Positions 1 through 64,000 of a DNA stretch of 64,000 nucleotides are shown piece after piece (positions within the stretch are counted from its first letter, which is position 1; every line of letters starts with the position of its first letter). A program made the position numbers and the translations under genes. Origin of the DNA: Pegea sp. RAD2-039 (taxonomy: Eukaryota; Chordata; Thaliacea; Salpida; Salpidae); contig JAQGEQ010000263.1 of assembly GCA_034620365.1 (NCBI GenBank), forward strand, positions 1,178,001-1,242,000, written 5' to 3'. Under the pieces are notes generated by a model that ran no database searches, was not told the DNA's origin, and saw nothing but the letters and a program-made list of their open reading frames with translations.

Positions 1-3000
1 AAGAGTGGCTTAAAAACACTTTTTTGGGATTTTTGTTAATAAAATTTTCAATTTCACTAAAATTGAAGAGTTATGAATATTTTTCAATTAACTTTGATTC
101 AACAAATTTATTTGATTTAATTAAGTGTATCACATAACCTCGTTGTTACCCAGAAATAACAACTATTTTTCATTATCTTCTTCAAGCAAAACGTTTAGAG
201 ACAAAAAAATCGCTTTAAATTTTGATGAAAAATTATGCATGAAAAATAAAATGTCTTACAATGAATTTACTAATTATCAAAATTGAAGATATTAAAACTA
301 TCTAACTTTTAACGAAGACTTGAAAAACTAAAATATGTTTTATTATTTAAATTTAGATATTTTTACAAGAAAAATTTAACAGTTGTAACATTAAGCATGT
401 TCATAAACTAACTTGTTAAATAATCTAAATTAAAATTTGTTATTTTTCTATTAACCTGAAATAATAAAATTGAAAAAGTTAAAAACATACAGATCAAATT
501 ACGTTTAAATGTAATTATTAAGCGAATTTATTTGTGAAGCTTATGAATCAATGAAAATAAAGAGAACGTAACACAATGTATATATATGCTCAAATAGGTA
601 TTTATACCTCTTTATTTAAAAGTTATATGATTATAAAAAATAGTTTAATTAATTAAATATGCATGAAAAGTTATCTAAAATAAATTAATATGCTTTTTAA
701 ACTTTGTTTGCAAATATTATAATAAAGTAAATATATAATTTTAATAAGAAATTAATTAAAACAAATTTTTGTTTAGCTTTTTGGATTTTGAATAAAAAGT
801 TAAAGTGAAAGAACAAATAGAATTTTAAGCAATTAAATTTCCGATTCTTTTTAAGCCTTGATGTTAGTAAAAGTATTTAATGATATGTAAACAAGGTAGT
901 TAAGATTAGCGCTATAAAAAGTCTCTTTCAATAAATTTAAAATTTTAAACACAAGTTTGCAAGTTTTTATAACCCTGTAACCAGTTATTGGTGTAGAAAA
1001 TCATGAAGGTAGTTTTAAAAAAGATAAAATCTATGTTTTAGGTTATAAGAAATAAAATGAGTACTTATAAGGTCACAAACAACATTAGAAGGAGATTTAC
1101 TTTGGTATCTAAGTTTGTTATCTTTAAAATCACCTTGTACTAAATATAAAATGTCTTACTTAGAGCATTTTATCGTGTGCAAAGTTAAAGGTGTGTATGT
1201 ATGTAGTTAAGAATGTGGTTTATAGTAGTTCTACACTGTATCAGCTACAAACAGCCTAATCAAATAATTTGCAAGTCACCATCAGAGAATATTTAAAGCT
1301 ACTTTGCTAGGATTTTCTTTCGATTTAGATGTAATCTATTCTTTATAAATAAAACCACTTTGATATTTATGGTGAATAAAGTTTGCTGAATATGTTTAAA
1401 GATTTTAAGCGTCACAAGATAAAGTGGAGAAAATTACTATTTTAGAAACAATGTAAAAATAAAAATTTCTGGAATGAAAAAACTTCAAGTTGCAAAATTT
1501 ATTTGAAAAAGTTAGAAGCTAAATTTAATTGAAACAATTCGGCACAGATATAAAAAGCCAAAAGTTCATCTAATTTTAATCGGCGTCTTTTAAGGATAAA
1601 ATAGATAACTTTTAGTAGTCAAAACACCATCAATATGTTGAATATTCAATGAAAAAGGAAAGACATTAAAAACGTATCAATTCTTAAATTGTATTTTAAA
1701 ACATTCTAAGTGGAACTACTAACAAATCCAAAACATATCAACTAACTACTTTAAATCATTTGTTGTTAGTCAAATCACCGTTTGTTTTGATGTTTTGGAA
1801 AGATTGTTCTATATACCAGAAGACTCAAGCTTTGTTTATTGCCTTGAAAAACCAAAAACCGGTTGTACCTTATCTACTTTTGTATAAAAATCAAGGAACT
1901 AATCAAATAATTAATTTAACTTAAATTAAACATAGTTTGCTCTTATTAACATAGTTTATAAGCACCAAAGGTATCCAAGTATTATTTTCATCTTAAAACT
2001 TTTCGATTACAACAACAATTCACTTTGAATGATTTGCTTGATAAGCAATAATTCTTTTTATCAAACAGTTGCAAAATACAAACGTAAAGATTTCAAAATA
2101 GAGCACAAGCTGAATTTCCTGAATTAGGGTAATGCAAGTCAATAAAATCTCAAAAAATAAAATTAAGGATGTCTTTAAATAAGTTAGGAAGCTAATTAAA
2201 AATACCTATTATGCTAACATTATTATCATGTATAAAGTATTAAATTAAAGTTTAGTATAATGATTTATAAGATAATTAAAAAATGATATTTGAAAATACA
2301 TCAATCTCTGTAAATATTTTGATTATTTTTTTGTAATTAGTTCAAAAATGATTAAAGGTTTTTGCTGTATAAAATATGAAAGAATATTTGTATCTGAATC
2401 AAAACGCGAAAATATTTGTACTATTGTTTATAGAAAAAAATTTAAGGACCATTTTCATAGTTTTATCAAATGATAAAGTTTAAAACTACTAAATTCAATT
2501 TGGTAATAAAATACCAAATTACATTTCAGCTGCGTTGTTTTTGGCTGCAAGCAATGAACAGGGCTTTGGCAGTTGTTCAAGTTTAAAGAAAGAAAGGCTT
2601 GAGTTGTTCATATAAAACGGTAAACAATTTATTGGCATTGAAAATCAAAATATTTATAGACTGTTAATGGAAGTGTTTCAATTTGATAGCATAATTTGTA
2701 ACTTGAAAAACTAATAAGTGTTTTATAGATAAAAAAATTAAGATTAGTCATAGTTTTTACTGATGAGTCCTTCTATATCAGAAAATGTTTTTATTCAGTT
2801 TTATGTTCCAAATCATTAAATACATAATTGGTGATGCTAGAAAATATCATTTTTAGTTATATAAAATAGTTTGTTCTTTCTAAATAATCAATTTTTAAAA
2901 ACTTTACATAATTTTAAATACATTTTTAACAAAATAAACCATAATGGTTACAATAGAAATTACTTTGTATATATTTGTTTCACTAAAATTTTTAATTTGT

Positions 3001-5815
3001 TTTGAAAAGTAAACACAGGATTAATCTTTTTAATATATTTTTGCAGTAATCATACAATTGCAAATTAACATTACTAATTTTTTCATTGTATTACAAAACT
3101 GCTGAACGAATAAAATTTGACATTCTGTAAAAGTTTGCAATTTCCCCAACTCTAATTTTGAACTGTTAACCTTTCAGAAAAAATACTATCATGAAAAAAA
3201 CTAAATATCAAAATTAAATTAGGAATTAATTTTTAAAGTTTCTTTCAATGCAATTTCAAACGGATATACTCAAAAATACAATATTGAGCTGAATTAGGTT
3301 TTAAAGGCATTTTATTTTTACCTTTCAATTATTTTCATTTGTTTTTGTAAAAACTTTGTAAACATTTTTCACAGTTCTAAACTTTAACATTACAGAAGTA
3401 AATAGACAAAAAATGACAAGAAGTTTATCTAATTTATTTTCATGATTTTGTACAGACAGCATTTTTTCACATATTACTAACTTAAGTCAATGTTAAATAG
3501 GCCTACCCAGTCATTAGTAGTATTTTGTCTGTACTCGACAAATTATATCTTATATTGATTATATTCAGTTACCCAAACCTTTCATAAGCGTTTTTATAAC
3601 AAGCAAAAATATCAAGGTAAGTTAACTTACTTTTTTGTTTGTGGTTTTCTTCTTTTCTTTGAAGCATATAATGGTGATAAGGTAGTATTCATTTTAAGAA
3701 CTTTGTTTTTGATTCAATCTTTATAGCTGCATTTGTAAACTGTTGTTATTAGCTTTCAAGAAAAAGTAATGGCTACTAAAAACGCGTTTTAATAACTCTA
3801 AACAGTACTATTCAAGTTAAAAAATATTCCTATAATTCCGATAATAAAATAAATGCAAAACTAAAGAATCATTTGTGAAATGGTATTTGAACGCTTTATG
3901 GTACATTTTTTTTAACTTCTTTTTTGCATTCATTTTTTTATTATAAAGAAAATTCCGAAGAATGCTAAAAAAAATTATCGAAAAACATAAATAAAAGCCA
4001 AAAATTTATCGACTTTGTGGAAAATAAGAAAGAGTAACATATCTATCACGTCATGAAACATTTAACATGATTTGTAATTGGCATATATTCAACAACTGTA
4101 AATTGCAAGTAGATCACGAAATAAGAAAGTTCAAACTTTATAATAAAGTATATCAAGTCATTAATCATCAATTTTTAAAAAATGTCTTAAAATGTTCATC
4201 TTTTTATTGAAACTTTCTTGAAGATTTCTTTAACTGTTTTGAAGATGTTATCTTTCTTAACTTTACGCTAACTTTAGTTCACTTGATTATTAATCAGTTC
4301 TTAAAAGTGAAGATGAATCAAAATATGAAATTAATTTTATAGCCGATTATTTACAAAGAATATTTTTTACAATAGTAACAAAACCAAATTATTAAATTAA
4401 TTTAACTTTAAAGTTCCTAAAAATATTTAATCTTTCAGCAAAAACTCAATTAGCTACAAAGCCTACTTTGAAATGAGTTTGAAATTTGTTGATATCAACC
4501 ATTATTTTGTTATTAACTCTTGTCTACCTATCTACTCATATGAAAATGAGGCTATTTAAATAAGATCATTTTTCTTTTTACCCTGACATACAAAAACTTT
4601 CCTAGCATTTCTAAACAAATATAGAAAGTTCAAAAGTATAATGCACCACTGAATTCTGTTAATAAATGACGAAAGCTGTTCACTGTCTGCTGTTTCATCG
4701 ACTAAAAAGAAAAAAGAGCATACATTTTTTCTTCTAACTTTTGGCTGTTTTTTATTATATCAATACGAGACAGTTTTTTTAGTCTTAAATCAATAGTTTT
4801 GCAAAAAGTATAAGTAAAAGCTACCTTTTATATGAGAAATAGGGACAATAATTTAAGTTAAAACTTTTTAATTAAGGTTTTCAAACAAGTTGATAAATAA
4901 AAAACAAAAAATATTTAAAAAAATTTTTAAAGTTTGATCTCCACAAGCACTTGAGCTTTTTTATAAAAAAAAAATTATATTCGTTCGTTTTGTTGTGAAA
5001 CTTTGTAAAGTATAGAAAGGAAATATTAGAGTTAGGTATGAAATAAGAGTTTCAAAAGTTTAACAATTTCATAAATTTTAAGTTCTAAAAACTTTTTTAA
5101 ATAACAACTTTTTGATTGTTTTGAAATTAGTGGTCGCTTAAAGTTGTTTTTCTCTTTAATTTATTCAAATTATCTGACAACATTAAAATTTTCTTTTTAG
5201 AAAAATCATTTATTGCCCATTTATCTTTAAACAACTTCCATCTAAAAAATCTTCATCACATTAATTAAATAATAGCTTACACTAAACAGTATTTTTGAAT
5301 CGAAAATTGTTTACATTGGAAGATAAATTTTAAAATAAGAAAAGAAAGTTTAATCTCTGAATATTTGTAGCATTTAGCTTTTCGTTATAATGCTTTTCTT
5401 TGTGTTTAATGATTTTTTCAGATCTTATATACTCTGAAAAGTTATTTTCTTAAGTCTAATTTTTATTGAAAAAAATCTTAATAAAGTATTTTGAGTTTTA
5501 TACAATTTATAATTATATAGCAGCTGTAATTATTTACTAAGTTTCAAACTATACAACTTGTTTAACTATAATCTCAGTACAATTTAAGTATTTAAAAAAG
5601 TATCTTTGTTTTTATCTTAGTTTACTTATACTGGAAAATAGCTAAGTATCTAACGGATTAAAAGAAATCAATCACCTAACAGAAAAGTTGTTTTGAAATT
5701 GGATAAACTTTGCTTAAAAATAATATTTTACAAAAGTATATAGTGAAAAAAAAAACAGTTTTTCTGAATAGAAAAATTCAAAGTTTTTTTTTAATTTTTT
5801 TAAATAGTACTTGAC
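1..5815. other. AT-rich region with no gene seen
   Basis: I see no convincing exon, RNA gene or recognisable transposon on either strand. The sequence is strongly AT-rich with frequent A and T runs and stops in every frame. It could be intergenic or part of a long intron of a gene outside the window. Confidence 0.6.
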
Positions 5816-5899
5816 TTAGTTGGATCAACCTTTTTGTAACTCAATCTATTCTGGATGCAAAGGACTTTCAAGACTTATTATTCTGTTTTTCTTAACATT

Positions 5900-7860
5900 T
5901 TCAACTTTAATGTATATAATACAAACTAAAACAGACCCTTCCATCATATTTCTGTACAAAGATCTTTGTATAGTTTACAAAAAATATATTTCTAATTTCT
6001 ATTTGGAAAGAGAAAGTGCAGTTTTATCTTCACCTTGCAAGAAAACGTTTTTTGGTTTCATAAATCGCAAGCTTAAGGCCAGATCTCAAATACCTCCCCT
6101 AATTGATAACAGCGACCAGCTTGTGATGGAAACAGAAAATAAAGCTGAATTGATAAACAATCAATTTAATAGCGTTTTTATAACCGATGATGGCAATACT
6201 CCTCTCTCCTACTCCGACATTCTTACAAATGTCTCTGAGATGGTAGATCTTGACATAACGGTCAATATGGTATCTAAGGCTATTTCTTCTTTAAAATCGT
6301 CAGTTTCCAATACCCCAGATCAGATCCCATCATATATACCATCTAATATCTGATGTCCAGCATAGCTTTGTGAAACGGAGATCTTCCCTGACTCAACATC
6401 TCACTTTTCTTAATGAGCTTACGGCCCATTATGAAAGTAACACTCCCTGTGACATCATATATCTCGATTTTGTTAAAGCGTTTGATTCTATCCCACACAC
6501 TAAGCTCGTTACTGTATTGAAAAACTTAAAAATCAACAGCTTTACCTTACAGTGGATTGAAGATTACCTATCAGGTAGAACCCAACAAACTCGTGTAGAA
6601 AGATCTTTATCTACTTCTAGTCAAATCACTAGTGGTGTTCCTCAGGGTTCTGTTCTGGGTCCCCTTTTCTTTTTAATTTTCATCGAAGACTTCATCAGAA
6701 GATTAGTAGCAGTAGATGATGTCAGAGTGTTTGTGTATGCAGATGATATCAAGCTATTATCTTGAAATCCTTCAAAACTTCAAACTGCACTACACACTGT
6801 AGAAAACTGGTCTACAAATTGGCAGCTCAGAATCCAGCTCACAAAGTCTGAACTTAGAACTCTTTCTCGTAAACTAGCTTTAAATTGCTTGAACCAATAC
6901 TCTATCAATAGATTTATTATTCAACTAGTATCTTCGGTCCTAGACCTTGGCATTACTCTACCATCTGACTTTAAATGGTGCAGTTATGTTTCCAAAATCT
7001 TTGGAAAATCAATCAACCTTGTCTTCCTTATTATACAGACATTTAATTCTAAGGACCCATGCTTTTTTATCAATCTTTTCAAATTGCACGTACGTCCAAT
7101 TCTTGAATACAATGTCAGTGTATGAATGCCATATCAAGTTAGTGATATCAAAAAAATCGAATCTGTTCAGGCCACATTTACAAGATTAGTATGTAGGAAA
7201 CTTAATATTAAATATGATAGTTATAAGCATCGTCTCAGTTTCTTCAATTTACATACTTTGGAAATCCGACGGATTAAATACGACTTAATTCTTATTTTTA
7301 AAATTATCCACAATTTAATTGATATTCAACTTGGTGATTTCTTTTCTATTAGTCCTTCCTTCAAGTTATATCAGCTCAGACGACACACATTACACCTTAA
7401 TAAGCCTATATCACCTAGTACATTGGTCAGAGCAAATTTTTTTTCATACCGTACAATTAATACATGGAATCAGCTGCCATCAGACATTGCCATGTCGAAG
7501 TCACTCGCATTGTTCAAGCAGAAGTTGAACCGTCATAGTATTGCTAACATTGTCATTTCTAAACTGTGATTTTTTTTCTCTTTCTTATATTATTAACTTT
7601 CCATGTAATTGTTCACTGTTATATGCTTTGAGTGATATCGAAATACCATGTGTTACATCTTTTACTTTCTATATTTTTGGCTAAATAGATGTTATTTGTA
7701 AAAATGTGTGTTACCAAGAGGTGCTCTTTTCAGGTACCCTCCTTCGCATTTATTGAAATAAGTAAATAGATAAATAATAGGTATTGTTTGTTAAAATGTG
7801 TGTTACCGAGAGGTGCTCACCTTCACATTTATTGTAATAAATAAGTTTAACAGAAAGTTG
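5900..7860 (+). mobile_element. Degenerate non-LTR retrotransposon (LINE, CR1/Jockey-like), copy 1
   Basis: This is a broken LINE coding region. The part before the reverse transcriptase (about 5990-6350) reads SSPCKKTFFGFINRKLKARS and continues into the RT N-terminal region. The palm domain (about 6370-6765) shows IIYLDFVKAFDSIPH, SGVPQGSVLGPLFF and YADDIKLL, the standard RT A, B and C blocks. The thumb and C-terminal part (about 6890-7570) continue across stops and frame changes and end at the TGA at 7567-7569. A 3' tail follows with a GTGTGTTACC-AAGAGGTGCTC element and AAATAAGTAAATAGATAAA-like repeats. Compared with the copy at 11.25-12.68 kb, about 230 bp is missing near 6335, removing the RT fingers. 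The endonuclease is absent, so the copy is dead. The clade assignment is my inference from the RT motifs. Confidence 0.9.
7690..7855 (+). repeat. Duplicated LINE 3' tail
   Basis: Two successive versions of the LINE 3' end occur, at about 7697-7775 and 7790-7855. Each has AATGTGTGTTACC, then GAGGTGCTC, a CTTCACATTTATT-like segment and an AATAA-rich tail. The second lacks part of the middle. This could be a tandem tail duplication or the tail of a second, nearly fully truncated insertion. Confidence 0.65.
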
Positions 7861-8599
7861 AAGTATTTAGTTTTATTATTCGTTATAATATTTATTTTTT
7901 TCAATAAAAATGTTAATTTTTATTCTTACAATTATACAAGTGATACTAGTTTTAAAGTTAACTTTTTATAAAATCCAATTTTTCAATAGATAATTGTTCT
8001 TGGCTGAGTTGGTTTGTATTAATAGATAAAATACTAAAATATTTATTCTATTGTCAATTTTATCTACCAAACATCTCTCTAGAAAAGAAACATCATTTTA
8101 TATTGTTTTAGTTACATAAACATTTACTAGGTCTTTCATATGGGCATATTTGTACAAAATTTCATAAAACAAATCTCAATAATTGTTTATAATCTATGTA
8201 GTACTTATACAAAATGAATTTCAATAAAATATATTTTACAAGACTTTTTCACCAAATTTTGCAGCTTTTTATTAGAGTAAGAGAAAAGAGTAAAACATTT
8301 ATTTAAAGAGTTAACTTTAATTCAAAAGCATCATTAGTTTTTAAGAAATCTTAAATGATCTTTATGCTATAAAACGATCTTATTCTCCTTCTAATAGTCA
8401 AAATTCTTTTAGTTTTTTGAATTTGCGAAAATTAAATTTGTTTATAATGAGCAAAGTTTTTATGAAAGTAATTTCAATAAAACTATCTTCTAAGCTTATG
8501 TAAAGTACAACAATAATTTTGTTACAAAGTTGTTTAACTCAATAATGAAATTTTATGTAATGTAAAAATTAATTTAGTTATAAAATACAATTAATACTT

Positions 8600-8930
8600 A
8601 GAAGCAGCTGCAACCAGACATTGTCATTTCAGACTCTCTCATGCTATTCGAGATGAAGTTGAACCGTTTTAATACTACCACAATTGTCATTTCTAAACTG
8701 TGATTCTTTTTCAGTTTTTTTTATATTGTTAACATTCTATGTAATTATGGAATGTTTTATTGTATATGGGCCCCTGAACTACCATTGTTACATCTACCTT
8801 TTATAATAATATATACTTGTACCTATAATAATTATGCAGAGTTAAATTATTTGTAAAAATGTGTGTGGCCAAGAGGTGCTCTTTTTAGGCGATCTTCTTC
8901 GTATTTATAAATAGATAAAAGTTACACACA
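8600..8930 (+). mobile_element. 3'-end fragment of the same LINE family
   Basis: The segment starts with sequence matching the last coding stretch of copy 1 (CAGACATTGTCATTTC, then GTTGAACCG and TCTAAACTGTGATT). It then follows the same 3' untranslated region, including GTGTG-GCCAAGAGGTGCTC, and ends in an AAATAGATAAA tail. It is strongly 5'-truncated and diverged from copy 1, as expected of an aborted reverse-transcription insertion. Confidence 0.8.
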
Positions 8931-9479
8931 AAAGAAAACAAGAACGTCTTTTGGGTGTTTTTAATGATAGATAATCAAATCTACAGGTTTGCTGAAGCAT
9001 ATGTGACTTTTTATTTTCAACAAAAGAATAGTATTATAACTTATAAATTAAGTTTATAAATAAAACTTTTTAAGTAAATAATAAACAAATAGATTGATTA
9101 AATAAACTACTGATTTTTCAAATCTATAAATTAAATAACATTGAGGCGATAACATTAAATGAAAGAACAAATAAATTGTTGTGTATTCATTCTGTCATTT
9201 GTGAAAACTAAAAGAAATCTGATGTCTACCCTTTAGTAAGAGTTGAACATAGAAAGTGAAATTATTACAATTATATCTCATGTAATTCATTTATAATTTC
9301 TCTCGTATGCGATGATCATTAAAACAGTTATAACTCTCATCCAAAGTCCGAGGATACTTCTGAGATCATTCACTTATCTTGTAAATTCCTATAGCTTTAA
9401 AAGACATTAACATTTAGCAAGGCAATCTTTTTCTAGTTATGCCTATTTGTAAGCAGGACACTTTGTAGGTATAAAAATG

Positions 9480-9800
9480 TTTTTATTCACTATAAAGTAG
9501 ACGATTGATAAGTCTATCTGTTATGATGGTTCAAATCTCACATCGTTGTTAAAAGTACTCTAGATCGCGCTATATTACGCCGCTTATCAATTGCGAAAAG
9601 TATCTTTCCGGCTATGAGTGAATAATCTCACTGCCTTTTGGTCACTTTAGAAGAAAGGAAGGTTATTGGAGTTGTCAGAAAACCTATAATCTGCCGACTT
9701 TGATGTCAAGGTCACAGATCACTTGGTAGCAACAGCATTAAGGAGGGCTGGTAGTTTAGTTTACATTGCTCTCTAATAATGGAAGTATGCAGCTACTTTA
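9480..9800 (+). mobile_element. tRNA-derived SINE-like element, copy A
   Basis: A GC-richer patch holds a box-B-like GGTTCAAATCTC at about 9530. It shares ordered blocks with the element at 19.9-20.3 kb: CGCGCTATATTACG, then AATTGCGAAAAGT, then GCCGAC followed by CAAGGTCAC. The order and spacing resemble a tRNA-headed SINE with a family-specific body. The box A region is poorly conserved here, so the 5' limit is uncertain. Confidence 0.55.
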
Positions 9801-9843
9801 CAATCTAAATAGTAACAATTCTGTATATAGGCCGCCAATGTGG

Positions 9844-9879
9844 GGTGCTCTCTGTTGACACGGAGAACAGAGCAGCACC
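9844..9879. repeat. GC-rich hairpin
   Basis: The left arm GGTGCTCTCTGTT (9844-9856) pairs with the right arm AACAGAGCAGCACC (9866-9879), with one bulged base, around a 9-nt loop. It lies just downstream of SINE copy A. It may be a transposon end or an RNA structure; I see no coding sequence around it. Confidence 0.6.
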
Positions 9880-11030
9880 TGACAGAAACAAGAACACTTG
9901 ACGGTTATAACTAGATTCAAAAATCATTAAAAAAATTTCGGAAAACTCTTGATACAGCATTCGGAAGTAAATCAAAACATTAACCTGCTTATTTCAATTG
10001 GCTACAAAATTTGACGAATATTGTAAAAGATTGAATCAACTATGTTTGTACTTAATACTAAACAATTGTGAAGTTTCTCTATAAAATGAATGGTTAAATC
10101 TTAGAAAGACTGATACTTAAACGTTCAAGTGTTACTTAAATGATCTTATCCAACTACAAAAAATTAAAAACTGGTTTAAAACTTTTGGTTTACTGACAAC
10201 TTTGAGATTAAAATGTAATTTTTACTTTGAAAGTAATAAAGTTAGAAATTACTGTATGAAATGGGTATTTTTCTTCATAATCAAGAAACTTTGTCAAAAG
10301 TCTTAACGGAACAAACAGCACAAATTGAAACCGAATATTGACGCTACAAAAACACAAAAACGTCTTATCAGGACTTTTCCTAAGAATATGTAGTCGGTAG
10401 GGATTTAAGTCTAATGCAAGATCAGTATATTAAATAATACTTACACAATTTCTGAAGAAATTTCATTGCTAAAAACTAAAATTCTTTTAACACTATAACT
10501 TAATTATTTTGTAGGATTAAAAAAATACATTGAAATGTGTAAATCTGTAGCTTATACCAGCATATATAGGTAATAAAAAAGATTATAAAAAATGTTAAAC
10601 CTCTAGGTAGCACTATTGTGCTAAAAAATATCTGAAAATCTAAGGATACGCATCATAACTTCCTCAATAACTCTAAGCTGAAAATCAAACTTAACCAAGC
10701 ATAAAGTTGAATTTCAGTTTTTTGAGCAAGTACTCAGCAAATACATATAAGTTAATTATTAATATAGAAAACTATTTCAATCTTTAATTTGTTACATGAT
10801 CAAGTACTTAGTGAAAGATATTTTTCAATTATTCTTTAAACTTATGTTATTCATTTTTTCTAAATAGCTTTTAGTAAAATTTTTAATCAAAAATATGTTT
10901 TTAACTTTTAAACAAACTAATTAAACTATCTACACTATTTTTACTTAAATATTTTATACTTTTGTAAAAAATTATAACAACCAGTCTATTACTAAGAATT
11001 GTTTTCTTCAAAAATACAGTTTAAAAAACA

Positions 11031-14000
11031 ATGGCTTATCAGGAACTAGAAAGATTATGCCAACGTAAGCGTTGGGAACTAACAAAGAATGGACCCTCAT
11101 CTTCAGGACCATCACATAAACCTATCTTTACTTGTTCAATTGAAGTACAAGATGAATCTACAAGTATTTTTCTTTTATTTTTACAAAAAAAATATATAAA
11201 TAAAAGTATGCAGTTATGAAAAAAACTTTAATTCTATAAAACTAATTTTACTGAACACACTGACATCATCTACTGCTACTAGTCTTCTGATGAGGTCTTC
11301 AATGAAAATTAAAAAGAGAAGAGGACTCAGAAAAGAACCTTGAGGGACACCACTGGTGACTTGACTAAGAGTAGATAAAAATCTTTCAACACGAGTTTGT
11401 TGGATGATAAGTAATCTTGATAAGTAATCTTCAATTCACTTTAAGATAAAGCTGCTGATTTTTAAGTTTTATAAAACAATAATGAGCTTGTTGCGTGGGA
11501 CAGAATCAAACGCCTTAGCAAAATCGAGATATATGATGTCACAGGGAGTGTTACTTTCATAATGGGCTGTAAGCTCATTAAGAAAAGTGAGATGTTGAGT
11601 CAGGGAAGATCTCCGTTTCACAAAGCCATACTGGACATCAGATATTAGATGGTGCTCCATCAAATGACTGGTCATATGATTGTGAATGATATGCTCTTGA
11701 GTTCTGCAGATAACTGAAGTCAGCGAAACTGGTCTGTAGTTAAGTGAAGTGTTTCTGGGACCCTTTGTATGAATTGGAGCAATAATAGCTTTCTTCCAAA
11801 TTTTTGGAACTCTTCCTCGCCTCAGAGTGATGTTAAAGAGTAGCGATGAAGGTAGTAATAAAGAGGAAGTAGTTTTTCTTAAACTAAAAGCTGGGATCTG
11901 ATCTGGGGTATTGGAAACTGATGATTTTAAAGAAGAAATAACCTTAAATACCATATCGACCGTTATGTCAAGATATATCATCTCAGAGACATTTGTAATA
12001 ATGTCAGAGTAGGAGAGAGGAGTATTGCCATCATCGTTTATAAAAACGCTATTAAATTGATTATTTACCAACTCAGCTTTATTATTTGGTTCCATGACAA
12101 GCTGGTCGCTATTATCAATTAGGGGAGGTATTTGAGATCTGGCCTTAAGCTTGCGATTTGTGAAATCAAAAAACGTTTTCTTGCTAGGTGAATATAAAAC
12201 TGCACTTTCTCTTCCTAAATAGAAATAGAAATAGATTTATTGTAAACTTTACCAAGATATTTGTACAGAGATTTGATGGAAGGGTCTGTTTTAGTTTGTT
12301 TGTATAGGAGGTTTTCAAATGTGGTGAATTCCTTAAGTATTTGGATAAATGTGGTTTCTTGTTGACAGGATAAAAAAGCATAAATTTTTCGATTGACTCT
12401 TTAACGATGTTATTAAATGTTGAGTAAGTAGTATTGATGTCTTCGGAAGAGTTTAAAACAGAAATCCAGTCAACATCTGATAGAAACTTATTTATACCAT
12501 TATAATTTCCACGATAAAAATTCTGTTTGCTTGAAGTTTTAACGTTCATGGAAAAAGTTTGATGGAGCTTGAATTCAATCATGTTGTGATGGCATGTCGG
12601 AGCAAAAGGTTCTTTTTGATCAACGTAGATAATGCTCTCAGAATTTGATATGATTCCTACAATGTTTTTATTTGTGCGTGTTTTTAACTAGTCAAACAAG
12701 TATTTAAATTCAAATAAATTTGTATGCCTTTAAAATAATATACAATTTATTTTTAAATTTGTCAGCAAAATTATGAACTTCCTTCTACCGATGTAATAGC
12801 CAATATTTGCAAACATTAAAACTGTTTTTCAAATTAAAATATAGCTCCACTTGTAAATGTAAACAACAAAACTAGTTAATTTACATTTACGAGTCAAAGT
12901 ACAAATTTTTCAGTTTTGTACCAGACTACCAAGAAAGCAAGTAAAAAGAGCCAAGCAGAAAAAGATGCTGTAGCAGGAATACTTGAACAAATCGACCCAA
13001 GCCTCTACATTCTACACACGAACAACTTTAATGAGCTCAAACATTTTTACCCTCTTTTAATAAAAGAAGATATTAAGTACGAATTCGTTAAGAAAGGTAG
13101 CGAGCACGAACCAGTAAGTACAAAATAATATTTCATTTGTGGTTGTTAGATATTATGAAGCTACTTGCCTAACATTTGGATTGAAATTGTATTGTAAGAA
13201 GCTAAGTGTGACTTAAATTAGACTTATTACATTTAGTAACGAATTAAGAAAATTATTTACAATTACAAATAGTTATAGGTTGCTAGAAAAAGTTTTATAT
13301 TTTAATTATTAAACTAAATGATTTAAATTATTTATCAATCTTGAACGATTATTTTTATTTTTATTCTATTTTTCTATCACGATTATTTACGTCCTCCTAA
13401 TAGCTAGATTTGATAGTAAAGATAATTTGTAATTGATTTTTCTCACATCACTAAATTGCTTATCAGGAATTCCATGCTAAAGCTTCTATTGAAGTAGAAG
13501 GCAAAAAATTTGAATCAAATGGTACAGGACAAAATAAAGCGGCTGCAAAAAAATCTGCAGAAGCAAACATAGTCTTAAGTCTAAAAAATTCGATCAATGA
13601 AAAGAATGAACAGTTGTACATGAAAGAAGCAACAAAATCTCCAATAGAAAACGTAAGATATATAAAGAAAAAAATTATATTGGAAAAAGTAAATATAAAT
13701 GTTAAACAGAATGATAAACAAGAAATAAATCGGTACCGTACACCTTCATATAAGGAAGGCCGTGTGGGAAAAGGCTCATATGGTCATGTTCATGTTTGTG
13801 TTGATGAAAGAAATCCCTCAAAATATTTAGCCGTCAAAATCCCACCGGGTGAGGCAGATGAAGAAGATGCCAACATGTTAGTAAGCCAGCTCAGTAGTAT
13901 ATGCGACTGGTTATAAGATAGTGTCATTTTTTTAGCATAAAATGAACACTTTTGAACATTGTTTTTTGATTAAATAGATGTAAATATTTTGCAGATTTAA

Positions 14001-14835
14001 ACGCGAAATGGAGTTTCTAGCAAAGCATACAAAAAGTGATTTTGTAGTTAACTTTCATGGAGCATTACATTTTGAAGATAGAATAGGGTTTCTTATGGAT
14101 TATTATCCGGCTGGAACGCTTAAAAAAATAATTTATTCTAAAAAAATGTATCCTTCACTGATATATAAAGTTTTCAAACGTTTAGCAGAAGGGATTCAAT
14201 ATCTTCACAAGTTGGATGGTCGGAAACGAATCACTCATAATGACATAAAGCCAGATAATATTCTTCTCTCAAACAAATTCGAGCCACTTCTTTGTGATTT
14301 TGGAGGTTCGACTCATGCCACAAAAACCAGCATTAGATCAAGTGGTGACCATCCAAAAGACGGAGCTTTGGACACAAGTTTTTATCGAGGGCCAGAATTT
14401 CCTGCAATGAAAGACTACCTTCGCTCAACTACACATGATGTATATTGCTTTGGTGTTAGTCTTTTTGAAGCTATATCAAAAGGATTTGATTCAAAACTCA
14501 CAGACCAAAAACGCTTTTGTGAATTGTACAAATTCCACCAAAGAAAACTATTTCAAAATTATCGTAGACATCTTAAAGATCTAGAAGATGAAAAACAATA
14601 TGAAGAAGCAGATTTACTCTATGATTTTGAAAAGTTTGTTCATGACTTATGTCAAAAAGATCCCGAAAAAAGACCAAAGATACAAGAAGTGTTTGAAAAA
14701 ATAGAAAAAATACCCACTGGTTGTATTGAAAGTAATCAGTGTGAAAATGAACTAAAGAAAGATTTTCGTCGTTTTAAATATGATGAAAGTTGGGTTCCGT
14801 TAAATGATATTTGGCAAGAAATTCGAAAGCTATAA
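11031..14835 (+). CDS. dsRNA-binding protein kinase with two dsRBDs (PKR-like architecture)
   Basis: Four exons join in frame: 11031-11163, 12914-13113, 13467-13876 and 13995-14835 (527 residues). The ATG is preceded by an in-frame TAA at 11022-11024. dsRBD1 (about residues 1-73) starts YQELERLCQRKRWELT, continues as FTCSIEVQ and ends in a basic TKKASKKSQAEKDA helix. dsRBD2 (about 85-155) has EFHAKASIEVEGKKFES and NKAAAKKSAEANI. The kinase domain (about 205-480) shows GKGSYGHV, the AVKI lysine, a helix-C glutamate in FKREMEFL, HNDIKPDNILL, CDFGG and YRGPEF. The catalytic lysine, aspartates and asparagine are therefore present, but the usual HRD arginine is Asn. By family knowledge such a protein binds long dsRNA and phosphorylates a target on dimerisation. 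The length is close to PKR (about 550), but the kinase lacks clear eIF2alpha-kinase hallmarks such as the HRDLKPSN form of the catalytic loop. The substrate is unknown and the architecture may have arisen independently. Confidence 0.88.
11240..12680 (-). mobile_element. LINE copy 2, antisense in intron 1 of the dsRBD kinase gene
   Basis: Read on the minus strand, this holds the end of an apurinic endonuclease domain (HHNMIEFKL, about 12600-12570), a linker, and the RT N-terminal and palm regions. Visible motifs include NYRPVSLTSVICR, QYGFVKRRSSLTQ and IIYLDFAKAFDSVPR. The SGVPQGS and YADD regions continue to about 11250 with stops and frame changes. It is the same family as the copy at 5.9-7.86 kb and keeps the approximately 230 bp that copy lost, but lacks the 3' third and the tail. 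Frameshifts near 12180 and 11468 make it non-functional. The whole fragment lies in the 1.75-kb intron that splits dsRBD1. Confidence 0.88.
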
Positions 14836-14939
14836 AACCCTAAATCAAGGTATATATGAATTTAACAACCAATATCATCAATATTTCATCAGTATAATCT
14901 ATCAATATAATCATCAATATTTCGTAATGACATTAAAGT

Positions 14940-15850
14940 TTATATCAATGGCATTACACCACTAAACGGGAGTCTAATGCCTTTTGTCGATGATGCTGAG
15001 CTTTTTAGCACTAGATCTATTGCTTTTCAACTTTCTTTGAAATCCACAAACCTATGGTTTCAATCAAAAAAACTCAAGTCCCTTCCCCCCGAGAAATGTA
15101 TTCGCCTGTCAATAAACAAATCTCTAACCCAAGATCAATTGACTTTTATTTAGATAGCAATAAAGTTTTCCAAATGTCAGGTAATTAAAGACTTGGGAAT
15201 CTTCATCTCTTAAGACTCGAAAAGGACTCACCGCACAAATCATTTCTTTAGAATTTGTTCAATAACTCCATACCAAATTATCAAATTCTTTAAGAAAAGA
15301 AATGTTTGGAAATTGTTAAAACTTTTCACTACATAAATCCGTCCACGTTTGAGTTTACCTCTTCCGTATGGAGTCTTTAACTTGAAAAAGAAATGAAAAC
15401 TTTATTTCGTCCAAAGATCATTCACCAGAAAAGCTTTCCTTAAGTGTGACATATACATTCCTCATATAAAGACCGTTTTTACGCTCAATATTGTTTTTTT
15501 TTAGTATTGATGCCTTTTTTCTGACCTTGTACTACTTTAAAATTATTAATGGTTTTGCCTGTTTAACTTCTTAGAGTATTTTAAAGATCGCAATCTCCTC
15601 TAAGTCTTCGGAGGCTCTTCATTAAGAATTCGAATGCTAAACAACTTTAATAATACCCAGTGGAGTAACAGCTTTTTAATTAGGGTAACTAAGGTTTAAA
15701 ATTCCTTTCCTGATTCCATCATTACATAAAAATTAGTCACATATTTTAAGACTTTGCTAAGGAGATATTATTTTCCTCAACAAGTTATATATAAAACATC
15801 CAGTTTCCTAACTTTATTTTCCTATTTTGTTATATTAAATGGTTGTAACA
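14940..15850 (+). mobile_element. Decayed LINE reverse transcriptase fragment, second family
   Basis: Conceptual translation with several stops and frameshifts gives RT C-terminal features in order: PFVDDAELFS (degenerate YADD box), SLPPEKCIRLSINKS, then DLGIFIS. Further on come RPRLSLPLPYG and YKDRFYAQY, matching the usual post-palm RT segments. The wording differs from the other LINE copies, so it is probably a different lineage. It starts about 100 bp after the kinase stop codon. Confidence 0.65.
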
Positions 15851-16552
15851 TAGTTTAAATTTTTTATATGCCTCTAGAATTATCTTTCGCTCATGCTACT
15901 TGGTTTTTGTTTGCTGTAAGAGTTGTTTATTTTGTGATTTGCAATTACGCCTTAAATGAATAAATTACAATTTTTTAGCACAAAATGTACGTTAGTTTTT
16001 TTTTGTATTTAGAATTTTGGTATATACGCAAAAAAGTTCTTAGGTGTATTTACAACTATAGGTGATTAGTTTGCTTAATATTTAAAATTTATGCTTGATG
16101 TAAAAGAAAGTTTTATTTTTTCAAAAAATAGAAATTAAAAATCGACCGAATTGGCTTCTTATAGTTAACTTTGGGAAATCGGATACATATGTCGAATTTA
16201 AAGTGCAGCATCATTTCCCGAATTGCTTTAGTTTTGAAATCATTTTTAAAGTATAATTAAATTTCTTTGTGTAAAGAATTTATTTACTTGGTTCTATAGA
16301 ACATAAGTTGTGTGTACTTTGAACTATGTGAAACTGGTTGTTAAAACACCATTTTCTCTAAGTCATTATTGTTTTCAACTTAATATAAAGTTTAGTTACA
16401 GCATCATAAGGTTTTGAAACCATTGCCGTTCTGTAATTTTTGTTGTTATTTTTGTTTTATCTTGCCTGTTGTTTATTTGTGACCGCCTTATCTATACATT
16501 TTTCATCAAAATTTTAAAAAGAAAGTCTTAAAAGCTTTACTGCGTTTTAATA
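15851..16552. other. Intergenic region before the prolidase pair
   Basis: AT-rich, with no open frame or RNA gene seen. It should hold the promoter of the upstream prolidase gene, but I see no clear TATA box or initiator that I would call. Confidence 0.5.
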
Positions 16553-19500
16553 ATGGCAGACCACCCAGCGTAAGTTAAAATATTTGTTCAGACTAGTGTA
16601 CAAATAAATGACAAATGTTTTATTGGTATTATATTTAAGTATAATTTTAGAATACATATTTAAAATATTTTTTATGTGTAGTTTTTCTTTTGAATTTGAT
16701 TAAATAACTTAGATAAAGATTTTTCAGTTAACGTAATATTCTATAACAATAGTTTTGACTTAAAGTTTACATTATTAATATTCTGGTTTAGAATAATCTT
16801 ATTTGAAACATTAATTTAAAATAAATTTAATTTAATCAGTAGTTCAAAGTCTTTTTTTTTTAATGTTAAACATTTTTATCGGTCAATAAAAAAGAGTAAA
16901 AAAAAATAATGTCTACGATTATAATTTCATTTCTCAAACTTTAAAATTTTTGGTTTATTTTAAATTCTCCCGTTAAGCCAGCTATAGTTCCCTCTCTAAT
17001 AAATAAATAATAAATTCTTGTAGTGTTGAACAAATTTTTGATTTTAACTACAAAATACTATTTTTTAAAAATAAGGTTATTTGTTGTTGGTAGTTTTCCA
17101 TTTATTCATTATAACGAGATTGCTGCTGAAACTATACTTATATATAAAAAGATTAAAAATAGTTTGGTTTGAAACCACGTTTTTTTTATTTGGACTAACA
17201 AGTATAAAACTTAATGATTTAAAAATGTTAATTTTTTAATGCAATATTGATTTTAATAACTTAAACCTACTACAGAATTTGATGACTATCTATTTATATT
17301 ATAAATTTGGTTTCCAAACCGAAATATTATCAAATATTACGTATAACTTACCGCCATCAACCAGGACATTTTTATGATTAGTTATTTTGTTGTTTCAATA
17401 AAATACAAGTTTGTAGATTCTTATAGCAGCATATATTCACACTTCACAGCAATAGAATCAAATAAGTCTGACTACTTTAGCTTTTTATAGAAGAGTAACA
17501 AATGGTTTTTATAAAAGTTTGTGAAACAATATTTTTTAGAATAGTTTCATAAATTAGAATATCTTTTTATTCATAAGTAGTATCTATAAATATTTGGTAA
17601 CTGGCTTTTAGATAAGTCTCAGTTCTCTGTAGTTTTAATAAAGTTCATTCTAATAAATCGTTTTTCTGAAATAAGATCTCATATATTTTTAGAGGCTCAT
17701 ATTGCTTGGGCGACCAGACACTATGTGTTTCAATGAATATGTTCAAAAAAAATCGAACAAGATTTATTCAAAAGTTAAAGCTCAGTCCTCAGTTTGTGCC
17801 TAAAGCTTTTGTGGTTCTTAAAGGAGCTGTACAAACTTATATTCATTCTTCTAATACTGAAGAATTTTTTAGACAGGTAAATCTAATTTTTTTGTCTTTT
17901 AATGTTTTAGTGTAAACATCTTTACTTAAAAATAGTTCAGTAATTAAGTAAGGTATTCACAAAATCTTTAGTAATAGTTCAGTGTCGATATCATTTTTAC
18001 AAATATTACTTTTTTCAAATGTTATTTGAATAAACTTAACTTTCTTCTTTTACATCAAAACTTTAACCAAAATTTCAACACCAAAAATTATTATAAAGCT
18101 TTAAACAACTCATAAAAGTTTGATTAGTTGTAAGTAGATTTTTGTTGTAATTTAAAACTATTATGTTCTTAAAATAGTTCTAAAATGTTAGGATGATAAA
18201 CAAACGACTTCTAATAAGTCTCATTTTAAATACATCTGATCAATTTATCGATTTAACAGTTTTATCTATAAAAACTATTCTGCTGATAAAACTGATTTGA
18301 AAATAGTTGTCTAGGGGAAGTCTTTGTATAACAAACAGCTCATTCAAATTGTAGTGTGTACGCTTCCCAAAAATTATATTTGAATTAGCTGTTTACTTAA
18401 GCAAACTGTATTTACTGACTAAAAAGTGTTTTTCATTGCTTAGAAAAATTATTTTGTAATTTGTATATGAAAAAAAAAACATTTTAATAAAAATAATATC
18501 TCTAACCAAAAGTGAAAATATTTGTATTAATAGTTCAAATAAGTAACTTATCAGATATAACATATTGCCTTTTAGGAGTCCTATTTTCATTGGTGTTTTG
18601 GTGTATTAGAACCAGGGTTTTATGGGGCTATTCATACTGACAGCGGAAGATCAATTTTATTCATCCCAAGAAAATCAGGCCATCTGTGGCACGGAGAGCC
18701 GTATGAACCATCATATTATATAAAGAAATATTCAGTTGATGATTGTTGTTATATTGATGAGGTTAAATAATTTCATTAAATTGTTTTTTTTCTCATAATA
18801 TCAGTGTAATATTTATTCTGATTTTTATCTTTATATATTTTGTCATTATCTTTTATTGTTTTTACAGATGCAATACTATTTTCAGTCAAACAAAGCTTCA
18901 GTACTCTATATATTAGTTAGTTTTTGCAATTTGTTTATTTTTTAATTGATTTGTGATTAAATGAGTTTTTCTTTGTATAGCAAGGCAAAGATTATCAAAG
19001 TGGTAGGCCTGTTATTCAAGCAGATTTTGAAAACATAAATATGTAAGTTTTTTGTTGAGTCATTTAATCTTACTTAGAGTTTATGATAACAAGATATAAC
19101 TCAGAGTTTTTTAACTGTAACATATTTAATAAAACAATAATTGTTAATAAAGCTAAAAGTTTGGTTTATCAACATTTGATATTTGAAGATTTCAAGTAAA
19201 CTCGAATACTATTTTCCCTATTCTAACTGAATTACGAGTAATTAAGACAAAAGATGAATTAGAAGTAATTCGCTATGCATGCCAAGTTAGTAGCGAGGCA
19301 CATAAGGAAGTTATGAGAAGAATACGTCCTGGGTGGTTTGAATATCAAGCTGAAAGGTTTTTTTTTTAGATATTTTAGATTAACTTTGTTTGATTTATGA
19401 AAATAAGGAGATATTTTTCACAAAGTAAAATGTATTTTTTTTCAGCCTTTTCCAGCATCATGTGTATACATTTGGTGGTTGCAGATTTCTTGCGTATCCT

Positions 19501-21406
19501 TGTAAAGCTACTTCTGGTTCTAGTAGTTATATTTTGCAATATGGAAACGCAGAAGCATCAAACTTGAAAAGAATCGAAAGTGGAGATATTTGGTTTGAAT
19601 GAAATCAATTGATAGTTATCTAAACTCATAAAACTGACCTAATTTGTTGTCAAGTCTCACCAAACCGACCACAATCTTCGGTCCAACTTATATTTTTTTG
19701 GTAGTGTCTTTGACATGGGAGCTCAGTATTTCGGTTATTGTTGTGCGATGACCTCTTCCTTTCCAGTTAATGGAATATTTAGTGATGACCAAAAAAATAT
19801 TTATTCTGCTGTTTTGAAGGCTAGCAAAGCTGTTCAAAATGCTATGAAGCCAGGTTTGCATGATTTGTTATTTTGTATTTAGTCCTAACGTACTGTCCAC
19901 ATGTGGTTAAGCCGATTGACTTAATCCGTTAGGTTTAGATCCCATCTCAAGAAGACACAGAATACCGCGCTAAATAACGATCTTTGTCAAGCGCGAAAAG
20001 TTTACTCACTAAATATCAGTAAATATTACAACTAATTTGTGGTTGCTTTGCGAGAAGTTAAAACTATGGGACAATAAAATCCTGGGTCAATGTTCTTCAT
20101 CAGCCCTGGTAAGCAACTCACTTAGGACAGGGAAAGTTGCAAATAAAACCAGCAATTTGTCGACCTTAAGGTCACTGGGCCGCGCTACCGGACATAAGAT
20201 TTAAAGAGTGGAGGTAGTAGCACACGCTACTCGCCACTATAATCAAAGCGCATGCGCAGAAGGGATGTAGAGGTTTCGGATTTACATAAGAATAAAATTT
20301 AGTGAAAGATGACTAACTTTTTAAGATCAGTAATTGAAATCTGCGGTTAATAGCTTCACTAAACTGAGCTGTCAGCTGATTATTTCATGTTTGTATGTAA
20401 ATGTCGTTTCATTGAAGATATTTGAATAATCAAGGAACCTGTTTTGTTTTAAAGGTGTTAGCTGGATAGATATGCATCTGTTAGCAGAACGTATTATACT
20501 TCTTGAACTAATTAGATTAAGGATTTTATTGGGTGATGCAGATGAAATGATCAAACTTCAACTGGCTGCATATTTTATGCCTCATGGTATTGGACATTTT
20601 GTTGGGTTAGATTGTTATGATGTTGGTGGTTACATATCAGTAAGTTTCCATTAAATCTATTCAAAGTTGATTAAAATATATGAATTTGTTGAAATTATCT
20701 GCTTAAGAAATAATAATTTATAAAACTTCAAATTTTTACAATTAAAGATGAAATAGTTTTTGAATAATTTGTTGGTCTTTTTACTCTCACCACAAAATGA
20801 TTTATGAAAACATTTCATAAAACACAAACTAAACGCTTTCAGGAAAATTTAATTTTATTAAAATTGTTAATTCAGGGCTCACCTAGCAGAAGACCTGAAG
20901 AAGGTCTGAAAAGTCTTCTTACTTCACGAATTCTAGAAACAGGAATGGTGATAACCGTTGGCCCTGGAATTTATTTTAATATGATTGTGAGTAATATTTT
21001 ATACAACTTGATTTGCTTATAAAATATTTTTGTTTTTTTAGTTAATTGATCAGGCTTTACGTAATCCAAAGTTAACAAAATTTATAAATGAAAAAGAATT
21101 GAGACGCTACATATGGTTTGGTGGAGTAAGAAATCTTTGTTGTTTGAAATATTTAAATAAAAGATTACTCCTATCATCATCTTTATTATCTGATGATAAA
21201 TCTTTTATAATTGATTTTTCTAGATGAGAATTGAAGATTGTGTAGCAATCACTAGAGATGGTAATGAGTTATTAACTACTGTTCCTCGAGACGTTTCTGA
21301 AATTGAATGTCTAATGGGTGAAGGTATTCGATTACCACAAGCTACTGGTCTGCTAGCTAACCCACAGTCAAAAAAACGATTTGAAGAAGAGTTGCAATTT
21401 TTATGA
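16553..21406 (+). CDS. Prolidase paralogue with degraded active site (probable pseudoenzyme)
   Basis: Twelve exons join to 507 residues: 16553-16569, 17693-17876, 18576-18761, 18868-18915, 18981-19042, 19189-19356, 19446-19592, 19705-19853, 20455-20639, 20876-20986, 21042-21125 and 21224-21406. It aligns end to end with human PEPD, a metal-dependent Xaa-Pro dipeptidase of the M24 'pita-bread' family. Of the five metal ligands, Asp (residue 274), His (368) and Glu (451) remain. The equivalents of human Asp287 and Glu412 are Ala (285, YCCAMTSSF) and Gly (411, TVGPG). Substrate-site His255, His377 and Arg398 equivalents are Gln253, Tyr375 and Leu397. Loss of two metal ligands should abolish dipeptidase activity, yet the frame is open across all exons. 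PEPD is a homodimer, so it might pair with the active copy downstream. Intron 8 carries a SINE. Confidence 0.9.
19885..20290 (+). mobile_element. tRNA-derived SINE, copy B, in prolidase intron 8
   Basis: A box-A-like TGGTTAAGCCGA (about 19902) and a box-B-like GGTTTAGATCCC (about 19933) have the spacing of a tRNA promoter. The body shares CGCGCTAAATAACG, AAGCGCGAAAAGT and GTCGACCTTAAGGTCAC with copy A. AGCCCTGGTAAGCAACTCA is shared with the minus-strand copy at 51.1 kb. It is GC-richer than the surrounding intron. It is not a functional tRNA gene: I see no full cloverleaf. Confidence 0.65.
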
Positions 21407-21465
21407 TTTGTATTTTTGTGTTAAATGTTTAATGTGTTTGTTCTAAGTAAAAACAGCAAGCAAAA

Positions 21466-21480
21466 TTAATAATAAAATAA
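21466..21480 (+). promoter_or_regulatory. Probable polyadenylation signal of the upstream prolidase gene
   Basis: Overlapping AATAAT/AATAAA hexamers lie 60-75 bp after the stop codon, a suitable place for cleavage and polyadenylation. In such AT-rich DNA chance matches are common. Confidence 0.4.
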
Positions 21481-21659
21481 TATAAGAGAATATTTGTAAT
21501 CTTATAAAATAATCCAAAGAGTTCTTTCATCAACTGACTTCTAAACCATTTAAAAAATTAATTAGTTTCTCAATAACTTCAACCTATAAAATTTGGATTT
21601 CAACTGAGTTGTTCTTGATGTAGAAAGCCATCTTTAGTCAGCATTTTATTGAATTGTCA

Positions 21660-22250
21660 CAAATTTACTTATTACAATAAATGCGAAAGAGGGTGCCTGA
21701 AAAGAGCACCTCTCGCTAACACACATTCTCGCAAATAACATCTATTAAGTTAGAAATATAGAAAGTAAAAGATGTAACACATGGCATTTCGATATCACTC
21801 AAAGCATATAACAGTGAACAATTACATGGAATGTTAATAATATAAGAAAGAGAAAAAAAATCACAGTTTAGAAATGACAATGTTGTCAATATTATAACGG
21901 TTCAACTTCTGCTTGAACAACGCGAGTGATTCTGACATGACAATGTCTGATGGCATCTGGTTCCATGTACTAATTATGCAGTATGAGAAAAAACTCAATC
22001 TGATTAATGTACCAGGTGATATAGGCTTATTTAGATGTAATGTGTGTCGTCTGAGTTGGTATAACTTGAGAGAAGGACTAATAAAAAAGAAATCATCATA
22101 CTGAAGGTCAATTAAATTGTGGATAGTTTTAAAAATAAGAATTAAGTCGTATTTAATTTGTCGAATTTCAAAAGTATCTAAATTGAAGAAGCTGAGACGA
22201 TGTTTATGACTATCGTATTTAATATTAAGTTTCCTGCAAATAATCTAAAA
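21660..22250 (-). mobile_element. LINE 3'-end fragment between the two prolidase genes
   Basis: Read on the minus strand, this matches about 7190-7770 of LINE copy 1: the C-terminal RT region with GTTTCTTCAATTT-type wording, the TCTAAACTGTGATTTTTTT end, and the tail GTGTGTTA-GCGAGAGGTGCTC followed by an AATAAGTAAATTT end. It is 5'-truncated. It lies in the roughly 1.6-kb spacer between the paralogues, so it inserted after or around their duplication. Confidence 0.85.
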
Positions 22251-23001
22251 TAAATATACAAATTAACTGTATGTGTTAACACTTGACAATATTATCAGTT
22301 ACTTAACGTTATTGTAAAAAATATGATTTATACTTGACTTCCAGATCTTAGAGTTTTATGATCAAGAAATTAGAAAATAAAAATTTTATGTATAGTCTAG
22401 ATGAAATTTCTTTAAAAAAGTTTTTCTTTTTTAACCTCTTCCTTAAATAAGCTTTAAAATTAGATACTGTGAAGTGTTCTTCAACAATGAGTTTGTTGAA
22501 TCTCGAGCCTTTAATATATGTTTTATAATGATAACTGTCTGTAGAGTAAAGATATATGGTACTGTATGGTAATACTTTTACAATTATATCTTGTCAATGC
22601 TATAAGCAATTGATACTTATATCATCAAAATATATTTTTTCATGTTTATATGTTTTTATTTGCTTTATTAGATTGACTAGTATGGTTTATTTATATATTT
22701 TAATTCTGACCATATTAGTTAAGTTAGGGGATTTTTTGAAACATTTGATTGAATAGTTTGTTTTTAGTTAATTGATATTATTTACATTTAGTGAAATGAT
22801 CTTAATTCTTGTTTTACTAAATCTTTGATTGTATCTATATTTTACTTCACTTTTTTACACATGTTCATTCATATTATTCGTTTAAAAATACTTTTTTCTA
22901 TTAAACCAAAAGTTGATATTTTAAAAAGTTATTCAAAAATTTATTTTTTCAGAATTTTTTTGATTAAAATTATCAAAACCAGAAAATTGTTCTGAAGCAT
23001 T
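22251..23001. other. Spacer upstream of the active prolidase gene
   Basis: AT-rich, with no exon recognised. A run of open sequence at 22556-22756 encodes only low-complexity hydrophobic residues typical of AT-rich DNA and has no family resemblance, so I do not call it. Confidence 0.5.
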
Positions 23002-25842
23002 ATGCCAGTTACCAAAAATGGATTTGGGTAAGATCAGTTTTTCTACTTTATAGATGTGATAATAAAAAGTTGGAATTGATTTTTAACTTGTTATTAGTTT
23101 TTAAACTATTATAAATTGACATTTTGTAAAAATTAGAACTGTTTACTTATAAACTTTTATAAATATACTTTTAGTACAATCTTGTGAGCTTTATTTTATT
23201 AAATAGTAATAACTATTGGTTTTATTTCTTAAAAAGTTTTAATGATGCAATGTTTCATGAAAGTAACTTCAGTAAAATTGCAATTTCTGTTTAATCAAAT
23301 TTTATTATTATTTTAAATGATCATCAAATTTTATTTTTGCTATAAACATATAATTGTTTTTAACAAACATTTTAAAATTCTTTTAGCCCATCTTTTTTTA
23401 TGGGTGGAAATACTTTGAAAGTTCCAATGAAGTTATTTGAAAAAAATCGTAAAAGATTATGTACAGCTTTAAAAGATCAAAAAAGTTTACCCAAAAAGTC
23501 TTTTGTACTTTTACAAGGAGGTCAGCAGATCAACCAAGACTCAACTGATGTAGAACTTGTTTTTCGTCAGGTGATAATCTCAGATAAAATAAAAACAATT
23601 TTTTAGACATTAAATTTCTTTAAAATTTATTTCATTTATAAACCTTATAGGAGTCCTATTTTCAATGGTGCTATGGTGTAACTGAACCAGATTGTTATGG
23701 TGCCATTGATATTGAATCAGGGACTTCAATTCTTTTTATTCCTCGTTTACCTGAGTCTTATCTTGTTTGGTCAGGAAAAATTTATCCACCATCATATTTC
23801 AGATCAAAGTATTTGGTTGATGAATGTTATTTTACTGATGAAGTAAGTCACATATAAAAGTAGTTGATACCAATTGTTTTTTTTTTAATTAATTCTTTAT
23901 TGACTGATAAAACACTTCACTTTAAAAGCAAATATTTTTCTATTTCTAGATACAAAACTATTAAACTAGAATGTAAATTGTAATTAATTACTGATTTACA
24001 GATAAAAGATATTCTTGTGTCAAAAAATGCTGAAAGTTTACTAATTTTGGTAAGTTTCAATTTCAATTTTAGAAAATAAACTTAAAAGTTTCCTAATAGA
24101 ATGGAATTAACACTGACAGCGATTTGCACATTAAAGGTGCCAACTTTGAAGGCATTGAAAAGTAACTAGCTTTTTGTAGTCACTAGACAAACAATAATAT
24201 CTTTAAATTCAGGTTTGAGATTGAAAATAAGATATTACATCCTGTTATATCAGAACTTCGAGTCATTAAAACTGAAGAAGAGTTACAAGTTCTTCGTTAT
24301 GTGAATGTTGTTAGTAGTGAGGGTCATAAGAAGATAATGAAGAAGATAAAGCCTGGTTGGATGGAATATCAAGCTGAAAGGTAACCTCAAAAGTAATTGT
24401 TGCTAACAAGTTTTAAAATTTAAATGTTTTTAATCAAATAGTGAAATAATTAAATAGAAATTTTGTTTATTAATTTGTAGTTTGTTCAAATTTCACTGCT
24501 ATACATTTGGAGGATGCCGTCATGTTTCCTATACTTGTATTGGAGCTAGTGGTGAGAACTGTTCAGTTCTTCATTACGGACATGCTGCTGCTCCAAATGA
24601 TAAGCTAATTAGAGATGGAGATATGTGGTAAGAACTAATTTACATCAAACTGCTTTCACTGGTTTAATGAGTTTTAGATTTTTATGAAAAACTATTGATT
24701 TAAAAGAATTTAAAAAATATATTTTTGACAACAATTGAATATTTTGTGATCGTAATATTTTCCAGCCTCTTCGATATGGGTGCAGAGTACTATTGCTATA
24801 GTAGTGACATCACATGTTCCTTTCCTGTTAATGGCAAATTCACCCAACAACAAAAAGACATCTATAATGCTGTACTAAAAGCCAATAGAGCAGTACAAAA
24901 CGCGATGAAACCTGGTAACTATTCTAACTTCAAACACTAATTAAAATCAGCAAAACCGCTAAACAAACATGTTTCATGAGAATTAGTTGGTAATCACGTA
25001 GTGCAAAGTCAAAGCTTATAAGTTCAAAGTTCAAACAAACTTGCATACATTTGAAACAAGTAAAAATATCAATCCACATCAAATCGTCCTCATCAGTTCT
25101 TCACCTTAACAAATGATTAATGAGTATTTCTTACCAGGTGTCTCTTGGGTAGATATGCATTTGTTAGCTGATCGAGTTCAACTTGAAGAGTTGATAAAAA
25201 TTGGATTGATTAAAGGAAACATTGAAGAGATGATGGAAGTTAGATTAGGGGCACTATTTATGCCACATGGTCTGGGACATTTAATGGGTCATGACGTCCA
25301 TGATGTTGGTGGCTATCCCGAGGTATTTTCAGTTTGTTTTTGTTGATAATCTATCAGCTGTTCTGCTTGTTAGGATGGACCTAAAAGAAGTAGTGAAAAG
25401 GGTTTGTGTAGTTTACGAACAGCTCGTCGATTACTAGCTGGTATGGTGTTGACTATTGAACCTGGAATATATTTCAATCCATCTGTAAGTTTGTATCTGA
25501 TGAGAAATTAACTGAAATTTCAACTAAGTTATCTTCAGACAATTGCATCTGCTCTAAAAGATCCTAAACTTTCTGTTTTCCTTATTGAAGAAGAACTTAA
25601 TAAATATCTAGGATTTGGTGGCGTAAGTTATATATCGTTTCATTTGCTCAATCTAAGATGTGAGACATTTTTAGGTTCGTATTGAGGACGATGTGGTCGT
25701 GACTGAGACTGGAATTGAGATGCTTACTAAAGTGCCCCGTGATGTTGAAGATATTGAAGCTATTATGGCTGAGGGACTTAGAGAAAACTCTAATTCAGAT
25801 CTAATTCCTGTTGTAAAGACACAATTGACGACATCATTTTAG
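23002..25842 (+). CDS. PEPD: Xaa-Pro dipeptidase (prolidase), intact
   Basis: Twelve exons join to 507 residues: 23002-23027, 23387-23570, 23651-23842, 24002-24049, 24100-24161, 24213-24380, 24481-24627, 24766-24914, 25138-25322, 25374-25484, 25539-25622 and 25675-25842. The enzyme splits dipeptides with C-terminal proline or hydroxyproline in the cytosol and recycles proline from collagen. All five metal ligands of M24 prolidases are present: Asp279 (LFDMG), Asp290 (SSDITCSF), His373 (HGLGHLMG), Glu416 (TIEPG) and Glu456 (RIEDD). The substrate-site His258, His380 (HDVGG) and Arg402 are also kept. Nine of twelve exon lengths equal those of the upstream paralogue (exons 1, 3 and 12 differ), which demonstrates tandem duplication. 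Several introns are only 50-54 nt, much shorter than in the paralogue. Confidence 0.96.
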
Positions 25843-25885
25843 CTTTTCTTTTCACACCTCATCTAATCAACTATTTTCGATTGAC

Positions 25886-25891
25886 AATAAA
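25886..25891 (+). promoter_or_regulatory. Probable polyadenylation signal of PEPD
   Basis: An AATAAA hexamer lies about 45 bp after the PEPD stop, in the 450-bp gap between this gene and the convergent DHX38 gene. I see no other feature in the gap. Confidence 0.5.
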
Positions 25892-26293
25892 ATTTCGTTT
25901 TTATCTTACTCACTGCTATTTTAATTTGTGTCAAAGTGCAATGAAAATGAGTTAATCCTCATCTTATCCGTTAATTGTTGAACTAATGTAGATAAGTGAA
26001 ATTGGTATTTGAATGCAAGCAATAAACAAAAGCTTATCGTCGCCAAACTTTCGAACTAAATTGAGGTTTGCTTGAACAGTTGATAGATCATTTATTTATT
26101 TTCAAAAAATTTGCCTTCGCTTATATTTTTTTTAATAATTTTAGTTTTTAAATATAAATTTTCCTAAAATAAAAAATCTCAATTTTTTCAGAAAGATTAA
26201 TTATCAAAATTTGGCATCAAAACTTTCTTAATATATTTCATAGAAAATTCAAAAATCTCAATTTTACTAAGTTATAAACAAAGAGTTTTCAAA

Positions 26294-32301
<6,008 letters not shown>

Positions 32302-33900
32302 ATTAAAAATTTATAAGATTACAAAATTTTTCTGATAATAATTTACATCTTATTAAATGGATGTTAAAAAAAGTTAAATATAAAACAAATTACTAAGTAT
32401 TTTTTTAATGTAGCCAAGTAATTAAGTTTTATTTTCTTAAAATAAAAAAATAGTTATAATACAGCTTTTTACAAAAAAGAATATAAACTCATTTTAATAT
32501 ACAAAAATCTTAATCAATCAAAAAACTATGCTCATAGCTTTAAAAAAATAAATTTTTCAATAACAAATTATTAAATAAAAATATAAAAATTGTATGCCAA
32601 AACAATGATTATTTAATAACAAAGATTTTTAATTATGATTTCCATACAAAGAACTAAACGCTAATTTTGAAAACATGCTTTTAGATAAAAATTTTAAAGT
32701 ATATAGAACTAATCAAAATTATCTTTTTATTCATAGATAGTTCATCATTTTGTTAAAAACTTTCATCACTTTTATAAAAGCAGAACTTAAACTGACAAAG
32801 ATTTGAATAATAAGGTTTGAATTTACATAATTTAAATTTTCTATAAATTTCAACATTTTATGCTTAAAATAACTTTCAACTACAATTAAAATAATTGATA
32901 AACTCTGTAAAAGCAAGATGTACATAATTTCAATACTTAGTGATTTGCTAAAAATAAGCTGAATAAAATATCAAAATATAACAAAATGTTTATTCTATTT
33001 TCAATCTAACTAAAAAGTATTTATGTAAAGAGGCTTAGCCATTTTTCAATCGAATATTTTATATGAATATCGAATATAGATGCGTTATACTTTGGAATAA
33101 AATGGCTTTTCATACAAAGTTTCAGTAAAAAGTTTCATTAAGATGCACAATAAGGATTTATGAAATTCATGCGAGATTTACATAAAGTCTGTTTGCAAAA
33201 ATTTGTTTTTATCAAAAATTTATTGCCAAAAAAATTATCATTATTATTTAAAGTAGCATACAAGGCATTTTGTTTTGCATTTTGTTGTTCCGGATATGAT
33301 AAATTTGTTTGTGCTCAACATCGTAAAAATAGCTTAGAAAAATCTTGTCAAATTTCTATTAATCAACACCATTATGTTATCTAAAAAATAGATTCATTTT
33401 TCATTGATATTGAAAATTCTATTTACTTAAAACAAAAACTTTAGTTGACCAATCGATTATACTTGATAATTAGATCCCTATATGTAGCCGAAGTTATTTT
33501 TGAAATCAAATAGCATTGCAATAAATAATATGAATCCCGACTTTTTCAAAGCGAATAACACCAACTAAAGTTCTAACGTTACATTAGTCATTACAATACA
33601 CTAATTTACCAAAATTACAAACAGTAAATGGGAAATCTGTTGGTTAAAATTAGTATGTTTGTTAATTATTTCATGATTTTCACTTTTTTAATTAAAAATC
33701 AAATTTTCAGGAAAATTTAAAGCAACATTTATTCTAAATTAGTGCTTTAACTATTAAATTTATTTGAAGCTACACCAGACCACAACTAAATTTAGAAAAT
33801 TTTTCTTGAAAATAAAATATTTTTAGTAAGTATATACCTAATGACATAAACTTATTGGTAGTGCTTCGAGATTTGGGGATAGAGCATATGAAATGCCATG
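32302..33900. other. AT-rich region upstream of DHX38
   Basis: This flanks the 5' end of DHX38 and probably holds its promoter. An open stretch at 33160-33384 is AT-biased, has no family resemblance and no convincing splice partners, so I do not call it a gene. Confidence 0.5.
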
Positions 33901-34669
33901 GTCGAAAATTATATTTTCATTTATATACAGCTTTTATACCGAGCACAGAATTATATAAGGACACAGATACTACAGATCAAGATCAATATTATGAAAAAAT
34001 AAAATAAGAATACAGCAAAAGTAAATATATGTGAGTTGTAAAGTTAGGAAAGCAACAATTCAGCCTAATATATAACTCGTAAACCAATTACTCAGGTCTG
34101 TATCATTTGGTACAATTTAAAAAAAGATTACAGAACTTGCTGTAAAGAGGAATCGGAAAGAAGACCTATGTGAAAAATGTACTTAGTAAGAGCGACATGA
34201 GAATAAAGATTTAATCAGAGTTTTAATGCGCCACATCTGTCGGTATTTTTACAGGAGTATGATAAATGAGATTGCTGAGTGACTATGAAACCCCTATCTA
34301 TCTGTTTAGCTTTTTCTTCTTTCTTTGTTAACGTCGGGTATGTCTCGACTCAAAAGATATTGACGCACTGTTGATAGTTTTCTTCATATTACACAGTTTG
34401 TGATTTTGATGCTGGGCAACTTACCTCAAACAATTACAAAAGTATTAGGGATTAATTAATGAAAAAGTAATTTTGCAGGTAGCGTTAATGAAAGTAAGAA
34501 GCAATTGTACAACTCCCAAGATTTGGATCTGTACAGAAATGTGGTAAAAATGATAGGTCTGTACAAGCTGGTCTCTGTCTCCGTGTTGAACTGTTTGTTA
34601 CTCCAAAGTATTTTATTATTTTATTAGTTTAATGGAGCTTATATCAGTTTAATTTGTAGTTATATGAGC

Positions 34670-35400
34670 GACACAGACTATCAAGATTTTGCCAGTTACA
34701 AGCTTCACTACAACCCCCTACATCTCCGGGTTACCTGCTAGCAGCAGACGTAGACAATGCCAGCCTCATTACAGCTGTGAGCGATGACCTAGAGAAGGGG
34801 CACAGGGGGATCGTTCTACCATTTGAGCGTGGACTTAGATCTAAGGACTGGTACGAGAAACTGAAAAGAAATCTGACTTAGCTTTTTCCTCAAGGCTGTG
34901 GGAGCCATGTCAGAAGCAGGAAGAGTAAATTCGGAAAAGCTCAGAAATCTATACTCTATATCGAGACCAGGGGAGGGTGCAGGGACCCTACAAAACATTA
35001 GCGGATTGCTTCCCTTCTGCTCATGTGAACACCTTTTGCTAAATTACAAAAGCTCGCGACACTTACATTGTTCTGTCCGATAAGGAGAGGAAGGCCTTAG
35101 TATCCCTCATCTCCTCCTAAGTTCATCAGGTGCCCCAAACTTTATAAAGAGGGTGAATCTATTGGTCTTGCTTGACCTATACTGGGGAATTAACTAAGTC
35201 CCTTATAAATCCAAGTACTTGCAGAATGCACAGGAACTTTTTTGGGCTTATGAAGATGGGTTTGTAAGGTGCTGAAGATCCATCAAAAGTTTTAAACTCT
35301 CCTGATCAGGTCTCTCTCTCCACACAATAATCTCGGAAACAAAGTTCTTCTACTCCATATACTGCAATTCGTTAAAGATCATTTTAGTGTCTCTGACAGA
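34670..35400 (+). mobile_element. GC-richer decayed coding-like island, unidentified
   Basis: Base composition is clearly richer in G and C than the surroundings. One frame reads GYLLAADVDNASLITAVSD, then GHRGIVLPFERGLRS and DWYEKLKRNL before a stop. Another (from about 34898) reads AGRVNSEKLRNLYSISRPG. Further downstream the frame is repeatedly broken. It looks like former coding sequence, probably of a transposable element since a gag remnant lies next to it, but I recognise no domain. Confidence 0.4.
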
Positions 35401-35401
35401 C

Positions 35402-35752
35402 TTAAGAACTGTGGGTGCTATGGAGCTGTTCTACCAAAAATCTCCTAAGAAAGTCCCTTTCTATCACTATCTTTACATCGAGGCCCTCTATGACAAATTC
35501 CAGGCGTACCAAAGTGCATCGAAAGTCTTTTATAGATTGACTTGGTTTCTGATTCTCAGTTTTTACTAGATGATACGCAAAACTTTCATTTCGTTTCTTT
35601 ACATAAAACCGTTCCAACGTCGCTTCAGCTTCTACATAAGTCTGACAGCTCTCAAAGTACTGATACACGTCTTTATACAATAATGACTCTTTATACATGG
35701 CTTTATTTAAATTGATAAGAGGAAATAGCAACGATAAATATATTAACGACAC
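35402..35752 (-). pseudogene. Gag-like remnant of a gypsy-type LTR retrotransposon
   Basis: The minus-strand frame contains LERFYVKKRNESFAYHLVKT, then ENQKPSQSIKDF and DFLRRFLVEQLHSTHS. This follows the usual gypsy gag order: a 'RFYPKKNE-aRHLf-tRkQKPGESideF' block, then an 'IRDRfv-GL-s--ir' block. No zinc knuckle, protease, RT or integrase follows, and I find no clear long terminal repeats, so it is an isolated fragment. The assignment rests on motif pattern only. Confidence 0.6.
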
Positions 35753-35769
35753 GCACTACCTATCATAAA

Positions 35770-38700
35770 GCCTATTACCGAATGACGTTTAACACATTTA
35801 CGTCAGCGGCAAAATACTTTACTGTTATTATAAACTTCACATAAAACTTTATCATAGCCAGCCAAAACATTTAGCTGTTTTAAAAACTTTATATTCAAAG
35901 TACATAGCTTTTATCAGTTTATATTTTTATATAGAATAGAAATATTAAATAAAGTTTTAAAGTGAAATTTTTAACGATCGAAAGACTAGATACAATACCT
36001 TGTGTTTACTTTTATCTTTGTATTCATGGATTTCGAAACTTTGAATAAATCTCTTGGTACCAGGATAATTTGCATATTAATGGCAAGCTCTTGTTTGAGG
36101 TTTATATAATAATATTTACATATTTCAAAAGTTATTAAACAAAGTTTCAGGTTTTTACAAATTATTTAATTAAGAATATATTAAGTTAATTTCTCATACC
36201 AAAAGTTAAAGAAGCAAAAATTTAATTTTTATCGGTTTTATTTATAAAGAAATTAATTGCAAGAGAGAAATCACATTTTGAAATATTCAATTCTTTCAAT
36301 AGAAGTTTTTATCTAATTTCGATAAAAATTTCAAACTTGCTCCAAGTTAATTTATTATGTTTGATTATTTAGTTAGTAATGAAAAAATCTCAGCCAGTTA
36401 TTAAACTTTTTATACTTACAAAAAGATGAAATCAGAAACCATTAAATTAATATTTTTTAATTGTATACTATTACAAACAGTTTAATAAATAAATAAATAA
36501 ATAAACTAAAATAAAATTTTGTTTTATTTATAAAGCAAGCTCTTAATTAAACGCTGATTTTTTTAATTCAAAGTTATTAAATAAACTTTTTAATGAAAAC
36601 TAATTAAACCTTTTTTTAGAAATTAATGTAATTCATAAAAATACTTTAGTGTTTATTTTTTTAATAAAATACTTTTTAATAAAATAAAGTGATTTGATAA
36701 ACGATACCCTTTTTATCTGATATTTTGTTTAAGTTTTAATGATGTTTAAGTTAAACTCTTACTATAGATTATCAAAATTTTCGTTGACTTAATTTGAACT
36801 GATAGTAAACGCAGTAATATTTGCAATTGATTTTGCAAAATAAGTTAATAGCTTATTTTCAAATGACCAAAATCGTCCTTTCTTTCATTTTATGTAAAGT
36901 AAAAACTCCCATTAATAAGGGAAACCCCGCATTAGAAGTCTGTTACAAAAAGTTTTAAGTTCGATTCAATTAAGAATTTTTTTTAACATCGTTACGCTGC
37001 TTCTTGCAAATTAAATCTCAACTAAATCTGTTTGAACTATTTTTAATAAAATTGCAAGAAACAAAACACCGGATGACTGTAATGTGATTTTTACTAGATT
37101 TTTTGTTAGACTAATTACACTAAAATTTGTTTTTGAAGTTTTTTCCTTTCAACTATTTAAAATGTTATCATTCAACCGTTCCTACAATTTATATTTACTT
37201 TTTTTTACTTGTAAACATTAAAAATCGTTAATTTACTTTATATATCTTGTTACTTAGGTCTGACTAGATTTGATCTGCTTTATACTTAAATTAAATTCTA
37301 ACAAATAATGTTGATTCTACAATTTAATGTTTTTAGTAAAATTTTAGATTAATTTTGATATATATTTCTGGATATTGTCAAGTTGACATCATTTTAAAAG
37401 TTGTTGTTTTCGATGTTTACAACACAAATCAAAAAATCGAACATTAAAAACATATTTTTATCATGTATACGATTTATAGATGAAAGACATGTAAAGTTAT
37501 TTATCTAAAATTATAAAATAATTGCTTTCATAACAGAGTTAAATAACCCAATAATTGTCTACTTTTAGAAAAGTTTGAAAAAAATTGATCAAATTTAGCT
37601 TTGACAAAACATATAATTTATGAACTTATGAAACAAAGATTTTTTTAATGTAAAATAAAACTTTGTTCTGCTTCAAGGCAATGAATGCATTCTTTTTTAT
37701 GATAAATCCTTTGTAATATTGGATACAAGTTTTTAAAATGTGTGAATAATATTTAAAAGTTTGTTTTATTAAACTTTATTGCTTAAAGTAGCTAATTATT
37801 ACTGATAATTGCTATTTATGTTACAAATAAAAATAATGAAATATCAAAAGTCTATCAACTAGTAAACTTAAATTGATTTTTTATGATAACTTTATCACCA
37901 TATGACTTTCACATGACAAGATAAAAAAAATATTTTCCAACATTTTGTAAGATTTTATTTTGTAAGTTGATTATAATAGTACAAATTATACAGATGAAAA
38001 ATTATTCGAATCGCTAAAGTATAAACAGATTCCGTCGTAACCAAAAGATTTATGTGATTAGATAATTAAGATAATTAGTATGATATTAATCATAAGATAA
38101 CTTTTTATCTTTTCTATTTGATTATTTTCAAAAAATTAATAATTTCCAATATCATGAAAAATATGGTAATTGTCAAATTACTTACGAACATAAGCCATAA
38201 AAGTATGAGATACTAGAAACAAGCGAGTCTTTAACACCATTAACCACAAAGTTTAATGCTAGGACAAAGTTTGGACCAGTTTCATAGGTATTATAAATCA
38301 AAACTTATATACACAGACAATTGACTTATAAAATTCTTTCCTTATCATTGCTGGTCAAGTTTGTAAACATTGCTGGTCTATGACTTACATGTTTTAAAGG
38401 TGAATATAATTTTCCTGATAAGGATTCAACACTTTGAAGCAACATATGGTTGCTTCAAACATATTTTATGTCTTTTATGACATTGTGGTAAGCAGTTGAC
38501 TTTGAAATTTAAAAAATATTCGATTTCATTTTGTTTTCAAACAGGAAGTTGAAAAGTTTAGTAAAGTAAACATTCAAATTGTCTTTTATTAATAATTATT
38601 TAATTTTTTTAGAATGTATAATAATTATAATTATTCGATTTACATGATTATTTATAATTGTTTAATTTATTGTTGGCTAAAAATAATAAATTAAACAATT

Positions 38701-41700
38701 ATAGATGATTATATAAATAGATTAAGCAAAAGTATCAGCTTTGTTTATTTTTGAAAAACTTTTTCTAAATATTATTCTGAATTATTTTGTGTCATTAAAA
38801 AGGTTTTTTCGAAGTTTTTCAAATTTATTGAAGACATTATTAAAATTTGACAAAATTGTCCTAATCTTTAGATCTTAAAAAGGTAAATTATCTTTAACTT
38901 CCTTAAAAGTTCAGTATTCACAATTAAATTTTCAAAAAGTTTTGAAGATTAATTACAAACTTTCATGACAGTTTCTGTTTCCAGTTAAAACGATAAAAGA
39001 TTCAGTGAATAGTTGACCACAAAATAGTGAACGTTTTGTAAGTTGCTAGGTTGACGCCTATCAGTCATTATCTACTATCAAAAACTCAAATGACAAATGA
39101 CTTCAAAAGAATGAATCAAGCCGTTTGAACCGCAAAATCATTCAACCATAAAGCTTGATGTCTCAAATAAAGCTGCCCTCATTGTATTCACGCTTGATTG
39201 ATCATGCGTAAATGACTATGCATGAGTACCTAACGACTTTTGTGGAAAGAACAGCAAAAAAAAATTAAATTGAAGAAATAAACAGAGCATAGAAAAATAT
39301 TCTTTCGACTATAAGACGCCAGCTTAATATTTTCATTTACACGATTAGGCCTAGCTGGTCGAACTTTTGCGTCAACTTGTTTCATTAGAATATAATTATT
39401 TCAAAAATTTGTTTCGTAGATCAAGTTAATAAAAATATTTCTGAGTTTTCTTTTAGTTTAGGGCGTCAACTATGAGGTATGGGGCTTTACTTGGATTATA
39501 ACAATTACTTGAAAACTTTTCTACTTCTAAGCAACCTTTAGTTTTTAGAAGATATTTACCAGCTTTATACATAAAAAAGTTATCTTTTTCATCTATTATA
39601 TGTTTTAATCTTCATTAAAAATGTTACTTGTAAGATGATATAATCGAATATTGATACGAAATCTACTTTTATAGATTTTCCAGCAATATTAATAATTAGT
39701 ATTGGTAAACATACCAGTACAGTAAAGTCATGGACCAAATGTTTTTATCAATGTTACGTAATTCAGTTTATTTATACATCACTTAAATAATGATGAAATC
39801 AAACTATAACTATAAGCTAAAAATAGAAATGAAAGTAAAAACTTGTTTTAGAATAAGTCGATAAGATTATTAAAATTATATTATTCTATTCGAATAAATG
39901 AAAAAGTATCTATAAAATTATAAATTATAATATGAAACCTAACGTTTAAAGAATTACTTTTTAAGTTATCTCTAACTAAACAAACAAAATTTGAAAAATG
40001 CTTGTACATGTCAAATATTTTGCTTTTAAAAAGGTGTTTAAAGTTTGTTAAAAGTTATAAATTGATTCAAAATTTATCAAGATTGTTATCTATTTGCTTG
40101 TTTTTCCTACAAAAACTTGCGTTACATCAAAAGAAATACTTTTAAACTATCAAGATATCGAAGCAGTTTATAAACTTAAGTAATAAATTATTGCTCATTA
40201 ATTGCTTTATTTTCTCGTTAGAGTTTACTTTTAATTGATTGAAGTCTGTTTTTTGAGTGATTTAAGTTCTGAAAATAAGGTGCGTCGTATTTGAGAAAGC
40301 TGAAACATTTTTATGAAAGTTTCAATAAAAGATTAAACTTTGATGACGAAATGAAAAATAGTCCACGTCATTCACTACTTGTTGTGGTTTTACAAATCGA
40401 TTTAAAAGTCGAATGTGTTCAGTATGCTTTGAATAATTACTCTTATCAAAGTCGGCTTTACAACAAGAAAACCTGTCGTCGAATACCAGCAGTTACTTTT
40501 TCATACTTTTTTCAGTTGCTTTTTAATCTAGATTTGAGTATATTTATCTGTGAGTCTTTTGAAGCGAGTATTTTGTATTTTCGAATGTTTATTTACAGCA
40601 GCAATTGTTTTGATTTTGTGGTTTACTCCTAGAGGTTACAAGTATTGTTTGGAAGTGTGACACAAAAGAGCAGGTTTAGGTTTGAAATGGTTTTTTTGTA
40701 GCAGCACACTCGTGAAAAATTGTTTGATTTTTTTTTTTGAAGAGAAAAAGGAAGGATTTATTTACTTTTATGTTTGATTGTGAATTTTCGAGATTTGAAA
40801 TACTTTATAAATCATATTTGTTTATTTTTATCTTAAAAAAATATCAATAAAATTTAAACACAAATAGAAAATGTTTCTTTTTTAAAAAGTTTCTTTTTTA
40901 AATCAATTCTTATTTTTTGAGCAACAATAAAATTTTAGAAAAATATTTTGAATGACTGTTTGTAACAATCTCTAAACTTTCCAAGATAACGTTGAAAAGG
41001 AAAGAAATCTGTTTTTTTTTCTTTTTGTTAAGCTTTAGTTTCCAAACTGTTCCTAGATAAACCTTTATACTTATTAACAGCTTTCCTGTGTAAGCAATGC
41101 ATAAAAAAAGATCTTATTTCTAAGCTATGAAATTTATTATTCAGAAAGCGAACAAGTTTAAACTAAAAAATAAGCAACTAAAAGAGAATTAGTTTATAAT
41201 ACAGCTGGTAAAACATTTGGTATGTTAGCTAACATATCTAAGTATATTAAATGGAAAAGTTTTCTGGAGATAAAACACTAAACTTACCGAATGTCTTCAG
41301 ATTAGGATAGATAATCTTCGCCTTGAGCATATTTGTTAGTGGCGAAAAGAAACTAAAAAAGAAAAAGTTTTTGGTTTAGTAAGCTAGCAAAGTTTGCTGC
41401 TACTAATAAGAAGTGCACTTGACTTTAGAATGGTCTTTGTTATTGCACCTTTGTGATGGGCTAAAAGTTTTCGTTCTAATAAAGGTTGATGGTCAATATT
41501 ATAGCGATAAAACTTTATTAATTGCAATTGGGATATTGTAGACAGTACAAAGTTTCCAATAAAAAGTCTGTTAGAGAAAACGCTTTAATCAAAATGAGCA
41601 AATAACATTCTGTTAATATTTTGTAAACTATATTTTCAGAATTTGTTTTAACAGCTAAGTAAATAGAAATTAAGTTTTTTTTCTTTAACAATAGCTTCAG

Positions 41701-44047
41701 AAATTTAAGTTATTCGAGTTAATATTAAAAGTAAAAAATTGTTTTAAAACTCGATAATTTCTAGTTGATTATTTTTTGTTTTTTGGCCAAACTTAAAAAT
41801 TAATTAAGTTTGATAACTCAGTTATTAGTGGACTTGACTATTAGCCTCCAAATTTAAGCAAAAGTTCTTTTTTTAATTTAGTTATTAATGTATAAAGAAA
41901 AGATAAACTTCAGATTTAGTTAGCTTAGCGAGATAAAGATTTTCTTTCAGATATTTTTGATATAAATTGAATAATGCAACCAAGTAAGGTGTGAAAAGAA
42001 AAATCACCTGGTTTTTCTCATTAGTACATAAAATTACTAGCTTAAGAAATGTTGAAGAGTATTGAATCATTGTCATGATATTTACAACTGAACGTTAGTG
42101 AGTAAAAAAAAGAATTGAGAATTGAAGCACGAGCGACATTTAAGACTTTCAATGCATTTGTGAGGAAACCTGCTGTCTGAATAGCGGTCTGTTTTAGACC
42201 AACAAAAACTGCTGTTAGTTGTGAGCAAGGAAGACAGTGTGAGTGCTTAAGGCTTGTTTACACTAGACAAACAATTTGAATACAGGTGCATTTCAAAATA
42301 AAGTTAGAATCATTATAGTTTTAGAAATCACTGAATCACAGCTAAATATCTCGATGTGATGAATTGTATCTTAAAGAATAATCTGTTGACTTTTATTTTG
42401 ATGAAAGTTTTAATGAAATGAAATAGTGCTTAATGAAAGAATAAGTGAAAGTACTTTTACTGTTTAATTTTATTGTGTAATTTTGTGAAAATCCATTTAT
42501 GTTTATAACTGATTAAATCTTTTCATTTTTTCGTTTAAAGCTAAAGCTTAGAAAGAAACAATTTATCTTATTATGTATGCAAAAACTTAAAAGGATAATT
42601 TCAAACTCTATAGAGGCTGAGTAAGTAAATAAAAGCTCATTGAAACAATTTTAATTAAAAAATTACAGAAAATATTTTATTACTGTAGTAGAGCGTTTAT
42701 GTACTCTTCTTCAATAAATCATTTTATTTTAAAAGATGATTGCTTTGCATTAGTTTAATTAAAATAAGTGAAGTTTAAAAAATTAAACAGTTTTGAAAAT
42801 AAGATAAGTATTATTTTTAATCATTTTGATCTAACAGTGTAGCTTCGATTTTTTTAAGATTTTATTATTTGAAAATGTTTAATATTTTGTATAATCATAT
42901 TTAAGATGTTTATATTTGTAAATAATTGTTTTATTTTATAATTATTCTTTAATTTGATAACAGTTTTTAGTTTTAAATCTCAAAAAAGTTTACTTAAAAA
43001 ATAATCTTGTTATATAAATTGTTCATTTTTGAAAGTTTTTGTTTTGCGATAAATAAAAAATTAAAATTAGATTGAAAAAATAATATTTATTAAACTATAA
43101 TTTAATTATTTGAAAATATTTTATTTTATTTCAATTAAATATAAAACATTCATTCTTCAATTACGTCAAAATAAAAGTTATCAAGAAATTGGTATTTTAT
43201 ATATTAAATTAGAAATAAATCAATAATTTGTTGATATTTTTTATCACGTTTTTTATACTTTCTTAATAATTTTATTTAATTATTTTGTATTAATTAAAAA
43301 ATTTTCAATAAGATTAGTTTACTCTTTCAAAAAGTTAAATATAAAGTTTGATATTGAAGTTATTCATTACTCAAGGTTTTTTATAGAATTATAATCCAAG
43401 CTTAAAGTTTAGATAAGCCAAAGACTTCTCTAACTGCTAAGTTATTATGATACGTCATTAGATTAAAAGTATTTGAATAAATTATGGAATTGTACAGATG
43501 TACAACTTTTTTTTTCTATTTTAATCTAGATTAAAAAGCTTTTATGTTCAAAATGAAATTTAGCTGAAAAATTTTGAGTTTATCGTTAACTTTGAATAAT
43601 TGTAGATTCTAGACAAATGTAGAACTGTTGGTGTTTAGTTGATTTACCAAATTGTTGAGCATGACGCTTTTAGCAAGTAATGAAATTTTCAAAACAAACA
43701 TTCTTTGAATAGAATTTCAAGAATTTAGAAAGACAGAAAGTTTTTACTCTTAAAATTTTGTTGAAACAGTTCATTTACTACTTTTACTAATAGATTAAGT
43801 TAAATTAATAAATTTTATGATGATAATTATTAAAAATATATTTAAAACTTGAGAAGAAATTATTAACATTAAAAGAAACCAAATAAATCCAGCAACAAAT
43901 TTAACCAATCAAATGATATTTTCCACAGGAACTCGTAGGTGATGATCTGCTTGGAGAATTGTGAATAAACTTATCCTCTTAGATATTTTATTCAACTTCA
44001 GACTTTGTGTTGATTTTTAAAAGAATTTTTCTCCAAAACTAACAACA
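35770..44047. other. Long AT-rich region without a recognised gene
   Basis: No exon could be supported in these 8.3 kb. It includes an (AAAT)n microsatellite at about 36484-36505 and a hairpin at 38653-38703. A 113-codon open stretch at 40291-40632 is the longest, but it begins at TTG, has no family resemblance and no clear splice context. The region may contain the promoter or 5' UTR exons of the secreted VWC/TSP1 gene. Confidence 0.5.
38653..38703. repeat. Perfect 19-bp inverted repeat (hairpin)
   Basis: TATAATTGTTTAATTTATT at 38653-38671 is followed, after a 13-nt loop, by its exact reverse complement at 38685-38703. The stem is AT-only except for one G:C pair. It could be a MITE relic, a hairpin RNA precursor or a chance product of AT-rich DNA, although 19 perfect pairs is long for chance. 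Confidence 0.6.
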
Positions 44048-47000
44048 ATGAAGAATCAATGTCCGAGAAGCTTTCAACTGATTTTCATTTGTTTTGTGGT
44101 GGCTCTGTTTTATTTCAATAAAATAGATGCTAGATCTCATAAGCGAAGATCTCCAGTCTCAAATTTGGATTCACATACAAGATTAGATCAACTAGATACA
44201 AGCTCTCCTGCATCAACAAGAAGAAAGCAACATCATCGTCGTAAACATTCTAAGTTCCACAATATTACAGAGCAAGACCTCCAGCATAAACCTGAAGTTA
44301 GACTTCAACTTTCCAATGATTACAGTGAGTTGAAATTTTTTCAACTAACTAAAAATTATTATTTTTAAAAAAGTATTTTTCTTTCTTAGAAAAGCATTTT
44401 AGCATTTTTGCGAAAATTCTTTGAAAATATTTATTTAAATAAGGAGTTTATTATTCAATTTTATTCTATTTTTAAAATATCAACTTTGCTTTAAAAATAA
44501 TGACTTAATTTCAAAATATGGTTACTAACTAACTCAAACCAAACAAAAAGATTAGTTGTAATAAATTTATCTATCATCCAAAGATTAATTACATCCTTAT
44601 CTACACCTTATACCAAATATTTTACAGATACAAGTCTTTATTACCATCACAATGCGTAAAATCATTTATTTAAATCTTAATTTTGTACGAATAGCATTTG
44701 CTGAATCAAAAAGACAACTTAATTACGATTTATAGTACAGCTATTGTTATAAAGACATAAAAAGATTGCAATTATGATAAATATTTTTAACTTTAATCAA
44801 TGGTATTCTTTCATGTGCTAAAAACAATAAAATTGAAATTAAATTAGAAAATAACAGAATGAAAGTATGGTTAAAGATAATTTGTTAAAAAAACAACTTA
44901 AAAAACTTCAAATCATTTCATATTAAGTACAAATTCAGCTTTAATTAAAGAATCTATTTTTTGTGGTATTATCAGCAAGGTTTTAGATATTTTTTAGATT
45001 TCCATAAAGATACTTTATAATTGTTTCATAAAGTTCAAGTTGTGACCATAAAAATGCTCCTTATAAACCAATCATTGTTTAGAAGAAAGCTCCCAAGTTT
45101 TATTCTGATGTTAAAATAAAAATATATTTAATCTTGAAATCCAAACTTTTATTTAAACAATGAAAGTACAAAAATTAATCTTCTAATGTAATTAACAGCT
45201 TTACTTAAACAATTTTATCTCTGAATAAGTCTTTAGAAAGTAGCATTGAAATATAAAAAGATAGTTCTGCTGTAGAAAGTTTCTTTTAACCTAATGTTTT
45301 CTAACCAAAAAAATTTTAAACTTTCTTTATAAAGTTGAATATAATGTTGACTTATCACTAATTTACTAAGGTTAATTTAATTTCAAAATTTATTAAGTCA
45401 GTGTTGACTTCAATTATTTCAAGAACATTTGCACGCAATGAGCCCTTAAGAATTCCTTTTATTGTCAATTAAAAAAAGCTTTCAAACAAGAACTTGTCAT
45501 TGGTAAAAAATTCAAAGTATGAAAAGCAATTCACATTTTTGGTAAATTTAAAGTAAAGAAATTGATACTATAAAATAATACAATTGATTGACTGTGACAA
45601 AAATATGAATGAATACTTACGACTAGTAAACCATAAGAGCCGGTTTTACAAAAATTAAATTCATGAATGGGTCTTCTTGTTACATAAAATTGTCTGATTA
45701 TTAATTAAACCTTTTATTCAAGAGGAAGCAGATATGTATAAGTAAAAATCAAAATCCAATTAGTAAAGTAATCAGTTTTTAACCTAATCTTCTACTTAAA
45801 TAGATTATATGGTTTTACTTTTGGAAAGTATAAACAGTAATATGAGGTGATTATACGATCAATCGTTCTGCATATAATCGGTATTATAATATATTTTAGG
45901 AAGCTTTAAGACTTATCCATAATACTGGCAGCTGTTACTAGCTGATGTAATAGTTTTTTAGCCGTCAGTTTTATTGTTTGTAAAAGTTAGTAAGTAAACA
46001 TTTTCTAAAAACATTTATCATCATAAGCTCTTTTAGTTGGGCTTACTTAAACAACTCAAAATAATTAATACAATTGAAGGACTAGACAATACATTTCATT
46101 GTACTTATATTTGTTTAAAGTTTGTGCTAAAATTCATACTGATGAAAACCAAACTTATCTTTTTTTCATAATATTAAAAAATAGAACAACTTTTAAATGC
46201 ATAATGAACGAAAAACTTTTAAATATTGTTTAGATAATTTAACCATTTAACAAACGATGACATTATTGATAATGACAAAATTTATGTTTAAAATCGTTTG
46301 AACCACAAATGAAGCAAGTTTGAACTGATTGATTAATATAACTCTGTGATGATTAGAAATATGGTTTGCCTTAGGCTTAAGCTTTTAAATATCATTTTCT
46401 AAAATGTATCAAAAGTTGGTTAAATACTTGAAAACTCAACAACACTTACAAACTTGAAATTACTTTTTGAAAAGTGCTGAAAATATTCAGATGATTTGAT
46501 AAATATTATCTTTTCAATTTTATTTATAGCTTTGAAAAAAGTTTATTAAATTTGCACTACATATACTCGTTTTTTTATTTGAATTTTTTAAAAAGTTTAA
46601 AATAAAATCATGACGGAAGCAAGCAATTTTAAAATAGTAATTTTAAATTATTAGAAGCAGGTGCAAAAAATGAGTCTTTAAACCATTAAAACGAAAAAAG
46701 TCTTTCACATGTCAAAAAGTATTTCAAAATTTTATAAAACTTTTCACTTTTACTTATAAAAAAATTGTTCTTATTATTATTGAACGAAAAGTATAATCTG
46801 TAAAAATTGAATTATTCGTCTATTTCCTTATCCTATTATCTTGTGATTTGTAGCCAAACTTTTATGTCTTCTAAGCTTAAAAAAACTTGGTTTGCAAACG
46901 TAATGACAAAAGAAAATTCCTCTTTTAACTTCTGTTTCTTCTCGTGCTGTGATTTTTAACACTGTACAGTTTTATTGAACAAACTTTGCACTGTTCGTGC

Positions 47001-50000
47001 TTAGCATACATTTTATTTTGAATAACTTTAACATTCATTTTTCAAAATACACAGACTTATTTGTTAAGTTTTAAGTTGACAAAATTCAAGTTAATTAGTT
47101 TGTAGTAACATTGTAAACTTTCATTTACCCAAATGAACTTTAATCTAATCTTTATATATTATTGTAATTACTTGTTTTCAAAGAGAAATAAGTCAACCTT
47201 TTATCTATGTAGAATTGTTCTTAGTAATTACCATTAGCTTAATTTTATATAAATAAATATTGGTACTTCGAAAGCTGACAATTTCTATATGAGATTTCAA
47301 AGTATTTCAAAAAAAGTGTTTTTAATTATTGAATTTCTAATCAAAACTGTTCTTTTTATTTTCATTTTAAATCGCAGAAAAATGTATAAACTTTTGAACG
47401 AGTATCAGAATAAAAAGTATCTAGTACTATAAATTATAACAAAATGTTACATATAAAAAATTAAATTAGCAAAATAAATGTAAATACTTTGATATGTTTT
47501 AAATCACACCTAAAAACTTTAAAACAAAACTAACAAAGTTTTAGAAAACTTTTAAACAATATCTACTGTTAGAATGAAAATTATAAAGCAATTATGTGTC
47601 TACTTAAACGGGAATTTTATTACGACTAAGTCATTACAGTTTCTTTTTCTCTCAAAAAGTTAGATATCTAAATGATATTTTCTAGGAATATCCATAGCTT
47701 GTCACTGAATGCAAAATTCAAAACTACTTTTATTTACTTTATACACTTTTTAAATAAAATGTGTTTATTAAACAGAATGATCTTTTTGTATTTGATGAAT
47801 TGTTTGAAGTATTTATCTATTATATCTCTTCCTGTAAATTGTTGATCATTTGTCATTAGAATGAAGTTGAAAATTTATTCTATTTTTATTTTACTCCGTC
47901 TTACTTCTTGAGTATAAAACTCAAACTCTCTATTTAATTCAATTCTGCTCTTCTAATATGTAAATTAAGATTTTCCTAATTTCAGTGTGCTTTATCTGAT
48001 CAGCAGTCAGAGTCACTTTCAAAGTTTAACTTTATTCAAAAAGTTTAAAAAAACTTTTTGTTGCTTTCTAAGTATTAATGTAAGCCTCTTTGTTAATTGA
48101 TTTTTTCAAAGTACTTATATTTAAAGATATTTTTAACAGATTTATTTTACTAACAAAAGAATGTTTTGAAAGTTTGAACAAAATTACAAAAGTATGCTTG
48201 CTTATTACATCTTTATTAAAAACCACAAAATCAATCATTTAAGCCAAAGGATTTAAAACTAGAAGTAAAAGATATATAATTTAGAAGATATTTGAATGCG
48301 CCAAAATTTTACCGAGACTAGAATGAATTTCATTGAAATAAATTACAATTGCTTTATATACGATTGCTTTTCTTAAACAAGGAACAAAAATGTATTTTTT
48401 CAATTATGGGTTAATATGCTTGTTTCTTTTTTACATATGCTTGCAAACAGCACAAACTTTATTCTTATTTTTATCGCGCTTTTTTAAGACGTATAAAAAT
48501 TCGATTTAATGTTTTATAACTTACTTTTTTACAGTTTACAACTTATTCATATTATTGATATTTAATTATCTATTTATAAAGTATTAAAAAAAACACTTAT
48601 TTCAACTTTTAATATTATTTTTTATTCAACAAAAACTTTTTGAAAAATCGAAATTAAATGTTTTTAAAGATAACATCATAAAAAAAGATTTTCATTTAAA
48701 ACTTCAGTTTGAGATTTATTGTATCAGCAAAACATGAATGTCTGATGCTGACTTTAGAGTCAATTTATTTATAAACTTATCCTCATAAATACAGAAATTA
48801 TTTTCAAGCTTTTTTTTTCCGGTGGTATTCTTGGAATCTTCAAATAGTTTTTATAAAACGACCACACACATTGAAATGAAGTTTTGTCAGAAATTTAATA
48901 TTAGAAGTTGAGAAAATAGTAATCTTAAATCGAATTAAAACTTTTTCAAAACCGCATTACGTGAAGATAATTCAAAAATAACTTCAGCAAAAAACTTTTT
49001 AGATAAATCAATCAACTTATTCTTACAAAGAAAACTATTTTAGGTGAAAGATGCCGACTTGGACAACTAAACTCAGAAGAAATGCAAATTAATTGGCTTA
49101 GAAATGATTGTGAACATTGCAGTTGTACCGAAAATTATCAGGTCCTTTGTCAAAAGACTAACTGTCCTGAACTTACATGTGGTCACCCTGTCCATGTCGA
49201 AGGAGAATGCTGTAGAATGTGTCCAGGTTCTTTTCAAATCGATTTACTCCAAAGATTTCATCAACTTCTTTGATGACAGAGAAGTTATGTCGAACTGATG
49301 ACGGAAGATACTTTAAACACGGTGCTCACTGGCATTTAGATGATTGTACATCTTGTGAATGTCTTCATGGAGATAAAAAGTGCTCTGTAGAAGATTGTGA
49401 ATGGAAGTCATGTCCCAACGCAATTAAAGGCAAGTTACTTTCTCAAATCACTGATGAGGACTAAAATGTCTTTTTTGTTTTAGTACCGGGAAAATGCTGT
49501 CCAATTTGTCCTGACTCATCTTGTTTAAGTGATAATGGTGAAAACCAAACAGCGGGAGCTGTATGGAGTGAAGGTTCTTTTCTTAATTTCTACAAATCTA
49601 ATTTTTATTGAATTTTTTTTTGCAAAAGATTTTCTACTTAATTTGCTTTTATCGAGATTTTGAATAATAAAATCGAGTTATAAATTATAGGATTCTGTAC
49701 GAATTGCTATTGTCGAAAAGGCGAACGAATTTGTGCTGATGAGAAATGTCCTCATATCAATTGTACAAACCCATTTCGAAGTCCTGAGAGTTGCTGCTAC
49801 AAATGTGAAGGTGTGTTTACTTGAAATGGAAACTTATTTGATTTGAACAAAATATTACTATAGAAGCTCACATTAAAATTTAATTAAAATAGTTTCGTTC
49901 AAAAACTTCTATTTCTTGAAATTGTTTGTTCAAAGTAGAAAATCTTTCAAATTAAATTTGAAGAACTTTAAAAGCTATTTAAAAGTGTTCTGAATTATTC

Positions 50001-53000
50001 TACCTCACAATTGATCATTATAGTTTAATCAACTTACACTAAAGTAGGTATAACGATTAGCCAATAAAACTTACAACGATTCTAATAGTTATATAAGTTG
50101 ATTACTTCATACAAGTCAAGCTGAATCGATGCTTTCATATAAAAGTTGTTTAAATTATTGTTCATCTTTTAAGTTAAAATAAATAAATTCAGATGCCGGA
50201 AAGCAATTGATAACAGAACAACTATAGAGTCAAACTCTAAAGCAGAAAATATTCCAAATGTGGTATGAGAAAGCGTTTCTTTTCCCCTTTCTCATTTCTT
50301 TCATTGGGTTTTTGAAACTGTATCGCTTTTATTGCTTTAACAATATTATTTTTACTCATTTTATAGCAATATTAGCTTTTGGTTACTTTCACTTTTTTGT
50401 GGATAATTTTAGACAGGTATTTCTTATTTATTCTTAATTGGTAAATTCTTAAGAGTATAGTTATTCAAAGAAGTAAAAGCAAACTGTATTTGGCTTAAGG
50501 CTGAGTTTGATCAACATGAAAAGAAGCGGTAACAATAAGTTAGATTTATTTAACTTTAACATGTGTTGTGCTATTTAGTTTGATATCATAAACAAAATTA
50601 AATCAAGATCTATAACATCCAAGCTAGAAATATTTCACAAAAATTGCTTCACTTTATTGAAAACAATCAATGCAAAAATTTGATCAAAATAAGCTTTGAG
50701 CTTATAACTGAGGCACTTTCATAAAATCAATTCTGATAAATTTATATAAACTATAAACTTATATAATTTTGAGAAATTTTCAACTAGTTTTTTTACACTT
50801 ATTTTTCATATATCTTTATTCTATAACGTTTTTCATAACTGGTTAACTTATGCCTCAAGTATTTAAAACATTCTCTGTATTTAGCAGTTTAATAACGATT
50901 TAACAAATTGTTTTTAATTACTACGTGTTCGAGGGTTTTCTAGAAATCTAAAACCAATTTTCTAAACATAAACTTTATGTTTCAACAATTTCAAGAAACT
51001 CAGCAGAGTTTAGTTTCTAAATTTTTTATATTAGAACCACTTATGTCTTCTTTTGCATCTGTATCAATGGTTTAGTTACTCAATCACTTGACCGGATGTA
51101 TAGTGACCTTAGACAGTAACAATTGAGGTCAGCCACTTGTAAGTTAATTACAGACTTTCCTTGTTCTACATGAGCTGCTTACTAGGGCTAATGGGGTAGG
51201 TTATTTTAAAGAAAGAGATCTAGGAAAGAATTGAAGACACACCAACTTCCTTCAATAATTAATTGAGTTGTAACATCAACCATGTACTTGTTTACAGATG
51301 CAGTTGAGTGTGTTCTCTCTCAATGGAATTCTTGGGGGGAGTGTCCCATTCAAGAGTGCGGAGGTGGATTACGTCGAAGATATCGGACTATTTTAACAGC
51401 TCCCAAAAACGGAGGAGCATTTTGTCCTCACATGAGTGAAGCACAACTGTGTCCTCAAACTCCATGTGATGGTAAGACTAACTCGAAATGGTTTCTGGGT
51501 TTCTAATTATTTGTCACTTGAACATCAGACTTGCCGGTTTGTCCGGTAACTGAATGGAGTTCTTGGAGTCATTGCACAGCAACTTGTGGAAATGGAAAGC
51601 GTTTGCGAATGAGAGAACATACTAAAGTCACAAAAGCTTTAATGACGTCATTAATCGATTGTTCGACAACTCATTTGCAGGAAAGTATGAGTTGTTATAC
51701 AGGCACCTGCCAGTTATCTTATGTCCCAAAAAATATTGGTGAGTTGTATTTGTTTAGTAGAACAGCAGATAGCTTTTTGTTCACATTCAATTTTCTTGTA
51801 GCAAAAATTATATTCAAATCGCGAGCTAAGTCAATATTTAAAAAGATTTTTCTAAGCTTCACGGCTTTGTTATATATGGTAGTCATGAGAATAAGTCATA
51901 TCTTATTCAAATAGTATTTGTTTACTTGATAAATAGTTTATTTTGAAATTATGAAAATGAAAACTTGTTTAATTTCTGTAATTCAAACAATTGCAATTGA
52001 GGTTTGGGAGTTTTATCTCGCCGCTTTCATATCCAGTTTAAATGATTTAATTTGGTTTTTAAGGTGCTGTTGATCTTGTGAATGGTATCCACTGCGCTGA
52101 GACTGTATGGATGGATTGGAGTCCGTGCTCGACAACTTGTGGTCCAGGTGTTAAGACCAGGGTGCAAAAAGAAATTGCTTCAACGGAAACAAACAAACGT
52201 TGCCACCTTTTAACTGAATTGTCCAGGTGTCATGAAGCTGACTGCAAAAGTACTTGTAAGTTTTGACTTGTTGAAAAAATATCAAAATAAATTGACATGA
52301 CAACTTATTAAATATTTTCTGCCTTAACTTTTAATCGATTTTCTATGTTGTGATAATATGATCTTGTTAATTTTCAAAACTGTTTTTACATTGTCATAAC
52401 TTATCTATGTGGTCAAATATTTAGGTTCAAATTTTTATTATCCATACAAACTTTGAAAACTTCTAAGTTTGCTCGAATTTCTATCATATCTGATGCTATA
52501 AAAACAAACAAAAAAAAGAGAATTATTATGATTATTTTCAAATAAACCTATACTATAATACTTGACTTAAAATAACATATTTATCAGTTTTTACAAAAGC
52601 TCATGTAGAAATTAAAGATATTTACAAACTTCAAATCATATTATAAGTTTTTTTAATATTTTAAATTCATTATTTTAAGCAGCTGTCCACTGTAAGGTGA
52701 CACCTTGGAATCAGTGGTCGACGTGCTCAGTTTCTTGTGGAGAAGGAAAGAGAATAAAACAACGAAAAGTTCTGCGTGCTCCTACTGAAGATGGGAAGGA
52801 ATGTCCTGAATTAATAATTTCAAAAATTTGTAGAATGCCAGCTTGCTTAGAAGAAAATTATGAACTAATTGAAAAAGGTAAAAATCTGTAATATTTCCTG
52901 TTTTTTGAGTGAAAGTAATTTCTTATTTTTTGAGTCTCAGCCAATTTGTCAATTAACTTAACTATTTATACATTGATGGTTGTTAGTCAGGTTTAATTTT

Positions 53001-54087
53001 AAAATCATTTCAAGTTTAACCGTATTTTTCCTGGCCATTTACGTCAACATCACGATAATCTATTCAAACAGCGGGTAGTGCATCTTGTCGATGACGTTTA
53101 TATAAACTTCAATCTTTCAATTTGTTATTTAAAAGTTTCAAAAACTACAACAACAAATTTTCTATTTTATTTTTAAAGCCGTCCAAGTCAAAACCTTAAA
53201 TATTATGACTATTAATTTGTTATTTTATAGTTGAGGTTATAGTTATACTTTTGATAAATTAAAAATGAATGAATTAACCTTTGAGTAATAAGGTAAAAGC
53301 AAACAAAATATGATATTGGATATACTTTAAAGCAATATATTTTAAGAAAAACTTTAAAAGTAAAAGTTTGTTTTTGAAATTGAAGTTTTATGTAAACTTT
53401 GAAGAAAATTTATTTATGGTAAATCAAACCAAGTTGTTGTCAGTTACAAACATCCTAGCTTTTAACATATCAAAATGTTGTTAAAAAATTTAGAAGAAAA
53501 TTAAATTCTGAGAAACTAGAAAAAAATATTTTTTATCTTACAAAATTATAGCAACTAAATCAAACTAGTCTTAAACTGAAATATGTATTTGTTACTCTTG
53601 ATTTTAAGACAGATATAAATAAAAGCTTTAAGTTGATTTTATACTTAAAAAATATAAAACTTTTAGAGTAGCAAGAAGAATACATTTTAAATCAAAACGA
53701 AACAAATTGTAGCAACAAACTTTGCTGTCATTTCATATACTTATAAGCTTTAGTTACAAAAAGTTTCTTTACTTAAATATTGAATAGAAAAAGATAGAAG
53801 AGATAATTATTACAATTTCCTCAGCTCATGTAGTTTCTGTAACAATTTTTACAAAATACAACTTTTGAAAAAAGATCGACGCTTTTAATTTCTTTATTTT
53901 TCCAGATGAACAATGTATAGACGAAAATGGATTACACAGATCTGAAGGAGAAACCTGGAACCCTGAAGAATGTCTTACATGCCAATGTACTAACCATAGA
54001 AAAGCTTGCCAATTGATGTACTGTCCGCCTATAGAATGCGAGAACCCAATCAAATTTCCAGGATTTTGTTGTAAGCTTTGCGGCTAG
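44048..54087 (+). CDS. Secreted multidomain protein: 3 VWC, 4 TSP1, 1 VWC
   Basis: Ten exons join to 591 residues: 44048-44324, 49044-49226, 49280-49429, 49484-49573, 49691-49810, 51298-51471, 51529-51738, 52064-52255, 52680-52877 and 53906-54087. A signal peptide (LIFICFVVALFYF, cleavage probably after about residue 28) is followed by a basic Arg/His/Lys-rich stretch. Three von Willebrand C domains follow, each with CxxC-type spacing and ending GECCRMCP, GKCCPICP and ESCCYKC. Four thrombospondin type 1 repeats come next, with WNSWGEC, WSSWSHC, WMDWSPC and WNQWSTC cores (CGGG, CGNG, CGPG and CGEG). A final VWC ends FCCKLCG. Every intron is phase 1, the signature of exon-shuffled extracellular modules. 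VWC proteins often bind BMP/TGF-beta ligands, and TSP1 tryptophans are C-mannosylation and glycosaminoglycan-binding sites, so an extracellular signalling or matrix role is inferred. I do not recognise a named orthologue. Confidence 0.93.
44325..49043 (+). other. 4.7-kb first intron of the VWC/TSP1 gene
   Basis: AT-rich, with no exon or recognised transposon on either strand. It separates the signal-peptide exon from the first VWC exon, as is usual for a regulatory first intron, but I cannot point to a specific element. Confidence 0.6.
51080..51220 (-). mobile_element. SINE fragment, copy C, in intron 5 of the VWC/TSP1 gene
   Basis: Read on the minus strand, this shares AGCCCTAGTAAGCAGCTCA, AAGGAAAGT and CTAAGGTCACT, in the same order, with the SINE copy at 19.9-20.3 kb. 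Only the middle and 3' body is present; the tRNA-like head is missing. Confidence 0.55.
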
Positions 54088-57000
54088 CAATACTAATTGG
54101 TTTTAGATTTTTTTTATGGAAAACTGTTGACAAACTTGTAAAAAGGGCTTTAGCTAGAAAACTTTTTTAGTTTTTTTACAAGAGTTATGACTTCTCACAG
54201 TATTGACCCTATCATTTGTTTACGGAAGTTGGTTACCTTTACTGGAGTTATTTTTTGTAAGATTTTTATGATCGCCGTATGCAGTGTTGCCAAACTCAAG
54301 AATAAAAACTTATTCTTTCATTAACTATTAAAACCAAACTGTCATCATTATGATTTGCAAACATAGATTTTTATTTTACTCATCTTTTTGTTCAATTACT
54401 CTTCTTAGTAGTGAGTTTTTCAACTTTGAAAAATCTTGTATATCTTGTTCTATAACCTGAAATTGTCCTAATCAATAGTTTCAATTATTTCAGACTTTGT
54501 ATACCTGCAGTAAATAGAGTCTATCTAAAATTTTGCCTTTTTGAATGCAAATTTGTTTCAACCAATTTCCTTGTTGCTACTATTGCTGTTATGATTTATT
54601 TTTTGCACTGTCATTATTTACACCAATACCGTTTTAAAAATTTGTATGTAAATGAGGATAAAGGGTGACTAATAAAGGAAAATCAGATAAATAAATGTTG
54701 ACTTGATACCTGTACGTTGAACTAACCTGTTATTCTTTCAACGTGGCTAAAGATTCATGTAACAAATAAAAGATTAAAACAACCTGTTGGAGTTTCATCA
54801 GTATTATTGTATGTTTTGAATATTTTGTATCATCTTTTCTAAATTATAAGCAACACACTTATATGCATATTTTAAGATCGGTTATGAGTTGATTGAATCA
54901 AATACTTTATAATATTACAATAAAGTATCCTAATCACTTCTTTCTGTAACAAAGTTTATGTTGGCCTATTATTATTTCAATAAATCTGTTATAATGTTAT
55001 AAACAGAAACGATACATTACTGGAATGCACTTTTGTCAACAATCGATATTTCGAACTTAAACTTAGAACATTAGGAAATTTTTCTAGCAATAGGTAATTA
55101 TTTAGAAAGAAAACTTTAATATGTACTGCAAGAAAAATGAATTTTTATTGGGCAATTATGAAACAATCAATAAGTTTATTTTTCAGTTTAAGAACATTTA
55201 CTAGCGTCACTTTGCAAAAATAAAGTTGAATTTTGATAAATGATATTTGACAACTGTTTCTAAAATATCTCACAACAAATCAAGAAAAATACGGGTCGTA
55301 ACCTCAACAAACTCACGAAAAAACTAAAACAAAAATGAGATAAGAAGATTAATTACACTTGTTCTGTTGAATATCTAACAATATACACCACATTTATTTT
55401 CGCTAAATTTATGCTCGCTAAAAAATTCTGAGAACCGCATTTATAAATTATGCTTTGAAAAAACTGGTGCATATTTTATACCTCATCTTATATAATATTA
55501 TTGATCTAGTTTCTATGTAGTCTATCTATTTGTACAGAAAACTACATATCAAATAATGATTGTATTGTATAAAAATGTCATAAGAAATGGCTACTCTCAT
55601 TATTATGATTAAAAGAAACTAACTAATAGTTATGAAAATTTATTGTTGTTGAATTTATATATCTGGTATTATAAGTACTTAGTAAGCTTTACAGCGTATC
55701 TTGCAGCAAGCAGAAAAGCTATCGACAGCGTCAATGTTTTCCATGAGTCAAGCCAGAGACTGACGCTACAGATAACAGAAGAAAGTGCAAGGAAGATAAG
55801 GGTTTCACAGACACTCAACAATCTCAATCACGCCCCTGTAAAAATGCCACCATGTGTCTTTAGCGCTTTGGCCTATTTTGTCTTAAAGATTAGAAAGATA
55901 AAAAAAACGTGATTCTATTTACAGCTCTCTTTCTCTGTAACTTTTTCTTGGTGTTTCGCTCGTATATGCCTACTTTCATTGCATGTCTTAAAACTTTCAA
56001 CTTTTTGTAAGCGTCTATAGCATCAACATTTGCAAAAAAGCTTTGCTAGAATTTAATGGATACAATTTTCTGACAAATGACTGTAATAATTAGCAGGCCA
56101 ATATTATGAAATATTTATAACTAAAATAAAATGCTTTATTTACAAATACTAACAACATTAAAGAATTATTTTGTAAGATAGATACACTTACAAAGTTGTA
56201 CTGTAACAAAGTTTAAAACTATTTATCTTTGTATGAAAGAAACTGTATTTATACAAAATAATATAACTTGCCAGAAATTACCTGTATCATTTATACTACA
56301 CATGCAGAAGGTAGATGTATTAAGTATAGAAAGATAAATAAACTTTATACCAATATATGTAAGGCTTAATATAAAAGAAGCATATAGAAATGATCTAAGT
56401 AAAATTATTATTACTATGCTTGTATATTAGAAAATGAATTGAATATATTTAGACACTATTTAAAATTTTAAAACGTTTTACTACTAGTAAGATAATTATA
56501 AATTGACTAATCGTACTTGACATTATTACAAAAACTATTTTTGTGATTATTATAGACATCTTAAAATTTTCACCATTAAAATACGAGTGTAGAAAAAGCT
56601 ACTCAAAAAAAGTATTAATATTTTTAAAACTAAAAGTTAAAATAAAATTATCATTAGAGATCCATTTATAAAACTTCCTGGTATGTTAGCAATACTTCTA
56701 AACTTCTTTATCTAGGTAAGAGTCTACTCATCGTTTAGTTTACTACTTGAACTAAAAATCTGACATAAATTAGCTTTTGACATTTACCGATGATATTATA
56801 GTCGTTTTTCCAAATATCGTGGTCATTTATTTTGTAACAGCAATTCTTATGCTAAGAATTTACTAATTATCTCTTATTTTTTCAATAATTTGTATTTATA
56901 TCTTTGGCAATAAGAATTGGCCTTAATAGTTTTTAAAAGTATACAGCCGTAAATTGAGCGAGATATTATTTTATTTAATTAGATAATATTTACAAGTCAA

Positions 57001-58421
57001 ATTTTCTAATATCTTTAAAATATATTTTTGATTTTGCAACAAACCTTTTAAATTATTTGTTGGCTGAAAAGTTTTTCAACTAGATTTAATTAATCCAAAA
57101 TGTTCAGTAAAAGCTATTATGATTACAATGTTCTTACTTGATTAGATTTAGCTTCTTGGCTAGTACAGAGGCTTTGTTTTTGTTGTAAAATGTTGGTAAA
57201 TACGTAAGTGTTGATTAAAAATTATAATAACTTTTTACGGTAATTTGTTTCTTATCTATAAAGCTTTTACAATTTTTTTTTAATTTAAAAGGCTTTTATT
57301 TAAAAAACTATACAATAAGTCAGTTCATTTTTTCATTTAAATAAAAAAGAAATTAGTTTTTCTGCTAAAAACTAATTTTACAGAAGGTTGCTTTTGAAGA
57401 TTCTTACAAGTTTATTTTAATTTTTTATTGTATTTAGTTTTTGTTAGTAGATGTCGTCTTATACTTATAAACCAACAGCTTTTTTCTATTGTTATCATAA
57501 AAACTAAGTGCTTATATCATGAGATAGATTTACAACACCAGCATGAATAATTTTGATTAATTTTATGATGGTTCTAGAATATATATATATATAACCTCGT
57601 GTCTTCATAATCAGTCAGTTTGCTGGCAGAAGCTGAAATTGAATCTTCTTAAGGTTTTCATAGTCTTTTATTTAAGTATATTTTTGTGGTCTATTACTAG
57701 ATTAATGGTATATTTAATCTTAATTGTAGAGAATCAAAGTTTACTTTTATTAAAAATATGAATTCATTTTTAGAATATTAATTTGTTTTATTTTAATAAT
57801 TTTATCTTTATAAACAATATATTGATAAATAGTTTATATTTTTTCTTTCTTTTATATTTTATTATTTTTCATATAAATTGTTATGATAAAAAAGTTATAT
57901 TTTGTTTATTATATTACTTAAACTAACTTTTTTTTATTCCACAATTGTATTTATATATTTGAAGTTATTCTAACTTTCTATATTTGTAACTTGATATAGT
58001 TTCTAGATTTCCTTTTGTAATAATTTTATAAAGGAGCTATTTTTAAATAAAGTATTTAATTGCTATTCTTATTGTTCAGTATTTTCCAAATAAGGTTATA
58101 AAAAGATTGTCTAAATTTTGATATTGCAAGTTGATTTTATGAAAATATTATATTATTTATATGTCATAACTAATTTGAGTTCTTCAAATATATTGAAATT
58201 TGATCTCATGCATAACATTGTGTTCTAAACTTTGTGAATTTATGATAAGCATAGTTTAATTATTAAGGATAATTTTTAAGTATTAAACTTCAGTTAAACT
58301 GCAAAATTTTTAAATACTTTGATAATTTTTCAGACCTGTTTTCATTTTGTTTGTGAATTATACAATGAGGTTAAAGTAATTTTATTATAAAAATTCAATA
58401 GGTTATCAAAATATTCAAATA
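54088..58421. other. Intergenic region between the VWC/TSP1 gene and RSPRY1
   Basis: Mostly AT-rich without a recognised gene. AATAAA-type signals at about 54300 and 54765 could end the upstream transcript. A modestly GC-richer island at about 55690-55905 has an open frame without family resemblance. An (AT)n run at about 57578-57593, just before a TCAGTCAGTTTGC segment, may mark the RSPRY1 core promoter; this is speculative. Confidence 0.4.

Positions 58422-64000
<5,579 letters not shown>

What the first reader, a model, noticed from the sequence alone, without database searches (positions are those of the whole stretch)
11031..14835. PKR-like dsRNA-binding kinase in an invertebrate
Two dsRBDs followed by a complete kinase domain, joined through four in-phase exons with a supported start codon. 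PKR, the interferon-induced antiviral kinase, is known from vertebrates. A protein of the same architecture and size here suggests either a much older origin or convergent assembly of a dsRNA-sensing kinase. It would couple viral or transposon dsRNA to phosphorylation outside the RNAi pathway.
Basis: partly seen in the sequence, partly recalled or inferred. Interest (0 to 1): 0.88.

Follow-up and report, generated by a model that had tools for sequence, protein, structure and literature searches.

The report
Invertebrate dsRNA-binding kinase, not PKR
A small-genome invertebrate carries a gene that joins two double-stranded-RNA-binding domains to a complete protein kinase, the same layout as the vertebrate antiviral kinase PKR, but its kinase half does not look like a PKR relative, so the resemblance is probably an independent invention of the same kind of RNA alarm.

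Summary
Four exons (11031-11163, 12914-13113, 13467-13876, 13995-14835) with GT-AG introns give an unbroken 527-aa protein. Both N-terminal segments pass Pfam's dsrm cut-off alone (35.3 and 24.0 bits against 23); Pkinase scores E 6e-35. The dsRBD2 match runs into exon 3 and the kinase match begins in exon 3, in one open frame, so their fusion does not rest on splice prediction. The genome (105.7 Mb) is an animal's (Wnt genes).

The layout is PKR-like, but the kinase is not a PKR sister (AU p 0.006, 0.0075) and is disfavoured, not excluded, as an eIF2-alpha kinase (AU p 0.27, 0.066, 0.038). It lacks the kinase insert, the LFIQMEF-type motif and PKR's dimer triad. The genome has separate PERK-, GCN2- and HRI-like kinases. 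The catalytic motif is HND (non-RD); top PDB matches are MST3, RIPK2, RIPK4, RIPK2 by fold. Its family is unresolved.

Best reading: a dsRNA-sensing kinase assembled independently of PKR. RNA binding, activity and substrate are untested. A gene called PKR is already reported in oyster, so novelty is moderate.

The parts
11031..11163 (+). exon 1: start codon and first part of dsRBD1 (helix 1, GPSHKPIF loop)
   Evidence: in-frame TAA upstream
11164..12913 (+). intron 1, GT-AG, carrying an antisense reverse transcriptase remnant
11472..12236 (-). reverse transcriptase remnant (RVT_1, 38.7 bits) inside intron 1; mobile element, not part of the protein
12914..13113 (+). exon 2: rest of dsRBD1 (TKKASK helix 2 start) and first part of dsRBD2
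13114..13466 (+). intron 2, GTAAGT...CAG
13467..13876 (+). exon 3: rest of dsRBD2, linker, and kinase N-lobe start (GKGSYGHV glycine loop, AVK lysine) in one open frame
13877..13994 (+). intron 3, GTTAGT...CAG
13995..14835 (+). exon 4: rest of kinase (KREME helix C, HNDIKPDN, DFGG, YRGPE, KRP), C-terminal tail and stop

Best explanation
The gene encodes a dsRNA-sensing protein kinase built like PKR but on an unrelated or very distant kinase domain. Inferred mechanism: the two N-terminal dsRBDs bind the same long dsRNA (viral, transposon or other), bring two or more kinase domains together, and let them phosphorylate each other and then a target. Shown by sequence: two dsRBDs in one chain with a kinase that keeps the catalytic residues. 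Inferred: RNA binding, activation by clustering, and a role in antiviral or transposon defence. The substrate is unknown and is probably not eIF2-alpha by the PKR docking mode.
For: Both dsRBDs pass Pfam's cut-off alone. dsRBD1 has the GPxHxPxF loop and KKASK, like KKEAK of PKR dsRBD1; dsRBD2 has KAAAK, with the middle lysine missing as in PKR dsRBD2 (KQEAK). Catalytic K, E, D, N and DFG are present. Kinase unlike eIF2-alpha kinases: their clade (99/97, with WEE1) excludes it; PKR sisterhood is rejected (AU p 0.006; 0.0075); no eIF2-alpha kinase is among the 60 PDB sequences shown of 1428 matched or named among the 50 fold matches listed. As control, the PKR kinase domain ranks PERK, GCN2 and HRI chains directly after PKR and before other kinases. 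PERK-like, GCN2-like and HRI-like kinases exist separately in the genome.
Against: No expression, RNA-binding or kinase data. The kinase is a long branch, so its placement is weak: membership in the eIF2-alpha kinases was not rejected in set 1 (AU p 0.27) or set 2 (0.066). In the local panel PKR scores above BRAF and IRAK4. dsRBD2 clears the Pfam cut-off by 1 bit and lacks one contact lysine. Only one species was examined; no orthologue was available to show conservation under selection.
Confidence: 0.62

Rival explanations
1. A true but highly diverged PKR or eIF2-alpha kinase: an ancient dsRBD-eIF2aK gene that kept the architecture while its kinase domain ran away from its relatives.
For: Same domain order and similar size; dsRBD2 has a KxxAK pattern like PKR dsRBD2. 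AU does not reject the eIF2aK clade in set 1 (p 0.27; with WEE1 0.37) or set 2 (0.066). The position of PKR Thr451 is Thr, and that of Thr487 is Ser.
Against: Sister of PKR rejected; eIF2aK rejected at p 0.038 in set 3. No kinase insert, no LFIQMEF-type motif, dimer triad D289/Y293/Y323 reads P/L/F, E490 reads T. PERK-like and GCN2-like genes of the same genome have not run away.
Confidence: 0.13
2. A special case of the best explanation: a RIPK-like or TKL-like non-RD kinase that gained dsRBDs, so that dsRNA would feed into inflammatory or cell-death style signalling rather than translation arrest.
For: HND is non-RD, like HKD of RIPK1 and HHD of RIPK2 (reference letters recalled). RIPK2 and RIPK4 are among the best PDB sequence matches; RIPK2 is the best fold match, and RIPK3 has the highest TM of the 50 listed (0.66). 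AU does not reject RIPK plus candidate (p 0.10; 0.36).
Against: Tree 1 put it with MST3 and a MEK-like kinase (95/92), and in trees 1 and 2 the TKL rows group without it. One search reported no death, CARD or other adaptor domain. The fold model lacks the N-lobe strands encoded in exon 3, and the fold list also holds FGFR, RET, ACVR1, STK10 and PAK3.
Confidence: 0.17
3. Not a sensor of foreign RNA but a housekeeping kinase tethered to structured cellular RNA, for example in RNA localisation or translation control.
For: The PDB matches to the N-terminal half are ADAR, DRB4, ILF3, TARBP2, Loquacious and other RNA-processing dsRBD proteins.
Against: Nothing specific; a single-copy gene fits either role.
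Confidence: 0.2
4. Gene-model artefact: the dsRBD exons and kinase exons belong to separate genes.
For: No RNA-seq; intron 1 holds a retroelement; the exon 3 piece alone scores for neither domain in Pfam.
Against: The dsRBD2 match runs into exon 3 and the kinase match starts in it, in one open frame; exon 2 holds parts of both dsRBDs.
Confidence: 0.03

Closest known systems
PKR / EIF2AK2 (vertebrates)
   Same: Two N-terminal dsRBDs, then a linker, then a kinase; similar length; dsRBD2 with one helix-2 lysine missing.
   Different: Kinase is not sister to PKR; HND in place of HRD; no kinase insert; no LFIQMEF-type motif; dimer triad and E490 not kept; T-loop ends YRGPEF, not YMSPEQ; no PKR chain among the 24 matches to the N-terminal half.
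PKZ (fish)
   Same: Nucleic-acid-binding domains fused to a stress kinase.
   Different: PKZ has Z-alpha domains and a PKR-type kinase (start of abstract of PMC7137213 in the listing).
RIPK2 / RIPK4 (RIP kinases)
   Same: Non-RD catalytic loop; RIPK2 is the best fold match and both are near the top by sequence.
   Different: RIP kinases carry CARD, death-domain, RHIM or ankyrin partners (recalled), not dsRBDs; tree placement with them is neither supported nor rejected.
Gene called PKR in Pacific oyster (Crassostrea gigas)
   Same: An invertebrate gene called PKR; its over-expression is reported as associated with a poly I:C-induced antiviral response (PMC4883820, passages).
   Different: Placed in the 'Other' kinase group by that paper; sequence and domain layout not available here, so no comparison was made.

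Membership tests
dsRBD (Pfam dsrm, PF00035) | Profile score above the curated cut-off of 23 bits | tested here: met
   dsRBD1 35.3 bits, dsRBD2 24.0 bits
dsRBD (Pfam dsrm, PF00035) | RNA-contact residues: GPxH loop and KKxAK helix (motifs recalled; seen in PKR 1qu6) | tested here: inconclusive
   dsRBD1 has GPSHKPIF and KKASK; dsRBD2 has GSEHEPEF and KAAAK, one lysine short
Protein kinase | Catalytic Lys, Glu, Asp, Asn, DFG | tested here: met
   AVK, KREME, HNDIKPDN, DFGG; Pkinase 121 bits
PKR (EIF2AK2) | dsRBDs N-terminal to a kinase | tested here: met
PKR (EIF2AK2) | Kinase domain sister to PKR | tested here: not met
   AU p 0.006 and 0.0075
eIF2-alpha kinases | Kinase domain inside the PKR/PERK/GCN2/HRI clade | tested here: inconclusive
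   Clade excludes it (99/97); AU p 0.27, 0.066, 0.038 in three data sets
eIF2-alpha kinases | Insert between beta 4 and beta 5, and LFIQMEF-type motif | tested here: not met
   No insert; IGFLMDYY in its place; insert and motif named in PMC2291453 passages
PKR (EIF2AK2) | Dimer triad D289, Y293, Y323 | tested here: not met
   P, L, F by hand count from the catalytic lysine on the alignment; triad from PMC2291453 section 12, which itself finds D289 and Y293 not invariant; K296 numbering recalled
PKR (EIF2AK2) | eIF2-alpha contact residues T451, T/S487, E490 | tested here: inconclusive
   T, S, T: two of three kept, but MST3 has the same two letters there
PKR (EIF2AK2) | Activation by dsRNA and phosphorylation of eIF2-alpha; interferon induction | not testable with these tools
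   No expression or biochemical data
RIP kinases | Kinase domain in the RIPK clade | tested here: inconclusive
   AU p 0.10 and 0.36; not in the best trees
RIP kinases | CARD, death domain, RHIM or ankyrin repeats (recalled) | tested here: not met
   No such domain among the 8 Pfam families; a short RHIM motif would not be caught

The most novel reading that the evidence does not exclude
A dsRNA-activated kinase evolved a second time in animals, outside the eIF2-alpha kinases: two dsRBDs captured a non-RD kinase and created a PKR-like alarm that signals to a substrate other than eIF2-alpha, alongside RNAi.
Probability: 0.35. Interest if true: 0.8.

Novelty: new variant of a known kind. Interest (0 to 1): 0.55.

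Why it matters
PKR is treated as a chordate invention (PMC5851622 reports EIF2AK2 only in chordates, with its origin at bony fish; passages). An invertebrate protein with the same layout but a different kinase would show that coupling dsRNA to phosphorylation is a repeated solution, and would give a PKR-independent dsRNA signalling pathway to look for in animals usually thought to rely on RNAi.

Tried and rejected
Organism identity: three attempts to find 18S rRNA in the genome did not complete. A primer (up to 2 mismatches) and a guide sequence (up to 3) taken from Brachionus papers gave no match. Innexin gave none, with the tool's warning that this does not show absence. Wnt showed it is an animal.

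Relatives: viral contigs gave 1 short kinase match. Prokaryote contigs gave 39 kinase loci; of the 20 loci I then read (19 of those 39 and the viral one), 19 carry the HNDIKPDN octamer, one of the search patterns. In tree 2 the candidate moved next to three such bacterial kinases, with a long-branch warning. With the octamer masked it returned to the eukaryote side, on a weak split (51/91), so I do not claim bacterial origin, nor is it excluded. No dsRBD was found at E 1 or better in 34 other kinase loci (L012-L045, some of them overlapping; about 1.5 kb flanks, six frames; best E 2.6), a weak test because introns split dsRBDs: the Pfam dsrm scan of the genome missed this gene's own for that reason.

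Papers: eight searches for invertebrate PKR-like or dsRBD kinases. I saw titles and abstract starts of the listed papers only (19 of 19; 12: 15 of 47; 29: 20 of 54; 35: 15 of 177; 51: 15 of 145; 11, 68 and 69: none found), and none of those announces a dsRBD-kinase outside the eIF2-alpha kinases. Passages were read in PMC4883820, PMC5851622, PMC1925144, PMC2291453 (plus its section 12), PMC10523160, PMC3495898, PMC2746195, PMC11954553 and PMC10395877. PMC3459877 was opened as a possible source of the oyster PKR claim; it does not mention PKR and was the wrong reference.

Rows dropped from trees: from tree 1, L034, L040 and L045 (same genes as other rows) and the ORFs under 240 aa (L021, L031, L041); from trees 2 and 3, 15 more rows (long or redundant); bact_L074 from tree 3 because of its branch length. 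Bacterial rows used: 4 of 39 in tree 2, 8 of 39 in tree 3. The second fold library was not available.
Full report
OBSERVATION. Four exons joined at GT-AG junctions give 527 codons without a stop. The third codon upstream of the ATG at 11031 is an in-frame TAA. Codon-position G+C is 0.48/0.31/0.23. Pfam finds Pkinase (aa 208-482, E 6.4e-35) and dsrm (46.7 bits, two stretches). Given apart, the two N-terminal segments score 35.3 and 24.0 bits against a cut-off of 23.

WHY THE FUSION IS LIKELY REAL WITHOUT RNA-SEQ. The open frame 13455-13916 contains the later part of dsRBD2 (its profile match covers about aa 95-141; exon 3 starts at aa 112), a linker of about 50 residues, and the kinase glycine loop and catalytic lysine (Pkinase match from aa 208). 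Exon 2 contains the end of dsRBD1 and the start of dsRBD2. Given alone to Pfam, the exon 3 piece scored for neither domain, as both are cut. The weakest junction is exon 3 to exon 4: the donor GTTAGT is used because the neighbouring GTAAGC, joined to the exon 4 acceptor, would bring a stop in frame (my reading).

WHERE IT LIES. The window is part of contig C32 of a 105.7 Mb genome in 387 contigs. Twenty-seven Wnt matches show an animal. The genome is too small for a vertebrate (established knowledge). Size and the window's G+C, 27.6% as the mean of the 32 bins, fit monogonont rotifers: PMC11954553 gives 25-31% for its newly assembled genomes and 106.9 Mb at 26.75% for Brachionus plicatilis (passages). 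Phylum remains unproven; two Brachionus-derived patterns were not found. The gene appears single-copy: of 75 matches to the protein, four are its own exons and the other 71 all start at query residue 181 or later, that is in or next to the kinase (which scored 82 of 104 candidates).

THE dsRBDs. dsRBD1 has the GPSHKPIF loop and TKKASK at the start of helix 2. dsRBD2 has GSEHEPEF and NKAAAK. Human PKR (1qu6) has GPPHDRRF and SKKEAK in dsRBD1 and TKQEAK in dsRBD2, so in both proteins the second domain lacks the middle lysine. This is suggestive, not evidence of kinship: the N-terminal 201 residues matched 24 PDB sequences, led by ADAR2, DRB4, ILF3 and TARBP2, with no PKR chain among them. dsRBD2 alone matched 17 sequences, 16 of them dsRBD proteins.

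THE KINASE. The catalytic lysine, helix C glutamate, HND aspartate, asparagine and DFG are present, so it should be active (inference). It is non-RD. Against the PDB, 1428 sequences match at E 0.001 or better; the 60 shown are STK24/MST3, MST4, STK25, RIPK2, RIPK4 and Aurora A, with no eIF2-alpha kinase. The same search with the PKR kinase domain puts PERK, GCN2 and HRI chains at ranks 6-19, directly after five PKR rows (12 of those 14 rows bear such a name, 2 a generic kinase name) and before NEK1 and others. Against a panel of 18 reference kinases and 28 from this genome, BLAST gives 77 bits with MST3, 77 with own L012, 67 with RIPK2, 66 with Aurora A, 55 with PKR, 52 with BRAF, 49 with IRAK4, 45 with GCN2 and 40 with PERK; phmmer puts own kinase L022 first (74 bits), then MST3 and RIPK2 (63, 62), PKR at 32. 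So PKR is not the lowest of the panel.

TREES. Tree 1 (47 rows): candidate with MST3 and own kinase L012, which pairs with MEK1 in tree 2 (95/92); eIF2-alpha kinases plus WEE1 apart (99/97). AU tests: candidate plus eIF2aK p 0.27; plus eIF2aK and WEE1 0.37; plus PKR alone 0.006; plus RIPK 0.10; plus TKL and Src 0.09. Tree 2 (38 rows, with MEK1, PAK1 and four bacterial kinases): candidate moved next to the three bacterial kinases that share its HNDIKPDN octamer, with a long-branch warning; eIF2aK p 0.066, STE p 0.59 (likelihood higher than the free tree), RIPK p 0.36, PKR p 0.0075. Tree 3 (42 rows, octamer masked, eight bacterial rows): candidate back among eukaryotes on a weak split (51/91) and unplaced; eIF2aK p 0.038, STE p 0.33. 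I conclude that PKR sisterhood is rejected, eIF2aK membership is disfavoured but not firmly excluded, and no other family is established.

INTERNAL CONTROL. The same genome has a PERK-like gene (locus L091: pieces of 43-59% identity to human PERK), a GCN2-like gene (L090: pieces of 39-58% to yeast GCN2, with a partial RWD match, E 2e-4, on the same strand about 2 kb upstream of the kinase pieces) and a third ORF, L038, in the eIF2aK clade; I call it HRI-like by elimination, though in tree 2 it pairs with PERK (89/83). Its eIF2-alpha kinases have thus stayed recognisable, which makes extreme divergence of a fourth less likely. Identities of short pieces and of a 207-residue alignment (25% to PKR) are not strictly comparable. 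Residues that PMC2291453 (section 12) names for PKR are mostly not kept: dimer triad D289/Y293/Y323 reads P/L/F and E490 reads T, while T451 is T and T487 is S, as in MST3 (hand reading, K296 numbering recalled). The kinase insert and LFIQMEF-type motif (passages) are absent.

STRUCTURE. Exon 4 alone (279 residues, without the glycine-loop strands) was modelled with 22 prokaryote homologues: mean pLDDT 75.5, pTM 0.75. In the 50 PDB matches listed (at least 2000 found), RIPK2 is first (E 2e-10), RIPK3 has the highest TM (0.66), and the rest include RIPK4, FGFR, ACVR1, RET, KIT, STK10 and PAK3; none is named as an eIF2-alpha kinase. With the N-lobe incomplete this is weak evidence.

LIKELY FUNCTION. 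A protein with two dsRBDs and an active kinase most simply works by RNA-templated clustering and trans-phosphorylation, as PKR does (established for PKR; inferred here). The PKR-type dimer residues are not conserved, so contact geometry may differ. A substrate cannot be named; eIF2-alpha is possible but not favoured.

LITERATURE. PMC5851622 (passages) reports EIF2AK2 only in chordates, with origin at bony fish. PMC4883820 (passages) names a PKR in Crassostrea gigas, in the 'Other' kinase group, and cites an association of its over-expression with a poly I:C-induced antiviral response. Eight searches on this topic listed no paper whose title or abstract start describes a dsRBD-kinase outside the eIF2aKs; most lists were capped and the library is open-access only, so this does not show absence from print.

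VERDICT. A real and well-formed gene, a PKR look-alike by architecture, not by kinase ancestry on present evidence. New variant of a known kind; interest 0.55.

Noticed in passing
G000 contig C265:340909-381476 (loci L017, L018, L020, L024, L025, L028, L030, L032): A cluster of kinase ORFs of 430-463 aa with no stop inside, several nearly identical, one (L024) without the HxDxKxxN motif and two with HQD; relatives on C14 and C264. It looks like a lineage-specific kinase expansion.
   Followed up: partly
loci L003-L006 (C12, C31, C260): A dsRBD gene found at four places, three with identical translated pieces, one at a contig end.
   Followed up: no
window 5820-7569 (+), 11472-12687 (-), 21861-22244 (-): Pieces that by eye belong to one reverse transcriptase element family, in both orientations (RVT_1 in two of them); one lies antisense in intron 1 of this gene, where read-through could itself give dsRNA with other copies.
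   Followed up: partly
locus L015: An Aurora-like kinase with a long N-terminal tract of GPxNxKTGP-type repeats; two further Aurora-like kinases (L013, L036) group with Aurora A in tree 1.
   Followed up: no
G000, whole genome: No innexin match although Wnt matches are plentiful; the tool warns that this does not show absence.
   Followed up: no
locus L007 (C103): A 213-aa open frame with what look like two diverged dsRBDs (TKKSSEH and SKKASKVQA), no kinase seen in the frame.
   Followed up: no
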